Assembly (NCBI RefSeq): GCF_000513195.1
Contig: NZ_CBVI010000090.1
Span: forward strand, 1 to 64,000
Direction of reading: 5' to 3'
DNA: 64,000 bases
Source of the DNA: Bacteroides timonensis
Lineage (GTDB): Bacteria > Bacteroidota > Bacteroidia > Bacteroidales > Bacteroidaceae
How positions within the stretch are numbered: position 1 is the first letter of the stretch; every line of letters starts with the position of its first letter. The position numbers were made by a program, and so were the translations under genes. Positions 1 through 64,000 of this stretch are shown here, one piece after another. The notes beneath the pieces were generated by a model, which worked only from the letters and a program-made list of their open reading frames with translations, ran no database searches and was not told where the DNA came from.

Positions 1-225
1 ACCGACTATGGACTTTTAGCTGAAGAAGAAGCCTGGAATTACATAGAATTTGCTGGTAAGAAATGCCGTGAAACATTCTCTTGCTGGAAAGAGATAGGCA
101 AAAGCTTCCTGTTAGGACAAGTCATGAGTTATCCCGGCGAAGAGAACTTCCAGGAAGCAATCCGCTATTTCCTGCTTTCGATGGAGAGTCCCGAAAGCCC
201 TTGGGTAAAATATAAATTTGGTTGA
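1..225 (+). CDS. DUF1266-like protein, C-terminal fragment
   Basis: The reading frame is open from base 1 to a TGA at 223-225 and gives 74 residues, so the gene starts before the window. The visible part has an acidic helix (LLAEEEAWNYIEFAG) followed by TFSCWKEIGKSFLLGQ. This resembles the end of DUF1266 domains, where an aromatic/serine-tryptophan stretch leads into a conserved LLG. Its function is not known. It converges on the next gene with no intergenic base: its stop ends at 225 and the neighbour's stop begins at 226. The family call rests on a short match and is moderate only. Confidence 0.55.
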   Translation, partial: TDYGLLAEEEAWNYIEFAGKKCRETFSCWKEIGKSFLLGQVMSYPGEENFQEAIRYFLLSMESPESPWVKYKFG

Positions 226-1200
226 TTATTTATCGCGGTCCACTACATAATCCAAATAAGCAGCAAGGCCGGCTTTTACATCTGAATCAGGCAAGGACGC
301 CAATAATGAAAGTGCTTTTTCCTTATAGGCAAACATGGTCTGCACAGCATATTCAATGCCACCTTGTTGCTTGGCAAATTCGATTAATCGGGCGATTTCA
401 TCGGCCGAGGCAGTACCATTTTTCACTTTGACGGCAATCTCTTCCGCACTTTCATCCTTGGTAGAGTTCAAGGCATAAAGAACGGGAAGGGTCAGTTTGC
501 CTTCCAACATATCGTTTCCTGTTGGCTTACCTATCTCCTTACTATCATAATAGTCGAATATATCATCCTTAATCTGGAAGCAAAGACCGATATATTCACC
601 GAACTGGCGCGCAAATTCTGCCTGTTCATCAGTCACTCCTACCGAGAGAGCACCCGATTTAGTACAAGCAGCAAAGAGCACAGCCGTCTTCTTACGGATC
701 ACATCAAAATAAATTTCTTCGGAGAATTGGAGATTACTTACATTAGAAAGTTGAAGAAGTTCACCCTCGGACAAATTCTGTCCCAGACGGGAAACCACAT
801 CAATAATAGCGTAATTATGCGTCTTGCCTACCTGCACAAGTGCAGTTGCCAAAAGGTAGTCACCCACCAGTACCGCTACCTTATTATTATAAATAGCATT
901 CACCGACAGCTGTCCGCGACGCTCGGTGCTTTCATCCACCACATCATCGTGTACCAGACTGGCCGTATGTAATAATTCAAGGGAAACCGCCGCATGAAGT
1001 GATTCGGGACAAATCCGTCCATATAGCTTTGCCACAAGCAGCAGCAAAATCGGACGCATCATCTTCCCGTTCTTTTGTCGAATGTGTGAAATTACTTCAT
1101 TCAGCAAAAAGTTAGAACTGGTAAGCGAATTGTCAAACAGCTTTTTGAAATCGTCCAGTTCTGCCACTATCGGAGTTTTTATGAGTGATGAGTTGTCCAT
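226..1200 (-). CDS. polyprenyl diphosphate synthase (octaprenyl/heptaprenyl type)
   Basis: This 324-residue protein is a trans-isoprenyl diphosphate synthase. It condenses isopentenyl diphosphate onto an allylic diphosphate to build the long side chain of menaquinone, in the cytoplasm or at the membrane face. Both aspartate-rich metal-binding motifs are present: DDVVD at residues 85-89 and DDIFD at 212-216. GKMMRP (45-50) matches the substrate-binding motif upstream of the first Asp-rich site, and length is normal for the family. Chain length cannot be fixed from sequence alone; menaquinones of Bacteroides suggest a long product. It is transcribed divergently from polA and has a -7-like element just upstream. 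Confidence 0.92.
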   Translation of the reverse strand: MDNSSLIKTPIVAELDDFKKLFDNSLTSSNFLLNEVISHIRQKNGKMMRPILLLLVAKLYGRICPESLHAAVSLELLHTASLVHDDVVDESTERRGQLSVNAIYNNKVAVLVGDYLLATALVQVGKTHNYAIIDVVSRLGQNLSEGELLQLSNVSNLQFSEEIYFDVIRKKTAVLFAACTKSGALSVGVTDEQAEFARQFGEYIGLCFQIKDDIFDYYDSKEIGKPTGNDMLEGKLTLPVLYALNSTKDESAEEIAVKVKNGTASADEIARLIEFAKQQGGIEYAVQTMFAYKEKALSLLASLPDSDVKAGLAAYLDYVVDRDK

Positions 1201-1217
1201 GCATCGCTATTTTCCCA

Positions 1218-1225
1218 CAAAAATA
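1218..1225 (-). promoter_or_regulatory. -7 promoter element of the polyprenyl synthase gene
   Basis: On the minus strand these bases read TATTTTTG, a match to the Bacteroides -7 consensus TAnnTTTG. It lies 18 bases upstream of the start codon, so the leader would be very short. No clear TTTG -33 box was found at the usual distance. Confidence 0.45.
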
Positions 1226-1286
1226 GTAATAAAACACTTAATACGGTATTTTTTTGTACTTTTACCATGAAAAAAAGGATAAATAT

Positions 1287-4112
1287 ATGAATTCTGACGA
1301 TAAACTGTTTCTTCTCGATGCCTATGCATTGATATATCGCGCCTATTACGCGTTCATCAAGAGCCCTCGGATTAACTCAAAAGGGTTCAATACTTCCGCC
1401 ATTCTGGGCTTTGTAAATACCCTAGAAGAAGTACTCAAAAAAGAGAACCCTACTCACATCGGAGTCGCTTTCGATCCCGCCGGACCGACCTTCCGCCATG
1501 AGGCCTACGAACAATATAAGGCACAACGTGAGGAAACTCCGGAAGCTATCCGCCTTTCCGTACCTATTATAAAGGATATTATACGTGCATACCGCATTCC
1601 CATCCTGGAAGTAGCGGGATACGAAGCCGACGACGTCATCGGTACGCTTGCCACTGAGGCAGGACAACAAGGCATCACCACTTACATGATGACTCCCGAT
1701 AAGGACTATGGCCAATTAGTATCTGAAAATGTATTCATGTACCGTCCCAAACATACCGGCGGGTTTGAGGTTATGGGAATAGAACAGGTAAAAGCTAAAT
1801 TCGACATTCAGTCCACCCAGCAGGTTATTGACATGTTGGGATTAATGGGGGATGCCTCCGATAATATTCCCGGATGTCCCGGTGTCGGAGAGAAAACCGC
1901 ACAAAAGCTGATCAGTGAATTCGGCAGTATCGAAAATCTTCTGGAGCACACCGATGAACTAAAAGGTGCATTGAAGACGAAAGTCGAAAATAACCGAGAA
2001 ATGATTACCTTCTCCAAATTCCTTGCAACAATCAAAATTGATGTTCCCATCAAACTTGACATGAAAGCTCTCGTTCGTGAAGAACCGAATGAAGAAGAAC
2101 TCCGGAAAATTTTCGAAGAATTGGAATTCCGTACACTCATTGACCGTGTACTCAAAAAGAGTAGCTCCCCCTCCCCTTCTTCCGTTGCTCCCGATCTTTT
2201 TTCACCAGGCCCGCTTTTTACTCAAAATAACGGTCCGGTTCAAGGCAATTTGTTTGAAGAATTTGCGTCCAACGGGCCGGAAGATTCCAAAAATTCAAAT
2301 CTCGCGCGTTTAGAAACCATCAATACTGACTACCAACTCATTGATACAGAAGAGAAAAGGAGCAAAATTATTAAAAAGTTGCTTACAACTAAAATTCTCT
2401 CAATAGATACAGAAACGACTTCAGCCGAACCAATGGAAGCAGAATTGGTAGGGATGAGCTTCAGCGATACCGAAAATCAGGCTTATTATGTTCCGGTTCC
2501 GGCAGAACGGGAAGAAGCGTTAAAAATAGTAAATGAGTTCCGGCCGCTCTACGAAAATGAAACTTCAATGAAAGTCGGACAAAATATCAAGTACGATATT
2601 CTTGTTCTTCAAAATTACGGGATGGAAGTGAAAGGTGAACTTTTCGACACCATGATCGCACATTACGTTTTACAACCCGAACTTCGTCATAACATGGATT
2701 ACCTGGCAGAAATTTACCTGCATTATCAAACCATCCACATTGATGAACTTATCGGCCCGAGAGGAAAGAACCAAAAGAACATGCGGGACCTTCCACCAGA
2801 AGAAGTTTACAAATATGCATGCGAAGATGCAGACATTACTTTAAAGCTAAAGAATGTACTTGAAGAAGAATTGAAGAAGCAGAGGGTTGAACATCTCTTC
2901 TATGAAATAGAAATGCCGCTCGTACGCGTACTTGCCAATCTGGAAAGTAACGGGGTGCGCATTGATACCGAAGCGCTGAAACAAACCTCCGAACATTTCA
3001 CTGTCCGCCTGCAAGAGATAGAAAAAGAAATCTATGAACTGGCAGAGGAAACGTTCAATATAGCTTCACCCAAGCAGGTGGGCGAAATCCTGTTCGACAA
3101 ACTGAAGATTACGGATAAGGCGAAGAAAACCAAGACAGGACAATACGTCACTTCGGAAGAGGTGCTGGAAAGCCTGCGCAATAAACATGAGATTATCGGA
3201 AAGATCCTCGAATACCGTGGATTGAAGAAATTATTAGGAACATATATCGATGCTCTCCCCCTGCTGATCAATCCACGCACAGGACGTATTCATACTTCTT
3301 TTAACCAGGCAGTCACAGCTACCGGACGACTCAGTTCCAGTAACCCGAACCTGCAAAACATTCCTATCCGCGACGAAGACGGTAAGGAAATCCGTAAAGC
3401 CTTCATTCCGGACGATGGTTGCGAGTTCTTCTCCGCCGACTATTCACAGATAGAGTTGCGCATTATGGCGCACCTAAGCGAAGATAAGAATATGATTGAC
3501 GCCTTCCTCAGCGGTTATGATATTCATGCCGCCACTGCCGCTAAAATATATAAGGTAGACATAAAGGACGTCACTTCCGACATGCGTCGCAAAGCCAAGA
3601 CAGCCAATTTCGGTATCATCTACGGTATTTCTATCTTTGGATTGGCAGAACGTATGAATGTGGACCGTAAAGAAGCCAAAGAATTGATCGACGGATATTT
3701 CGAAACCTACCCGCAAGTTCGTGAATATATGGATAAAAGTATTCAGATAGCACGCGAACAAGGATATGTGGAAACGATCTTCCACCGCAAACGTTTCCTG
3801 CCCGATATCAACTCCCGCAACGCAACCGTACGCGGATATGCAGAGCGCAATGCCATCAATGCGCCTATCCAGGGAAGTGCAGCTGATATCATTAAAGTTG
3901 CCATGGCACGCATCTACAAACGCTTTCAAAGTAACAATCTGAAAGCAAAGATGATTTTACAGGTCCATGATGAACTAAATTTCAGCGTTCCAGAGGCTGA
4001 AAAAGAGTTTGTGCAACAAATTGTAATTGAAGAAATGGAACGCGCATATCGTATGCACGTACCCCTGAGAGCCGACTGTGGGTGGGGAAAGAACTGGTTG
4101 GAAGCCCATTAA
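1287..4112 (+). CDS. polA: DNA polymerase I
   Basis: DNA polymerase I fills gaps after RNA primer removal and during repair. The 941-residue protein has all three domains: an N-terminal 5'-3' nuclease (LFLLDAYALIYRAYYAF; EADDVIGTLA; DASDNIPGCPGVGEKTA), a 3'-5' exonuclease whose DTE motif is intact (D374, E376), and a family A polymerase with DYSQIELR (D718) and QVHDE (D895). Proofreading is therefore expected to be active. A linker of about 60 residues rich in Ser/Pro (near 295-330) separates the nuclease and proofreading domains. The start at 1287 was chosen because it begins the conserved N-terminus and follows an AAAAAAGGA ribosome-binding stretch; an upstream in-frame start at 1254 gives a poor N-terminal extension. 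A terminator hairpin follows. Confidence 0.97.
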   Translation: MNSDDKLFLLDAYALIYRAYYAFIKSPRINSKGFNTSAILGFVNTLEEVLKKENPTHIGVAFDPAGPTFRHEAYEQYKAQREETPEAIRLSVPIIKDIIRAYRIPILEVAGYEADDVIGTLATEAGQQGITTYMMTPDKDYGQLVSENVFMYRPKHTGGFEVMGIEQVKAKFDIQSTQQVIDMLGLMGDASDNIPGCPGVGEKTAQKLISEFGSIENLLEHTDELKGALKTKVENNREMITFSKFLATIKIDVPIKLDMKALVREEPNEEELRKIFEELEFRTLIDRVLKKSSSPSPSSVAPDLFSPGPLFTQNNGPVQGNLFEEFASNGPEDSKNSNLARLETINTDYQLIDTEEKRSKIIKKLLTTKILSIDTETTSAEPMEAELVGMSFSDTENQAYYVPVPAEREEALKIVNEFRPLYENETSMKVGQNIKYDILVLQNYGMEVKGELFDTMIAHYVLQPELRHNMDYLAEIYLHYQTIHIDELIGPRGKNQKNMRDLPPEEVYKYACEDADITLKLKNVLEEELKKQRVEHLFYEIEMPLVRVLANLESNGVRIDTEALKQTSEHFTVRLQEIEKEIYELAEETFNIASPKQVGEILFDKLKITDKAKKTKTGQYVTSEEVLESLRNKHEIIGKILEYRGLKKLLGTYIDALPLLINPRTGRIHTSFNQAVTATGRLSSSNPNLQNIPIRDEDGKEIRKAFIPDDGCEFFSADYSQIELRIMAHLSEDKNMIDAFLSGYDIHAATAAKIYKVDIKDVTSDMRRKAKTANFGIIYGISIFGLAERMNVDRKEAKELIDGYFETYPQVREYMDKSIQIAREQGYVETIFHRKRFLPDINSRNATVRGYAERNAINAPIQGSAADIIKVAMARIYKRFQSNNLKAKMILQVHDELNFSVPEAEKEFVQQIVIEEMERAYRMHVPLRADCGWGKNWLEAH

Positions 4113-4190
4113 TTCCACCTATAACTTTATTTAACTTACAATCAGAAAGCAACTGAAGTAATCTGTTCGAAATACAGTTTGCTCACCATA

Positions 4191-4223
4191 ATATCCGGCA
4201 ACATCACTGCCGGATATTTTTTT
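4191..4223 (+). terminator. Rho-independent terminator after polA
   Basis: A perfect 10-bp inverted repeat (ATATCCGGCA at 4191-4200 and TGCCGGATAT at 4208-4217) with a 7-base loop is followed by six T residues. Confidence 0.88.
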
Positions 4224-4321
4224 GTCATCAATCTTGGCAAAAAGAAAGTATATAAAAACAACCACATCTGACATTTTGTCTATATTTAATTCATATATTA
4301 TATTTATGTCAATTAAATACG

Positions 4322-4329
4322 TACATTTG
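4322..4329 (+). promoter_or_regulatory. -7 promoter element of the DUF3836 gene
   Basis: TACATTTG matches the Bacteroides -7 consensus TAnnTTTG. It lies 62 bases before the ATG at 4392. The AT-rich bases upstream show no convincing TTTG at 19-21 bases. Confidence 0.5.
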
Positions 4330-4391
4330 CAGCGGATTCAATGACATATCGATAGAATATAGTAAGAGATAACTTAAAAACATATAGGACC

Positions 4392-4784
4392 ATGAGAACA
4401 AAAGTATTTTTAAAAACAGTTGCTTTATCAGCAGTAATTCTTTTTAGTGCTATGGCAGCTTCTGCAGCTAACAAAAACAACCTTATTTACAATTCGGAAG
4501 AGAAAGACGGAGTGATGGTTGGGCAAACCGTTTACAAGATGGACAGTGGAACTTTAGCAAACTACATGAAGTACAGCTACAAGTATGATGACCAAAAACG
4601 TATGACGGAAAGTGAAACTATGAAGTGGAACAGCCAAAAGAATACTTGGGAAAACGACCTCCGCATTTGCTACGCCTATCAGGGAAAAAGCATCACTACC
4701 ACTTATTATAAATGGAACAGCAAACAAAAAGCATACGTCCTTGTACCTGATATGACGGTTACAATGGACAATCCAAGCCTGTAA
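4392..4784 (+). CDS. small secreted DUF3836 family protein
   Basis: This is a 130-residue exported protein of unknown function. Residues 1-25 form a signal peptide (KTVALSAVILFSAMAASA) with an AXA cleavage site. The mature part is rich in Tyr, Lys, Asn and Trp and contains two similar short segments (MKWNSQKNTW and YKWNSKQKAY), suggesting a small repeated beta-rich fold. Length, signal peptide and composition fit the Bacteroides family DUF3836. It is monocistronic: a promoter element lies upstream and a terminator 76 bases downstream. No enzyme motif is visible. Confidence 0.75.
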   Translation: MRTKVFLKTVALSAVILFSAMAASAANKNNLIYNSEEKDGVMVGQTVYKMDSGTLANYMKYSYKYDDQKRMTESETMKWNSQKNTWENDLRICYAYQGKSITTTYYKWNSKQKAYVLVPDMTVTMDNPSL

Positions 4785-4860
4785 ATCTTACAGATACTCT
4801 CTTAAAATTCTAACAAATTGAACGAACCGAAACCTTTATAAGTTTTGTACACCAATGAAA

Positions 4861-4891
4861 GCCGGAATACGCGATGTATTCCGGCTTTTTT
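4861..4891 (+). terminator. Rho-independent terminator after the DUF3836 gene
   Basis: A perfect 9-bp stem (GCCGGAATA at 4861-4869, TATTCCGGC at 4877-4885) with a 7-base loop is followed by six T residues. Confidence 0.88.
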
Positions 4892-4893
4892 CA

Positions 4894-4901
4894 TAACTTT
4901 G
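4894..4901 (+). promoter_or_regulatory. -7 promoter element of the HD-domain gene
   Basis: TAACTTTG matches TAnnTTTG. It begins only three bases after the preceding terminator and lies 24 bases before the ATG at 4925, so terminator and promoter are packed back to back. Confidence 0.6.
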
Positions 4902-4924
4902 CCTTTCAAAAAAAGCATCTATTT

Positions 4925-5551
4925 ATGATACCTGCCAACCTCACCCACTACATTGAAACAGAAATCATTCCACGTTATGAGAAGTTCGACAAGGCTCATA
5001 ACCTCTCGCACGTACAGGCCGTTATAGAAGAGAGCCTTTCACTTGCCAAACAGTATGATGTAAATGAAAGTATGGCATATACTATTGCCGCTTACCACGA
5101 CACCGGGCTTTGTCATGATCGTGCTACACATCACCTAATCTCAGGTGAGATTCTGAAGCAAGATGTCGCTCTCCGCCAATGGTTTAATGAGATAGAAATA
5201 GAAACAATGAAAGAAGCGGTAGAAGATCACCGGGCATCTACGGATCATGAACCTCGGAGTATTTACGGAAAAATAGTCGCAGAAGCAGATCGCGTGATTG
5301 ACCCCACTATCACTCTACGCCGCACTGTACAATACGGGCTGAAACAACAACCAGAAGCAGATAAAGAATGGCACTATCAACGTTTTCATCAGCATTTAAT
5401 GGACAAATATGCACCTGGAGGATATCTGAAACTCTGGCTTCCAGACTCCAAGAATACAGAACGCCTGAAAGAACTACAAACTATTATCCTAAACGAAGAT
5501 TTGCTCAAAAGAACATTCAACAAATTATTTTCAGAAGAAAAAAACAATTAA
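4925..5551 (+). CDS. HD domain phosphohydrolase
   Basis: This 208-residue cytoplasmic protein belongs to the HD metal-dependent phosphohydrolase superfamily. The expected metal ligands are visible: His in DKAHNLSHV near the N-terminus, the HD pair in AAYHDTG, and later His/Asp residues in VEDHRAS and AEADRVID. The substrate cannot be read from sequence; relatives act on nucleotides or other phosphoesters. The start at 4925 was preferred to an upstream start at 4874 because 4874 lies inside the preceding terminator, before the promoter element. The next gene begins 10 bases after its stop, so the two are probably cotranscribed. Confidence 0.8.
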   Translation: MIPANLTHYIETEIIPRYEKFDKAHNLSHVQAVIEESLSLAKQYDVNESMAYTIAAYHDTGLCHDRATHHLISGEILKQDVALRQWFNEIEIETMKEAVEDHRASTDHEPRSIYGKIVAEADRVIDPTITLRRTVQYGLKQQPEADKEWHYQRFHQHLMDKYAPGGYLKLWLPDSKNTERLKELQTIILNEDLLKRTFNKLFSEEKNN

Positions 5552-5561
5552 GCCTCCAATA

Positions 5562-6307
5562 ATGAAAGCACCTTATTATAATGCCATACTTGGCATATTA
5601 CTATTCTTTCCCTCATTTTTGAAAGCGCAAATCAGACCTTTTGAACCACTTAATCCAGACAGGATATTCTTTAAGGGAAAGGTTGTGGATACAGATAACA
5701 ACGCTCTCCCCAAGGTAAGTATCTACATACCCGGAAGTATGCGTGGAACAATTTCAGACTCAAACGGAAATTTCTACATAGATGCCAAACCTAAAGAAAC
5801 CCTATACTTTACCTATGCAGGAAAAGAAGATGCATACAAACAATTACAGGAGAAAGATACTACCGGCTTCATAGTACAAATGCAACCACGTATTCAAAGA
5901 TTGAAAAATGTACATGTAAGAAAAGATAAGAAAATCATTGAAAAAGGTGAACCTTATGAAGACGACCGTGATGGTACGTTTGAACTTGTATATGCAGATA
6001 CCTATTTTCCAGATGGTGAAGAAGCTTTATACAAATTCTTTAAAGAAAACCAACAATATCCTCAGGAAGCTTTTAAGCAAGGGGAAGAAGGAGAAATACT
6101 AATACAGTTCACTATTGATGAAAGGGTAAAGCTACCGATCCTAAAATCCTCCAGAGTGTATCACCAATGCTGGATCAAGAGGCAAAACGCCTCGTTCTTT
6201 CCATGCCAGCTTGGAAGCCTGCCAGACAAAGAGGTTTGTGTGTGGAAAGTACCTTTATATTGCCTGTCTATTTCCATATAGATATACGGAAACAATATAC
6301 AGAATAA
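5562..6307 (+). pseudogene. secreted TonB C-terminal-like protein with carboxypeptidase-regulatory domain, frameshifted
   Basis: The intact reading frame gives a signal peptide (residues 1-22), a CarboxypepD_reg-like beta domain (FKGKVVDTDNNALPKVSIYI through DSNGNFYI) and the start of a TonB C-terminal domain (QYPQEAFKQGEEGEILIQF). Near 6123 the frame breaks. Read in the original frame it ends in unrelated residues at 6281. In the next frame from 6125 the expected TonB ending continues (GKATDPKILQSVSPMLDQEA, later MPAWKPARQRG) to a stop at 6305-6307. One base, probably an A in the GAAAGGG run, is missing relative to the ancestral gene. Such proteins are usually periplasmic or outer-membrane linked. 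This is either a true frameshift or a sequencing error in a homopolymer. Confidence 0.8.
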
Positions 6308-6382
6308 CACTACATAGCATTGAAAGACATAGGGCAACGTTAATTAAAACCTAATCTTTTATCAGATAAACAGAAGAATACC

Positions 6383-6390
6383 TATCTTTG
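6383..6390 (+). promoter_or_regulatory. -7 promoter element of ychF
   Basis: TATCTTTG matches the Bacteroides -7 consensus exactly and lies 33 bases before the ychF start codon. Confidence 0.65.
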
Positions 6391-6422
6391 CAGCAAGAAA
6401 ATAAGTAATAACAAAATAGATA

Positions 6423-7526
6423 ATGGCTTTACAATGTGGTATTGTTGGTTTGCCGAACGTAGGTAAATCAACACTTTTCAACTGTTTGTCCAACGCAAAA
6501 GCGCAGGCAGCAAACTTTCCTTTCTGTACAATAGAACCGAATGTAGGTGTAATTACCGTACCCGATGAGCGCTTGAATAAGCTCGCCGACTTGGTACATC
6601 CGCAACGAATTGTCCCCACTACAGTGGAAATCGTGGATATTGCCGGATTGGTAAAAGGTGCCAGCAAAGGTGAAGGATTAGGTAATAAATTCCTCGCAAA
6701 TATCCGAGAAACAGACGCTATCATCCATGTGCTGCGTTGCTTCGACGACGAAAACGTGACACATGTAGACGGAAGTGTAAATCCCGTACGTGACAAGGAA
6801 ATCATCGATTATGAGCTACAACTGAAAGACCTTGAAACCATCGAGTCGCGCATACAGAAAGTACAAAAGCAAGCACAGACCGGTGGAGACAAGACCGCTA
6901 AACTTGCCTACGACGTACTGGTAAAGTACAAAGAAGCACTGGAGCAAGGCAAATCAGCACGCACCGTAGTATTTGAGACTAAAGATGAGATAAAACTTGC
7001 CCGCGAACTCTTCCTGCTGACTTCCAAACCTGTGATGTACGTATGCAATGTAGATGAAGCAAGTGCTGTAAAAGGTAATAAATACGTAGATATGGTACGG
7101 GAATCCGTCAAGGATGAGAATGCCGAAATTTTGGTGGTAGCCGCCAAAACAGAAGCGGATATTGCTGAACTGGAGACTTATGAGGACCGCCAGATGTTCC
7201 TCGAAGAAGTAGGACTGGAAGAGTCAGGTGTAAGCCGCCTTATCAAATCAGCCTACAGCCTACTGAACCTGCAAACTTACTTCACTGCCGGTGTACAAGA
7301 GGTACGTGCCTGGACGTATGAAAAAGGCTGGAAAGCTCCGCAATGCGCCGGCGTTATCCATACAGACTTTGAGAAGGGCTTCATTCGCGCTGAAGTTATC
7401 AAGTACGAAGACTTTCTGCAATATGGTAGCGAAGCTGCTGTAAAAGAAGCCGGAAAGCTGGGCGTGGAAGGAAAAGAATACATAGTGCAGGATGGCGATA
7501 TCATGCACTTCCGGTTTAACGTATAA
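6423..7526 (+). CDS. ychF: ribosome-associated ATPase/GTPase YchF (Obg family)
   Basis: YchF/Ola1 is a universally conserved TRAFAC-class P-loop ATPase that binds ribosomes and is linked to stress responses. The 367-residue protein starts with the G1 motif GLPNVGKSTLFN, has the DIAGLVKGASKGEGLGNKF switch II region and ends with the TGS-like C-terminal domain (AGVIHTDFEKGFIRAEVI; VQDGDIMHFRFNV). Length and order are standard. It has its own promoter element, and the ketopantoate-reductase-like gene begins 14 bases after its stop. Confidence 0.95.
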   Translation: MALQCGIVGLPNVGKSTLFNCLSNAKAQAANFPFCTIEPNVGVITVPDERLNKLADLVHPQRIVPTTVEIVDIAGLVKGASKGEGLGNKFLANIRETDAIIHVLRCFDDENVTHVDGSVNPVRDKEIIDYELQLKDLETIESRIQKVQKQAQTGGDKTAKLAYDVLVKYKEALEQGKSARTVVFETKDEIKLARELFLLTSKPVMYVCNVDEASAVKGNKYVDMVRESVKDENAEILVVAAKTEADIAELETYEDRQMFLEEVGLEESGVSRLIKSAYSLLNLQTYFTAGVQEVRAWTYEKGWKAPQCAGVIHTDFEKGFIRAEVIKYEDFLQYGSEAAVKEAGKLGVEGKEYIVQDGDIMHFRFNV

Positions 7527-7539
7527 TCAATTACAGGTT

Positions 7540-8448
7540 ATGAAATATCTCATAGCCGGTACAGGCGGCGTAGGAGGCAGTATCGCCGCTTTTCTTTCTC
7601 TTGCCGGGAAAGATGTGACTTGTATAGCCCGCGGCGAACACTTGACTGCCATACGCGAACATGGATTGCGCCTGCACTCTGACCTGAAAGGTGAACATAC
7701 ACTACCGGTAAAAGCATATACTGCCGAAGAATATAACGGCAGTGCCGATGTCATTTTCGTATGTGTCAAAGGTTATTCGGTTGATTCTATCACTGACTTA
7801 ATCAAGCGTGTATCGCATAAAGACACTATTGTCATCCCCATTCTCAATGTATATGGGACAGGTCCGCGCATTCAGCGCCTTGTACCCGGAGTAACGGTAC
7901 TGGACGGCTGTATTTACATTGTCGGTTTCGTATCAGGTAAAGGTGAAATTACCCAGATGGGAAAGATATTCCGCTTGGTATACGGAGCACATAAAGACAC
8001 GGTTGTTCCCCGTGGAACGTTGGAGGCTGTTCGGCAGGATTTAGAAGAAAGTGGCATCAAAGCAGAGATATCTCCGGACATCAATCGGGATACCTTTGTG
8101 AAGTGGTCTTTCATCTCTGCCATGGCTGTTACCGGAGCTTATTACGATGTGCCTATGGGCGAAGTACAGAAGCCCGGCAAGGTTCGGGATACATTCATTG
8201 GTCTTTCAGAAGAAAGTGCCGCTTTGGGCCGGAAATTGGGTATTGAGTTCAAAGAAGACATTGTGGAGTATAACCTCAAAGTAATCGACAAACTTGCCCC
8301 GGAAAGCACCGCCTCCATGCAGAAGGATATAGCCAAAGGACATGAAAGCGAAGTACAAGGACTGCTATTCGATATGATTACTGCTGCTGAGGAACAAGGA
8401 ATCGACGTTCCGACGTATCGGATGGTGGCGGAGAAGTTCAGAAGTTGA
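7540..8448 (+). CDS. panE: ketopantoate reductase family protein (2-dehydropantoate 2-reductase)
   Basis: The 302-residue protein has an N-terminal Rossmann fold with the NADP-binding motif GTGGVGGS (residues 7-14) and the ApbA/PanE C-terminal helical domain, with the conserved KWSFIS stretch and SMQKDIAKGHESEV near the end. The family reduces ketopantoate to pantoate in pantothenate and CoA synthesis. Paralogues with other substrates exist, so the exact reaction is inferred. The start at 7540 begins the Rossmann strand directly and has a CAGG ribosome-binding stretch; an upstream in-frame start at 7492 lies inside ychF. It sits between ychF and lgt, likely in the same operon. Confidence 0.83.
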   Translation: MKYLIAGTGGVGGSIAAFLSLAGKDVTCIARGEHLTAIREHGLRLHSDLKGEHTLPVKAYTAEEYNGSADVIFVCVKGYSVDSITDLIKRVSHKDTIVIPILNVYGTGPRIQRLVPGVTVLDGCIYIVGFVSGKGEITQMGKIFRLVYGAHKDTVVPRGTLEAVRQDLEESGIKAEISPDINRDTFVKWSFISAMAVTGAYYDVPMGEVQKPGKVRDTFIGLSEESAALGRKLGIEFKEDIVEYNLKVIDKLAPESTASMQKDIAKGHESEVQGLLFDMITAAEEQGIDVPTYRMVAEKFRS

Positions 8449-8475
8449 AACAATAAACTTAATAAAAAATATATT

Positions 8476-9309
8476 ATGCTTCCATTACTCAGCATCAATT
8501 GGGACCCAAACCCCGAACTATTCAATCTGTTCGGCCATATTCCCGTACGCTATTACGGTCTGTTATGGGTCATCGGTATCGCCTGTTCCTATTTCGTAGT
8601 CCGCTACCAGTACAGAGACAAAAAAATCGGCGATGATAAGTTTGAACCGCTGTTCTTTTACTGCTTTTTTGGCATCCTCATCGGAGCACGCCTGGGACAT
8701 TGCCTGTTCTATCAGCCGGAATACTATCTTCATCATTTCTGGGAGATGATATTGCCTATACAGTTCCTGCCCGATGGAGGTTGGAAATGGACCGGCTATG
8801 CAGGTCTCGCCAGTCATGGAGGCACGTTGGGGCTGATGATAGCCCTATGGCTGTACTGCCGGAAGATGAAAATGCACTATATGGACGTATTGGACATGAT
8901 TGCCGTAGCAACTCCTATCTGCGCCTGCTTCATCCGCCTTGCCAATCTGATGAATTCTGAAATTATCGGTAAAGCGACCGATGTGCCTTGGGCATTTGTA
9001 TTCGAACGGGTAGATATGCTTCCCCGGCATCCGGCACAGATTTACGAGGCAATCGCCTACTTCATTTTCTTCCTGCTGATGATTTTCCTGTATAAAAATT
9101 ACGGCAAGAAGCTGCATCGTGGTTTCTTCTTCGGACTCTGTCTGACAGAAATTTTTGTATTCCGCTTCTTCGTAGAATTCCTGAAAGAGAATCAGGTAGA
9201 TTTCGAGAATAGCATGTCACTGAATATGGGACAATGGCTCAGCGTTCCGTTTGTAATCATAGGAGTGTATTTCATGTTCTTCTACGGAAAGAAGAAAACA
9301 CAGAAATAA
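8476..9309 (+). CDS. lgt: prolipoprotein diacylglyceryl transferase
   Basis: Lgt transfers diacylglycerol from phosphatidylglycerol to the lipobox cysteine of prolipoproteins, the first step of lipoprotein maturation. The 277-residue protein has about seven membrane segments, the [11 protein letters not shown]-terminal helix, the conserved HGG (ASHGGTLG), the signature [13 protein letters not shown] and the HPAQIYEA motif. It is needed for the many SusD and surface lipoproteins encoded nearby. It lies 27 bases after the panE-like gene and converges on the next gene with a strong hairpin between them. Confidence 0.94.
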
Positions 9310-9314
9310 AAGAA

Positions 9315-9356
9315 GAATGAGGATGTATCAGACACGATTCTGATGCATCCTCATTC
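9315..9356. terminator. bidirectional terminator hairpin between lgt and the convergent gene
   Basis: An 18-bp inverted repeat (arms 9315-9332 and 9339-9356, one G-T mismatch, 6-base loop) fills the 50-base gap between the two convergent stops. There is no long T tract on either side. Confidence 0.65.
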
Positions 9357-9359
9357 ACA

Positions 9360-10901
9360 CTATTTACGTTGCCACTTACTCTTCGAGGCATGCTCCCGCT
9401 TCAGAATATCACTTAGGGGAACTTCAAATATCTTGGCCTCAACCCATGCTACAAAGTCAAACTTACGCAAAATCTGAGTCTCATATTTATCCGCATACAA
9501 AGCGTGAACTTCCTCCGCCATACTTTCCCATATTTTCGCTCGTTTTTTCCGGTCCGTATCAACAAAAGAGTAATTCAAGAATTTAAGCAGAAAAGATTCT
9601 ACCTTCAGATTATGCCCTTTATTTTTGGACATTTCCCGCTTGATAGAGCGAACTTCGGACTGGATATAGTCTACATCCCCCAACTCATAATGAATCATCA
9701 CATTCACGATCCTAATGGTGCGAAACAGTGGCAGAGAATATAGATGTCCTCTCCCGATAGTCGTACTCAACCGTTTCCGAGCTTTCCTGTACTCCCCGTT
9801 CCCCAAATGGATCAAGGCGACATACAAGGACATTTCCGCCTGTTGCTGTTCTTTTAATAAGGCCATTTTATCAATCAGCGAAGCCTGATGTTCAGCAATC
9901 CACAAACCCGCCTGCTCAAACTCTCCTCTATCGATATAGGAAAATAGCCTGTATATGAATATCACATAAGTTACATTCAACTGAAAACTCGATGACGGTG
10001 AAGACAGTTTCTCCAACTTCCTTATAAAGTAATCCATACCCTCATAGTTATGCATAATGCGAAGACTCTCTAACATTCCTTCTACAGTCATCAGATAATA
10101 TACCGGAGGATTATTCCACAGATGCGTATTCTCCTCGAACAGCTTGTTCAGTTCCACAAACGAATTGAAGGCTGCTCTGTAATCTCCCACCATCATAAAG
10201 TAATTGGCCTGAAAAAGCTGGTGGTTTTTCTTTATCTCAAAGTTCTCGACGCCTGCACTTGCCACGATACTGATCTCACTCGTCACCAGATCATCCAACT
10301 TCTGTGTTTCCTCCAATGATCGTGAAGCTCCCCTATTAAGCATTCTCAACTTCAATAACTCATGCAATGAAGACTGTTCATTCAGCTGCCTGATATTCTT
10401 TAGGGTATTATTCATCTTATATTGCTTGTTCAGGAGCTTCTTTTCATCCACCTCTTCGAAATCCAAAGTCAAGAGATAATTCAGTTCCAGCCTTTGCGCC
10501 ACAAGCAGTGCAAAATGATTCTCATAATAGACAGCTTTTTCCTTCACTTTTTTCAGTACCTGGAAGCACTCCTGATACATTGATTTCTCATACAACACCC
10601 TGGCATGCAACAGCTCATTGAACAACAGATAATAGCTATCCTGCTCTGTTCTCAGTTTTGTCAATATCTCTATCAGCAGATCAAACAGGTAAATAACCAC
10701 CGTATTGAAAGAAGAAGTAGGTTTTGCCTTCAGGAAACACTGTTTCAGTTCTTCAGGGTCACTGATCTTCTTATCATCAATCAACCTGAAAAGAAAGATA
10801 TAGTCTTTCTCCGGCTTATTGGATATATACATGGAGAACTCTTTCTTCTCTTGTTTCGTGAGACTATTAATCAATTGAATAAGTGATTCGGACTTCAACA
10901 T
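9360..10901 (-). CDS. hypothetical helical-repeat protein
   Basis: I do not recognise this 513-residue protein. It has no signal peptide or membrane segment. The composition (long runs of Leu, Glu, Lys, Tyr; phrases such as LHARVLYEKSMYQECFQVLKK, DYRAAFNSFVELNKLF and GEYRKARKRL) suggests stacked helical hairpins of TPR type. The N-terminus (LIQLINSLTKQEKKEFSMYI) is a short charged helical segment. It is transcribed divergently from a ribokinase-transporter pair across a 298-base AT-rich gap. That arrangement is common for local regulators, but no DNA-binding domain can be named. Its role is open. Confidence 0.75.
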   Translation of the reverse strand: MLKSESLIQLINSLTKQEKKEFSMYISNKPEKDYIFLFRLIDDKKISDPEELKQCFLKAKPTSSFNTVVIYLFDLLIEILTKLRTEQDSYYLLFNELLHARVLYEKSMYQECFQVLKKVKEKAVYYENHFALLVAQRLELNYLLTLDFEEVDEKKLLNKQYKMNNTLKNIRQLNEQSSLHELLKLRMLNRGASRSLEETQKLDDLVTSEISIVASAGVENFEIKKNHQLFQANYFMMVGDYRAAFNSFVELNKLFEENTHLWNNPPVYYLMTVEGMLESLRIMHNYEGMDYFIRKLEKLSSPSSSFQLNVTYVIFIYRLFSYIDRGEFEQAGLWIAEHQASLIDKMALLKEQQQAEMSLYVALIHLGNGEYRKARKRLSTTIGRGHLYSLPLFRTIRIVNVMIHYELGDVDYIQSEVRSIKREMSKNKGHNLKVESFLLKFLNYSFVDTDRKKRAKIWESMAEEVHALYADKYETQILRKFDFVAWVEAKIFEVPLSDILKREHASKSKWQRK

Positions 10902-11092
10902 AGCATTAGTAGATTTTGAAATAACGAAAGCAAGGTAGAGAAAAAAACAAAAGGAAACAATCTTTTCGCGGAATAATATAAGCTTTAGCTATATTACAAA
11001 TATTAAAATACCGCACACATATATACACAAAACCCGCTGTATATCAACTATTTAACATTTATATTAACGATATTATATAAATTTACCAGTAT

Positions 11093-11100
11093 TATATTTG
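11093..11100 (+). promoter_or_regulatory. -7 promoter element of the ribokinase operon
   Basis: TATATTTG matches TAnnTTTG and lies 99 bases before the ribokinase start. The rest of the 10902-11199 divergent gap is AT-rich with no recognised operator. Confidence 0.5.
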
Positions 11101-11199
11101 TGCACTTTTTGTTTGCTTATGAATTATCTATCGCATACATTTGGCATAGAAAAAGAAAGCACAGTTCCGAATTACTTAATCTTAAACTAATTAATAGCC

Positions 11200-12108
11200 A
11201 TGAGCAAGAATATCATTGTAATAGGTAGTTGTAATACAGATATGGTCATCAAAGCCGACCGCCTCCCCGTTCCCGGAGAAACAGTAATGGGTGGCAGTTT
11301 CATGATGAACCCCGGAGGTAAAGGAGCCAACCAGGCTGTAGCCGCTGCCCGATTAAAAGGAAATGTGTACTTCATAGCCAAGACCGGCAACGATCTATTC
11401 GGCAAACGTTCCATAGAGCAGTACGAAGACGAAGGAATTCACGTTGAAAATATCTATTCAGACCCTACCCTCCCTTCCGGAGTAGCACTGATTATGGTAG
11501 ACGTGAACGGAGAAAACAGTATCGCTGTCGCCTCCGGAGCCAATGGCTCACTGAGTCCCGAAGATATCCGGAAAGCACAGCCCGCCATTGAGAAAGGAGA
11601 TATCTTGCTGATGCAATTGGAAATTCCCATAGAAACAGTGGAATACGCAGCCCAGATAGCAAGCGAACAGGGTATCAAGGTTATCCTAAACCCGGCACCC
11701 GCCCGCGCGCTTTCCAACAAGCTGCTGCAAAACCTGTATATGATTATCCCCAACGAAACGGAAGCCGAAATTCTTTCGGGAATCAAAGTGACCGACTGGG
11801 AAAGTGCCCGGAAAGCTGCGGACATCATCAGCGCCAAAGGAGTGGACATTGTCGTTATCACAATGGGGGCCAAAGGAGCCTTGATTAAGGAAAACAACAA
11901 ATACCATGAGGTTTCCGTCCCCAAAGTGAAAGCGGTGGATACCACGGCTGCCGGAGACACTTTCTGCGGGTCCCTGTGCGTTGCTTTATCCGAAGACATG
12001 AATGTGCTGGATGCCGTGAAGTTTGCCAATAAGTGTGCCTCCATCACAGTGACTCGCATGGGAGCACAGTCCGCCCTGCCCTATCGCAAAGAAATAGATG
12101 TTTTATAA
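11200..12108 (+). CDS. rbsK: ribokinase (PfkB family)
   Basis: Ribokinase phosphorylates D-ribose to ribose 5-phosphate in the cytoplasm. The 302-residue protein shows the PfkB signature 1 region (NPGGKGANQAVAAARL), the sugar-binding start IGSCNTDMVIKADRLPVPGET, and signature 2 with the catalytic Asp in DTTAAGDTFCG. Length is standard. The next gene, a sugar transporter, starts 24 bases downstream and they form one operon, which supports a ribose or related pentose substrate. Confidence 0.9.
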   Translation: MSKNIIVIGSCNTDMVIKADRLPVPGETVMGGSFMMNPGGKGANQAVAAARLKGNVYFIAKTGNDLFGKRSIEQYEDEGIHVENIYSDPTLPSGVALIMVDVNGENSIAVASGANGSLSPEDIRKAQPAIEKGDILLMQLEIPIETVEYAAQIASEQGIKVILNPAPARALSNKLLQNLYMIIPNETEAEILSGIKVTDWESARKAADIISAKGVDIVVITMGAKGALIKENNKYHEVSVPKVKAVDTTAAGDTFCGSLCVALSEDMNVLDAVKFANKCASITVTRMGAQSALPYRKEIDVL

Positions 12109-12132
12109 ATAATAACTTTAAATTCTGATACC

Positions 12133-13137
12133 ATGTTTATTGTAGACAGTTACTCATTAGCCGTTATTTTCTGCGTTATCACGATGCTCTGCTGGGGTTC
12201 GTGGGGTAATACACAGAAACTTGCCGGGAAGACCTGGCGTTACGAATTGTTCTACTGGGATTACGTTATCGGTATCCTGGTCTTCTCCCTCCTTTTAGGA
12301 TTCACGCTGGGCAGTACGGGAGATGCCGGACGCGGTTTCGTTGAAGATCTGAAACAGATCAGTATGGAGAACTATACAAGCGCTTTTGCAGGAGGGGTTA
12401 TATTCAACCTATCCAATATCCTTCTGTCAGCCTCCGTCTCGATGGCCGGGCTTACGGTAGCATTCCCTCTGGGAGTTGGCATAGCACTGGTATTAGGGGT
12501 TTTCGTCAACTACTTTGGCGAGCCCAAAGGTGATGCGGTAATCCTTTTCAGTGGTGTGGCGCTGGTGGTACTCGCCATTATTTTCAATGCCATAGCTGCC
12601 GGAAAGATGAATAAGAAAGGAAGCAGTACGAATAAGAAAGGAATTCTTATCGCCATCATAGCAGGTGTACTGATGTCCTTCTTCTACCGGTTCGTTGCCG
12701 CTGCCATGGACTTAAATAACTTTGAGTCGCCTACTCCCTCAATGGCTACTCCGTATTCGGCATTCTTTATATTCGCAATAGGTATCTTCATAAGCAATTT
12801 CATTATCAACACCATCGTGATGAAGAAGCCGTTTGTAGGTACTCCGGTAAGCTATAAAGAGTACTTCCAGGGTAAATTCAGCACACACATGGTCGGAGTG
12901 CTGGGAGGAGCCATCTGGGGATTAGGTACGGCTCTGAGTTACATTGCAGCAGGGAAAGCCGGCGCGGCCATCTCGTATGCACTGGGACAGGGAGCGCCTA
13001 TGATTGCAGCTTTGTGGGGCATATTCATCTGGAAGGAGTTCAAAGGCTCTTCACGGACGGTAAATATTCTTCTGGCTTGCATGTTCGTTCTGTTTATATC
13101 CGGTTTAGGAGCAATTATCATCTCCGGAGCCAATTAA
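12133..13137 (+). CDS. GRP/DMT-type sugar permease
   Basis: A 334-residue inner-membrane protein with about ten hydrophobic segments. The N-terminal MLCWGSWGNTQKLAG motif and the overall plan fit the glucose/ribose porter branch of the drug/metabolite transporter superfamily. Its position directly after ribokinase suggests uptake of ribose or a related sugar. Ribose utilisation loci of Bacteroides contain a comparable kinase plus permease, but the exact substrate is inferred from context. A short decayed SusC fragment follows. Confidence 0.78.
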   Translation: MFIVDSYSLAVIFCVITMLCWGSWGNTQKLAGKTWRYELFYWDYVIGILVFSLLLGFTLGSTGDAGRGFVEDLKQISMENYTSAFAGGVIFNLSNILLSASVSMAGLTVAFPLGVGIALVLGVFVNYFGEPKGDAVILFSGVALVVLAIIFNAIAAGKMNKKGSSTNKKGILIAIIAGVLMSFFYRFVAAAMDLNNFESPTPSMATPYSAFFIFAIGIFISNFIINTIVMKKPFVGTPVSYKEYFQGKFSTHMVGVLGGAIWGLGTALSYIAAGKAGAAISYALGQGAPMIAALWGIFIWKEFKGSSRTVNILLACMFVLFISGLGAIIISGAN

Positions 13138-13223
13138 TACGGCTCTCACTCGATCTCATAAATTAATGCTTTCTTTTTCTACCTTTCATCGAGTGAAAGA
13201 GGAAATTGCCTGAACTAAATATA

Positions 13224-13340
13224 CATTTTTCGTTCAATTTGTGCGCACAAATCAATGTCACAGGCATTGTAAATGATAACACCGGGAAGATACTTCCCGG
13301 AGTATCTATCTTGGCAAAAGACGGCAACCGTACTAGCGCA
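13224..13340 (+). pseudogene. remnant of a SusC/TonB-dependent receptor N-terminus
   Basis: The plus-strand frame reads a signal-peptide end (FNLCAQ) followed by INVTGIVNDNTGKILPGV and SILAKDGNRTSA. This is the start of the CarboxypepD_reg domain found just after the signal peptide in SusC proteins. It then stops matching, with no plug or barrel, and runs into a repeat. It is about 40 codons of a gene that would normally be about 1000 codons. It lies just after the ribokinase/permease pair, so a SusC may once have belonged to that locus. Confidence 0.6.
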
Positions 13341-13360
13341 GCTTTATGCAAAGAGAGTAG

Positions 13361-13384
13361 ATCCTTCGACAAGCTCAGGATGAC
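13361..13384. repeat. short dispersed repeat (CTTCGACAAGCTCAGGATGA type)
   Basis: This 24-base stretch contains CGACAAGCTCAGGATGAC, a dispersed intergenic repeat seen in many Bacteroidetes genomes. It directly follows the SusC remnant and ends next to the stop of the minus-strand operon, marking a likely rearrangement point. Confidence 0.55.
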
Positions 13385-13386
13385 GA

Positions 13387-14178
13387 TTACTTAACCCTCA
13401 AACAAGAAAGATCATCCTTGGTTATATATAAAAGACAGTAATCATCCGAAGATGTATTTAATCCCAAATTATCCGGCTTAATTGTGTTCCATACATCTAA
13501 CAACGCAGTGCAGATGCCCTCAAACTCAGCCAATTCATAACGATATTTATAGTCAAGAGCTTTTTCCCGCCAATAATCCGTTTGTTTGCACAAATGTTCC
13601 CAATGCTTATTGGCAATGCAATCTTTAAGTTTTTGAGCTATTTCTCCCCAATCATTTTTCGGCACATAAGGCATATCCTCTATAAACTGAATCAGATGAT
13701 TAAACTCATTCACAGATAAAACAACCCATGTGCCACGCTCTCGGACTTCTTTCCTTCTTCTCTCAACCCAGCTTTTAGCTTGTGCCGACACACCATCTTT
13801 AAAGACAAAATAACTCTTACAATCAATAGGATGGCCTGCCAACAAATCTTTGGAATGACTTATCTTACTTTCTAAGGAAGATACACTTAAATTATCCACA
13901 TTCTCATATCCCATTCTCAATTCCACTAACATCAACCGAGAAGCAGTAATACGGTTGTTTTCATAATTCCCGACTCCAATAGCAGCATCCATCGTACTGT
14001 CTTTACTACCCTTGCAGACATTAGTTTCGTAATCATCGAGCGAAAGGCAAACAATGCGTCCGTCAAACCAGCCTGATCTCTGATAATCTCTCGCAGCAAT
14101 GCCATCCAATGTAGACTGACAATGACAGGCAAAAGGGTGGGATATTACAATATCATTCTGACAAACCAGTTGAACCAT
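13387..14178 (-). CDS. unrecognised partner protein of the ATPase operon
   Basis: I do not recognise this 263-residue soluble protein. The start at 14178 was chosen because it overlaps the upstream ATPase gene by only 26 bases; an in-frame start at 14226 is possible. Numbering from 14178, residues of note are a His/Cys cluster near the N-terminus (ISHPFACHC, 12-20), LVELRMGY (84-91) and ESKISHS (103-109). The spacing of acidic and Lys/His residues in these last two could be a nuclease-like core, but I cannot assign a family. Overlap with an SMC/OLD-like ATPase gene suggests a two-component effector pair, as in several phage-defence systems. This role is inference. Confidence 0.6.
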   Translation of the reverse strand: MVQLVCQNDIVISHPFACHCQSTLDGIAARDYQRSGWFDGRIVCLSLDDYETNVCKGSKDSTMDAAIGVGNYENNRITASRLMLVELRMGYENVDNLSVSSLESKISHSKDLLAGHPIDCKSYFVFKDGVSAQAKSWVERRRKEVRERGTWVVLSVNEFNHLIQFIEDMPYVPKNDWGEIAQKLKDCIANKHWEHLCKQTDYWREKALDYKYRYELAEFEGICTALLDVWNTIKPDNLGLNTSSDDYCLLYITKDDLSCLRVK

Positions 14179-15472
14179 AATCTTGAATACGTGAGATGGC
14201 GATATTAAATGATTTGAATATTTCACTTATATCATTGCCCAAATCCTTATACACATATTGCATAGAGTCTTCTGAAGCTCTTTCTGCCTGATAGAAGCAG
14301 GTATTTCTCAGCACGTCCTCTTTACGGGCTATGGACTGGATAGCAGAAACCATATCGGGATTATGGGTTGCAATCATTATTTTAAGTCCCAGTTGCTTAT
14401 GAAGCAGTACCAATAAGCGGGCAAACTCCACAATCCATTGGGGATGCAGATGTGCCTCAGGCTCGTCAATAAGCAAAAGAGATTCTTCATTTAGATATCC
14501 ATTCTCAAGCAAGCGTTGCAGATAAGCGAATGATTTGATTCCGGTAGCTGTATATTCAAGTTTAATATTTAAGCCATCAGTACGATGATAATGCAATTCT
14601 TCATCTTTAAAAACATCTTCATCAGCAGATATCCGACCTCCTATGGAACGTTTTATGCGAGCTAGAAAAGTCTTACCCTGTTCCGGCATATCATTTCCTT
14701 CAGATTTAAGCATCATATCTACCAATTCCGCCCAATGCTTCAACTCAGGATAATCCATCGACAGTGCCATAGGCGTATCAACATAAATAGCTCTATGTAA
14801 CATATAAGGTATACTAAAATCTTGTTCTGTCAAAAGAGATGTTTGATCTTCATAAAGTTGAATAGAAGCTGGAATTTCAGCACTATCCTCTTCAGCCAAA
14901 AAATAGCTTATATACTTTCCCAAAGAAGCGACTGGATGTTTACTCAAATCACTTTTGGCACTCAAATACGCAGCCTCAACATCTTCTTTCAACTCGGTGC
15001 AATAAAAGAATACATAATTTTCCCAATTATCAAGTTCTTCTTCCGGTACGGATAAATATATTAAAATACGATTTTTATTCCTCTTATCACCACCATCAAT
15101 ATAACTTAAAAGTTCTTTCTGAAAGGAGTCTATTATGTCCAAACTCTGATTGAAAAGGCCATCTATATCACCATAAAATACTTTTGAGCCAAGCATTCGA
15201 CTATAAGTAACATTGCTATTCTCATCTCCCCGAGCTTTTATATCCCTCCGAACTCTGTCCGGCTTACGCAGATAACTTTGTATTTTCTTGAGTAAGTCTT
15301 TATAAACAAACTCATCAAACTTATTGAAACCATTTATCAGATAATAAAGCCAACGGGACAGGGTACTTTTCCCACATCCGTTTTCTCCGGCCAGTACAGT
15401 TATGCCATTAATGGTAATATCTGCCTCCTTTATTGCATGATAATCGGATAATGTGTATCTGTAATTACTCAT
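14153..15472 (-). CDS. SMC/OLD-like AAA ATPase (AAA_21 type), possible defence ATPase
   Basis: The 439-residue protein has an ABC-like ATPase head. Walker A is GENGCGKST (K35), preceded by the strand TINGITVLA. Walker B is LLLIDEPEAHLH (D336, E337), and the His of IATHNPDM acts as the switch. The middle 250 residues are an inserted helical region rich in charged residues. This arrangement is typical of AAA_15/AAA_21 ATPases in OLD, Septu, PARIS-like and related systems. It overlaps the downstream partner gene by 26 bases, so they are translationally coupled. It has its own promoter element on the minus strand. The family name is well supported; the defence role is inferred from domain class and pairing. 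Confidence 0.82.
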   Translation of the reverse strand: MSNYRYTLSDYHAIKEADITINGITVLAGENGCGKSTLSRWLYYLINGFNKFDEFVYKDLLKKIQSYLRKPDRVRRDIKARGDENSNVTYSRMLGSKVFYGDIDGLFNQSLDIIDSFQKELLSYIDGGDKRNKNRILIYLSVPEEELDNWENYVFFYCTELKEDVEAAYLSAKSDLSKHPVASLGKYISYFLAEEDSAEIPASIQLYEDQTSLLTEQDFSIPYMLHRAIYVDTPMALSMDYPELKHWAELVDMMLKSEGNDMPEQGKTFLARIKRSIGGRISADEDVFKDEELHYHRTDGLNIKLEYTATGIKSFAYLQRLLENGYLNEESLLLIDEPEAHLHPQWIVEFARLLVLLHKQLGLKIMIATHNPDMVSAIQSIARKEDVLRNTCFYQAERASEDSMQYVYKDLGNDISEIFKSFNIAISRIQDYGSTGLSE

Positions 15473-15499
15473 AATCTACTATATGACATTTGAATTCAA

Positions 15500-15507
15500 C
15501 AAAAATA
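15500..15507 (-). promoter_or_regulatory. -7 promoter element of the ATPase/partner operon
   Basis: On the minus strand this reads TATTTTTG, matching TAnnTTTG, 28 bases upstream of the ATPase start codon. A TTTG lies 23 bases further upstream, slightly beyond the usual -33 spacing. Confidence 0.45.
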
Positions 15508-15901
15508 GAGCATTTCTTTGGATTAATAAACAAACTCGTCGAATTCTTTTCCTTTATAATTTCTATAAAAACTCTGAAAATACAATCATTTTATCAATCT
15601 GACAATTTGATAATCCCATCACGCGAGAATATCTTCTTTCCGCCCGAAGATAAGGAAGGAAGAAAAAAACGCAAGGATTTCAATTTGCAGAAACGCAGGA
15701 AGAAGGGGAAAAGCACTTTTGGAAGAACATCATGGAAAGATTTGTCCTCTTTTAGTGTTTTAATGCCCGATATCGGGCGGAATGCTGACAAAAGGTGGGA
15801 TTGCCGGTTATCACGTCATTCGTTCAACCAGAAGAAAATAAAGCATGTTTCCGGTAAGGCTACACCCTTTCATCCACATGGTATCACCCTTTCAGGGAAA
15901 T

Positions 15902-15932
15902 GGCTACACCCTTTTTGGGAAAAGGTGTAGCC
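15902..15932. other. hairpin inside the 22-bp array
   Basis: GGCTACACC (15902-15910) pairs with GGTGTAGCC (15924-15932). The stem extends inward through CTTTT/AAAAG with one bulge. It arises from adjacent array units carrying complementary words. Confidence 0.7.
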
Positions 15933-15942
15933 CTACCGAAAA

Positions 15943-15981
15943 ACAGATGGTGTATTTTACTTGAATACATCATCTGTTTTG
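15943..15981 (+). terminator. terminator-like hairpin inside the 22-bp array
   Basis: ACAGATGGTGTATT (15943-15956) pairs with AATACATCATCTGT (15964-15977) with one mismatch and a 7-base loop, followed by TTTT. It could terminate transcripts from the left. No gene on the plus strand feeds into it, so its function is unclear. Confidence 0.4.
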
Positions 15982-16151
15982 TCTGAAAAGACCATCCGTT
16001 CAAGGCAAATAGATGGTGTATTGCAACAAAAGGGATAGTGTTTCTCCCGAAAAGAGACGATGGATTGCGCTAAAAGGAGTAATTCAATCCAATGCTACGT
16101 CAACAGAATATACGAAATTACATCTTTATGTCAGCAAAATAGCAATATCTT

Positions 16152-16159
16152 TATCTTTG
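16152..16159 (+). promoter_or_regulatory. -7 promoter element upstream of the 33-bp repeat
   Basis: TATCTTTG is a full match to TAnnTTTG. No annotated gene follows before the strong terminator at 16408-16453, so it may drive a short transcript. Confidence 0.35.
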
Positions 16160-16217
16160 AAGCAGACTGAAAAGCACTCAGCAATATTTCACAAGTCTTA
16201 TTCTCTCAGTTACCCCG

Positions 16218-16306
16218 TTACCCCCACTTTATTACAAAATATCTGCAAAGTTACCCCTACTTTATTACAAATAACAGGGAATCATACCCCCACTTCATTA
16301 CAAAAT
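16218..16306. repeat. three tandem copies of a 33-bp repeat
   Basis: A 23-base core of the type TTACCCCCACTTTATTACAA starts at 16218, 16251 and 16284, exactly 33 bases apart. The cores differ at only a few positions, while the 10-base spacers between them are unrelated. An extra TTACCCC lies just before the first copy. Because 33 is a codon multiple, the plus strand would encode an 11-residue repeat (VTPTLLQN), but the surrounding frame does not look like a real gene. Confidence 0.8.
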
Positions 16307-16407
16307 CATTATCTTTATACTGAAAAACAAACACTTAAGCTTTTATGATAGAACGTAGACTTTTATCCTCCTTGACCGAATGGAAAAACAGTAAAAACAG
16401 AAAGCAT

Positions 16408-16453
16408 GAGGAACAGCCCCGCAGAAACATAACGGGCTGTTCCTCTTCTTTTT
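16408..16453 (+). terminator. strong terminator hairpin
   Basis: A perfect 12-bp stem (GAGGAACAGCCC at 16408-16419, GGGCTGTTCCTC at 16434-16445) with a 14-base loop is followed by TTCTTTTT. It ends whatever is transcribed from the array/33-bp repeat region and insulates the PUL 1 operon. Confidence 0.8.
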
Positions 16454-16546
16454 ACGGTTTTGTGACATATCTATCTATATTTATGCCATTGCCTGCATCC
16501 ATACATTAATGTCGCGAATTCATATACCTCTTCCCACATTTGCGCA

Positions 16547-16554
16547 TACCTTTG
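16547..16554 (+). promoter_or_regulatory. -7 promoter element of the PUL 1 operon
   Basis: TACCTTTG matches TAnnTTTG and lies 170 bases before the GH76 start, giving a long leader. Within that leader ATAGGTAAGA occurs at 16595 and 16612, and AAAGATTTCA at 16564 and 16621. Confidence 0.45.
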
Positions 16555-16646
16555 CAAACAGAAAAAGATTTCATTTGTATCCTTGATTGAAGAGATAGGT
16601 AAGATAAAAACATAGGTAAGAAAGATTTCAGAACAGGAAAACAAAA

Positions 16647-16675
16647 ACAGGTAGTCGAAGCTACTACCTGTTTTT
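16647..16675 (+). terminator. terminator hairpin in the PUL 1 leader (possible attenuator)
   Basis: ACAGGTAGT (16647-16655) and ACTACCTGT (16663-16671) form a perfect 9-bp stem followed by a run of T ending at 16675. It lies between the promoter element at 16547 and the GH76 start at 16724, with no gene before it, so it could act as a leader attenuator or end a small leader RNA. Confidence 0.6.
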
Positions 16676-16723
16676 CTAAAAGAGAAAAAAGAAAAACATA
16701 CAATATAACAATCAAAATTAAGA

Positions 16724-17926
16724 ATGATGAATTCAAAACAAGCGCTTTTCAGTCTATTAATATGCGTACTGGCAATAACAGGTTGTGATACGCAAAAACA
16801 AGCCCTCGTAGGCAATGAACTTGCCCTGACACGAGCCAAGCAAACGTTGGATTCCTTGTACCAGAATTATTCAGTCTCCGGCACATGCCTGTTGCGTGAA
16901 AATTATCCTTCCAACATAGGTGATTACACCGCAACCTACCTGGCATCCGAAGAGCAAAAGAATATGCCTAACCTGTATTCCTATCTATGGCCCTATTCCG
17001 GAACCTTCTCTGCCGTGAACGCTTTATTCGAGACAACAAGCGATGCAAACTACAAATCGCTGCTCGATAATAAAGTATTAGTAGGACTGGAAGAATATTT
17101 CGACACCCGGAGAACTCCCGAAGCCTACGCTTCATACATCAACAGCGCAGCGCAATCCGACCGTTTCTATGATGATAATGTCTGGTTGGGCATTGACTTT
17201 ACCGATGTTTACACGCTTACCAAAGAAGCAAAATATCTCCGGAAAGCGCAACTTATCTGGAATTTCATAGAAAGTGGTACAGACAGCAATCTGGGAGGCG
17301 GCATCTACTGGTGCGAACAAAAGAAAGAATCCAAAAACACCTGCTCGAATGCTCCCGGTTCAGTCCTCGCACTGAAACTTTTCAAAGCCACAAAGGACAG
17401 TACCTATTTCGTAAAAGGTCAACACCTTTATGAATGGACCAAAGCGAACCTGCAAGATTCTACCGATTACCTGTACTTCGATAATATCGCCCTGGACGGA
17501 AAAATAGGTAAAGCCAAATTTGCATATAACAGTGGGCAGATGATGCAGTCGGCCGCCCTACTCTACCAACTGACAGGTGACAAAAACTATCTGACCGACG
17601 CTCAGAACATCGCCCGGGCATGTCACAACTATTTCTTCATGGACTATGCAACGGAGCAGGGCAAAACCATCAAACTCCTGAAGAAAGGCGATATCTGGTT
17701 CACCGCAGTCATGCTCAGAGGTTTTATCGAGCTGTACCAGGCAGACCGGAACAAAGTCTATCTGGATTCCTTCAACCAAAGTCTGGACTATGCCTGGGAA
17801 CATGCACGGGATGAGAAAGGATTATTCAGCACCGACCTCAGCGGAAATACCCACGACAACCGGAAATGGTTACTGACCCAAGCCGCCATGGTTGAAATGT
17901 ATGCCCGCCTTGCGGCCGTCAAATAA
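16724..17926 (+). CDS. GH76 alpha-1,6-mannanase-like lipoprotein
   Basis: GH76 enzymes cut alpha-1,6-mannan backbones. The 400-residue protein has a lipoprotein signal peptide (lipobox CVLAITGC, Cys21), so it is probably membrane anchored. The (alpha/alpha)6 domain has the paired aspartates in YDDNVWLGID (D150, D151), which match the catalytic DD of the family, then GGGIYWCEQKKESKNTCSNA and FAYNSGQMMQSAALLYQLTG, both strongly family-like. It is the first gene of an eight-gene plus-strand run, and GH125 follows 31 bases later, the usual partner for alpha-mannan. An alternative ATG lies one codon downstream. Confidence 0.88.
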   Translation: MMNSKQALFSLLICVLAITGCDTQKQALVGNELALTRAKQTLDSLYQNYSVSGTCLLRENYPSNIGDYTATYLASEEQKNMPNLYSYLWPYSGTFSAVNALFETTSDANYKSLLDNKVLVGLEEYFDTRRTPEAYASYINSAAQSDRFYDDNVWLGIDFTDVYTLTKEAKYLRKAQLIWNFIESGTDSNLGGGIYWCEQKKESKNTCSNAPGSVLALKLFKATKDSTYFVKGQHLYEWTKANLQDSTDYLYFDNIALDGKIGKAKFAYNSGQMMQSAALLYQLTGDKNYLTDAQNIARACHNYFFMDYATEQGKTIKLLKKGDIWFTAVMLRGFIELYQADRNKVYLDSFNQSLDYAWEHARDEKGLFSTDLSGNTHDNRKWLLTQAAMVEMYARLAAVK

Positions 17927-17957
17927 TAAATGAGAATATACTAATACCTTTTAAAAC

Positions 17958-19424
17958 ATGAAAAAGAGAAATATCGGTCTATGCGCCGTAGCCTTGTTAT
18001 GTATGCACAACAATGCCAAAGCAATGGAACCAACTTTAAAACAAGACAACACCAAAGTTGTGAACCATGCCCAGGTGACTGCCGCTTACAAGACCAACCG
18101 CCCTGCCGTAAAAAACAGACTGTACGTTTCGAAAGCCGTAGAAGCCGAAATCCTGCGGGTAAAGAAACTGCTGACCAACCAGAAACTGGCGTGGATGTTC
18201 GAGAATTGTTTCCCGAACACGCTGGACACAACCGTACACTACCGATTGCTGGACGGCAAGCCCGACACATTTGTCTATACCGGTGACATTCATGCCATGT
18301 GGCTGCGCGATTCCGGTGCACAGGTTTGGCCCTACGTGCAACTGGCACACAAAGACCCTGAACTGAAAAAAATGTTGGAAGGTGTCATCCGCCGCCAGTT
18401 CCTATGCATCAACATCGACCCTTATGCCAACGGATACAACGATGGTCCCACAGGCGGCGACTGGATGTCTGACAATACAGATATGAAGCCCGAACTGCAC
18501 GAACGGAAATGGGAGATAGACTCTCTCTGTTACCCTCTCCGACTGGCTTATCAATATTGGAAGGAAACCGGTGACGCCAGCGTTTTCGATGAAGCATGGC
18601 TGGAAGCTATCACAAACATCCTGAAGACATTCAAAGAGCAACAACGTAAAGACGGTGTCGGCCCTTACAAATTCCAACGCAAGACGGAACGTGCCCTCGA
18701 CACGCTGAACAATAATGGTTTAGGCTCCCCTATCAACCCTGTCGGACTGATTGTTTCCTGTTTCCGTCCTTCGGACGATGCAACGACATTTCAGTTCCTG
18801 ATTCCATCGAACTTCTTTGCCGTATCTTCTTTAAGAAAAGCTGCGGAAATTCTTTCGACAGTAAATCAAAATGATACTTTAGCTCAAGAGTGCACAGCCC
18901 TGGCTGACGAGGTAGAGACTGCCCTGCAGAAATACGCTACCTACAATCACCCGAAATATGGCACAATCTATGCTTTCGAAGTAGATGGTTTCGGCAACCA
19001 CATGCTGATGGACGACGCTAACGTACCGAGCCTCCTCGCCATGCCTTATCTGGGAGATGTGGATGTAAACGACCCTATCTATCAGAATACCCGTCGCTTC
19101 GTATGGGGCCAGGACAATCCGTATTTCTTCAAAGGAAAAGCCGGTGAAGGAATAGGCGGCCCACATATTGGATATGATATGGTATGGCCCATGAGTATCA
19201 TGATGAAAGCTTTCACCAGTCAGGATGATCAAGAGATTAAAGAATGTATCAAGATGCTGATGGATACAGATGCAGGAACCGGATTCATGCACGAATCTTT
19301 CCACAAAGATGATCCCGCCAACTTCACCCGCGCCTGGTTTGCATGGCAGAATACACTGTTCGGAGAACTGATTCTGAAATTGGTGGATGAAGGAAAACTG
19401 GAATTATTGAACAACATCAAATAA
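17958..19424 (+). CDS. GH125 exo-alpha-1,6-mannosidase
   Basis: GH125 (formerly DUF1237) enzymes remove terminal alpha-1,6-linked mannose with inversion. The 488-residue protein has an N-terminal export signal (residues 1-22), then the signature region TFVYTGDIHAMWLRDSGAQ, GGDWMSDNTDMKPELHERKW and the C-terminal DTDAGTGFMHESFHKDDP and FAWQNTLFGELI stretches that typify the family. Length is normal. It directly follows the GH76 gene and precedes GH105 by 14 bases. The pair GH76/GH125 indicates a mannan-containing target, and periplasmic action is likely. Confidence 0.92.
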   Translation: MKKRNIGLCAVALLCMHNNAKAMEPTLKQDNTKVVNHAQVTAAYKTNRPAVKNRLYVSKAVEAEILRVKKLLTNQKLAWMFENCFPNTLDTTVHYRLLDGKPDTFVYTGDIHAMWLRDSGAQVWPYVQLAHKDPELKKMLEGVIRRQFLCINIDPYANGYNDGPTGGDWMSDNTDMKPELHERKWEIDSLCYPLRLAYQYWKETGDASVFDEAWLEAITNILKTFKEQQRKDGVGPYKFQRKTERALDTLNNNGLGSPINPVGLIVSCFRPSDDATTFQFLIPSNFFAVSSLRKAAEILSTVNQNDTLAQECTALADEVETALQKYATYNHPKYGTIYAFEVDGFGNHMLMDDANVPSLLAMPYLGDVDVNDPIYQNTRRFVWGQDNPYFFKGKAGEGIGGPHIGYDMVWPMSIMMKAFTSQDDQEIKECIKMLMDTDAGTGFMHESFHKDDPANFTRAWFAWQNTLFGELILKLVDEGKLELLNNIK

Positions 19425-19438
19425 GAGGAGAAACAAAT

Positions 19439-20560
19439 ATGCGTAAATTAATAATAGTGGGGTTAATGACTTTTGTGCCCATCTGGCTGTCGGCACAAAA
19501 AACTTTTAAGAATTGGCCTGAAGGCGCATCTCCTAAAGCAGTGGGTGAACTGGTTAGTAAGCGCTTTGTAGAAGTTCCGCACCCCAATTTTAATGGTAAT
19601 CCGGCTCCCCCCAATGAAATCACTTATCCTGAAACATGTGCTTGGTTTGGAGCTTTGCGCTATGCGAACATAACCCATAATAAGAAACTACTCCGGCAAT
19701 TGGAAGAGCGCTTCTTACCCATCTTCGGTCCGGAACGCCGTTTGCAGCCGTTACCCGACCATGTAGACCATACCGTATTCGGAACGATACCTTTGCAATT
19801 GTATGCGCAGACGGGTAAGGAGATTTATTATCATATGGGAATCTGGTACGCCGACGAGCAATGGAAAATGCCCCGTAACACCAAACATAAAGAAGAGTAT
19901 CAAGCCTTGCTGGACAAAGGGTTATCGTGGCAGACACGTTATTGGATTGATGATATGTTTATGATATCAACCATTCAGTCCCAAGCCTTTTTCGTAACCA
20001 AAGACCGCCGGTATATAGACCGTGCTGCCGCAGAAATGGTGGTTTACCTTGATAAAATACAGCGACCGAACGGATTATTCTATCATGCAGAAGATGTTCC
20101 ATTCTTCTGGGGGCGCGGTAATGGATGGATGGCAGCCGGAATGACGGAACTTCTCGGACTCTTGCCTGAGGACAATCCGAACCGAACCCGCATTTTAGAA
20201 TCGTACCGGAAAATGATGGATACCTTGCGCAAATATCAGAAAGAAGATGGTTTGTGGGGACAATTAGTAGATGATAAAACGACTTGGACGGAAACATCCG
20301 GTTCGGCTATGTTCATTTATGCAATGATAAAAGGCGTAAAACAAGGGTGGCTGGATGAGGCTGTCTACACTCCCATAGTTCGGAAAGCCTGGATTGCTTT
20401 AGTGGAACATATTGACGAAAAGGGAGATATTGCCGGTGTGTGCGAAGGCACCAACAAGACGAACGATCGTCAATTCTACTTGAACCGCCGCACTTTATCG
20501 GGCAATATGCATGGACAAGCTCCGGTATTGTGGTGTGTGAATGCATTTTTGGAAAAATAA
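19439..20560 (+). CDS. GH105 unsaturated uronyl hydrolase
   Basis: GH105 enzymes hydrolyse the unsaturated 4,5-uronic acid left at the non-reducing end of oligosaccharides by a polysaccharide lyase. The 373-residue protein has a signal peptide (residues 1-19) and the (alpha/alpha)6 fold markers: a catalytic-type Asp pair in YWIDDMFM (D171, D172), FWGRGNGWMAAG and WTETSGSAMFIYAM. Length is normal. Its presence predicts that a lyase product is among the substrates, yet no classified lyase is encoded in this operon. The substrate could be rhamnogalacturonan-like or a glucuronate-containing glycan. Confidence 0.9.
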   Translation: MRKLIIVGLMTFVPIWLSAQKTFKNWPEGASPKAVGELVSKRFVEVPHPNFNGNPAPPNEITYPETCAWFGALRYANITHNKKLLRQLEERFLPIFGPERRLQPLPDHVDHTVFGTIPLQLYAQTGKEIYYHMGIWYADEQWKMPRNTKHKEEYQALLDKGLSWQTRYWIDDMFMISTIQSQAFFVTKDRRYIDRAAAEMVVYLDKIQRPNGLFYHAEDVPFFWGRGNGWMAAGMTELLGLLPEDNPNRTRILESYRKMMDTLRKYQKEDGLWGQLVDDKTTWTETSGSAMFIYAMIKGVKQGWLDEAVYTPIVRKAWIALVEHIDEKGDIAGVCEGTNKTNDRQFYLNRRTLSGNMHGQAPVLWCVNAFLEK

Positions 20561-20581
20561 CCTTATAACGATAGAAAAACA

Positions 20582-22528
20582 ATGATACATAAGTATTTTA
20601 TGCCTGTACTGATAGCACTGTTGTGCATGTATGGAGGAAAAGTTTCTGCCAAGGAAATCAATGTACAGTCGCCCGACGGCAAACTGAGAGTGAACATAGA
20701 ATTAAAAGATAAGGTATATTACTCCGTATATTCGGGCAATGACTTATTACTGGATAATTGTTCTTTGACTATGACATTAGGCAATGAAGTACTGGGAGAG
20801 CAACCGAAACTGAGAAGTTTGAAACGTGGCAAGATTGATGAAAGCATAAGACGGGAAATCCCATTGAAAAATGCAATCGTTGAGAATCATTGCAATACGT
20901 TACGCATGAATATGGCAGGTAATTACGCCATCGAATTTCGGGTCTTTGATAATGGAATGGCCTATCGTTTTGTAACAGACAAGAAAGGTGAGGTTGAAGT
21001 AAAGGGAGAAGATTTCGTAATCAATTTCCCGGCTGACTATTTGGCTCACATGTCTCAGCCGAACAGCTTTAAAACGTCCTACGAATATCCATATACGCAT
21101 ATACAAACTAAAGAATACAAAGCAACAGACCGTATGACCTATCTGCCTGTACTATTAGAGACAGATAAACAATACAAGATATTGATATCGGAAGCCGATT
21201 TGCAGGATTATCCATGTATGTTCCTGAAAAGTACCGGTAACAATGGGATGCAATCGCTTTTCCCGAAGTGTCCGCTGGAATTTGGTGAGGACGGTGACCG
21301 TAGCATGAAAATATTGAAAGAGGCCGATTATATAGCCAAGACTTCCGGAAAAAGGAGTTTCCCGTGGCGTTTCTTTGTGATTTCCGATGATGACAGGGAT
21401 ATTATTTCCAATGAGATGGTGTACAATCTTTCTTCTCCCTGTGAACTGGAAGATTATAGTTGGATTAAGCCGGGCCAAGTAAGCTGGGAGTGGTGGCATG
21501 ATGCCCGTTTGTATGGAGTTGATTTCCGCTCCGGTTACAACATGGATTCCTACAAATATTATATTGATTTCGCTTCATCTTTTGGCATTCCTTACATCAT
21601 CATGGACGAAGGCTGGGCAAAAAGCACCCGTGACCCGTTTACACCGAATCCTACGATTGACCTGCAAGAACTGATTAAATATGGCAAAGAACGTAATGTG
21701 AAGATTGTATTGTGGTTGACTTGGTTGGCGGTGGAAAATCATTTTGATTTGTTCAAGACATTTGCCGATTGGGGAATTGCCGGAGTAAAAATCGATTTTA
21801 TGGACCGTAGCGATCAATGGATGGTGAACTATTACGAACGTGTAGCCAAAGAAGCTGCTAAATACAAATTATTTGTAGATTTCCATGGTTCATTCAAGCC
21901 GGCAGGTTTGGAACGCAGATACCCGAATGTCCTTTCGTATGAAGGAGTATTGGGCATGGAGCAAGGCGGCAACTGTAAACCGGCAAATTCCATCTATCTG
22001 CCGTTCATGCGAAATGCCGTAGGTCCCATGGATTTTACCCCCGGCTCTATGCTTTCCGCCCAACCGGAAGATAATCGCTCCACCCGTGCCAATGCAATGG
22101 GTTCGGGAACCCGTGCTTACCAAATGGCTCTGTTTGTTGTGTTTGAGAGTGGTTTGCAAATGTTGGCTGATAACCCGGTGTATTACTATCGTGAACGCCC
22201 TTGCACAGAATTCATATCCAGTGTTCCTGTGGTATGGGACGAAACCAAAGTACTGGATGCCAAAGTGGGAGAGTATGTCATCATTGCCCGTCGTAGCGGA
22301 GATAAATGGTTTATTGGCGCTATCACCAACAACACAGGACGTGATCTTGAGGTGGATTTGAGTTTCCTGCCGGAAAACAAAAAGTTACATCTTACTTATT
22401 TTGAAGATGGCATCAATGCGGACCGTCAGGCAATGGACTATAAAAAGAAAGAAACAGAAGTTACAAGCTCTGCCAAGTTGACAATGAAACTGGTCCGCAA
22501 TGGTGGTTGGGCTGGCGTAATCGAATAA
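20582..22528 (+). CDS. GH97 retaining alpha-galactosidase-type enzyme
   Basis: GH97 is a mostly Bacteroidetes family with an N-terminal beta-supersandwich, a (beta/alpha)8 barrel and a C-terminal beta domain. The 648-residue protein has a signal peptide (residues 1-23) and barrel motifs SWEWWHDARLYGVDF, IIMDEGWAK and GVKIDFMDRSDQWMV. An Asp at the barrel position D405 (KIDFMD) is the nucleophile signature of the retaining branch, which includes alpha-galactosidases; the inverting SusB branch lacks it. Activity on alpha-galactosides is therefore more likely than on alpha-glucosides. It lies in the middle of the PUL 1 operon with 15-21 base gaps on both sides. Confidence 0.88.
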   Translation: MIHKYFMPVLIALLCMYGGKVSAKEINVQSPDGKLRVNIELKDKVYYSVYSGNDLLLDNCSLTMTLGNEVLGEQPKLRSLKRGKIDESIRREIPLKNAIVENHCNTLRMNMAGNYAIEFRVFDNGMAYRFVTDKKGEVEVKGEDFVINFPADYLAHMSQPNSFKTSYEYPYTHIQTKEYKATDRMTYLPVLLETDKQYKILISEADLQDYPCMFLKSTGNNGMQSLFPKCPLEFGEDGDRSMKILKEADYIAKTSGKRSFPWRFFVISDDDRDIISNEMVYNLSSPCELEDYSWIKPGQVSWEWWHDARLYGVDFRSGYNMDSYKYYIDFASSFGIPYIIMDEGWAKSTRDPFTPNPTIDLQELIKYGKERNVKIVLWLTWLAVENHFDLFKTFADWGIAGVKIDFMDRSDQWMVNYYERVAKEAAKYKLFVDFHGSFKPAGLERRYPNVLSYEGVLGMEQGGNCKPANSIYLPFMRNAVGPMDFTPGSMLSAQPEDNRSTRANAMGSGTRAYQMALFVVFESGLQMLADNPVYYYRERPCTEFISSVPVVWDETKVLDAKVGEYVIIARRSGDKWFIGAITNNTGRDLEVDLSFLPENKKLHLTYFEDGINADRQAMDYKKKETEVTSSAKLTMKLVRNGGWAGVIE

Positions 22529-22543
22529 AAAGGAGACAATATC

Positions 22544-24694
22544 ATGAATTTGAAAAACATATGTCTGTTTCTTTTGCTATGTTGCACACAATGGGTGCAT
22601 GCAGAAAACGGTTATGAGCTGTGGCTACGTTATAAGCCGGTAAGCAAGGGAGAGTTTTACGACTCCTACTGCTTGAAAAGCCGTAAAATCATGTTCCCGG
22701 GAGAAGCAGAAAGCCTGATTGCTGCAAAGAAAGAACTACAGGCCGGTCTGTCCGGATTATTAAATATGCCTTATACAGAAGCGGAGACTTTAGAGGATAA
22801 CATGCTGGTGGTTGGTACACCTCAGTCTGTACCATTGTTTAAGAAGCAAGATTTCTATGCCGAAATTAACGGATTGTCCGACGAAGGCTATCTAATTCTG
22901 GACTGTACTATAGAAGGGAAAAAGGTTATAGCTATAGCAGCCAGGACAGATGTTGGAATACTATATGGCGTTTTCCATTATCTCAGGTTGATACAGACCA
23001 ATCAGCCTTTGGATAAACTATATATTAAGGAAAATCCAAAACTGAAGTATCGTGTATTAAATCATTGGGATAACCTGAACGGAACAGTAGAACGTGGTTA
23101 TGCAGGATATAGTATCTGGAATTGGGAAAGGCTTCCATCTTATAAGGAACAACGCTATACGGATTATGCACGCGCCAATGCCTCCATCGGTATCAACGGA
23201 ACGGTACTCAACAATGTGAATGCACAAGCTAAGAGCTTGCGAACGGATTGGTTGGTAAAAGCTTCCGGACTGGCAGATGTATTCCGCCCTTATGGTATAA
23301 AAGTGTATCTGACAGCAAAGTTTAGCGCACCCAAAGAAATAGGCGGGCTGAATACGGCTGACCCTAAAGATCCTCAGGTGCGGAAATGGTGGAAAGAGAA
23401 AGTGAAAGAAATATATTCTTTAATACCCGATTTTGGTGGTTTTCTGGTAAAGGCAAACTCAGAAGGTCAACCCGGACCACAAGATTACGGCTGTTCTCAT
23501 GCCGATGGTGCGAATATGCTTGCCGAGGCTTTGGAACCTTATGGGGGTATTGTATTTTGGAGAGCATTTGTCTACCAGAATGAACGTCATGTAGATCGTG
23601 TGATAAACGGGTACAATGAGTTTAAACCGCTAGATGGTAAATTTGCAAAAAATGTCTTTGTACAACCCAAGAACGGCCCCATAGACTTTCAGCCGCGTGA
23701 ACCTTTTCACCCTTTATTCGGTGGTATGCCCGATACGCCACTGTCTTTAGAGTTTCAGATAACACAAGAGAATCTTGGACATGCAGGGCATCTGGTATAT
23801 TTGGGCACTCTGTTTGAAGAAACCCTCCAATCAGATACTTATGAGAATGGAAAAGGCTCTACCGTTTCAAAGGTTTTGCAAAACTACGGGGAATCTCATG
23901 GAATTTCAGCCATCGCCGGTGTTCCTAATATTGGTACAGACCTTAATTGGACAGGACATTTATTCGGACAAGCCAACTGGTATGCCTTCGGTCGTCTGGC
24001 ATGGAATCCGGATACAAGCTCAGGCAAAATTGCGGAAGACTGGGTGAGAATGACCTTCTCCAACGACGAAAACGTACTCTCTCCGGTACTGAAAATTATG
24101 ATGATGTCCCGTGAAACCTATGTCAACTATACCATGCCCCTCGGACTGAATCATATCATGAACTATGACACACATAACGGACCTGAACCTTGGCATGACG
24201 ATCCGGTATGGACTGCTTTCGACTATCATAAAATAACCAAGGACAGTATTGGTGTAAACAGAACTGCCAAGGGGACGGGAGCTACCGGACAATATCATCA
24301 CCCGGTCAGTGAAATGTTTGATGATATCAAGGAGTGCCCTCAGGAATATCTTCTGTGGTTTCATCGAGTTCCTTGGAACTATAAGATGGCTTCGGAAAGG
24401 ACTTTATGGGATGAACTTATTTATCATTACTACAAAGGTGTGGACGAAGTTCGGCAGATGCAGGCTATTTGGAACAAACTGGATGGTAAGATAGACCGTG
24501 AACGTTTTAATCATGTCGCATCTTTATTGAAGTATCAGGAACAGGAAGCTATCTGGTGGCGAGACGGCTGTCTACTTTTCTTTCAGGACTATTCAAGATT
24601 GCCTATCCCTGCAAATCTGGAACAGCCCAAACATTCATTGAAATATTATAAAACCATTCCTTTCCCGCATGATTGGAAAGGACGCTACGAATAA
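22544..24694 (+). CDS. GH67 alpha-glucuronidase
   Basis: GH67 enzymes release alpha-1,2-linked (4-O-methyl)glucuronic acid, classically from the non-reducing end of xylo-oligosaccharides. The 716-residue protein has a signal peptide (residues 1-20), an N-terminal beta domain and a barrel with E307 (VKANSEGQPGP) as acid, and D364 (LDGKFAKN) and E386 (QPREPFHP) matching the two carboxylates of the family. RVLNHWDNLNGTVERGYAG and WNWERLP are also classic. No xylanase or xylosidase is present in this operon, so the glucuronate may be attached to another sugar here. The ribosome-binding stretch AAGGAGA precedes the start. Confidence 0.93.
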   Translation: MNLKNICLFLLLCCTQWVHAENGYELWLRYKPVSKGEFYDSYCLKSRKIMFPGEAESLIAAKKELQAGLSGLLNMPYTEAETLEDNMLVVGTPQSVPLFKKQDFYAEINGLSDEGYLILDCTIEGKKVIAIAARTDVGILYGVFHYLRLIQTNQPLDKLYIKENPKLKYRVLNHWDNLNGTVERGYAGYSIWNWERLPSYKEQRYTDYARANASIGINGTVLNNVNAQAKSLRTDWLVKASGLADVFRPYGIKVYLTAKFSAPKEIGGLNTADPKDPQVRKWWKEKVKEIYSLIPDFGGFLVKANSEGQPGPQDYGCSHADGANMLAEALEPYGGIVFWRAFVYQNERHVDRVINGYNEFKPLDGKFAKNVFVQPKNGPIDFQPREPFHPLFGGMPDTPLSLEFQITQENLGHAGHLVYLGTLFEETLQSDTYENGKGSTVSKVLQNYGESHGISAIAGVPNIGTDLNWTGHLFGQANWYAFGRLAWNPDTSSGKIAEDWVRMTFSNDENVLSPVLKIMMMSRETYVNYTMPLGLNHIMNYDTHNGPEPWHDDPVWTAFDYHKITKDSIGVNRTAKGTGATGQYHHPVSEMFDDIKECPQEYLLWFHRVPWNYKMASERTLWDELIYHYYKGVDEVRQMQAIWNKLDGKIDRERFNHVASLLKYQEQEAIWWRDGCLLFFQDYSRLPIPANLEQPKHSLKYYKTIPFPHDWKGRYE

Positions 24695-24705
24695 ATAAAG
24701 AATTT

Positions 24706-26634
24706 ATGAAATACATGATGTTTACAATGTTGTTGGTGTGGTTATTTGCCATGCCGACCCAGGCTCGTCAGCCTGATGAATATTGGAGTTCTCCTCGTGG
24801 CACTTACGAAGAACGTCGTGATTTATTTTTAGATTACTACTCAGAGAATGGAGGCGGACACCCTCTTTACGGTGTCTTCCGCCAGGCAGCGCGTGCCGCT
24901 TCCGGACGTCCTCTGGAGATGGACAAGATGAGGGAGGTGATTTCCGTCATCAAATCGAACCGTGATTGCAATGACTTTACACTCAATTGTCTACTTCGCA
25001 TGGTTTATCTGGACAAGAGGCAACCTTTCTTTCCGGCAGAAATAAAAGGAAGCATTGAAGAGTGTATTCTGGACTTTAAATATTGGTGGGACGACGGCCG
25101 CCGTGATACAACCTACCGTTGCTATCATACGGAAAACCATCAGGCGCTTTATCATACCGCGGAATTGCTGGCAGGTCAGCTTTATAAAAAAACAAAGTTT
25201 ACCAATGGGATGAACGGCAAGCAACACATGGCACACGCTAAAGAAAGGCTGATGAAATGGTTGGAATATCGTTTCCGTTTCGGATTCAGCGAATGGATGT
25301 CCACTTATTACGAGGTGGAAGTATTGCTGCTGGCCAATTTGTATGATTTTGCCGAGGACAAGGATATTCGCTCCAAAGCCGGCATGGTGCTGGATTTACT
25401 CATGTTTGATGTAGCGCTGAATAATTATGAAGGTTTCCTCGGCTCGGCAAGTGGACGTAATTATGCCCATTCTATCATCATGGGAGCCCACAATACGGCT
25501 CCATTGACCAAGTTGGTATTCGGCGTGGGGACTTATGACCGGGATGAGGTGATGGCGCCCGTAGCTCTCTCCACCAGTTCGTACCGTTGCCCGGAAGTCA
25601 TCCGAAAAATAGCAGTGGACTACAAGACTCCTTTATTAAACCGTCAACGGGTAAGTATAAACGTAGAAGATGCTCCTGCCTATGGCATTTCGTATGATAA
25701 GGAGCTGGATTGTCACCTCTTCTGGGGCATGCAGGAGTTCATACATCCTATGGCTATTCGTATGTCTAAACAGATTTCAGAAAAATACGACGTATGGCCC
25801 TATCGGAACTATGACGAGTACATTAAAAAATATGATGCGCAGATAGCCGAACATGGTAAACTTGTGGATATGCATCTGGATCGATTTGCACTTTCAGAGG
25901 CCAATATAGAGACCTACCGTACTAAGGACTATATGTTGAGTTGTGCGCTGGACTACCGAAAAGGTGCTCCGGGCTATCAGCAACATATATGGCAAGCAAC
26001 ATTGGACAATAAGGCTCTGGTATATACCAATCACCCCGGCGGAAAGAATCTGCGTTGGTCGCCCAACTATTGGGCCGGTAACGAAATTCTGCCCCGTGCT
26101 GTTCAAAGCAAGAATGTGGTAATCTGCATCTATAACATACCGGTCAATCAAAAGAATGATTTTTCCCATGCTTATTTCCCAGTGAAAGCTTTTGATGAAG
26201 TACATATTTCCGGTTCCTGGATATTTGGATGCAAAGAGGATGGCTATGTAGCTTTATATTCAAGAAATACAGCAGATTTAAGAGCCGACGACAGAGGCGA
26301 AGTCTGTGACCTACTGGCAAAGGGCCGGCAGAATATCTGGATTTGTGAGACAGGTTCAAAATCACAATGGGGAAGCTTCTCAAAGTTTATAGAAGCCATA
26401 TCTGCCGCATCGGTTCATGATAACGGACTAGACATCAGTTATGAATCTCCGTCCGAAGGTGCGATTTCATACGGTTGGGACAGTCCTTTCTATGTGAAAG
26501 GCAAGGAAATGCCATTGCGTTGGCAGTATAGATATGATAATCCTTATTGCAAAGCCCTGTTCAATTCTACCTGTATAGAGATAGAAAAGGATGGAGAAAA
26601 GATAATCCTGGATTACAATAAGACAAAAAGGTGA
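24706..26634 (+). CDS. secreted (alpha/alpha)-toroid-like protein, unclassified CAZyme candidate
   Basis: This 642-residue exported protein (signal peptide residues 1-19, ending MPTQA) is not one I can place in a numbered family. The N-terminal 350 residues look like an alpha-helical toroid with YHTENHQALYHTAELLAGQL (E143-N144-H145-Q146), RFRFGFSEWMSTYYEVE (193-197 GFSEW) and SASGRNYAHSI. The C-terminal 250 residues look beta-rich. This two-part plan is seen in heparinase II/III-like and related lyases or hydrolases. GH105 in the same operon needs a lyase partner, which makes this the local candidate; that is inference. The start at 24706 (12 bases after the GH67 stop) gives a clean signal peptide. 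Confidence 0.7.
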   Translation: MKYMMFTMLLVWLFAMPTQARQPDEYWSSPRGTYEERRDLFLDYYSENGGGHPLYGVFRQAARAASGRPLEMDKMREVISVIKSNRDCNDFTLNCLLRMVYLDKRQPFFPAEIKGSIEECILDFKYWWDDGRRDTTYRCYHTENHQALYHTAELLAGQLYKKTKFTNGMNGKQHMAHAKERLMKWLEYRFRFGFSEWMSTYYEVEVLLLANLYDFAEDKDIRSKAGMVLDLLMFDVALNNYEGFLGSASGRNYAHSIIMGAHNTAPLTKLVFGVGTYDRDEVMAPVALSTSSYRCPEVIRKIAVDYKTPLLNRQRVSINVEDAPAYGISYDKELDCHLFWGMQEFIHPMAIRMSKQISEKYDVWPYRNYDEYIKKYDAQIAEHGKLVDMHLDRFALSEANIETYRTKDYMLSCALDYRKGAPGYQQHIWQATLDNKALVYTNHPGGKNLRWSPNYWAGNEILPRAVQSKNVVICIYNIPVNQKNDFSHAYFPVKAFDEVHISGSWIFGCKEDGYVALYSRNTADLRADDRGEVCDLLAKGRQNIWICETGSKSQWGSFSKFIEAISAASVHDNGLDISYESPSEGAISYGWDSPFYVKGKEMPLRWQYRYDNPYCKALFNSTCIEIEKDGEKIILDYNKTKR

Positions 26635-26703
26635 CATTCGGTCAGGATATATAGAATATAAACTATAATTAAATAACAAATCGTTTAATTTAAATTGCAT
26701 ATT

Positions 26704-29700
26704 ATGAAGTTACGAAAAACACATTTATTATGGATACCTTTAGTGGTATGCCTATTTCTCGTAAATAGTGTAAATGTCATGGCGGCTATAGAGCAAGCCA
26801 TCCATGTGAAAGGGCAGGTTGTAGACTCTGCCGGTGAACCTGTGATTGGAGCCAATATCGTAGTAAAAGGTACTACTACCGGGGTGATTTCGGATATAGA
26901 CGGCAATTTTGCTATTGACGCTCCGAAGAATGCGGTACTGCTTATTTCCTTTATCGGATATAAGTCAGAAGAAGTGAAAGTGACAGGACCTTCGGTGAAA
27001 ATAGTGTTGAAGGATGATGCCGAGATGCTGAACGAAGTGGTAGTTGTCGGTTACGGTTCTCAAAAGAAATCAGACATAACGGGAGCTATGGTGAACGTAA
27101 AGAGCGAAGCGCTGCAACAAGCGCCTGTAGGAAACATCGGCGCGGCATTGCAAGGTCTTGCTGCCGGTGTGGATGTACAGATGGCAGGCGGAAATACGCA
27201 CCCGGGAGCTTCTCCGCAGATTCGTGTGCGTGGAGAGCGTTCGCTTAGTGGAAGAAATGATGTCTTGATCATTGTAGACGGAATCCCTTTCTCCGGCGGA
27301 CTGAACGAAATCAATAACGATGACGTAGAGAGCATCAGCGTACTGAAAGACGCTTCGGCAACAGCCATCTATGGTTCTCGCGGTGCCAACGGCGTACTTC
27401 TGATCACTACGAAACGTGGAAGCAAAGGGAAAATGAACGTCAGCTACAGCGGTTATTACGGTATCACGACTGCCATCAAGGAATATGACGTGATGAACAG
27501 TTCCGAATATATCCAACTGAAGAAATGGGCTACCTATAATGCCAATCCGGATGCCTACACCGGCATTGACGACCCGAATCTGATGCGCGTGGGGGATGTC
27601 TTCCGCGATCAGGAGGAGATGGAAGGCTATCTGGCAGGAAACGATACGGACTGGCAGGACTTGATATTCCGAAACGGCATGACGACGAATCATCAGGTGG
27701 CTATCAATGGCGGCAATGACCGTACTACGTACAGCGCTTCCGTAGGTTACTATAAAGGACAGAATAACTATGAGGCACACAGCTTCGAGCGTATGACGGC
27801 AAAGCTTTCTCTCGACACGGAGATAACCAGCTTCCTGAAAGTGGGTCTTTCTACCTTGAATACTTACATCATCAATAAAGGTCAGGACACCAATCCGATG
27901 GAAATGGCTTTGCGTGCTTCTCCTTTCACCACTCCGTACAAAGAAGACGGTTCTCTGCGCACTTACTTGCCCGGTAGCGGACAGAATGTATGGAACCCCT
28001 TATTAGATACGCAGAAGAACAGTGTAGTGGACGACCGTAAGAGCCTGTCTACCTTCACCACCGGTTATATCGACGTGAAGTTGCCTTTCGGCATCAAGTA
28101 TCGTTTCAACGGCGGTATCAACCTGAAATATTACTCAATCGGCCAATTCCAATCCACCAATACGACCAAACGTATGGGCGCCCTCGACTGGTCGTTCGGC
28201 GAATATCAGCACAGTGTAGACTATACGTTGGAGAATATCCTGACTTGGGATTACTCTTTCAACAATGTCCACAACTTCAACGTGACCGGATTGTTTTCCG
28301 CAGAAGAGAAGGAGTTCACCAAGAACAGCGTGTCTGGCAATGACTACTACGATGACAACATCCAGTATTACAATCCGGGACTTGCACAGGGCAACGTGAC
28401 CGGTGGCGGTGGCTACGAGAAATGGGGCCTGCTCTCTTACATGGGACGTCTGAACTATAACTATAAAGAGAAGTACCTGTTGACGGCAACCGTGAGATAC
28501 GACGGCTCGTCCCGCTTGGCAAAAGGTAACAAATGGCATGCGTTCCCTTCGGTTGCTTTGGGATGGAACCTGATGCGTGAGAACTTCATGCAGAATGTCA
28601 ATACGGACGTCCTTTCCGGCATGAAACTGAGAGCCAGCTGGGGTAATGTGGGCAGTACGGCTATCAATGCTTATCAGACGATGTCAATACTGGATACCGG
28701 CAGCAAGTACTTGTTGGGTACAGGCGGCGTAATGGGTGTTCGTCCGGGTACTGTGCCGGATAGCTCCCTGGGATGGGAAAACACCGAGACATGGAACGTA
28801 GGTGTAGACTTCGGCTTCCTGAACAACCGCATCACCGGTACTATCGAATGGTATCAACAGAATACTACGGACTTGTTGTTGGGTGTACATCTGCCTTCTA
28901 CTTCCGGTTACTCCAATTCTTACCTGACCAATCGCGGGGCTACCCGAAACCGTGGTCTGGAATTCAATGTGACTACAGTGAATATCGAAGGCGACGGACA
29001 GGACAAACTCTCTTGGTCAACCGACTTAAACATCTTCGGCAACCGTAACAAAATCATGGATCTTGGTGAAGGAGTAGAATTTGACAAAGATGCCGGATTC
29101 TTCTTGGGACAAGACAGCTATGTGATTTACTCATACGAGCACGACGGCCTGTGGCAGGATACTCCCGAAGACCGTGCATTGGCCGAGTCATTCGGCTACG
29201 CGACTTCCGGTGCCAATTCCGTAATCGGTACTGTCAAGATCAAAAACCACCATATCGATTATGAGGAAGACGGCGTCACTCCGAAAGCCAAACAGATTAT
29301 CAACGAAGATGACAAAGTATTCATCGGTCGCCGTGCCCCGAAGTTCGAGGGAGGTATCAACAACCGTTTTGCCTGGAAAGGCTTCGACCTTTCGTTCTTG
29401 TGGACATTCCGTTATGGTGGAACTATTACCTCGGATATGCATAACGGCTGGATGAATACTTTGCAGGGTGGTTACAACAACCTGAACGTGGATTACTGGA
29501 CGCCGGACAATACAACAGCCCGTTGGCCGAAACCCACTACCGCTACAATTTCTAACAAAGGATTGCTGGCCCGTTACGATGGCTCTTATCTGAAATTGAG
29601 AAACATCACATTAGGATATAATATTCCCAAGACATTCCTTTCCAAATTAAACGTGCAAACAGCCCGCATATATGCTACAGGCTCAAATCTCTTCACTTGG

Positions 29701-29814
29701 TTTAGCAAAGAGTACCGTAAAGATGGTGGCATAGATCCGGAGACTACAAGTTCCATCAACTTAAAGACTCCTCCTACCCGCACATTTGTGTTTGGCTTGA
29801 ATTTAACTTTCTAA
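26704..29814 (+). CDS. SusC-like TonB-dependent outer-membrane receptor
   Basis: The 1036-residue protein imports oligosaccharides across the outer membrane with energy from TonB. After a signal peptide (about residues 1-28, ending VNVMA) comes a CarboxypepD_reg domain (VKGQVVDSAGEPVIGANIVV; SDIDGNFAI), then the plug domain (EVVVVGYGSQKKSDITGA; DVESISVLKDASATAIYGSR) and a 22-strand barrel ending in the SusC-type FVFGLNLTF. Length is standard. It pairs with the SusD gene 23 bases downstream. The start at 26704 is the ATG that best fits the signal peptide. SusC and SusD are last in the operon rather than first. Confidence 0.96.
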   Translation: MKLRKTHLLWIPLVVCLFLVNSVNVMAAIEQAIHVKGQVVDSAGEPVIGANIVVKGTTTGVISDIDGNFAIDAPKNAVLLISFIGYKSEEVKVTGPSVKIVLKDDAEMLNEVVVVGYGSQKKSDITGAMVNVKSEALQQAPVGNIGAALQGLAAGVDVQMAGGNTHPGASPQIRVRGERSLSGRNDVLIIVDGIPFSGGLNEINNDDVESISVLKDASATAIYGSRGANGVLLITTKRGSKGKMNVSYSGYYGITTAIKEYDVMNSSEYIQLKKWATYNANPDAYTGIDDPNLMRVGDVFRDQEEMEGYLAGNDTDWQDLIFRNGMTTNHQVAINGGNDRTTYSASVGYYKGQNNYEAHSFERMTAKLSLDTEITSFLKVGLSTLNTYIINKGQDTNPMEMALRASPFTTPYKEDGSLRTYLPGSGQNVWNPLLDTQKNSVVDDRKSLSTFTTGYIDVKLPFGIKYRFNGGINLKYYSIGQFQSTNTTKRMGALDWSFGEYQHSVDYTLENILTWDYSFNNVHNFNVTGLFSAEEKEFTKNSVSGNDYYDDNIQYYNPGLAQGNVTGGGGYEKWGLLSYMGRLNYNYKEKYLLTATVRYDGSSRLAKGNKWHAFPSVALGWNLMRENFMQNVNTDVLSGMKLRASWGNVGSTAINAYQTMSILDTGSKYLLGTGGVMGVRPGTVPDSSLGWENTETWNVGVDFGFLNNRITGTIEWYQQNTTDLLLGVHLPSTSGYSNSYLTNRGATRNRGLEFNVTTVNIEGDGQDKLSWSTDLNIFGNRNKIMDLGEGVEFDKDAGFFLGQDSYVIYSYEHDGLWQDTPEDRALAESFGYATSGANSVIGTVKIKNHHIDYEEDGVTPKAKQIINEDDKVFIGRRAPKFEGGINNRFAWKGFDLSFLWTFRYGGTITSDMHNGWMNTLQGGYNNLNVDYWTPDNTTARWPKPTTATISNKGLLARYDGSYLKLRNITLGYNIPKTFLSKLNVQTARIYATGSNLFTWFSKEYRKDGGIDPETTSSINLKTPPTRTFVFGLNLTF

Positions 29815-29837
29815 ATTAGTAATTGAATAATAGCAGA

Positions 29838-31652
29838 ATGAATATGAAAAAGATATTATCAACACTTGCCTTGTCATCACTTGTTTTGTTGGCAACCGGT
29901 TGTTCCGATTTTCTGGAGGAAGAGAATCACTCGAATGTAATGCAGGATTTCATGGCAACACCTTCCGGCTTTGGCATGGCCCTAAACTCTGTTTATGCCA
30001 ATGTACGTTCCACTTATAGTGCCGAAGAAGGCATTCACGGATTAATGAATCCGGGCACGGACGAATTGAAGAACAACATCGGAGGAAGCAACCGTTGCGC
30101 CGATCTTGCAAACTACGATTTAGAGAAATATAATGCAAACAATGAATACCCAAGGAAGTTGTGGAACGATGCCTATATCCACATCAACACCTTGAACTAT
30201 ATGATTGAAAATGCTGATAAAGTAGACATTACCACCACTGTGCTGACTGCTGCACAGCGTGACCAGTACTTAGGTGAAGCTTATTTTATGCGAGCTTATA
30301 ATTACTTTCATTTGGTGGAACAATTCGGTGACGTTACACTGACTACCACCTATAATGCATCCCCAAGTACTTCGGCCGAACGCCATGATATGGTGCGTGT
30401 TTATGAAGAGGTCATTATCCCTGATTTATTGAATGCCATCAGGCTCTGTTCACCCAGTCCGCAACTCAATAATCTGGAGTCAGGCCGCGCTTCTGCCGCA
30501 GCTGCCCGCCACCTGTTGTCACGCGTTTATCTGACATTAGCCTGGGTATTCGATAAAGATCCTGCCAATCCATCTTATAAAGGAAATACGCAGACGAAGT
30601 ACTATAACACCACCAAGGCTAAGGAATATTATCAGAAAGCGTTTGATATGGCAACCGGATTAATCACGGATGCCCCTTCTTTGGGATTGAAGCTGATGGA
30701 CAATTATGCAGATGTTTTTGATGAAGCCAATGATGCCCCTTCCGGCAAGAACAAGGAAGAACTGTTTGTAGCCCGTATGGACTGGGATGATGACAACACT
30801 TTTGGCGGACGCAGCACGCTGAATCATTACTTTGTGAATGGTTATGACCAGTATTTGGGTGAGCGTAACATCAATGACGGACGTTGTTACTCTTGGATTA
30901 ATCCTACCGGCTATACCTATAATGCTTTCAACAACCGTGATAAAGATACACGTTATAAAGCAACTTTCCAGACAGTGTGGTATGCCACTAAAACGCAAAA
31001 AGGTGGTGTTGTCAATTATGTCATTGACGGCAAGGACGAAAGCTTCAACTGGGACTATACCGTTGTTGGCGATACTGCCATGTACTATCCGGGATATTAT
31101 ATGTCTGCTGAAGAAATCAGAGCTAAAACCCAGAATCGTGAAGGTAATCACTATCTGATTTTTACCCCTGACGCTTACAATGGTCGTGCCATTTTCCCCA
31201 CTATCATGAAGTTCCTGGACAGAACGCGTGCTATTCCCAATGACAATACAGATCGTTCTTACATCATTTATCGTTTAGCCGAAACTTATTTGCTGGCTGC
31301 TGAGGCCGCTTTCAAATTGGGTGATAATACGAATGCAGCTAAATATATAAATGTGATTAGAGAGCGTGCCCGTGATAAGCAAATCGGTGAAATTGGTGCA
31401 TTGGACATCGCTCCAAGTGATGTTACGCTCGACTTCATCCTTGAAGAACGTACCCGTGAGTTGCTTGCAGAACATTGCCGATGGGCAGATTTAGTTCGTA
31501 CCGGAACATTGATTGACCGTGTGCGCAAGTATGACGATGGTAAAGCCAATACGAATATTACGGAAGACAGACATTGGTTACGTCCTGTTCCACAACAAAT
31601 GATTGACCGTGTGACGACCGGCGAACGTTATCCACAGAATCAAGGATGGTGA
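29838..31652 (+). CDS. SusD/RagB-like surface glycan-binding lipoprotein
   Basis: SusD proteins sit over the SusC barrel and capture glycans. The 604-residue protein has a lipobox (LLATGCSDF, Cys22) followed by acidic residues, which favours surface export. TPR-like helices include YLGEAYFMRAYNYFHLVEQFGDV, the classic SusD stretch, and the C-terminal RND region (YIIYRLAETYLLAAEAAFKL; LDFILEERTRELLAEHCRWADLVRTG). The start was set at the ATG at 29838; 29844 is equally possible, and a TTG at 29823 is less likely. A strong terminator at 31745 ends the operon. Confidence 0.95.
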   Translation: MNMKKILSTLALSSLVLLATGCSDFLEEENHSNVMQDFMATPSGFGMALNSVYANVRSTYSAEEGIHGLMNPGTDELKNNIGGSNRCADLANYDLEKYNANNEYPRKLWNDAYIHINTLNYMIENADKVDITTTVLTAAQRDQYLGEAYFMRAYNYFHLVEQFGDVTLTTTYNASPSTSAERHDMVRVYEEVIIPDLLNAIRLCSPSPQLNNLESGRASAAAARHLLSRVYLTLAWVFDKDPANPSYKGNTQTKYYNTTKAKEYYQKAFDMATGLITDAPSLGLKLMDNYADVFDEANDAPSGKNKEELFVARMDWDDDNTFGGRSTLNHYFVNGYDQYLGERNINDGRCYSWINPTGYTYNAFNNRDKDTRYKATFQTVWYATKTQKGGVVNYVIDGKDESFNWDYTVVGDTAMYYPGYYMSAEEIRAKTQNREGNHYLIFTPDAYNGRAIFPTIMKFLDRTRAIPNDNTDRSYIIYRLAETYLLAAEAAFKLGDNTNAAKYINVIRERARDKQIGEIGALDIAPSDVTLDFILEERTRELLAEHCRWADLVRTGTLIDRVRKYDDGKANTNITEDRHWLRPVPQQMIDRVTTGERYPQNQGW

Positions 31653-31744
31653 TAGGTTTTTGACACTTTGTATTTCCCATCCCCCGAGAATGCGTTATTT
31701 GCGCACCAGGGCACAGTAGGACAGAAATACGCGATTAAAAAAGT

Positions 31745-31777
31745 ATATCCGGCTGATGCACAGCCGGATATCTTTTT
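31745..31777 (+). terminator. terminator of the PUL 1 operon
   Basis: A perfect 10-bp stem (ATATCCGGCT at 31745-31754, AGCCGGATAT at 31762-31771), 7-base loop, then CTTTTT. Confidence 0.85.
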
Positions 31778-31836
31778 ATACACATCGCTAAAAAAGTAGA
31801 AGCATCTCCTATTTCTACAAAATGAAGGTGCTTTTC

Positions 31837-31990
31837 GTTGGAAAAGGATGCCGTTCGTGCAGGATATAGACTTCCAAGGTGCAGGACATATAGACCCAGC
31901 GCGCTGGATATAAGCGTTGACAAGTTGGATATAAAGTACCGACAGATTGGATATATAGTTCTTGCAAACAGAATATCAACATCTGAAAAA
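31837..31990. repeat. degenerate tandem array with a period of about 22 bp (6-7 units)
   Basis: The word GGATATA (or GGACATATA) recurs at 31862, 31883, 31906, 31927 and 31949, spaced 21, 23, 21 and 22 bases. Aligned units start GCAGGATATA, GCAGGACATA, GCTGGATATA, GTTGGATATA and ATTGGATATA, with unrelated second halves. A weaker unit (GTTGGAAAAGGATG) precedes them, and one (ACAGAATATC) follows. It lies in the 676-base gap 31653-32328, which otherwise holds a terminator, one hairpin and the promoter of the next gene. The period matches that of the array at 15793-16078, but the repeated word is different. Confidence 0.65.
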
Positions 31991-32085
31991 CAGCATACGA
32001 AATAGCTGCATTTACAGGCATTATCCGGCACATGTAACTCCTTATTTCATGTTTTCAAAAAAGGCTCGTGTTAGCAAAAGAAGAG

Positions 32086-32120
32086 AAATGGCGTCTTTCT
32101 GCAAAAGGAAGACGCCATTT
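32086..32120. other. 12-bp perfect hairpin
   Basis: AAATGGCGTCTT (32086-32097) pairs with AAGACGCCATTT (32109-32120), with an 11-base loop. GCAAAAG with AAGA occurs as a direct repeat near each arm. The following T run is too short for a standard terminator. Its role is unknown. Confidence 0.6.
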
Positions 32121-32269
32121 TAGTAACAAGTGGAAGGCCTGCACAGTCTATCTATCAACCTATACCGGGATATTACGGAATGCCGAGGCATGCAGTGCCC
32201 AAAAGATAAACCTGAAGTACTTCATAAAATATGTAGTTAGAAACGCATCGTCCCTATAAGAACTTTTGT

Positions 32270-32277
32270 TATCTTTG
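32270..32277 (+). promoter_or_regulatory. -7 promoter element of the AAA-ATPase/nuclease gene
   Basis: TATCTTTG matches TAnnTTTG and lies 51 bases before the ATG at 32329. An AGGAGG-type stretch (AAGGAGGACAGG) precedes the start codon. Confidence 0.65.
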
Positions 32278-32328
32278 TATCGTTGTGTTACAAGGTAACA
32301 GATTAAAAAACAATAAGGAGGACAGGAA

Positions 32329-34089
32329 ATGAATCCATTGGACTATATAGTACAGGACAGGAAAAGACTTCCCTACGGAATGATGAACTTTGCAGATATT
32401 CGCTGCGACAACTATTATTATGTAGATAAAACCCGCTTCATCCCCATGATAGAGCAGGCAGACCGTTTCTTCTTCTTCATCCGTCCACGACGCTTTGGCA
32501 AGAGTCTGACACTGAATATCCTGCAACACTATTATGACGTGAGTACCCGCGATAAGTTTGACGATCTTTTTGGTGACCTCTACATCGGGCAACACCCCAC
32601 GTCTGACCGCAACAGCTACTTAGTGCTCTATCTCAACTTTTCCGGCATCAATGCCGAACTAAATGATTACCGCAAAGGATTGGATGAGCACTGCGGCACA
32701 ACCATCGAGAGCTTTTGCAAGAAATATGCCGATCTCCTCCCCCCGGAGACATGGGAAGAACTGCATACCAAAAACGGAGCTGTAGCGCAACTGGAATTCC
32801 TCTACCAAGTATGTGAACGCGCCGGACAGAAAATGTACCTTTTCATCGACGAATACGACCATTTCACCAACGCCATCCTTTCCAATCCCGAAAGTTTACG
32901 CCGATACACTGACGAGACGCATGGCGAAGGTTATCTGCGTAATCTATTTAACAAAGTGAAGGCAGGAACCTATTCCAGCATCAAGCGCTGCTTCATCACC
33001 GGCGTAAGCCCTGTGACGATGGACGACCTGACCAGCGGATTCAACATTGGTACCAACTACTCACTCTCATCGAAATTCAACCAGTTGATGGGTTTCACTG
33101 AAGAAGAAGTGCGCGAAATGCTTAACTATTACTCTACAAACAGTCCTTTCCGCCACACCGTGAACGAATTGATAGAGATAATGAAACCTTGGTATGACAA
33201 TTACTGTTTTGCGCAGGATTGTTATGGCGAAACCACGATGTACAACTCCAATATGGTGCTTTATTTCGTAAAAAACTACATTGATAATGGTAAAGTGCCG
33301 CAAAACATGATAGAGAGCAACATCCGCATCGACTATGAGAAGTTGCGCATGCTCATCCGCAAGGACAAGGAATTTGCCCACGATGCCTCCATCATCCAGA
33401 CTTTAGTGAGCCAAGGTTATATCACCGGTGACCTGAAGGATGGTTTCCCTGCCGTCAGCATCACCAATCCCGATAATTTCGTAAGCCTGCTCTACTACTT
33501 CGGAATGCTCACCATCAGCGGAATGCACGAAGGAAAAACCAAACTGACCATTCCCAATATGGTGGTGCAGGAACAACTCTACACCTATCTGCTGAATACT
33601 TATAATGATGCCGACCTCAGCTTCAGCAGCTATGAAAAGAGCGAACTATCCAGTGCACTGGCCTATCGGGGTGATTGGCAGTCCTACTTCGGCTACATTG
33701 CCGACTGTCTGAAGCGTTATGCCTCACAGCGTGACAAGCAGAAGGGCGAGTTCTTTGTCCACGGCTTCACCCTTGCCATGACTGCTCAGAATCGCTTCTA
33801 CCGTCCCATTTCCGAACAGGACACACAGGCAGGATACGTCGATATCTTCCTCTGTCCGATGCTGGAGATTTACTCCGACATGACGCACAGTTACATCGTG
33901 GAGTTGAAGTATGCCAAGTACAAAGACCCCGAAAACCGCGTGGAAGAACTGCGCCGGGAAGCCATTGCCCAAGCCAACCACTACGCCGACACGGACACAG
34001 TGAAACGCGCCATCGGCAACACCCGGCTGCACAAGGTTGTAGTAGTATATAAAGGGATGGAAATGCGGGTGTGCGAGGAAGTGATCTGA
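32329..34089 (+). CDS. AAA-ATPase_like / PD-(D/E)XK nuclease family protein
   Basis: This 586-residue cytoplasmic protein belongs to a multi-copy Bacteroidetes family with an N-terminal AAA-ATPase_like domain and a C-terminal PD-(D/E)XK domain. The N-terminus has YYVDKTRFIPMIEQ and the P-loop RPRRFGKSLTLNIL; LFIDEYD is the Walker B. The C-terminus has GYVDIFLCP (D505) and IVELKYAK (E525, K527), the conserved D and ExK of the nuclease fold. Its function in the cell is not established; proposals include mobile-element or defence roles. It has its own promoter and terminator, so it is an independent unit inserted between PUL 1 and its likely regulator. Confidence 0.88.
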   Translation: MNPLDYIVQDRKRLPYGMMNFADIRCDNYYYVDKTRFIPMIEQADRFFFFIRPRRFGKSLTLNILQHYYDVSTRDKFDDLFGDLYIGQHPTSDRNSYLVLYLNFSGINAELNDYRKGLDEHCGTTIESFCKKYADLLPPETWEELHTKNGAVAQLEFLYQVCERAGQKMYLFIDEYDHFTNAILSNPESLRRYTDETHGEGYLRNLFNKVKAGTYSSIKRCFITGVSPVTMDDLTSGFNIGTNYSLSSKFNQLMGFTEEEVREMLNYYSTNSPFRHTVNELIEIMKPWYDNYCFAQDCYGETTMYNSNMVLYFVKNYIDNGKVPQNMIESNIRIDYEKLRMLIRKDKEFAHDASIIQTLVSQGYITGDLKDGFPAVSITNPDNFVSLLYYFGMLTISGMHEGKTKLTIPNMVVQEQLYTYLLNTYNDADLSFSSYEKSELSSALAYRGDWQSYFGYIADCLKRYASQRDKQKGEFFVHGFTLAMTAQNRFYRPISEQDTQAGYVDIFLCPMLEIYSDMTHSYIVELKYAKYKDPENRVEELRREAIAQANHYADTDTVKRAIGNTRLHKVVVVYKGMEMRVCEEVI

Positions 34090-34178
34090 TTCACCTAAAA
34101 GAACTTCCTTGTCTTTCAGACGGCAGTTTCAGTGGAAAAGCCAATGAATGAGGCAACAATGAAAGATGAAAGAGCCTT

Positions 34179-34218
34179 GCAGATAATTAGTGCATACTGA
34201 ATTATCTGCTTTTCTTTT
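34179..34218 (+). terminator. terminator after the AAA-ATPase/nuclease gene
   Basis: A perfect 10-bp stem (GCAGATAATT at 34179-34188, AATTATCTGC at 34200-34209) with an 11-base loop, followed by TTTTCTTTT. Confidence 0.8.
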
Positions 34219-34320
34219 AATTGTCACAAAAAAAGATATATGGCTGTAAAACGCACAAAAAAGTCAGAAAAGTATTACTCTTTTTTCTATGCTTCCCAGC
34301 CGTATCCTACCATAATTCTC

Positions 34321-34328
34321 TATCTTTG
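34321..34328 (+). promoter_or_regulatory. -7 promoter element of HTCS1
   Basis: TATCTTTG matches TAnnTTTG and lies 28 bases before the ATG at 34357. Confidence 0.65.
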
Positions 34329-34356
34329 CAATACCTAATTAGTCCGATATACAGAT

Positions 34357-37300
34357 ATGAAAAACAGACACTATTTCCCCCAAGTTTCACTGTTTATTTG
34401 CATCTTATGCTGCTTTCCGCATTTGATTCATGCATACAGTCTGCGGCAATTTTCAAACAAAAACGGCTTATCCAACAGTGCTATCTTATCCCTTTACCAG
34501 GATCATCAGGGAGTTATCTGGATCGGTTCATGTGATGGTCTGAATATTTTCGACGGCACCAATATCCATGTATATAATCCTGTCAACCCGACGAAAGCCC
34601 CATTATCCGGAAACCTGATTAACGACATCATGGAGACTGAAAAGGATGTATTATGGATACAGACCAACTATGGACTGGATCGTCTGGATACCAAACTCCA
34701 GACATCTAAAAGCTTTACGGAGTTCAAAGACAAGAACTATATGGCAAAAAGCAGGGATAATGACCTCTTCATTGTAAAAGACGACGGATATATCTATTAC
34801 TATCAACCGGAAAAGCAACTCTTCCAAAAATTGGAAGTAGCTCAAATAGCATTCGGACACGTATTATCCACTATCATCGACAAAAACAATATTCTATGGG
34901 TATTCACTTCGAATAATGACACCCGCAGCTATCAGATAAACAAGAATAAAGAAGGAATAACCCTCACCCCCAGCAATCTTTTCAAGCACCCCGAACAGTT
35001 ATTATGGGCATTCGCAGAAGAAGATCTGGCCTATTTCATCGATAAAACCTACTCACTCTATGAATATGACTTCGGCAATCAACAGCAATACTTTATTGCA
35101 GATCTCAAAGCAGAAGTCGAAACTCGCGGAGAAGTTTCTTCCATCATCAAACAACAAAACGACTATTACATTGGCTTCAAAAGCAGCGGATTGATCGTAT
35201 TGAAATATATGTCCGATCAGAAAATAAAATACCAGATACAAGATACGGAAATCCATTCCGGCATCTTCTGTCTGATGAAGGACAAATATCAAGATATTGT
35301 TTGGATAGGAACAGACGGACAAGGGGTATACATGTATTTCAATGATGCTTTCTCCATTACCAATACACTGCTGGATACTCCTGTATACCAGATAAACAAC
35401 CCCGTACGTACCGTTTACTACGATGAGGAACAAACCTTATGGATAGGAACCAAAGGAGGAGGTATATTGCGTATCAGGAATTATTCTCCGGAAACCAATG
35501 CAGCAGTTTCTTTCGACCGGATCTCCATCAGCAACAGTACCTTAACCGACAACACCGTCTATTGCTTTGCCCCCGGTTCTGCGAACAGGCTATGGATTGG
35601 AACGGAAAACGGGCTTAACTACTATTCATACCAGAATAAACAGCTGAAAGCGTTTACAGTGATAGCCGATGGAAAGAAGGTGAAATATGTACACTCCATC
35701 AACGAATTAAATGATACCACTTTATGGGTATCCACTGTAGGTGAAGGTATCGTAAAAGTTATTTTGGATAAAGCCGGTAGCTCTCCTTCCGTTAAATCGG
35801 CTACCAGAATTGTTCTGGATGACGGGCGTATGGCTTCCAATTATTTCTTTACCTCCTTCCAGGAGAATGATTCTATCCTTTGGTTCGGTAATCGTGGTTA
35901 TGGAGCCTACCGGCTCAATGTCGAAACCGAACAGCTAACTCCATACAGGTTTGATAATGTAGTGAACAGTCAGACGGCCAATGATATTTTCGCCATTTAT
36001 AAAAATGAGAAAGGATATTGGCTGGGAACCAGCTCCGGACTACTTCACTTCAATGAAGATTACTCACATTATCATGACAGGGCTGACCTTTTCTCAAACA
36101 ACACAGTACATGGCATTTTGGAAGACCAGCAAAATAACCTTTGGATCAGCACGAATCAAGGACTGGTAAGGTTCAACCCTAAAACCAATACCGGGCAGAC
36201 TTACGACCGGGAAAACGGACTGGAAGTCACTGAATTCAGTGATGGAGCTTTCTATAAAGACTTGCGGACCGAAACTTTGTTCTTCGGAGGGACAAACGGA
36301 TTTGTTACCGTCAAGCCTAACGCTTATATTATGGCAGACTATATGCCTCAAATAAACCTGAAGGGATTATCTATCTTCGGAAAAGAATACAATATTCATG
36401 ATTTTCTTCACGACAAGAAAGGAAAGAAGATACTTCAGCTGGATTATAGCCAGAACTTCTTCTGTATCGACTTTATGGCAATAGATTATATAAATGGTAA
36501 CAATTACTCTTATTCTTACAAATTGGACGAAGTAAGCAGCCAGTGGATAGAAAGTGGAATATCGGCCAGCGCCATCTTCTCCAATCTTGCACCCGGACAA
36601 TATACCTTGTTAGTGAAATACAAGAATAACATGAATGGAAAAGAGTGCGAACCGCAGAAACTTCTGATTCAGATTACTCCTCCCTGGTATTTAAGTAACT
36701 GGGCGTATATTCTCTATTTCATATTAACCGCTTTGTTCTGCATTCTTGCTGTTTACAGGATAGTTCATCAATACCGCCGGAAGCAACACCGCATGATTGA
36801 GAAATTGAACCGGGAAAAGAAAGAAGAAGTCTATGAGTCCAAGCTGCGCTTCTTTACCAACATCACGCATGAATTCTGTACGCCGCTGACGCTGATTTAT
36901 GGTCCGTGCGAAAAGATACTTGCCTACCCGCAATCTGATTCGTATATCCGCAAATACGGGAAGATGATACAGCAGAATACAGAAAAACTGAATGGCTTGA
37001 TTCTGGAACTGCTGGAATTCCGCAGGCTGGAAACCGGTCATAAAGTGCTTTCTATCCAAAGATTATCCGTATCGGACAAACTCCGGAACATAGCGGAATC
37101 CTTCTGTGAATTGGCTGAAAATAAGAATCTGAACTATCGGTTGGATATTGAACCGGACATTGAATGGAACACGGATATCAGCTGTTTCAGTAAGATCGTA
37201 AATAACCTGATCTCAAATGCTTTCAAATATACTCCGGAAGAAGGGAATATCACCATCGGCCTGAAAGTAGAAAACCAGCTTCTAACCCTTAATATATCCA

Positions 37301-38430
37301 ACTCAGGAAAGGGGATAGCTAAAGAGAATCTTGCAAAGATATTCGATCGCTATAAGATATTGGATTCTTTTGAAATGAATGGCAAGAATTCACGGAATGG
37401 GCTGGGATTGGCTATTTGTAAGAATATGGTTACTCTGTTGAACGGTGAAATCAATGTCAGCAGTATTCAGAATGAGATAACGACATTTACAGTCACTTTA
37501 CCGGAACTATCGCCCACTGCACAGGAAGCGGAAACACCCCAAAAAGTGTATGAAACAGGACCTCTGAATACAAATACGGAGCCCATGGAACTGGAACAGA
37601 CCGCTGTTAATTTCGACACTTCCAAGCATACGGTTATGATCATTGACGACGATCCTTCTATGCTATGGTTCGTCTCGGAAATATTTGTAGATAAATACAA
37701 TGTATTATCTTTCAATAACGCTGCAGAAGCTTTTGCCAGCCTGGAACTGAAGCAGCCGGATCTGATTATTTCAGATGTGATGATGCCTGAAATAGACGGA
37801 CTTTCCTTTGCCCAGAAAATCAAGCAAAACAAGTTATGGAGCCATATTCCACTCATTCTACTGTCTGCCCTTCATCACGAAGACGATCAGGTGAAAGGCA
37901 TTGAGGCTGGTGCAGAAGTGTATGTGACGAAACCTTTCAATGTAAAATACTTAGAGAAAGTAGTCTACCGGTTGATTAAAAGAGAATCGGACCTGAAAGA
38001 ATATTATAGTTCCATATTCAGTTCATTCAAAGTGGAAAACGGGAACTGTATCCACAAAGAAGATCAGGAATTCCTGGATAAGGTGATAGAAACCATAGAA
38101 AAGAATATCACAAACCCTGACTTATCCGTTGAACTATTGAGCAGTGACCTGGGCTATAGCACCCGTCAGTTCTACCGTAAATTAAAACCTATAACGGACA
38201 AATCCCCCGCTGATATCATCAAAGAATATCGCCTCACAATGGCCGAGCGACTGTTGCTGACAAAGAACTATACCATTGAGGAAATAATGGACAAGACAGG
38301 TTTCAATAACCGCGGAACGTTCTATAAATTATTCTCCCAGCGTTTCGGTATGCCACCACGCCAATATAGGGAACAGCAGAAAGATAGTGTGAAGAAGGAA
38401 TTGACAGATATGGATTCTATCAACGGATAA
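34357..38430 (+). CDS. hybrid two-component system regulator (HTCS1)
   Basis: HTCS proteins join sensor kinase and response regulator in one chain and switch on a nearby PUL when a glycan breakdown product binds the periplasmic sensor. The 1357-residue protein has a signal sequence, a two-domain Reg_prop beta-propeller (repeats such as DHQGVIWIGSCDGLNIFDG and EEQTLWIGTKGGGILRI), a Y_Y_Y domain, one membrane segment (NWAYILYFILTALFCILAVY, about 786-805), HisKA with H838 (FFTNITHEFCTPLT), HATPase (NGLGLAICKNM), a receiver with D1140 (ISDVMMPEIDG) and an AraC-type HTH at the end. All catalytic residues are present. By position it should control PUL 1, although an unrelated ATPase gene separates them. 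Confidence 0.95.
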   Translation: MKNRHYFPQVSLFICILCCFPHLIHAYSLRQFSNKNGLSNSAILSLYQDHQGVIWIGSCDGLNIFDGTNIHVYNPVNPTKAPLSGNLINDIMETEKDVLWIQTNYGLDRLDTKLQTSKSFTEFKDKNYMAKSRDNDLFIVKDDGYIYYYQPEKQLFQKLEVAQIAFGHVLSTIIDKNNILWVFTSNNDTRSYQINKNKEGITLTPSNLFKHPEQLLWAFAEEDLAYFIDKTYSLYEYDFGNQQQYFIADLKAEVETRGEVSSIIKQQNDYYIGFKSSGLIVLKYMSDQKIKYQIQDTEIHSGIFCLMKDKYQDIVWIGTDGQGVYMYFNDAFSITNTLLDTPVYQINNPVRTVYYDEEQTLWIGTKGGGILRIRNYSPETNAAVSFDRISISNSTLTDNTVYCFAPGSANRLWIGTENGLNYYSYQNKQLKAFTVIADGKKVKYVHSINELNDTTLWVSTVGEGIVKVILDKAGSSPSVKSATRIVLDDGRMASNYFFTSFQENDSILWFGNRGYGAYRLNVETEQLTPYRFDNVVNSQTANDIFAIYKNEKGYWLGTSSGLLHFNEDYSHYHDRADLFSNNTVHGILEDQQNNLWISTNQGLVRFNPKTNTGQTYDRENGLEVTEFSDGAFYKDLRTETLFFGGTNGFVTVKPNAYIMADYMPQINLKGLSIFGKEYNIHDFLHDKKGKKILQLDYSQNFFCIDFMAIDYINGNNYSYSYKLDEVSSQWIESGISASAIFSNLAPGQYTLLVKYKNNMNGKECEPQKLLIQITPPWYLSNWAYILYFILTALFCILAVYRIVHQYRRKQHRMIEKLNREKKEEVYESKLRFFTNITHEFCTPLTLIYGPCEKILAYPQSDSYIRKYGKMIQQNTEKLNGLILELLEFRRLETGHKVLSIQRLSVSDKLRNIAESFCELAENKNLNYRLDIEPDIEWNTDISCFSKIVNNLISNAFKYTPEEGNITIGLKVENQLLTLNISNSGKGIAKENLAKIFDRYKILDSFEMNGKNSRNGLGLAICKNMVTLLNGEINVSSIQNEITTFTVTLPELSPTAQEAETPQKVYETGPLNTNTEPMELEQTAVNFDTSKHTVMIIDDDPSMLWFVSEIFVDKYNVLSFNNAAEAFASLELKQPDLIISDVMMPEIDGLSFAQKIKQNKLWSHIPLILLSALHHEDDQVKGIEAGAEVYVTKPFNVKYLEKVVYRLIKRESDLKEYYSSIFSSFKVENGNCIHKEDQEFLDKVIETIEKNITNPDLSVELLSSDLGYSTRQFYRKLKPITDKSPADIIKEYRLTMAERLLLTKNYTIEEIMDKTGFNNRGTFYKLFSQRFGMPPRQYREQQKDSVKKELTDMDSING

Positions 38431-38449
38431 CACCACCGGATAAGAATAA

Positions 38450-38475
38450 AAAAGGGAAGTTTTTACTTCCCTTTT
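38450..38475. terminator. bidirectional terminator between HTCS1 and mutS
   Basis: AAAAGGGAAGT (38450-38460) pairs perfectly with ACTTCCCTTTT (38465-38475) around a TTTT loop. It overlaps the last codons of mutS and serves both convergent genes. Confidence 0.8.
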
Positions 38476-41081
38476 ACAATCCTCTTAATATCATTCAACT
38501 TATTCAATGCCTCCAGCGGGGTCAGATTATTCACATCCAGATTCAAAATCTCGTCACGTATCTGGCAGAGCACAGGATCTTCCAACTGGAAAAAGCTAAG
38601 CTGCATGCCGCCACGCGTCTCTCCTACTTCCGCCATCGGCTTACTTGCAATACCTTGCTGACGATTGTCCGCCTCAAGCTGTTTCAGAATGTCATTCGCA
38701 CGTTTTACGATACTTTTCGGCATACCCGCCATCTTTGCCACATGGATACCAAAGGAGTGTTCACTACCGCCACGTTCCAGTTTACGTAGGAAAATGACCT
38801 TATTATCCACCTCCTTTACGGAAACATTGTAGTTCTTGATACGCTTGAAGCTTTTCTCCATCTCGTTCAACTCGTGATAGTGCGTAGCAAACAACGTACG
38901 CGCCTTTGCTTTAGGATGTTCATGGATATGCTCTACAATTGCCCAGGCAATAGAAATACCGTCGTACGTAGATGTACCTCGTCCCAACTCGTCAAAGAGC
39001 ACCAGACTGCGCGAAGAAAGGTTATTCAAAATATCAGCCGCCTCGTTCATTTCCACCATGAAAGTAGACTCTCCGACAGAAATATTATCACTGGCACCTA
39101 CACGGGTAAATATCTTATCCACCAAACCGATATGTGCACTCTCGGCAGGTACGAAGCTACCAATCTGTGCCAGCAGCGTTATCAACGCCGTCTGTCTCAG
39201 CAATGCAGACTTACCCGCCATGTTCGGACCGGTAATGATGATGATCTGTTGCGAGCTACTATCCAGCACCACATCATTGGCAATGTACTTCTCTCCTATG
39301 GGAAGTTGCTTCTCGATAACCGGATGTCGTCCCTGGCGGATATCCAGTACATCGTTGTCTTCGATGACAGGACGTATATAATTATTCTCACGTGCCACAT
39401 TGGCAAAAGACAGCAAACAGTCCAGACGCGCGATCTGGTTTGCATTCACCTGAATGGCAGGAATAAACTCACTTAAAGCCTGCACCAGTTCCATGTAGAG
39501 CTGGGTTTCCAGTATCAATATCTTATCTTCGGCACCGAGAATTTTCTCTTCGTACTCTTTCAGCTCTTGTGTAATGTAACGTTCGGCATTGGCCAAGGTC
39601 TGTTTACGTATCCACTCCTGTGGTACCTTATCCTTATGTGTATTGCGCACTTCAATATAGTAACCGAATACATTGTTGTAACCGATTTTCAGACTGGGAA
39701 TTTCAGTCAGCTCACTTTCCCGTTGCTGTATCTGTAGCAGATAATCTTTACCGGAATAAGCTATCTGGCGTAATTCATCCAATTCGGCATTGACGCCCAA
39801 CTTCATAACACCACCTTTGTTTATCAGCAACGGAGGATCATTATTAATCTCTTTTTCAATGCGGTCGCGAATGGACTTACAGATATTCAGTTGCTCACCG
39901 ATACGGTTCAGACTGGCATTATCCGCCTCCATACAAGCTTCCTTAATAGGCTCGATAGCCTGCAAAGCTACCTTTAATGCAACTACTTCACGAGGAGAAA
40001 CACGTCCTACAGCCACTTTAGAGATGATACGTTCCAAATCGCCTATCAAATGCAACTGTTCTTCGATCAGTTCTTTGAAATCCGGCTGACGAAAGAAGTA
40101 TTCCACCACGTTCAGACGTTCATTGATAGGCAACACATCTTTCAACGGAAACACCAACCAGCGCTTCAGTAAACGGGCACCCATCGGACTGATAGTCTTA
40201 TCAATCACATTTAGCAAACTGCTGCCTCCATCATTCATGCTGCCTATCAACTCAAGGCTACGGACCGTGAATTTATCCAGACGGACGTATTTATCTTCTT
40301 CAATACGTGCCAAAGAAGTGATATGCCCGATTTGGGTATGCTGCGTCATGATGAGATATTGCAGGATAGCTCCCGAAGCGATGATACCATTCTTGAGATG
40401 CTCTACACCAAAACCTTTCAGATTCTTCGTTTCAAAATGCTTCAGAAGTTTCTCCCGGGCGGTAGTCTCTGTAAACACCCAGTCGTCCAGTTCGAAGGTA
40501 AAGAACTTACTTCCGAAATTCCCCTCGAACATGCCCCGCTTACCACGCTCAAAAAGTACTTCTTTAGGCGCGAAGTTATTCAATAGCTTGTCTACATAGT
40601 CGAAAGGCCCTTCTGCTGTGAGGAACTCACCCGTAGATATATCGAGAAATGCCACACCGCACGTTCCCTTACCAAAATGTACGGCAGCCAGGAAGTTATT
40701 CTCCCGGTAATTCAGTATATTATCATTGATGGAAACACCGGGAGTTACCAGTTCCGTAATACCCCGCTTCACCAGTTTCTTGGTCATTTTCGGGTCTTCC
40801 AACTGGTCACAGATGGCTACACGCTTCCCGGCACGTACCAGTTTAGGCAGATACGTATCCAGTGCATGATGAGGGAATCCCGCCATTTCAACAGTCTTCC
40901 CTTTACCATTGGCACGCTTAGTCAGGGTAATTCCCAGGATTTCGGCTGCAACAACAGCATCGGTAGAATAAGTTTCATAGAAGTCGCCGCAGCGAAACAG
41001 CATAACGGCATCAGGATGCTTGGCTTTCAGGTCCAAGAACTGTTTCATCATCGGGGTAAGGGCAATATCTTCTTCGCTCAC
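38463..41081 (-). CDS. mutS: DNA mismatch repair protein MutS
   Basis: MutS recognises mispaired bases and starts repair. The 872-residue protein has the mismatch-binding F-x-E motif in RCGDFYETY, the connector and lever domains, and a C-terminal ABC-like ATPase with Walker [14 protein letters not shown], Walker [17 protein letters not shown] and the ATHYHEL switch. Length and domain order are normal and no damage is visible. It lies between the two hybrid regulators, an unusual neighbourhood for a housekeeping gene but not otherwise informative. Confidence 0.97.
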
Positions 41082-41259
41082 AGTAGTTGTTCTTTATAAA
41101 TTTATTAATAGGCAAAAGTGCAGCTTATTTTCGCAGCCATGCAAAGATAATTCTTTTTTAGAAAACAAGTGCTGAGGGGGCTCAAATCCTTAGTAAGCCT
41201 TAACAAAAACAATGTTTTTGCTAAAACATGTTATGAAACACTCTTTTTTATTTGTTTTA

Positions 41260-41290
41260 TTTGCAGATATCCCAGAAGTCCGTATCTTTG
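41260..41290 (+). promoter_or_regulatory. full Bacteroides promoter upstream of a small RNA-like unit
   Basis: TTTG at 41260-41263 (-33) is followed after 19 bases by TATCTTTG at 41283-41290 (-7), a textbook match to the Bacteroides primary sigma consensus. Confidence 0.75.
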
Positions 41291-41296
41291 CACTGT

Positions 41297-41358
41297 GTTT
41301 TTCATAGTATTAGATTTAAGGTTAACAAAGGTTGGAGTACAGCGGTACTCCTTTTTTT
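41297..41358 (+). ncRNA. putative small RNA (copy A of a paralogous pair)
   Basis: A consensus promoter lies just upstream, and a perfect terminator (GGAGTAC at 41334-41340, GTACTCC at 41345-41351, then seven T) ends the unit, giving a transcript of about 60 bases with no start codon or reading frame. Its core (TTTTTCATAGT then TTTAAGGTTAA) recurs in the unit at 59957-60035, which has a different terminator stem. It may be a member of a dispersed Bacteroides small-RNA or leader family. The start base is estimated from the -7 element. Confidence 0.5.
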
Positions 41359-41424
41359 ATGCCCATACTTTACAGGAAGGTTCACAAAAATGCCATTTTG
41401 ATTGAAGTATTGCCAATAATACCC

Positions 41425-41432
41425 TATTTTTG
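41425..41432 (+). promoter_or_regulatory. -7 promoter element of HTCS2
   Basis: TATTTTTG matches TAnnTTTG, 33 bases before the ATG at 41466, and lies after the small RNA terminator. Confidence 0.55.
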
Positions 41433-41465
41433 CAATCGTCACCAAAGAAAACACCTTGTAACATT

Positions 41466-41978
41466 ATGGAAAACAGAATTCATCGTACAGAAATTCAGAT
41501 ATATGTATCCCCCTTTCTCATTGTCATCTTCCTATTAATGAGCATTTCCTCATATGCACAGCAAATAATAGCCAAACAAATGCCTTTTCTAGAACAGCTG
41601 CCTTCCAATGAAGTAATAGACTTACATCAGGATCAGAATGGATTCATCTGGTTAGGGACTAAAAACGGCTTAGGACGATATGACGGATACCAACTCCAGA
41701 CTTTCAAATCAGATTTTAACCAGCCTCATTTATTAACCGATGACTTCATCTGGTGTTTTGCTGAAGATGATAATTGCCTGCTGGTAGGAACAAGACAAGG
41801 GGTTAATTTGGTGGATAAGAGTAACTATCAGATACGGCCATTCCCAGATACAGAAATCCAGAATACATGGATAAACTTCATGTTGGTAGATAGCCGGAAA
41901 GAACTATGGATATGTACCCGTAATCAGGTTTCTCACTATAATTCCGACTATTCGTTGAAGAAGGCTACGGAAATTTGA
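41466..41978 (+). CDS. HTCS2 N-terminal fragment (frameshifted hybrid regulator)
   Basis: This piece encodes a signal sequence (PFLIVIFLLMSISSYAQQ) and the first three or so beta-propeller repeats of a hybrid two-component regulator (EVIDLHQDQNGFIWLGTKNG; LLVGTRQGVNL; DSRKELWICTRNQVSHY). It stops at a TGA (41976-41978) that would not be met if one base were added in the GAAATTTGATC stretch, because the same protein continues immediately in the next frame. It is therefore the front part of one broken gene. The start at 41466 was chosen over a TTG at 41430, which lies inside the promoter. Confidence 0.8.
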   Translation: MENRIHRTEIQIYVSPFLIVIFLLMSISSYAQQIIAKQMPFLEQLPSNEVIDLHQDQNGFIWLGTKNGLGRYDGYQLQTFKSDFNQPHLLTDDFIWCFAEDDNCLLVGTRQGVNLVDKSNYQIRPFPDTEIQNTWINFMLVDSRKELWICTRNQVSHYNSDYSLKKATEI

Positions 41979-44900
41979 TCCCGGCGGTTCCCAATAATGG
42001 TATAAACTCAATATATGAAGATCATTTCGGCAATATATGGGTATGCACATGGGGAGGAGGTTTATATAAGTATCTCAAGAATACAGATACATTTATGAGT
42101 TTCCCTACACTCGGAGCGAATAATAATCCGTTTAAAATATTTCAGGACAGAGATGACCAATATTGGATATTGACTTGGGGAGACGGTATCTACCGTTTTC
42201 ATCCGGATGCAACAGAGGATAAAATGTACACGCATCAAGAAATCTTCAATGAAAAACTGCACCTGCCTGAAACCGCCTTCTTCAGTGTAGTACAAGATGA
42301 TGTTTACGGCTATATATGGGTATTCGGCTACCACGAACTCTATGCTTTCAAAGTGGTGGACGGACATCTGGAAAAAGTGGACCTCAGCTCGTATATGTTC
42401 GATTATAACAAAATGTTCAGCCAGATCATTAAAGACAGGGAAGGCAACCTTTGGGCCGGGGCTTATGACAGCGGGTATCACTTGCTAATGGGAAATCCTG
42501 CCATAGCTAATAACTTCCTGCCCAAACTGAAAAGACATGTAGGTTTCGACACGAATATAACCACTCTGGGTATTGACCCCAACAATGGGCTCTGGTTCAA
42601 TCAGGAACGTTGGGGACTCTGCTGGTATGACATAGAACAGGATAAATTCTATGACTACTCAAATACAAATTCCGGAGTGCATAATGTAGGATATATCCTC
42701 CGTTCGAAACAGCCGGGAGAATTCTGGTTGGGATGCAGAGACCAGCCTACTCTCTACAAAGCAAAACTAAACAGTAAAAGAGAAATTGAGTACCTACTGG
42801 CAAAGGACTTATATACACCAAAGGGGACTACAGGCAACATTACATCCATGTATGAAGACAGTAAGGGAAATTTATGGGTAGCTACCACCGGACAGCTCTA
42901 TCTAAAACCGGACGGCAAAGACTTTATCATCCCCGAATTCTCTATGCCCAACATTACATCTATTGCAGAAGACGGACACGGTAACATCTGGTTGGCAACC
43001 GAAGATTCCGGTTTACATAAGGTTTCTTTAGAGGATAAACTGAAACCGATTAAACAATACTCAACCCAGAATTCATCCTTACCCAGTAACAATATTGATA
43101 AGATAGTGATCCAGGAAAACCATCTATGGATCGCCACTACTCAAGGTTCCATCCTGAAAATGGATCTCAACTCAGAGACAATGAAGGACTTCAGTAGCTC
43201 ATGCGGAATGACCGGACAGTCTATTTTAGGGATGAAACATGACAGGAATACCCTTTGGATACTAACAAACCGACAATTGACTGCCTATGATATCCAGTCA
43301 GATAGATACATTCATTATTCAAATTCAGACGAATCCGTTCAGATAAACTCGTTCAAGAAGGACGTCATAGACTTGTTCAACGGCAGGCTTTATGCCGGTG
43401 GGCATGGTGGCTTTGTATCGATGGCTTCCTCAAAATTCCCGTCTAAGAAGATCAATTCCAATCCGGTCATCATAACAGATATCAAAGTATCCAATAATTC
43501 TTTCTTCTTCAATCCCCAGCGCCAGTCGAAAGATTTATCAACCCGAAGCATCTGGTTGGAGCCCGAAGATAACAATCTTGAAATCTTCTTCTCCGCTCTT
43601 CAATTTACAGCAACATCGAGAATAAGATACGCCTACAAGATGGATGGCGTGGACAAAGAGTGGGTATACACCGAAACCGGTAATCGGTCGGCTTTCTACA
43701 ATAAAATTCCTAAAGGATATCATACTTTCAAGGTACGCTCTACGGATGAATACGGCTACTGGAAAGACGACGTCACAGAACTGCGTATCTATAAAAAGCC
43801 GGCTTGGTACGAAACATGGTGGGCATACGGTACCTATATAACTCTCATCATTCTGATCCTTTATTCCATCATTTTCTATTACCTGCACAGGGTAAGACGG
43901 TCCGACCAGGTTAGATTCCAGAAAGAACTGACCAAGACTAAACTGGAATATTTCACCCATATAAGCCATGAACTGCTCACCCCGCTCACTACCATCAGTT
44001 GCGTAGCAGATGATTTGGAAGAAACAAAGGCATCTCCACAGGAAGATGTACATATATTGAAAAGTAATGTGCTCCGCTTAAAACGCTTAATCCAGCAAGT
44101 GCTAGATTTCCGGAAAGTAGAAAACGACTCGTTTGTACTCACCCCTACCTATGGCAATATCAGCAGCTTCATCCGTGAAATCTACCATACAGGCATACGA
44201 CCGATCATTGAAAAGAAAAACCTTCATTTCAGTCTTCATCTGAAAGAAAAAGACATTTGGGGATATATGGACTTTGACAAAATAGACAAGGTTCTGTACA
44301 ACATACTCTCGAATGCGGCCAAATATACACCTGCCGATAAAAAAGTAGAGCTGAATGTATCGACTCTGCAAAAGGATAATTCCCGATTCCTCCGGATAGA
44401 GGTGCAGGATGAAGGAATAGGCATAGACCAGAAAGAAATATCCAAGATATTCACTCCATTCTATGTGAACAAAACAGCTTATGCACCTCAATCAAACGGT
44501 GTAGGGCTTTCATTAACCAAGAAACTAGTAACCTTGCATAAAGGAGACATCCAGGTAGAAAGCAGCATCGGAGAAGGTTCCAGATTCACCGTTCTAATCC
44601 CTATCGACCGGAATTATTATCCGGAGATAAAGGACATTATCGAAACCAGTAAAATACCGTCAATAGTACCGAATGATGCAACAGAAGATACAGAAGAGAA
44701 AGAAGGTACGATATTACTGGTAGATGACAATGAAGAGTTCCTGCTATTGATGAAAAGAAAGTTGGCAACACACTACAATATACTCACTGCTACGAATGGG
44801 AAAAAAGCATTGGAAATTGTAAGAAGCGAAGACGTAGACCTGATGGTCAGTGACTATATGATGCCCGAAATGGATGGAATCGAGCTCTGTGCAACAATGA

Positions 44901-45472
44901 AACAGGACATCAACACCAGTCATATACCGGTGCTGATGCTTACGGCAAAGAATTCTGTGGAAGACCAGGTGAAATGTTTCAATGCAGGAGCAAACGGCTA
45001 CCTGACGAAACCATTTGAAATGAAGATGCTGAATGCACGCATCGACAATCTGATGAAATCCAACCAGAAGCGACAAGAGAAGTTCAGAGTCGATACGGAA
45101 ATCAATGTTGTAGCACTGGAATATCAGAGTACCGACGAGCAGTTCCTGGAAAAAGCCATCGAATGTGTTGAGAAGTATCTGGTTGAATCAGATTTTGATA
45201 TAGATGCTTTCGCTTCAGAACTTAATGTCTCCAAATCCACCCTAAACAGGAAAATGAAGGTTATGACCGGGCTTTCACCTGTTGAGTTTATCCGGAATAT
45301 CAGACTTAAACATGCCTGTACAATACTAAAAAAGCCTTTTGTGAATATATCCGAAGTGGCTTATGCCGTAGGTTTCTCCAATCCTAAATACTTCAAAAAA
45401 TGCTTCAAAAACGAATTTGGTATGACTCCCACTGAGTATCAGAAAAAAGAAGAAGAGAAATCTTCAATCTAG
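41975..45472 (+). CDS. HTCS2 main body (hybrid two-component regulator, frameshifted start)
   Basis: This frame continues the propeller (SIYEDHFGNIWVCTWGGGLY onward), then the Y_Y_Y domain, one membrane segment (TLIILILYSIIFYYL), HisKA with the His in YFTHISHELLTPLTT (codon 43967), HATPase (GVGLSLTKKLVTLH), a receiver with its Asp in VSDYMMPEMDG (codon 44852) and an AraC-type HTH (SEVAYAVGFSNPKYFKKCF). The first possible start is a TTG at 41975; translated from there the 1165-residue product would lack the signal peptide and would not be correctly placed in the membrane. Restoring one base joins it to the preceding fragment. It is the expected regulator of PUL 2, which begins at 48431 beyond a kinase gene. 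Confidence 0.88.
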   Translation: MIPAVPNNGINSIYEDHFGNIWVCTWGGGLYKYLKNTDTFMSFPTLGANNNPFKIFQDRDDQYWILTWGDGIYRFHPDATEDKMYTHQEIFNEKLHLPETAFFSVVQDDVYGYIWVFGYHELYAFKVVDGHLEKVDLSSYMFDYNKMFSQIIKDREGNLWAGAYDSGYHLLMGNPAIANNFLPKLKRHVGFDTNITTLGIDPNNGLWFNQERWGLCWYDIEQDKFYDYSNTNSGVHNVGYILRSKQPGEFWLGCRDQPTLYKAKLNSKREIEYLLAKDLYTPKGTTGNITSMYEDSKGNLWVATTGQLYLKPDGKDFIIPEFSMPNITSIAEDGHGNIWLATEDSGLHKVSLEDKLKPIKQYSTQNSSLPSNNIDKIVIQENHLWIATTQGSILKMDLNSETMKDFSSSCGMTGQSILGMKHDRNTLWILTNRQLTAYDIQSDRYIHYSNSDESVQINSFKKDVIDLFNGRLYAGGHGGFVSMASSKFPSKKINSNPVIITDIKVSNNSFFFNPQRQSKDLSTRSIWLEPEDNNLEIFFSALQFTATSRIRYAYKMDGVDKEWVYTETGNRSAFYNKIPKGYHTFKVRSTDEYGYWKDDVTELRIYKKPAWYETWWAYGTYITLIILILYSIIFYYLHRVRRSDQVRFQKELTKTKLEYFTHISHELLTPLTTISCVADDLEETKASPQEDVHILKSNVLRLKRLIQQVLDFRKVENDSFVLTPTYGNISSFIREIYHTGIRPIIEKKNLHFSLHLKEKDIWGYMDFDKIDKVLYNILSNAAKYTPADKKVELNVSTLQKDNSRFLRIEVQDEGIGIDQKEISKIFTPFYVNKTAYAPQSNGVGLSLTKKLVTLHKGDIQVESSIGEGSRFTVLIPIDRNYYPEIKDIIETSKIPSIVPNDATEDTEEKEGTILLVDDNEEFLLLMKRKLATHYNILTATNGKKALEIVRSEDVDLMVSDYMMPEMDGIELCATMKQDINTSHIPVLMLTAKNSVEDQVKCFNAGANGYLTKPFEMKMLNARIDNLMKSNQKRQEKFRVDTEINVVALEYQSTDEQFLEKAIECVEKYLVESDFDIDAFASELNVSKSTLNRKMKVMTGLSPVEFIRNIRLKHACTILKKPFVNISEVAYAVGFSNPKYFKKCFKNEFGMTPTEYQKKEEEKSSI

Positions 45473-45489
45473 ATACTTTGAAAGGTGTC

Positions 45490-48150
45490 TTATGAATAAG
45501 ACATAAATGCCAACCAGCCCACAAGCCACAGAGAAATAGCTGTATAAAAAGAGAATTCAAAGGCGCAATCTTTCAGATATCTGTTATATTGCGTCAATTC
45601 ACTGCCAATAGAAGATTCAAATTTCGTCTCCATATCTGTTCTGAAAGCAAAATACAAAGGTTCAACAACCTTCTCCTCAAAAGTAAGGTTTAACAAGTGA
45701 TTATACTTTTTCCGCTTGACAGGGAAAGTGAAATAACAGCTTTTTATCAGAAAATAAGTAGGAATAAGCAATATCCCTGCTAATAAGTAAGGCGCCTGAG
45801 GCAGAAATACTTCCAATATAAAATATACGGTATAATAAATCATTGCTCCCAAAAGAGAACCCATAACAATACTTCCAATCAAGGCTGCATTAGCCACAAA
45901 ATAAATCAGAATAATAAAAATGACGGATATCGTTACAATCGTTTCGACAGAACAAACGGGCAACGGATTCTCCGTAAACGGAAGCCCATACACGACTAAT
46001 GTAAATACAGAGATTAAAACAGGAATAATACAGAATATTGCCAGCAAAACAGGCACAGATGCAAGTATCCTGTTATACATACGTATATCCCGAAGGTTCG
46101 TATTCAAAAAATCCGTGGCAACACGAAAGCCAGAGACGGCCGCATCTTTACTATCTATTTTTTCGATGAATTCGAGGTATTTTACAGTTTCCTGCTCATA
46201 AGTAAATTTGGGAGAAAGATCCTTAAAAGGGTCTTCCTGAAAAAAGACAGTCAGCCAGTCCTTCAGATATCCGTTTTCCAGTTCATTCCTGAGTTCTTTC
46301 CAGGGAATAGCCTTCAAATCCTCCAGATCAGTTACATATTTATCGCTATCCTTGAAATAATAATAAGGCAAAGCTCCCAACCCTTTAATCATCTTGAAAG
46401 TAGCGATGATCCAGTTATAAGGTCCCGCTTTTCGAAGATTATCTTTAGATTCCAGTTCAAAACAGTAACTTATCCACTCAACCTTATCTTCATACACTTC
46501 CTTAGATTTCAGATAGAAATAAAGCCGCGAACCTTTCATACCCGAAAACATTCTGAGGATATTATCAACAGATTCGTGGTTCACATCATTCTCAGATGTA
46601 TCCTTATAAACCATCAACTGTTGATTGATGAATTGGGCTATTTGCGTATACGTGAAATAATAATCACTTGCGGTTTCATCCATTTGCAGGGTGAAGGAAA
46701 CTTTGGGATTTAAGTTATAAAGTACACCATAAGTCACGGCAGCATCGGATGTAGTGAAGCCTTCTAATTGAGTGCGTATCTTTTCTACTAATTCTTTATC
46801 ACGGGCAGAAAGCCAGATCAGGAATGATTCTTCTGCCAGGTCATTCCACGAATCAGAGCTCAGAATGTTATTAGAAACATAATAAAGAATTTCCCCCGGA
46901 GTATTACAGTGTCCCGAATTTCCCTTTTCATCGGTCAATTCATAAGGACGCGAAGGATCAAGGGTATAGATCAAACGCCACAAAGCTTCCCGTTGTCGCC
47001 CCTCCTCATTGAACAACGGCGTAACTTTATCTGTAAGCTGATTCAAGCCGCGAGCATTGAAAAAAAGAAAAAGGGAATCATTAGAATTCACCAATGCCGT
47101 CTGATAGGTATTAAAATTCTTAATAAGAGATTGGGCTATTCCCTCAACTGTAGTTTGCGGACGTCCATCAATATCATAATAGGGCATATCCAATACACTT
47201 TCTCCCTGGGCCCAACAACCAATTTCAGCAAAACCATAACGTTTTTCCGGCTGTGGTGCAGTCAATGCTCTTATCAATTGCAACGTATGTTCGGACAAGT
47301 CTGTTGGAAAAGGTAAATCCCCCGTACGTTTACGCTGCATCAATTCAAATTCTCTCTCTTTAAATTCTTTCTCCCCCATCCACAGGCAAAGTAACACCAT
47401 GCCAAGAGAGTAGAAATCACTCTTCGTATCAATCTCCACTCTGTTCTCACCGGGAACCGTATAATACATTTCAGGAGCTGCATAGATGCGAGTGCGTGCT
47501 TGGTCAGTACAGGCCACTCCATCCTGATCACATCTTACTGATATGCCAAAGTCTCCCAGCAACACTTGCTTTCGACTTTCATCGGCAAAAAAGAAGTTAC
47601 CCGGCTTAATGTCACGATGAATGAACCCATGCTTATGGCAGAAATCAATGGCAGCGGCTGCCTGTTTAGCTATTTCACAAAGCTTCCTTTCATTTCCCTT
47701 CAAGTTTATCTTATCCAGAGACCCGCCGCTACAATAGGTCATTATTTCATAATGCCTCAATTCATCGGAAACATGTGGATTATTCCACTGGCCGTGATCT
47801 ATAATATCTACCAATAAACCGGAATGTGGAGTTTGTCTGATAATTTCCAGAATATGGTGATTAGGGGGAGGTTCAATGCCAGCATAATAGAGCTTCAAGA
47901 CATATTTTTCACCCTTATTTTCCACCAAAAAGATCTGTGCTTCTCCCGTCCCTTCTGAAAGGATATCTATCACTTTGTAGTTCAGCCCACCAATTAAATA
48001 CTCCCTATCATGTTGACGGGTGATAATCTCAATATCTTTTTGCTGTTCGGCGCGCAGGGTTTTATCCGCACTATCTGCTGGGCGGAGAGTCATATTATGA
48101 TCCGCATCACCAGGACGCAATGTTTTATCAATATCTCCCAAGTCGCTCAT
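45490..48150 (-). CDS. membrane-bound eukaryote-like Ser/Thr protein kinase
   Basis: The 886-residue protein has a Hanks-type kinase domain near residues 50-320: VLKLYY Lys K86, catalytic HRDIKPGN (D180), DFG (D200) and AAPEMYY. All catalytic residues are present, so it should be active. The middle (320-680) is a long soluble region of unknown type. The C-terminus has about five hydrophobic segments (from about 690), which anchor it in the membrane with the kinase in the cytoplasm. The N-terminus carries three related motifs, DKTLRPG, NMTLRPAD and DKTLRAE (T10, T21, T31), which are candidate phosphorylation sites. It is convergent with HTCS2 and sits between that regulator and PUL 2. No phosphatase or FHA gene lies nearby. 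Confidence 0.88.
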   Translation of the reverse strand: MSDLGDIDKTLRPGDADHNMTLRPADSADKTLRAEQQKDIEIITRQHDREYLIGGLNYKVIDILSEGTGEAQIFLVENKGEKYVLKLYYAGIEPPPNHHILEIIRQTPHSGLLVDIIDHGQWNNPHVSDELRHYEIMTYCSGGSLDKINLKGNERKLCEIAKQAAAAIDFCHKHGFIHRDIKPGNFFFADESRKQVLLGDFGISVRCDQDGVACTDQARTRIYAAPEMYYTVPGENRVEIDTKSDFYSLGMVLLCLWMGEKEFKEREFELMQRKRTGDLPFPTDLSEHTLQLIRALTAPQPEKRYGFAEIGCWAQGESVLDMPYYDIDGRPQTTVEGIAQSLIKNFNTYQTALVNSNDSLFLFFNARGLNQLTDKVTPLFNEEGRQREALWRLIYTLDPSRPYELTDEKGNSGHCNTPGEILYYVSNNILSSDSWNDLAEESFLIWLSARDKELVEKIRTQLEGFTTSDAAVTYGVLYNLNPKVSFTLQMDETASDYYFTYTQIAQFINQQLMVYKDTSENDVNHESVDNILRMFSGMKGSRLYFYLKSKEVYEDKVEWISYCFELESKDNLRKAGPYNWIIATFKMIKGLGALPYYYFKDSDKYVTDLEDLKAIPWKELRNELENGYLKDWLTVFFQEDPFKDLSPKFTYEQETVKYLEFIEKIDSKDAAVSGFRVATDFLNTNLRDIRMYNRILASVPVLLAIFCIIPVLISVFTLVVYGLPFTENPLPVCSVETIVTISVIFIILIYFVANAALIGSIVMGSLLGAMIYYTVYFILEVFLPQAPYLLAGILLIPTYFLIKSCYFTFPVKRKKYNHLLNLTFEEKVVEPLYFAFRTDMETKFESSIGSELTQYNRYLKDCAFEFSFYTAISLWLVGWLAFMSYS

Positions 48151-48430
48151 AGTCCTATATAAATTACAGATTTTAAACTTCCAAAGATATCATTTATTCA
48201 TGGAATACGATGAATACATATAAAAAAACGCACGGATTCTCATAAAATAAGTGTCTTTTTGACGCAGTTAAGGTATACAAATAACGCATTCCCCGCTCTG
48301 TACCCCTTTCTGCCTCATTTGAGTACTCTTCCCAGTTCTTTTCTATATTTATTTGCACCGGCCTTAAAGACGGTAAATCAGCAATAAGGACAAAAAGTTT
48401 CAGTGACCAATCCTTTAAATAATAATATAT

Positions 48431-49774
48431 ATGAAAGACAAATTTCTTAAATCAATCCAAAGAAAGAGCTGGCTGTTGCTGGCCTTGTTCTTCATCAGCA
48501 GTTGTAGCAATGAAGACATCGTGAAACATCCCGTCATCACCAACAAGTATGATCCCTCAAAGCCTCAGGCACTGACCGGCTTTATCCCGGAAAAAGGTGG
48601 AATAGGTGACAAAATCATTGTTCAGGGAAACTTCGGTACAGACCTGTCCAAGATGAAAGTGATCTTTGCCGATACCAAAGAGGCTAACATCATATCAAGT
48701 GACGGAACTTCTATTTACTGTACCATACCTAAACAACCAGGCGGTAATAATTCTGTTAAAGTCGTTGTAGACGATAAAGAGCTTACCATCGACAAGACAT
48801 TTGCCTACACGCAGGCACAGAAAGTTTCTACAGTTTGCGGAACCTACAATAAAAGAGGAGATACCGATGGAAACATCTACGATGCACTATTCAATAATGT
48901 ATTTGCTGTCGGTATAGTGGCAGGAGATAACATTGTAGCAGTAGAGTCGGACAAGCAACGGGTACGCCTGATTTCTGAGAGCGAAAACCTGGTTACAACC
49001 CTGATAAGCGGATTCAAAGCAGGTAAACCTGCAATCAATAAAACCCGTGATAAAATGTATTTTATTGATGTCAAATCAGCTAAAGTATATATCCTGCGCC
49101 GTGAAAATAGCTGGCAGCCGGAGCTATTGCGCGAAGGTATCACCGAATTATCCGCTAACAGTGGTGAAACCTGGTCCTGCGTTATTGACGATGAAGAAAA
49201 ATACCTCTATACAAGAAATCACCTAGGCATCTTCGTACGTATCAATCTGACAGAAAAAGATGATAGCGGACAGTACAAAGTAGAAAAACTCCTTGAACAC
49301 CGCTGGGACTTTGAAGCTTGGGTTTCCGACCATTGTAGCTATCTGGCTTATAGCCGTGTAGAAGATTGCTTCTATTTTGCAGAGGACAGGACACATGCCG
49401 TATACCGGATTAAACAGAACGCCAATGGCACATGGTCGGACGAAAGATATGCCGGAAACGGCTGGCCTAACCAAACCAATACGGAAGGTTATCGGGAAGA
49501 CATACAGTTTGCCTGGCCAAATGGAGTAACTGTTGACAATGAAGGCAACATATATGTAGTAAACGCAGGCGGACAATCCATCCGAAAGATATCCTACCCG
49601 GACGGCTACGTAACAATCGCTGCCGGCGGCACCATGTCGGGCGAAACAGAAACAGACGGACTCCCACTGGAATGTACATTCCTATATCCCAAAGATATAG
49701 CTATGGATTCTGAAGAAAACTTCTATATAGCCGGAGGTGCAGGATTGAATGTGCGTAAACTCGCTATAGAATAA
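48431..49774 (+). CDS. IPT/TIG and NHL-repeat surface lipoprotein (putative glycan-binding)
   Basis: A 447-residue lipoprotein (Cys25 in FFISSCSNED) that begins the PUL 2 structural genes. Residues about 45-130 form an IPT/TIG immunoglobulin-like domain (LTGFIPEKGGIGDKIIVQG). The rest is an NHL-type beta-propeller (GVTVDNEGNIYVVNAGGQSI; DIAMDSEENFYIAGGAGL). Such proteins next to SusC/SusD often act as surface glycan-binding proteins. It precedes SusC by 34 bases. A weak promoter-like AT stretch near 48344 lies upstream; the 280-base gap 48151-48430 shows no repeat. Confidence 0.85.
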   Translation: MKDKFLKSIQRKSWLLLALFFISSCSNEDIVKHPVITNKYDPSKPQALTGFIPEKGGIGDKIIVQGNFGTDLSKMKVIFADTKEANIISSDGTSIYCTIPKQPGGNNSVKVVVDDKELTIDKTFAYTQAQKVSTVCGTYNKRGDTDGNIYDALFNNVFAVGIVAGDNIVAVESDKQRVRLISESENLVTTLISGFKAGKPAINKTRDKMYFIDVKSAKVYILRRENSWQPELLREGITELSANSGETWSCVIDDEEKYLYTRNHLGIFVRINLTEKDDSGQYKVEKLLEHRWDFEAWVSDHCSYLAYSRVEDCFYFAEDRTHAVYRIKQNANGTWSDERYAGNGWPNQTNTEGYREDIQFAWPNGVTVDNEGNIYVVNAGGQSIRKISYPDGYVTIAAGGTMSGETETDGLPLECTFLYPKDIAMDSEENFYIAGGAGLNVRKLAIE

Positions 49775-49808
49775 ACCCCTTCCCGTAAATCAATAAATAA
49801 ACTAATAT

Positions 49809-52800
49809 ATGAAAAATAGATTTTTCCTTATACTTTCATTCCTATTGCTTGCAAGTGTGCTTCCACTTGCCGCACAGAATGGTTTCACCGTATCCGGTAT
49901 TGTAATGACGGAGCAAGGTGAAGAATTACCCGGTGTTACGATTCAATATAAAAACAATCCTTCCAAAGGAGCTATCACGGATGTTGATGGTAATTTCCGC
50001 ATAGACAATGTTCCCGCCAATACAGTATTGGTGTTTACCTACATAGGTTATGCACCCCAGGAACTGGTGGTAAACGGAAATAAAACCAAGCAAAAGATTG
50101 CACTGAAAGAAATTGTAAATGAGACCGATGAGGTAGTGATTGTAGGTCGGGGTACTCAACGTAAAATCTCGGTAGTAGGTGCGGTAACTAATGTAAAGGC
50201 ATCTGATTTACAAGTTCCTTCATCCTCGGTAACAAACATGTTGGGAGGTCGTGTACCGGGCATCATTGCCGTAACCCGAAGCGGTGAGCCTGGCAATGAC
50301 TTTTCTGAATTCTGGATTCGTGGTATCAGTACTTTCGGTGCAGGTGCATCCGCTTTAGTGTTGATTGACGGTGTGGAAGGCGACCTGAATATACTTGATC
50401 CTGCCGATATTGAAAGCTTCACCATCCTGAAAGATGCTTCCTCTACAGCAGTATATGGTGTACGCGGCGCCAACGGTGTGGTACTCGTTACAACAAAGCG
50501 CGGTAAATCGGGTAAACTGAATATCAGTGTGAAAAGTAATGTCGGGCTTTCCTATTCTGCACGCAATCCCGAATATGTGGACGGATATACATACGCACAA
50601 CTGGCCAACGAAGCCTCCGTTGTACGAGGTGGACGTCCTGTATATAGTAATGCCGAGTTAAACCTGATAGAAACAGGACTGGACCCGGATTTATATCCCA
50701 ATGTAAACTGGCGCGATGTCATGCTGAAAGATTATGTATGGAACAATCAGCATCACATCAGTATCAATGGTGGTGGAACGAATGCACGTTACTACATGAG
50801 TGTGGGCCTCCAACACAAGGATGCTATCTATAAGCAAGATAAAGGAATTAAAAACTATGATAATAGTGTAGGTTATAATAAATACAATTTCCGCGCAAAT
50901 ATCGATGCTAACCTAACCAAAAGTACTATTATTGAGCTGGGCTTATCAACAGAGATTGTAACCAACTCTTTCCCCGGATATGCCAATGATACGAAAGCCT
51001 TGTGGCAAACACAAGCCAACCTGACCCCTGTGACCGTTCCGGTACTTTATTCGGATGGTTCGCTTCCAGCCTACGGTGCCAGTGCTGACCAACAGAACCC
51101 ATATATCTTACTAAACTATACAGGTTATAAGAAGAGAAATGAAACGACAAGCAGTATCCGCCTACGCCTTGAACAAGATTTTGACCAATGGATAAAAGGT
51201 CTGAAGGCGGAAGCCACCATGTCTATCAATAATTACTCAGCCTTAACGCAGTCTCAAACAAAAACTCCGGCACTCTACTATGCACAAGGAAGAAATAAAG
51301 ACGGCTCCTTAAATCTGATAGAAAAAGTAGCCAAAACAGATGATAAATACGAGTCTACCAATCTGTCTACACGGAAAATCTATTTTGACGCCCGTGTTAA
51401 CTATAACCGCCTGTTCAATAATGATCATCGCGTAACCGGATTAGCCGATTTTTATATGGAAGACTTCATTACCGGTGAAGCGCAAACACTTATCGCATCT
51501 ATCCCAAAACGGTATACAGGTTTGGCTGGGCGTGCAACCTACTCTTACAAAGATACCTATTTCCTGGAAGGCAACATCGGCTATACCGGTTCAGAAGCAT
51601 TTGAGAAAGGACAGAAGTTCGGCGTATTCCCAGCCATCTCAGCAGGTTGGGTACCTACACAATATGAATGGGTGCAGAAGAACTTGTCTTTTATCAATTT
51701 CTTCAAGATCAGAGCTTCATATGGTATCGTAGGTAACGACCGACTTGGTAACGACACACGTTTTCCGTTCCTTTCCACCATGACCGAAGGTAGTGGAACC
51801 GGCATCTGGGGAAGTGGCAAGAATATAGCAGAAAGCCAGGAGGCTTCCCAAAACTTACGCTGGGAAAAAGCAAAGAAATTCGATATAGGTATTGACGGAC
51901 AACTCTTTAATAGTAGTGTGGAATTTACAGTCGATTTTTTTAGTGAACGTCGTACTGGAATTTTCCAGCAACGTGCAAGTATTCCCGATGAAATGGGATT
52001 GGCTACGTTGCCTTGGGCAAACGTAGGCGAAATGAAAAGTTGGGGAGCGGATGGTAACATCTCATACACTTACCGGTTCAAAAATGATATGAGCCTGACA
52101 GGACGCGCCAACTTCACTTACTCTAACAATAAACTGCTTGAATACGAACAAAGCGGAATTAAATATCCCTACCAAGCATGGAAAGGAACACCTTGGGGAA
52201 CTCAACGCGGATTAGTTGCCCTAGGACTATTCAAAGACCAGGCAGATATCGATTCAAGCCCCAAACAAACCTTCGTAACCAATGTAATGCCGGGTGATAT
52301 CAAATACAAAGATATCAATGGCGATGGTAAAATTGACAGTTACGATGAAGTACCCATCTGCTATTCCAAAGTTCCACGTCTGCAATACGGTTTCGGTCTG
52401 GAATTTCATTGGAAAAGACTGACTGTAAGTGCTCTGCTTGAAGGAGTAGGCCAAGTGAACTTTCTGTATGGAGGCAGTGGTTTTCACCCTTTCAACGGTG
52501 GACAAACAGGAAACGTACTCGGTATTGTAGCAGATGCCGGCAATCGCTGGACACCGGCTTCTTATTCCGGAACCAAAGACACAGAGAATCCGAATGCCCG
52601 TTTTCCGCGTCTCACTTACGGAGAAAACAAAAACAATAATCAGGCATCCACATTCTGGATTGCAGACGGATCTTATGTACGCTTGAAGAATGTACAGATT
52701 ATGTATGACATCACTCTGCCATGCTTCAAGAAGATCGGCTTGCAAGGTTGCCAGATCAGCTTGATCGGTGATAACCTTCACTGCTGGGACAAAATCAAAC

Positions 52801-52886
52801 TATGGGATCCGGCACAAGCATCCGACAACGGTGCGGTATACCCGCTACAACGTGTATTTACCATACAGGCAAATCTTCAGTTCTAA
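49809..52886 (+). CDS. SusC-like TonB-dependent outer-membrane receptor
   Basis: This 1025-residue importer has a signal peptide (residues 1-23, LPLAAQ), a CarboxypepD_reg domain (VSGIVMTEQGEELPGVTIQY; DVDGNFRI), the plug (DEVVIVGRGTQRKISVVGA; DIESFTILKDASSTAVYGVR) and the beta barrel with the terminal aromatic QRVFTIQANLQF. Length is standard. It forms the PUL 2 transport complex with the SusD gene, which starts 14 bases later. Confidence 0.95.
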   Translation: MKNRFFLILSFLLLASVLPLAAQNGFTVSGIVMTEQGEELPGVTIQYKNNPSKGAITDVDGNFRIDNVPANTVLVFTYIGYAPQELVVNGNKTKQKIALKEIVNETDEVVIVGRGTQRKISVVGAVTNVKASDLQVPSSSVTNMLGGRVPGIIAVTRSGEPGNDFSEFWIRGISTFGAGASALVLIDGVEGDLNILDPADIESFTILKDASSTAVYGVRGANGVVLVTTKRGKSGKLNISVKSNVGLSYSARNPEYVDGYTYAQLANEASVVRGGRPVYSNAELNLIETGLDPDLYPNVNWRDVMLKDYVWNNQHHISINGGGTNARYYMSVGLQHKDAIYKQDKGIKNYDNSVGYNKYNFRANIDANLTKSTIIELGLSTEIVTNSFPGYANDTKALWQTQANLTPVTVPVLYSDGSLPAYGASADQQNPYILLNYTGYKKRNETTSSIRLRLEQDFDQWIKGLKAEATMSINNYSALTQSQTKTPALYYAQGRNKDGSLNLIEKVAKTDDKYESTNLSTRKIYFDARVNYNRLFNNDHRVTGLADFYMEDFITGEAQTLIASIPKRYTGLAGRATYSYKDTYFLEGNIGYTGSEAFEKGQKFGVFPAISAGWVPTQYEWVQKNLSFINFFKIRASYGIVGNDRLGNDTRFPFLSTMTEGSGTGIWGSGKNIAESQEASQNLRWEKAKKFDIGIDGQLFNSSVEFTVDFFSERRTGIFQQRASIPDEMGLATLPWANVGEMKSWGADGNISYTYRFKNDMSLTGRANFTYSNNKLLEYEQSGIKYPYQAWKGTPWGTQRGLVALGLFKDQADIDSSPKQTFVTNVMPGDIKYKDINGDGKIDSYDEVPICYSKVPRLQYGFGLEFHWKRLTVSALLEGVGQVNFLYGGSGFHPFNGGQTGNVLGIVADAGNRWTPASYSGTKDTENPNARFPRLTYGENKNNNQASTFWIADGSYVRLKNVQIMYDITLPCFKKIGLQGCQISLIGDNLHCWDKIKLWDPAQASDNGAVYPLQRVFTIQANLQF

Positions 52887-52900
52887 ACCTAAAAAACGAT

Positions 52901-54913
52901 ATGATTATGAATACCAAATATACATTTAAAGCTCTTCTTTGTGGCATATCCATTTGGGCAGGGATGAGTCTCGGATTAACCTCATGCGAGTCTTATCTGG
53001 ATGTGGATTCTTACTTCTACGACCAGACAAATATTGATTCAATCTTTCAAAGTAAAGTTCGCGTCAATGAATACATTAACGGCATTGCCACCATACTACC
53101 GGATGAAAGTAAACTGTTCACCTCCTCTTATTTCCCGTTCGGCATGGGTTCTGACGAATGCTTCGCATCATGGGCGGACGATTATGGAAAAAATGAAAAA
53201 GACCCTTACAGACATGCCGCAATGGCTCTGTTGCTGGGAGATGAAACTCCCCAAAGCGCGAACTATAATAACTGGGGAAGCTTTTATAAAGGTATCCGCA
53301 AAGCCAACATCGTGTTGACCCGCATCAGCGAATGCAAAGACTTGTCGGATATGGAACGCCGTGACTATACAGGACGCACTTACTTCTTACGCGGATATTT
53401 CTATTTCAGTTTGCTGCGCCAATACGGACCGGTGCCTATCGTTCCCGACAAGCCTTTCGATGCCGATACCCCATCCGACGAAGCCTCTATCGAACGAAGC
53501 ACGTACGATGAGTGCATAGACTACATCTGTAGTGATATGGAAAAGGCTGCGGAGTTCCTTCCGGATTCTCGTACACAACAATTCCAGTATATTGCAAGCA
53601 AAGGTGCAGCATTAGCGGTAATCTCTCGCTTACGCCTTTATGCGGCAAGCCCATGGTATAACGGAAATACCCGCTATGCGGACTGGAAAACAGCCGATGG
53701 GCGGAATTTCATTTCTCAAAACAATGATAACTCTAAATGGGGTGTAGCCGCTGTAGCTGCCAAACGAATCATTGATATGGGAAAATACGCACTCTATACA
53801 ACTGCCCGTACAGAAAGAACACAGGAACTCCCGTCCAATATTTCACAGGCTGGTTTCCCTGATGGAGCCGGTAATATCGATCCTTACGCATCTTACAAGA
53901 ACCTGTTCGATGGTTCTGTGAATGCAGAGTTAGTTCCGGAATATATTTATTATTGCAATGCCATAGTGAAAGAGAACTCTCCTCAATGGCTGGCGACGCC
54001 TACCGCTCTGGGAGGTGCCAACGGTATAAATCTCTGTATGGATTTGATTGATTCCTACAAAATGATAGATGGATATGACATTCACCATTCCAGCGCAAAC
54101 TATCCTTACCCTGATGCTTCTCATGCAGGTGATCCGATAGATATTGCTTACAGAGTATCTGACGGCTATACCGTGAATGGCAATGTAGCCAAAGTAGATG
54201 CCTACCGTGAACCTCGCTTTTACGCAACCATAGGATATAATCATTGTATCTGGCCTGGAACTTCTTATGTAGGCAATGACCCGGTAACAAATGTGGAAGT
54301 GACTTATTACTCTGATGGTAATGCAGGCCCCCTTCCCGAATATCCGGACAACTACAACCGTACAGGCTATACCCTCCGCAAATACATCAATCAGGAAGAT
54401 AACATGAAAGGCTCCAGTCGTGCCAAAACATTTGCTGTATTCCGTTATGCGGAAATCCTCCTCAACTATGTAGAAGCTTTAAATGAATTGGAAGGAAGTT
54501 ATACGGATGAAGCCACAGGTATCACCGTGGCCCGCAATACAGAAGAAATAAAGAAATATTTCAATATGATACGTTATCGTGCCGGTATGCCGGGCATTAC
54601 CGATGCCGAACTGAACAGCAGAGATGACATGCGTGAAGCCATCAAGCTGGAACGTAAAGTGGAGTTTGCCCTCGAAGGACTTCGCTATCACGATTTACGC
54701 CGTTGGGGCGATGCGGACGCAGCTTATAATACAAAGATTATCGGTTGGAACACCAAAGCCAGAGTAAACAACCGTACCGGATTCTACACCCGTACAATAT
54801 GGGATTCAGAGAGAATACAGAAGCGTGTATTTACACAGAAGATGTACTTCTTCCCCATCCCACAGACAACGTTGGATCATAATGCAAAACTGGTTCAGAA
54901 TCCAGGCTGGTAA
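52901..54913 (+). CDS. SusD/RagB-like surface glycan-binding lipoprotein
   Basis: The 670-residue lipoprotein (lipobox LGLTSCESYL, Cys29) is the SusD partner of the preceding SusC. It has the SusD signature helices (TGRTYFLRGYFYFSLLRQYGPV; FAVFRYAEILLNYVEALNEL) and the C-terminal RLKRKVEF-type region (IKLERKVEFALEGLRYHDLRRWGDA). The start at 52901 was chosen because it follows the SusC stop and begins the signal peptide; 52907 is an alternative, and an open frame from 52802 runs through SusC and was rejected. It is longer than the average SusD by about 100 residues. Confidence 0.94.
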   Translation: MIMNTKYTFKALLCGISIWAGMSLGLTSCESYLDVDSYFYDQTNIDSIFQSKVRVNEYINGIATILPDESKLFTSSYFPFGMGSDECFASWADDYGKNEKDPYRHAAMALLLGDETPQSANYNNWGSFYKGIRKANIVLTRISECKDLSDMERRDYTGRTYFLRGYFYFSLLRQYGPVPIVPDKPFDADTPSDEASIERSTYDECIDYICSDMEKAAEFLPDSRTQQFQYIASKGAALAVISRLRLYAASPWYNGNTRYADWKTADGRNFISQNNDNSKWGVAAVAAKRIIDMGKYALYTTARTERTQELPSNISQAGFPDGAGNIDPYASYKNLFDGSVNAELVPEYIYYCNAIVKENSPQWLATPTALGGANGINLCMDLIDSYKMIDGYDIHHSSANYPYPDASHAGDPIDIAYRVSDGYTVNGNVAKVDAYREPRFYATIGYNHCIWPGTSYVGNDPVTNVEVTYYSDGNAGPLPEYPDNYNRTGYTLRKYINQEDNMKGSSRAKTFAVFRYAEILLNYVEALNELEGSYTDEATGITVARNTEEIKKYFNMIRYRAGMPGITDAELNSRDDMREAIKLERKVEFALEGLRYHDLRRWGDADAAYNTKIIGWNTKARVNNRTGFYTRTIWDSERIQKRVFTQKMYFFPIPQTTLDHNAKLVQNPGW

Positions 54914-54936
54914 TTAACTTCAATATTAAGACAATT

Positions 54937-55773
54937 ATGAAAAAGCATATTTTATTTTCATTAGCGATAGGTTCACTCTTTATGCTCACCGGATGTGAGA
55001 ACACCAATGTTTGGGAAGAGGAACAGTATATAAAACAAGCCTATCTGGTAGGTATCGGAGAAGAAGGAGCATTAGTGACCCGCAACGTCAACTATGCGGA
55101 CGAAAGTGCAGAAACTTTCGTATCGGTAGGCACTAGCGGCTCATTGAATCCGGATGGGGACATTCACTGTACATTGATTGAAGATCCCTCAGGCATCACT
55201 TCTTACAATCAAAAATATAAATCGAGTACGGAAATCCAATATCAGGCACTTCCTACGGCTAATTACAACATATCTTCAATGAATGCAGTGATCCGTGCCG
55301 GAGAATCCTATACCCGCATACCTGTCGCCATCCACCCGGAAGGATTACATTGTGACTCCTTATACGCCCTTCCGCTGAAAATGGAATCTTGCAAGGAGTA
55401 TCCCGTTGCACAAGCTGAAACAGTGGTTCTGTTCGCTATAAAGACCTACAACAACTACTCGGGATACTACAATTACATCGGTACCAACAACGGAGCTTCC
55501 TTTAGTTTGATTCGTAATGCCGTTGCCGTAAACAAGAATACAATTCGTATTTATTATACAGGTACTGAGGAACTGGCAAGAGCGAAAGATACCGGACTCA
55601 CCATTACAGTGAACGAAGATAACACACTCAGCCTTGCCGGATGGAAGAACCTGAATGTTACGGAGGGAAGCGGAAGCTACGATCCTCAAAACAAAACATT
55701 CAGCTTTACATGCAAGGTGAATGGAAATGAAGTGGAAGCCTACTTAATATCGGCAACGGCAAGCGAAGAATAA
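54937..55773 (+). CDS. DUF1735/DUF4361-type PUL surface lipoprotein
   Basis: A 278-residue lipoprotein (Cys20 in LFMLTGCENT). The N-terminal half resembles the DUF1735 (BT_3987-like) domain with VGTSGSLNPDGDIHC and YQALPTANYNISSMNAVIRAGE, followed by a DUF4361-like C-terminal beta domain (YSGYYNYIGTNN; FTCKVNGNEVEAYLI). Proteins of this plan usually act as extra surface glycan-binding proteins in PULs. It follows SusD by 23 bases and precedes a palindromic repeat and the GH30 gene. Confidence 0.8.
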   Translation: MKKHILFSLAIGSLFMLTGCENTNVWEEEQYIKQAYLVGIGEEGALVTRNVNYADESAETFVSVGTSGSLNPDGDIHCTLIEDPSGITSYNQKYKSSTEIQYQALPTANYNISSMNAVIRAGESYTRIPVAIHPEGLHCDSLYALPLKMESCKEYPVAQAETVVLFAIKTYNNYSGYYNYIGTNNGASFSLIRNAVAVNKNTIRIYYTGTEELARAKDTGLTITVNEDNTLSLAGWKNLNVTEGSGSYDPQNKTFSFTCKVNGNEVEAYLISATASEE

Positions 55774-55801
55774 TCGTAGCCGGAAAGGATATATTAAAAA
55801 C

Positions 55802-55880
55802 CACCACAGATTATACAGATAAAAACAGATACTTGCTCTTCAATATAAACAATCTGTGAGTATCAGTGTAATCCGTGGTG
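55802..55880. repeat. degenerate copy of a dispersed CACCACAGATTA palindromic repeat
   Basis: CACCACAGATTATAC (55802-55816) and the inverted GTGTAATCCGTGGTG (55866-55880) form imperfect outer arms with two mismatches. It is related to the perfect palindrome at 59686-59784, which shares the outer arm sequence. It lies between two cotranscribed PUL genes. Confidence 0.65.
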
Positions 55881-55910
55881 AATTATTAATTACATAAACG
55901 AACTATTATC

Positions 55911-57389
55911 ATGAGAGAAAAAAACATCAAAAGAGTGTTCATGTGTTGCCTCACCGCTTTGGCTGCTAATACCTATGCCCAGAATTTCAACTGGGTCAGC
56001 AGCACCGAAGGCAACACTTGGAAACAATCAAAAGTAAAATTACAATCGAGCGCCGGCCAAACCCCGCTTTTAGATATCAGCGGAACGGAAGAAGGCACCA
56101 CATTCAAAGCATGGGGAACCACCTTCAACGAACTGTGCTGGGATGCCTTGAACATGCTCACCCGTGATGAACAGGATGACCTGTTGAAGAAAATGTTTTC
56201 CCCTGAAGGAGAACTCCGTTTCAACAGAGGCCGTATTTCGATGAATGCCAATGACTATGCCCGCGACTGGTATAGCTGCGACGAAGTATCAGGCGACTTC
56301 CAACTGAAGTATTTCAACATCAACCGTGATAAACTGGCTATTATCCCCTTTGTCCGCGCAGCGCAAAAGTATAATCCGGATATGACTTTCTGGATGTCTC
56401 CCTGGTCACCTCCCAGCTGGATGAAAATTAACAATGACTATCCGGTTCGCAGCGACAGGACTAATAAGATGTCGCCTCTGTCTGATGTAGTACTCTATGA
56501 GGATAATACGGAGACACGTGATAACGTCTTCCCCCGACAACTCGCAGTGAATGACTACATGATTCAGGACCCACGCTATCTGCAAACCTATGCCAACTTC
56601 TTCTGTAAGTTCATTGATGCTTATAAAGAACAAGGAATTCCCATCGATATGATCATGTATCAGAACGAAGCATACAGTTATACCCCGTATCCCGGTTGTG
56701 CCTGGACAGCTGAGGGTACCGTACGTTTCAACGTAGAGTATCTGGCGCCCACATTAAAGAAGCGCCATCCGGAAGTAGCTCTCTACCTTGGTACTTTCAA
56801 TACCAACCGCTATGACTATGTTGATAAAATACTCTCCGACCCACGCATGCCGCAAAGCGTTCAGGGAGTTGGCTTTCAGTGGGAAGGAGGACAGATACTG
56901 CCTAAAATACGTGCCAAATACCCCCAGTACAAGTATATGCAGACAGAAAGCGAATGTGGTGGGGGTACCTTCGACTGGAGAGCGGGCGAACACACCTTCC
57001 ATCTGATTAACCACTACCTGGGTAATGGTTGCGAAGAATACACCTTTTGGAACAGTACGCTTTGTGATAATGGTGAAAGTCCCTGGGGTTGGAAACAGAA
57101 CGCTTTGATACATGTTGATTCAAAATCCCGTACGGCAACTCTTACACCGGAGTATTATGCTGTAAGACATTATAGCCAGTTCGTAACACCCGGTTCACGT
57201 ATAATAGCTTACAAGCCTTCAACAGAAGGAAGAACACCGGTCTTGGTAGTGGAAACTCCAGAAAAGAAAAAGGTAGTGATAGCCGGAAACTTTAATGATA
57301 AGGCTAAAAAAGTAACCATGAAGTTTGGGAACCGCTATCTGAATGTAGAGCTCCAGCCACATTCTTTCAATACGTTCGAAGAGAAATAA
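55911..57389 (+). CDS. GH30 family beta-glycosidase
   Basis: GH30 enzymes are retaining beta-glycosidases; subfamilies include endo-beta-1,6-glucanases, beta-glucosylceramidases and xylanases. The 492-residue protein has a signal peptide (residues 1-23, ANTYAQ), a (beta/alpha)8 barrel with WMSPWSPPSWMK, an acid/base Glu in MYQNEAYSY (E253) and nucleophile candidates in QTESECGGG (E346 or E348), then a C-terminal beta domain. The subfamily cannot be fixed by eye. Bacteroides beta-1,6-glucan loci use a GH30_3 enzyme with SusC/SusD and surface binding proteins, a layout like this one, so a beta-1,6-glucan is one possible target. It is the only enzyme gene in PUL 2. Confidence 0.88.
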   Translation: MREKNIKRVFMCCLTALAANTYAQNFNWVSSTEGNTWKQSKVKLQSSAGQTPLLDISGTEEGTTFKAWGTTFNELCWDALNMLTRDEQDDLLKKMFSPEGELRFNRGRISMNANDYARDWYSCDEVSGDFQLKYFNINRDKLAIIPFVRAAQKYNPDMTFWMSPWSPPSWMKINNDYPVRSDRTNKMSPLSDVVLYEDNTETRDNVFPRQLAVNDYMIQDPRYLQTYANFFCKFIDAYKEQGIPIDMIMYQNEAYSYTPYPGCAWTAEGTVRFNVEYLAPTLKKRHPEVALYLGTFNTNRYDYVDKILSDPRMPQSVQGVGFQWEGGQILPKIRAKYPQYKYMQTESECGGGTFDWRAGEHTFHLINHYLGNGCEEYTFWNSTLCDNGESPWGWKQNALIHVDSKSRTATLTPEYYAVRHYSQFVTPGSRIIAYKPSTEGRTPVLVVETPEKKKVVIAGNFNDKAKKVTMKFGNRYLNVELQPHSFNTFEEK

Positions 57390-57396
57390 ATTGATA

Positions 57397-57443
57397 AAAG
57401 TAATCATTATCCGGGTAATCGTATCTGAATAATGATTACTTTT
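57397..57443 (+). terminator. terminator of the PUL 2 operon
   Basis: A perfect 14-bp stem (AAAGTAATCATTAT at 57397-57410, ATAATGATTACTTT at 57429-57442) with an 18-base loop. The following T run is short because a promoter element overlaps it. Confidence 0.65.
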
Positions 57444-57444
57444 G
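57437..57444 (+). promoter_or_regulatory. -7 promoter element of the DUF6078-like gene
   Basis: TACTTTTG matches TAnnTTTG. It overlaps the right arm of the preceding hairpin and lies 89 bases before the ATG at 57533. Confidence 0.45.
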
Positions 57445-57532
57445 CCATGAAATACAATCGTAGTCATCACAAAAGAAACACTGAGCTTCTATTTTGAATA
57501 AAGATAACTGCCTTGGAAACAACAAAACAATC

Positions 57533-57967
57533 ATGGAAGAAGAACATCATTTTACGAACGTACCCTACAATTACCCCTTATGCCTCAACCGCCAATGCCC
57601 CAAAGCATCTACCTGCCTGCGGCAACTGGTAGAGCAAGAAGTGCCGGACAGTATGGAATACTGGGTAGTCATCAGCCCCAAATACCAGGCTAAACTGAAG
57701 GGTGCATGTCCCCATTATCGCTCCAGTCAAAAAGTGCAATATGCCAAAGGCTGCATGAATATCCTTGATAACCTGCCCCACAAGCAAAGACAACTCGCCA
57801 TAATCCATCTGGTAGAATACTTCAGCCGAAGAACCTATTACCGCATCCGCAAAGGCGAACGCCTCCTCAGCCCTGCCGAACAAAGGGACGTACAGAAAAT
57901 CTTCAAACAGTGCGGTGCAACCGGAAAACAAGAGTTTGATGCTTACGTAGAAGACTACGAATGGTAG
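57533..57967 (+). CDS. DUF6078-like small cysteine-containing protein
   Basis: A 144-residue soluble protein with no export signal. The N-terminal half has several cysteines (YPLCLNRQCPKASTCLRQL and KGACPHY), possibly a metal site. The C-terminal half (RRTYYRIRKGERLLSPAEQR then VQKIFKQCG) looks like a helix-turn-helix-like basic segment. The family resembles DUF6078, a Bacteroidales group of unknown function. The ATG at 57533 was preferred to a TTG at 57494. Confidence 0.6.
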   Translation: MEEEHHFTNVPYNYPLCLNRQCPKASTCLRQLVEQEVPDSMEYWVVISPKYQAKLKGACPHYRSSQKVQYAKGCMNILDNLPHKQRQLAIIHLVEYFSRRTYYRIRKGERLLSPAEQRDVQKIFKQCGATGKQEFDAYVEDYEW

Positions 57968-58017
57968 CAATCACCCATCTACAGGTCAGTGATCTCCAAT
58001 CTATATACCCATGTTTT

Positions 58018-58099
58018 TGCCATGCCTGTGGCACTACTTTGCCATCGCAGTGGCACAACATTGCCACGCCTATGGCACGACTGTGCCAATGCGGTGGCA
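58018..58099. repeat. four tandem 16-bp palindromes (TGCCA-N6-TGGCA) with an exact 22-bp period
   Basis: Inverted repeats TGCCA-N6-TGGCA occupy 58018-58033, 58040-58055, 58062-58077 and 58084-58099, each exactly 22 bases after the last. The 6-base centres (TGCCTG, TCGCAG, CGCCTA, ATGCGG) and the 6-base linkers vary, while the arms are invariant. It lies in the 331-base gap 57968-58298 between the convergent DUF6078-like gene and miaB. The regularity with conserved arms suggests protein-binding sites or selection on hairpins. Confidence 0.85.
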
Positions 58100-58146
58100 A
58101 GAAGTCGGCAAAAGTTTTACGGTTTTCCCCCATGTTTAGGATGAAC

Positions 58147-58184
58147 AAAACTGCGTGTAGGTAAATTTACCTACACGCAGTTTT
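58147..58184. terminator. 38-bp perfect palindrome, bidirectional terminator
   Basis: The sequence from 58147 to 58184 is its own reverse complement. The left arm is AAAACTGCGTGTAGGTAAA, and the right arm ends GCAGTTTT. Either strand gives a long GC-containing stem followed by TTTT, fitting a terminator for the convergent genes. The word GCGTGTAGGTAAA occurs again at 58244-58256. Confidence 0.75.
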
Positions 58185-58298
58185 AGCTTACTTACACTAC
58201 CGCTCTATCACCGATGAACAGGGAGGTGCAGCGCATGAGTGCAAGCGTGTAGGTAAAAGTATACCAAAAATCTCATGTACGCGCGCGAAGCCAATAAA

Positions 58299-59666
58299 TC
58301 AAGCCTCTTCCCCCTTCAACGTTGCCGAACTTGCTTCGGTAATCTTCACCATCACAAAATCACCCACACGGTGCGTACCACGGTCGAACACCACCACGCG
58401 GTTCTGTTCCGTACGTCCTACAAGCTGTTCGCGCGAACGCTTGGAAACTCCTTCCACCAGAACTTCATATGTCTTACCGATACAGCGGGCATTAGACTCG
58501 GCGGAAAGACGGTTTTGCAAAGCAATAATCTCATTCAACCGACGTATCTTTACCTCTTCGGGTACATCATCCGGCAAATGTTTGGAAGCATAAGTACCCG
58601 GACGCTCAGAATACTTAAACATGAAAGCCGAGTCGTAAGCACATTTCTCCATCAGGGAAAGAGAAAGCTGATGATCTTCTTCCGTTTCGGAATGGAAACC
58701 GGAGAAGATATCTGTGGATAAGCCACAATCGGGAACAATGCGATGGATAGCATCCACACGATCCAGATACCATTCACGGGTATATTTACGATTCATCAGT
58801 TTCAGGATACGGGAACTTCCACTCTGTACAGGCAGGTGGATATGTTTACACACATTGGGAATCTGCGCAATGACTTCCAGCGTTTCGTCACTCATATCCT
58901 TGGGGTGCGAAGTAGTGAAACGGACACGCACACCCGGCGCAGCTTCAGCTACGGTGCGAAGCAGCATAGGGAAAGTTACAACTTCTCCGTCCGGTTTCTC
59001 AAAGCGGTAAGAATTGACATTCTGCCCCAGCAAGGTGACTTCTTTATAACCTTTCGCCACCAGGTCGGACACTTCATTGAGAATGCTTTCCACATCACGG
59101 CTACGTTCCCGTCCACGGGTATAAGGAACAATGCAGTAGGTACAGAAGTTGTTACATCCACGCATGATGGATACAAACCCGGAAATGTGATTACCGCAGA
59201 TACGCGAAGGGATAACATCCCGATAGGTCTCAGTGGTAGAAAGCTCTACATTGATGGCTTTCTCACCCGCCTCCACAGCAGCAACCAAGTCAGGAAGAGT
59301 AAGATAAGCATCAGGACCTACCACCAGATCAACATGATGATTAGTGATCAGGTCATCCTTTACCCGCTCGGCCATACACCCCAGCACTCCCACAATCAGA
59401 TTGCGTTTTTTCTTCTTGAGCGAATAGAAAAATTCCAGACGATTGAGGATTTTCTGCTCAGCATTGTCACGAATGGAGCAAGTGTTCATAAACACTGCAT
59501 CCGCTTCTTCCAGCGTATCAGCCGTTGAATATCCCGCCATCTGCATCACAGAGGCAATAACTTCACTGTCCGCCACATTCATCTGGCAGCCATAGGTTTC
59601 GATGAACAACTTCTTGTTGTCATCAGCAGTTGCAGATTTAAAGTCTGCTCCCGTTACTTTTTCCAT
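58299..59666 (-). CDS. miaB: tRNA-2-methylthio-N6-dimethylallyladenosine synthase MiaB
   Basis: MiaB adds a methylthio group to i6A37 of tRNAs. The 455-residue radical-SAM protein has the N-terminal UPF0004 domain with cysteines (TYGCQMNVADS; FMNTCSIRDNAEQK; VGVLGCMAER), the radical-SAM cluster CNNFCTYC in SIMRGCNNFCTYCIVPYTRG, and a C-terminal TRAM domain (TYEVLVEGVSKRS; GDFVMVKITEA). Length is normal. GQNVNSY and IHLPVQSGSSRILKLMNR are also MiaB-type. A perfect palindromic repeat lies directly upstream of its start. Confidence 0.95.
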   Translation of the reverse strand: MEKVTGADFKSATADDNKKLFIETYGCQMNVADSEVIASVMQMAGYSTADTLEEADAVFMNTCSIRDNAEQKILNRLEFFYSLKKKKRNLIVGVLGCMAERVKDDLITNHHVDLVVGPDAYLTLPDLVAAVEAGEKAINVELSTTETYRDVIPSRICGNHISGFVSIMRGCNNFCTYCIVPYTRGRERSRDVESILNEVSDLVAKGYKEVTLLGQNVNSYRFEKPDGEVVTFPMLLRTVAEAAPGVRVRFTTSHPKDMSDETLEVIAQIPNVCKHIHLPVQSGSSRILKLMNRKYTREWYLDRVDAIHRIVPDCGLSTDIFSGFHSETEEDHQLSLSLMEKCAYDSAFMFKYSERPGTYASKHLPDDVPEEVKIRRLNEIIALQNRLSAESNARCIGKTYEVLVEGVSKRSREQLVGRTEQNRVVVFDRGTHRVGDFVMVKITEASSATLKGEEA

Positions 59667-59685
59667 AATTTCTTGTTTTTATAAC

Positions 59686-59784
59686 TCACCACAGATTACG
59701 CGGATTAACACAGACTATCTCCCCAAATGAGAAGTTTGCAGAAAACCCAAAAGCATTTGTGTTAATCCGCGTAATCTGTGGTGA
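59686..59784. repeat. perfect 27-bp inverted repeat, dispersed palindrome
   Basis: The arms at 59686-59712 (starting TCACCACAGATTACGCGG) and 59758-59784 (ending AATCTGTGGTGA) are exact reverse complements flanking 45 bases. A degenerate relative lies at 55802-55880. It occupies the miaB upstream region and resembles non-autonomous palindromic elements scattered in Bacteroides genomes. Confidence 0.85.
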
Positions 59785-59918
59785 CAGAATTTCAGCTGCA
59801 AAGATACGCCTTCGGCACTAAATTACAGATGAAAAGGCAAAAAATAACACTCAATAGTTAGAGAATGAGCCGTTTCTTATAATTAATGTTAATAGACCGA
59901 ACATTTTTGGGAATGTTA

Positions 59919-59950
59919 TTTGGCATAAAGGATTTTATTTCACAAATTTG
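59919..59950 (+). promoter_or_regulatory. promoter of small RNA-like copy B
   Basis: TTTG at 59919-59922 is followed after 20 bases by CAAATTTG at 59943-59950, one mismatch from TAnnTTTG. Confidence 0.55.
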
Positions 59951-59956
59951 CGTAAT

Positions 59957-60035
59957 GAAAGAAACATTAGATTTTTTCATAGTTAAGGTTTAGGTTAAAA
60001 AAAATAAGGGGAGCTGTGAAGCTGCCCTTTTTTCA
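59957..60035 (+). ncRNA. putative small RNA (copy B of a paralogous pair)
   Basis: A promoter lies just upstream. The unit contains TTTTTCATAGTTAAGG and AGGTTAA, as in copy A at 41297-41358. It ends with a terminator stem (AAGGG and AGCT pairing with AGCT and CCCTT around a GTGA loop, 60006-60029) and a T run. No reading frame fits. The start base is estimated. As with copy A, a separate promoter for the next gene follows. Confidence 0.45.
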
Positions 60036-60045
60036 TGCCTAAAAA

Positions 60046-60078
60046 TTGGCTGTTATTCAGATAAATTAGTTACCTTTG
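60046..60078 (+). promoter_or_regulatory. promoter of the small membrane protein gene
   Basis: TTGG at 60046-60049 and TACCTTTG at 60071-60078 are 21 bases apart, close to the Bacteroides consensus. The ATG is at 60095. Confidence 0.6.
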
Positions 60079-60094
60079 GCGGTGAAAAACTTAA

Positions 60095-60544
60095 ATGAGT
60101 ATGGATGGTATCTTACAGTTTCTGTTAATCGCAGGCATAATCGTTATCGGAGTTGTTAAGCAGTTCAAGAAAGAAGCAAAGAAGAACGCTGAGAACAGGC
60201 CTGCTATGCCTGTGCCGGAAAATGATATTGACGAAGACGCATTACCCATTCCTGAAGCTTGGGGAAAGACGTATGGCGGATTTATTCCCGAAGGTCCCGC
60301 CCCCCAAACACCCTCCGCTCCGACAGCAAAAGAAGAATATCAATTCTCTGCTTCAAAACATATTTTTGGAGGAGATTCTACAAACACATCTCCCAAGCAT
60401 ACCACAACTCCTCCGAAACAGAAGATTTCTCCTCCTCCGTCCACCCCGCAAAAACCTGAAACCGATTCCAAATACTCCATTCATTCAGCAGAAGAAGCGC
60501 GGAAAGCTATCATTTGGTCGGAAATACTACAACGGAAGTATTAA
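60095..60544 (+). CDS. small membrane-anchored proline-rich hypothetical protein
   Basis: I do not recognise this 149-residue protein beyond its layout. Residues about 5-22 form one membrane helix (GILQFLLIAGIIVIGVV) followed by a positive stretch (KQFKKEAKKN), so the bulk faces the cytoplasm. The rest is low-complexity and Pro/Ser/Thr-rich (PPKQKISPPPSTPQKPE) and ends in a short helix (SAEEARKAIIWSEILQRKY). It has its own promoter and lies 79 bases before the CoA-transferase start. No function can be assigned. Confidence 0.7.
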   Translation: MSMDGILQFLLIAGIIVIGVVKQFKKEAKKNAENRPAMPVPENDIDEDALPIPEAWGKTYGGFIPEGPAPQTPSAPTAKEEYQFSASKHIFGGDSTNTSPKHTTTPPKQKISPPPSTPQKPETDSKYSIHSAEEARKAIIWSEILQRKY

Positions 60545-60623
60545 TACATGGAGAATTGAGAGTTGAGAGTAACTCTTCCGGTAACTTATGAATTTTCACA
60601 CAGGAAAAATAACTAAATACATT

Positions 60624-62120
60624 ATGGCATTCAATTACATCTCGGCAGCGGAAGCTGCAAGCCTGATCAAACATGGCTACAACATCGGCTTGAGCGGATT
60701 TACTCCCGCTGGAACAGCCAAAGCCGTTACGGCAGAATTAGCAAAAATAGCGGAAGCTGAACATGCAAAAGGAAACCCTTTCCAGATAGGGATCTTCACA
60801 GGTGCCTCTACGGGTGACTCCTGCGACGGTATACTATCACGCGCCAAAGCAATCCGCTATCGTGCTCCTTACACAACCAATTCCGATTTTCGTAAAGCAG
60901 TAAACAGCGGAGAGATTGCCTATAACGACATCCACTTGTCTCAGATGGCACAGGAAGTTCGTTACGGTTTCATGGGCAAAGTAAACATTGCCATTATCGA
61001 AGCTTGCGAAGTAACTCCCGACGGCAAGATTTATCTGACCGCAGCCGGTGGTATCGCTCCCACCGTTTGCCGCCTTGCCGACCAGATCATCGTGGAACTG
61101 AATGCTGCTCACAGCAAAAATGCTATGGGACTGCACGATGTATACGAACCGCTTGATCCGCCTTACCGCCGCGAAATACCTATCTATAAACCAAGTGATC
61201 GCATCGGTCAACCGTATATCCAGGTAGATCCGAAAAAGATTGTAGGCGTTGTGGAAACCAACTGGCCGGACGAAGCACGCAGTTTTGCCGAAGCTGACCC
61301 GTTGACCGACAAGATTGGTCAGAATGTAGCCGACTTCCTGGCTGCGGACATGAAGCGCGGAATCATTCCGTCAACCTTCCTGCCCTTGCAATCCGGTGTA
61401 GGCAATATCGCTAACGCTGTGCTCGGTGCACTGGGACGTGACAAGACCATCCCGGCATTCGAAATGTATACGGAAGTTATTCAGAATTCCGTAATCGGAT
61501 TGATCCGCGACGGTCGCGTGAAGTTCGGCAGTGCTTGCTCACTCACTGTAACAAACGACTGCCTGCAAGGTATCTATGATGATATGGACTTCTTCCGTGA
61601 TAAACTGGTGCTCCGCCCGTCGGAAATCTCCAATAGTCCGGAGGTTGTACGCCGTCTGGGGGTTATCTCTATCAACACGGCTATCGAAGCTGACCTCTAC
61701 GGAAACGTCAACTCTACACATATCGGCGGTACGAAGATGATGAACGGTATCGGCGGAAGCGGTGACTTCACGCGCAACGCTTATATTTCCATCTTTACTT
61801 GTCCGTCCGTTGCCAAGGAAGGCAAAATCAGCGCCATTGTCCCGATGGTATCTCACCACGACCATACAGAACATGACGTAAACATTATCATTACTGAACA
61901 AGGCGTTGCCGACTTGCGTGGTAAGAGCCCGAAAGAACGTGCGCAAGCAATCATCGAAAACTGCGTTCATCCGGATTACAAGAATATCCTCTGGGATTAT
62001 TTGAAAATAACTGATGGTAAGTCTCAGACTCCGCAAGCAGTCCGCGCTGCATTGGCTATGCATGCGGAATTGGCAAAAAGTGGAGATATGAAGAATGTAG
62101 ATTGGGTACAGTATAAGTAA
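60624..62120 (+). CDS. succinate/acetyl-CoA:CoA transferase
   Basis: This 498-residue cytoplasmic enzyme belongs to the acetyl-CoA hydrolase/transferase family (Cat1/SucCoA-transferase type). In Bacteroides such enzymes move CoA between succinate and propionate or acetate at the end of fermentation. Motifs include GIFTGASTGDSCDG, GGIAPTVCRLAD, PLQSGVGNIANAV, a Glu in MYTEVIQNS (E284) fitting the catalytic thioester-forming residue, THIGGTKMMNGIGGSGDF and ITEQGVADLRGKSP. The ATG at 60624 was chosen because MAFNYISAAEAA begins the conserved region; an ATG at 60588 would add 12 unconserved residues. The exact acyl partner is inferred. Confidence 0.9.
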   Translation: MAFNYISAAEAASLIKHGYNIGLSGFTPAGTAKAVTAELAKIAEAEHAKGNPFQIGIFTGASTGDSCDGILSRAKAIRYRAPYTTNSDFRKAVNSGEIAYNDIHLSQMAQEVRYGFMGKVNIAIIEACEVTPDGKIYLTAAGGIAPTVCRLADQIIVELNAAHSKNAMGLHDVYEPLDPPYRREIPIYKPSDRIGQPYIQVDPKKIVGVVETNWPDEARSFAEADPLTDKIGQNVADFLAADMKRGIIPSTFLPLQSGVGNIANAVLGALGRDKTIPAFEMYTEVIQNSVIGLIRDGRVKFGSACSLTVTNDCLQGIYDDMDFFRDKLVLRPSEISNSPEVVRRLGVISINTAIEADLYGNVNSTHIGGTKMMNGIGGSGDFTRNAYISIFTCPSVAKEGKISAIVPMVSHHDHTEHDVNIIITEQGVADLRGKSPKERAQAIIENCVHPDYKNILWDYLKITDGKSQTPQAVRAALAMHAELAKSGDMKNVDWVQYK

Positions 62121-62142
62121 GCTACGAGCTGCAAGTGTAAAT

Positions 62143-62224
62143 CAGTACGAGTTATAAGCTACGAGCTACGAGTTCTGCGATATCAGCGCAGCCACTCGTA
62201 GCTCGTAGCTTGTAGCTCGTAACT
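62143..62224. terminator. inverted TACGAGCTACGAG repeat between convergent genes
   Basis: The perfect 17-base arms AGCTACGAGCTACGAGT (62157-62173) and their complement (62194-62210) extend with a few mismatches to about 31 bases each. It fills the gap between the CoA transferase and dacB stops and overlaps the last two bases of dacB. Such repeats of a 6-base word are dispersed in Bacteroides and may terminate both genes. Confidence 0.7.
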
Positions 62225-63644
62225 ATTTTATTACCTCGTCACATACCGCATCCTGAAAAGCACGTGCTTTAGCTCCTGAAAGTACATTCTGATTCATGAT
62301 GGCAAAAGCCACTTCATGCCCGTTTGCGGCACGCAAATAGCCGGCCAAGCAATTAATGGCTGTAAAGGACCCGGTTTTGGCATGTACATTCTTATGAGAG
62401 GGAGTCCCGCGTTGCATCCGGTATTTTAATGTTCCGTCCACACCGCCGATAGGCAAAGCCTTATACAACTTCTGAAAAACATCCGTGCGCGAATAAGCAA
62501 ACTTCAGGAAAGAAACCAGCAGATCGGGAGAGATATAATTATAATTGGAAAGCCCACAGCCATCAGCCAGTTTATAGCTATCCGCATCTCCTCCCAAAGC
62601 TTTTATCTGCTTACGAATGGCAGAAAGCCCGTCTTCATCCGAAATTCGTTTTTTACCGGTAGCTTGGGCACCCAAACGACAAAGCAAAGCCTGGGCATTC
62701 AGATTATCGCTTTCTTTCATTATCTGATTGACTACATCCTGAGTAGAAGTCTCAAACAAAGCCATTTGCACTGAAAGGCTATCTTTCTGCAATTCGTTGA
62801 AAGCATAACCGGCGGGGCATTGAATACCCTTTGCTTGCAGGCGTTCAAGAAAAGTATGCATAAAGAAATCCTGGGAGGAATAGATATTCACTGTACCTAT
62901 CCGCTTACTTTCCACGTTTCCTTTAATAATCACATTATTGCCATTCTGCAACCAATCCCGAGAAACACCGAAACGTCCGGCAGAAGGAGTACGGGACTGG
63001 GTTTCATTGGTCACAGTATAATAGGAAGAGGCGGGAACACATTCGATATTTGCCATTTCTCCTTTCTCACCCGGAGAAGCGGTTACGGTAACCAGACCTT
63101 TATTCAGCATCAACGGTGAGAGATAGGGTTGGTATGAGGCAGGCGTATCATCCCATGCCCAGCCACTTCCCCAATAGATGGAGTCTTTCATAGAAACATC
63201 ACCGTATACGTTACCCGCTATCACCGAAAAGGGGAAGCGGCTCATCGTATTCACCAGCGAGTCCAAAGCTTCATCATCAAATTCAGGATCATATCCACCG
63301 ACAACGTATATGTCACCCTTCAGTGTATCCCGTTCAATCACTCCCTGATACCACACCTCTGTTTTAAAAGGTTCATCCGCATCGGGGCGGGCAAGGGCGG
63401 TAATGGTAGTCAGCAACTTCATGGTAGAAGCCGGACGGGAAAGTTTATCCGATTGATAGGTATATAAGAATTTCCCTGTAGTCAAATCGTATACGGATAT
63501 ACCAACGTTGGAACCGGCAGGAAGCTGATATTTTATCAGGGTATCCAGGCGGGAAGAAAGACTCTTAGCACTCGTATTCTGCCCCCATAGTACTATGGGA
63601 ATAAATAAGAGAGAAAGAGTAAGCGACAAAAGATATTTTTTCAT
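62223..63644 (-). CDS. dacB: D-alanyl-D-alanine carboxypeptidase/endopeptidase (PBP4 type)
   Basis: This periplasmic enzyme trims or cuts D-Ala cross-links of peptidoglycan. The 473-residue protein has a signal peptide (residues 1-22, LFIPIVLWGQ) and all three penicillin-binding motifs in order: SxxK in SRPASTMKLL (S73, K76), SDN in MKESDNLNAQALL and KTG in HAKTGSFTAIN. A long insertion between the first two motifs is characteristic of the PBP4/S13 family. The start at 63644 removes two residues from a possible start at 63650; either could be used. Confidence 0.92.
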   Translation of the reverse strand: MKKYLLSLTLSLLFIPIVLWGQNTSAKSLSSRLDTLIKYQLPAGSNVGISVYDLTTGKFLYTYQSDKLSRPASTMKLLTTITALARPDADEPFKTEVWYQGVIERDTLKGDIYVVGGYDPEFDDEALDSLVNTMSRFPFSVIAGNVYGDVSMKDSIYWGSGWAWDDTPASYQPYLSPLMLNKGLVTVTASPGEKGEMANIECVPASSYYTVTNETQSRTPSAGRFGVSRDWLQNGNNVIIKGNVESKRIGTVNIYSSQDFFMHTFLERLQAKGIQCPAGYAFNELQKDSLSVQMALFETSTQDVVNQIMKESDNLNAQALLCRLGAQATGKKRISDEDGLSAIRKQIKALGGDADSYKLADGCGLSNYNYISPDLLVSFLKFAYSRTDVFQKLYKALPIGGVDGTLKYRMQRGTPSHKNVHAKTGSFTAINCLAGYLRAANGHEVAFAIMNQNVLSGAKARAFQDAVCDEVIK

Positions 63645-63720
63645 GTGCATTTAATTACTGATAAGTACTAATATTAAATTACCTGTTGAGGGAATTAGTA
63701 CCTTTTGATATACTTACGGA

Positions 63721-64000
63721 TCATATTTCAGCCGAATGAAATTCTGCAACCGGCTTTTCAAACTTTCCTCCACAGGCATGGCACACATACTCCCAATGAT
63801 TATTTCCCGGAGGAGTAGCCGCCAACAAAGAGGCGATGGCCGACATGACAGCCCGTAGCCGATGCTCTTTCTTCAACACAAACTTAATGTCGGACGAACC
63901 GCAGAAAGGGCAATATTTTAATTGCTCCGGGATCATCTCATTCTGCTCCAGCAAGCGAACGGCAGCTTCATAATCGGCTTCGTCAACCAAAACGTCCACT
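63721..64000 (-). CDS. DUF2007-like putative signal-transducing protein, partial
   Basis: The frame runs off the right edge of the window, so the N-terminus is missing. The visible 93 or so residues begin VDVLVDEADYEAAVRLLEQN, like the end of a DUF2007 ferredoxin-like domain. Two CxxC pairs follow (YCPFCGSSD and YVCHACGGKF), a zinc-ribbon pattern, separated by a hydrophobic stretch (RAVMSAIASLLAA). Its role is not known. Confidence 0.65.
   Translation of the reverse strand, partial: VDVLVDEADYEAAVRLLEQNEMIPEQLKYCPFCGSSDIKFVLKKEHRLRAVMSAIASLLAATPPGNNHWEYVCHACGGKFEKPVAEFHSAEI

Follow-up and report, generated by a model that had tools for sequence, protein, structure and literature searches.

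The window analysed here is a 64,000-nucleotide stretch of contig NZ_CBVI010000090.1 from Bacteroides timonensis (genome G000). Between two divergent genes, one for an ATPase and the other of the GH76 family, lies a degenerate repeat array whose features are collected in Table 1. The ATPase and a partner gene lie within 13387-15472; the ATPase is an AAA_15/AAA_21 protein resembling the defence ATPases HEC-02A, NsnB, AriA, and PtuA, and the partner had no match in Pfam or PADLOC. An earlier note on this DNA had claimed an exact, non-coding 22-bp period across 15793-16078. Autocorrelation against shuffled controls upholds that period: the self-match at lag 22 is 0.470 compared with 0.252 ± 0.026 for shuffled sequence, and none of 2000 dinucleotide shuffles equalled it. 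The top lags over the same interval are 22, 44, and 66, and the observed maximum was unequalled at every lag from 5 to 59 in 500 shuffles. The extent given in the note fared less well. Measured in 44-base steps, the local lag-22 match is only 0.23 at 15786, 0.30 at 15808, and 0.18 at 16072, and because of these weak edges the array is assigned the approximate bounds of Table 1 and 11-12 units, rather than the 13 gapless units counted from 15793, the first two of which are weak. TRF finds just three copies (15861-15926), in keeping with the degeneracy of the array. A coding repeat, which the note had also excluded, is ruled out since 22 is not a multiple of 3 and 26 of the 29 places with a lag-22 signal in an 800-kb genome sample (see below) are mostly non-coding. 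Elsewhere in the window, a 33-bp unit (GTTACCCCCACTTTATTACAAAA...; 33 = 3 × 11) occurs in three copies at 16217-16315; its other genome matches are no better than E 0.2, and it is missing from the aligned G073 ortholog.

Table 1. Features of the focal array and further lag-22 arrays of the window (coordinates are window positions)
Feature	Start	End	Strand	Remarks
Whole array, 22-bp register	15813	16084	.	lag-22 match ≥0.5 in 88-bp windows
Conserved core, five species	15821	16010	.	
Block 1, four-word GGCTACACC/GGTGTAGCC element	15848	15942	.	words F 15858, F' 15880, F 15902, R 15924
Block 2 hairpin AAAACAGATGGTGTATT-7-AATACATCATCTGTTTT	15940	15980	.	arms 94% complementary
Diverged repeat of block 2 word	16007	16022	+	66 bp (3 × 22) past 15941-15956, 94% identical
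Right tail of array, unconserved	16011	16078	.	
Second lag-22 array, other words (GGATATATAG...)	31795	32029	.	lag-22 scan
Third lag-22 array, TGCCA-N6-TGGCA words	57955	58142	.	half-period 11; lag-22 scan

The array is built of two blocks. Block 1 is composed of four 9-bp words, with GGCTACACC denoted F, its reverse complement GGTGTAGCC denoted R, and the variant GGTATCACC denoted F'; the word starts are exactly 22 bp apart in the order F F' F R, which bears out the earlier description of words in both orientations. This block belongs to a family dispersed in its own genome and in other Bacteroides. Block 2 (15940-16078) consists of a 17-bp hairpin, the same in five species except for one loop base, followed by diverged repeats. 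RNA folding of 15793-16100 is predicted to be strong on both strands (z -5.1 and -6.6). The nested hairpins of the note thus stand as predicted folds, while selection on them is unsupported, given that the spacer arms of the GGTGTAGCC family covary at most slightly.

The focal array is also present upstream of the GH76 gene in four related species (G063, which is B. stercorirosoris, G089, G073, and G133). Homology with these species starts at 15592 and extends through both the array and the GH76 gene downstream of it, interrupted by gaps in two species, and none of the four has a close relative of the ATPase. The ATPase is therefore uninformative as a neighbour, which removes the ATPase operon that had been proposed as the context of the array, and the ATPase locus may be an island. 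The conserved core differs from G133 at 12 of 190 positions, compared with 52/227 and 22/72 in the flanks and 193/1189 in the GH76 gene; the corresponding values against G073 are 13/190 for the core, 50/229 and 16/72 for the flanks, and 89/1199 for the gene. The core is more conserved than its flanks. Its difference from G073 (6.8%) is barely below that of the GH76 gene (7.4%). The flanks of G063 and G089 differ by only ~3% from the focal locus, yet the right tail of the array shows 9 differences in 68 positions even from these two species.

The family to which block 1 belongs provides the most detailed view of the 22-bp register. The pattern R-N13-R was present in 15 of the 119 genomes of the genus searched, B. 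timonensis included, with at least two matches in 11; among the matches listed, carriers include B. stercorirosoris, B. cellulosilyticus, B. oleiciplenus, B. fluxus, B. muris, and B. fragilis. Single matches to the GGTGTAGCC pattern in unrelated bacteria are probably due to chance. When same-orientation (R-R) word pairs were searched in eight Bacteroides genomes with the gap left free from 2 to 32 (31 gaps), 178 of 179 were exactly 22 bp apart, the 178 being taken from the totals of a fixed-gap count and the matches listed all being 31 nt. F-R pairs have a spacing of 22 bp in 74 of the 75 places listed, out of 83 places in all. Among 388 neighbouring word pairs in the loci examined, many of which were themselves retrieved with the 22-bp pattern, 337 have the 22-bp spacing and all four orientation pairs are represented; the remainder are spaced at 11 bp (31 pairs), 44 bp (10), 33 bp (3), or other distances (7). 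Since the spacing is equal for every orientation pair, the register is set by the word centres.

The layout of the elements is likewise recurrent. A 75-bp core of four words is found in 97 of 136 distinct clusters, most commonly as the F-R-R-R type (67 of the 97), with all four words in the same orientation in five. Near-palindromic variant words (GGTGTCACC and GGTGATACC), which look like the left half of one orientation joined to the right half of the other, recur at seven loci (L001, L004, L008, L011, L028, L128, and L215). In genome G063, one array is present twice (C59:1025-1099 and C80:22707-22781), the copies sharing their spacers but facing opposite ways, which reflects either a recent duplication or an assembly effect. 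Comparison of 19 orthologous groups revealed substitutions at 2.3% of 684 word sites and 10.7% of 741 spacer sites (Fisher p 9e-11). Words of the GGTGTAGCC family change 4.6 times more slowly than spacers, in a test biased toward slow words by the finding of elements through their words and the picking of pairs by hand.

The position of these elements relative to genes bears on an explanation in which the arrays act as RNA, namely as 3'-end hairpin arrays serving as bidirectional terminators or mRNA-stability elements. Along with the strong predicted folds on both focal strands, proximity to stop codons favors this explanation: with orthologous copies counted separately, the stop-to-element distance is at most 50 bp in 35 of 58 values for convergent pairs and in 14 of 41 for tandem pairs. 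In the 41 tandem pairs, the median position is 63 bp past the stop and 154 bp ahead of the next start, and 14 of the 16 divergent values, again with orthologous copies counted separately, lie at least 150 bp from the start. A convergent context is seen for 20 of 61 loci drawn from several genomes, compared with 19 of 135 G000 intergenic regions of at least 200 bp; against this, contexts in the mixed 800-kb sample (18 tandem, 5 convergent, and 5 divergent; n = 28) are near background, and the focal array itself sits between divergent genes. TTTT was observed within 8 nt of 50 of 194 outer ends and at 73 of 952 nearby positions, an excess that may in part reflect the T-rich word edge, and 144 of the 194 ends are without it. 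Over seven positions of the F1/R4 spacer arms in 40 elements, mean pairing is ~0.39, barely above the ~0.35 of independence (significance uncomputed), and spacer covariation, being at most slight in the GGTGTAGCC family, was rejected as evidence for hairpins. Hairpins do not require a 22-nt period, and the five elements with all words in one orientation are hard to accommodate. Finally, F-R-R-R elements between tandem genes are oriented with transcription in 12 cases and opposite to it in 15, so there is no strand bias relative to transcription in this family. We consider action as RNA unlikely.

Beyond this family, the focal array proved to be one member of a genome-wide class comprising many unrelated word families, rather than the single element of the earlier note, and similar arrays, whose occurrence in other Bacteroides intergenic regions the note had put forward as a check, were found in the same genome and in others. 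A blastn search of the 7.0-Mb genome with the focal array gave 72 matches at E ≤ 10, of which 27 were at E ≤ 0.001, counting the self-match and some places on both strands. A lag-22 signal was detected at 29 places in the 800-kb sample, while the neighbouring lags gave none (20), three (21; one non-coding), and two (23). This sample is not fully unselected, as its contigs were known from the blastn search and some stretches hold blastn matches; taken at face value, it corresponds to ~200 arrays per genome in order of magnitude. When fundamental periods of 9-100 were assigned across 864 kb of G000 (the 800-kb sample plus the window), 30 of 41 non-coding arrays had a period that is a multiple of 11, either 22 (24 arrays) or 11 (6), and the other 11 had periods of 12, 14 (three), 16 (two), 21 (two), 23 (two, both strong), and 80. 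The clustering at 22 and 11 fits the suggestion, made in the note, that each unit presents its word on the same face of the helix. Periods divisible by 11 also account for 24 of 37 arrays in G073 and G089, where some stretches were selected for an array, and for 6 of 8 in G012 and G021; the counts are 1 of 12 in G017 and three other families of the order (314 kb) and 0 of 2 in 200 kb of E. coli.

The 29 sampled arrays fall into 16 sequence groups joined by 20 similarity links, compared with no links among 29 control intergenic segments. The window itself contains two further arrays built from other words (Table 1). A resemblance to the second was noted by eye in an array of G073 (L268:7937-8186), and the third clusters by similarity with two further arrays of its own genome. 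By eye, families other than GGTGTAGCC also have approximately four units per array. Of 28 arrays, 11 have dyad symmetry beyond that expected from the period (p < 0.05; combined p 2e-9), and 17 show no significant dyad. Intrinsic curvature was rejected as the basis of the arrays: in a wedge model, there was no excess over period-keeping permutations in the 28 arrays (mean z 0.27). In Prevotellaceae or Bacteroidaceae, GGTGTAGCCAA or its variants recur with an 11-bp period (L119, L145, L152, L154, L166-L168, L172, L174, and L181), in most cases with an inverted counterpart nearby (CTCTACCC...GGGTAGAG); they may represent a one-turn version of the 22-bp arrays. An array of 22-bp period is present in L176.

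Orthologous comparisons revealed turnover at some sites. Pooled over orthologous arrays, the difference is 0.114, compared with 0.103 for non-coding and 0.109 for coding DNA; the whole array is therefore no more conserved than its surroundings. Indel events per kb number 17.8 in arrays, 14.0 in non-coding DNA, and 6.3 in coding DNA, to which the alignment of exchanged units may contribute. At one site common to G014, G073, G089, and L143, flanked by genes that we take to be cmk and ispH, the words are mostly retained, the spacers have changed, and one word is reversed. Between the sister species G073 and G089, arrays of different words occupy two intergenic sites whose adjoining DNA is 97-99% identical (L269/L273 and L272/L276), as well as a third (L268/L232) where G089 has ~2 kb of extra DNA. 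One array lies in a segment found only in G089, and eight lie in blocks of extended collinearity; the stretches containing these eight had mostly been selected since both species matched the word, and L232 had been selected for an array. Array-free intergenic segments have been exchanged between the two species too, and the arrays were therefore rejected as special recombination hot spots. Two side observations concern other repeats at these and related loci. Six G000 loci (L002, L003, L005, L006, L007, and L010) have 317-787 bp of mostly non-coding cassette in common, and in two of them, L003 and L005, arrays of two families lie next to each other, accompanied by a small relic-like reading frame. 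A palindromic hairpin (CACCACAGAGTAACACAGAG...) whose internal period is 10 bp occurs near L273:8735-8825, L276:14450-14545 and 14915-15010, and L268:13331-13420; the L268 copy is a ~100-bp insertion relative to L232 and looks like a mobile MITE-like element.

Such turnover invites an explanation by mobility, in which the arrays are non-autonomous MITE- or REPIN-like elements, their words are sites for trans-acting transposases (one per family), and their location reflects tolerated insertion. The dispersal of the families, with 20 links among 29 arrays and none among controls, is as expected for such elements, as are the fixed four-word layout of the GGTGTAGCC family, the differences between sister species in array presence or family at some sites, and the array-bearing cassette common to six G000 loci. 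Set against these are the age of some sites, such as that shared by G014, G073, G089, and L143, and the lack of any terminal sequence beyond the word in 40 aligned elements. Neither a clean empty site nor a target duplication was found for any array, the replaced segments covering much of the intergenic region, and similar replacement affects array-free regions. The Y1 transposase (PF01797), present in four of nine genomes, is absent from the array-bearing G073, G089, G097, and G021, a point that covers only Y1/RAYT enzymes. We regard mobility as a real contender, albeit one that is rather doubtful as the full explanation; the arrays possibly spread as MITE-like elements.

Array segments have also inverted in place without loss of register, with two clear cases between species. 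In one orthologous group the interior from word 1 to word 4 is inverted, and flipping it raises the identity from 50 to 67 and from 52 to 69 of 75 positions; in the second, the segment from word 3 to word 4 is inverted, with identity rising from 68 to 74 and from 65 to 71. Flipping helps other pairs less or ambiguously (among them 53 to 62, 47 to 52, and 62 to 65). An invertible promoter (inverton) is marked by a segment that flips between inverted repeats within a population, whereas the two clear inversions here separate species. Flips between inverted words, like the sharing of one architecture by many word families, would be produced if the arrays were functionless mutational by-products, arising from template switching at hairpins and from slippage that copies local sequence in two-turn steps. 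Such a process would not be expected to place an identical word at many distant loci in several species, nor to leave words that change more slowly than spacers and a conserved focal core; it should also yield arrays with periods of 21 and 23 bp, which account for two each among the 41 of G000. A purely mutational origin appears very improbable. These explanations are not mutually exclusive with one another, and spread driven by mobility is compatible with binding by proteins.

The reading we prefer, although we place it somewhat short of an even chance, is that the arrays are helically phased sites on double-stranded DNA for putative proteins, approximately four per patch, situated between genes. 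Words held at 22 bp, or in some arrays 11 bp, would lie on one face of negatively supercoiled DNA. As 22 bp corresponds to 2.1 turns of relaxed B-DNA, same-face phasing presumes ~11 bp per turn. The word of each family would be a site recognised about its centre by a putative protein that is dimeric or pseudo-symmetric, and the approximately four sites, two turns apart, would nucleate a short cooperative nucleoprotein patch in intergenic DNA. Such a patch would function in either orientation of the array and of its neighbours; it might, for instance, delimit transcription or supercoiling. Protein binding, its dimeric nature, and any effect on transcription or chromosome structure are what we infer from the register and its independence of word orientation, the slower change of words than spacers, the lack of strand bias, the dyad symmetry, the in-place inversions that preserve the register, and the conserved focal core. 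Because the words of different families are unrelated, no single sequence-specific protein can serve all of them. Further points against the phased-site reading are the pooled conservation and indel counts of the arrays, the small margin between focal core and GH76 gene in the comparison with G073, the unconserved right tail, the bias of the word-versus-spacer test, the lack of excess curvature, the 17 arrays without a significant dyad, the location of the focal array between divergent genes rather than at a gene end, and the two strong 23-bp arrays of G000.

In its broadest form, which we put forward as a conjecture with the odds against it, large-genome Bacteroides would hold on the order of 200 helically phased, centre-registered arrays, with many fast-exchanging families sharing one architecture, as a hitherto undescribed element of the chromosome. 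If so, intergenic boundaries along the chromosome would be marked either by DNA-binding proteins that have diversified into a set or by a single protein that reads spacing and symmetry instead of sequence. Should proteins bind the arrays, the setting of transcription boundaries and the organisation of the nucleoid would become directly testable in Bacteroides, a genus with major gut commensals as well as the opportunist B. fragilis. Were the arrays no more than relics of mobility or mutation, their assembly from unrelated sequence by a two-turn ruler would still need explanation.

Several established identities were set aside. CRISPR arrays have near-identical direct repeats of at least 23 bp and unrelated spacers all of one length. 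The focal array, with degenerate words of 9-15 bp in both orientations and 13-bp spacers, is not one, as the earlier note had judged, and none of the seven proteins flanking it matched a Cas family in Pfam. A short orphan CRISPR of B. fragilis, with 24-bp repeats and 39-bp spacers, likewise differs in size from the 22-bp arrays (PMC5704556). Rfam families were rejected for lack of a match to the focal array at gathering score; the sole match in the whole window is to FopS, a family of paralogous sRNAs, at 41295-41361 (78 bits). Plasmid-type iterons, with repeats of about 22 bp, bear some resemblance to the arrays. A phage or plasmid origin was rejected: no plasmid match was found, the exact two-word pattern is present in two stretches of a viral contig collection, and one unverified phage record matches. 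This record (L295; MT837181.1), a 7.5-kb unannotated 'Bacteriophage sp.' entry of faecal origin, aligns with the four-word element at 78% over 1879-1955 and may be bacterial DNA deposited under a phage name.

The literature searched, outside which most subscription journals fall, yielded no recognisable account of arrays with a 22-bp period in Bacteroides, and the accessible portions of two B. thetaiotaomicron transcriptome papers make no mention of them (PMC7366714, PMC10994844). The comparisons that follow draw on the accessible portions of the papers cited. Porphyromonas belongs to the same order as Bacteroides, and a Porphyromonas gingivalis element is the closest published one found. This is the BrickBuilt MITE, with dispersed, intergenic, imperfect 23-nt tandem repeats in 19 copies in ATCC 33277; it forms one family with 1 to 22.8 repeat copies and a leader and tail ending in inverted repeats, is predicted to form long stem-loops, and has a leader and tail reported to possess bidirectional promoter activity (PMC4596501). 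The same report states that 22-nt direct repeats had been noted earlier in strain W83, the accessible text giving no exact locations (PMC4596501). The Bacteroides arrays are similarly dispersed and intergenic, with imperfect tandem repeats and predicted stem-loops. Unlike BrickBuilt as described there, they have 22- or 11-bp periods, often approximately four units, many unrelated families, and words in both orientations, and no leader or tail is seen in the GGTGTAGCC family. With respect to the MITE class as a whole, the outer words are often inverted (F-R-R-R), no sequence was seen to extend past them, and clean empty sites were not observed.

A REP is a palindrome of 20-40 bp bearing a GTAG or CGTC tag, and most REP dimers are separated by 20-100 bp (PMC3733652). 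The arrays resemble REP, BIME, and REPIN sequences, which are likewise short repeats scattered between genes in either orientation and in some REP families are clustered (PMC3733652). They differ in their fixed 22-bp register and many families, and RAYT-driven REPs were rejected given the absence of Y1/RAYT from several carriers. GTAG does occur in GGTGTAGCC but within an asymmetric word; other families were checked by eye. Pneumococcal BOX elements and SPRITEs, which belong to a set of three families and of which SPRITEs are enriched near gene 3' ends, are likewise composite intergenic repeats built of tandem modules; a fixed helical register, such as the Bacteroides arrays have, is not reported in the accessible text (PMC3049150). 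TAACTGA direct repeats, based on a seven-base word, also recur with a short period at many genome places, some in Bacteroidetes, and in the main genome studied most are just upstream of start codons (PMC4679880). The genome-wide ~11-bp periodicity of bacteria has been tied to the DNA helical repeat and in E. coli is concentrated in intergenic regions, but it is a dinucleotide signal, unlike the discrete, sequence-specific arrays of Bacteroides (PMC516772, PMC4132750). The usual explanation of dispersed intergenic repeats invokes either their sequence (REP, BOX) or their mobility (MITEs); in the present arrays, it is the spacing that is conserved. The arrays are a variant of dispersed intergenic repeats, in which the multi-family 22-bp register appears to be the new part.
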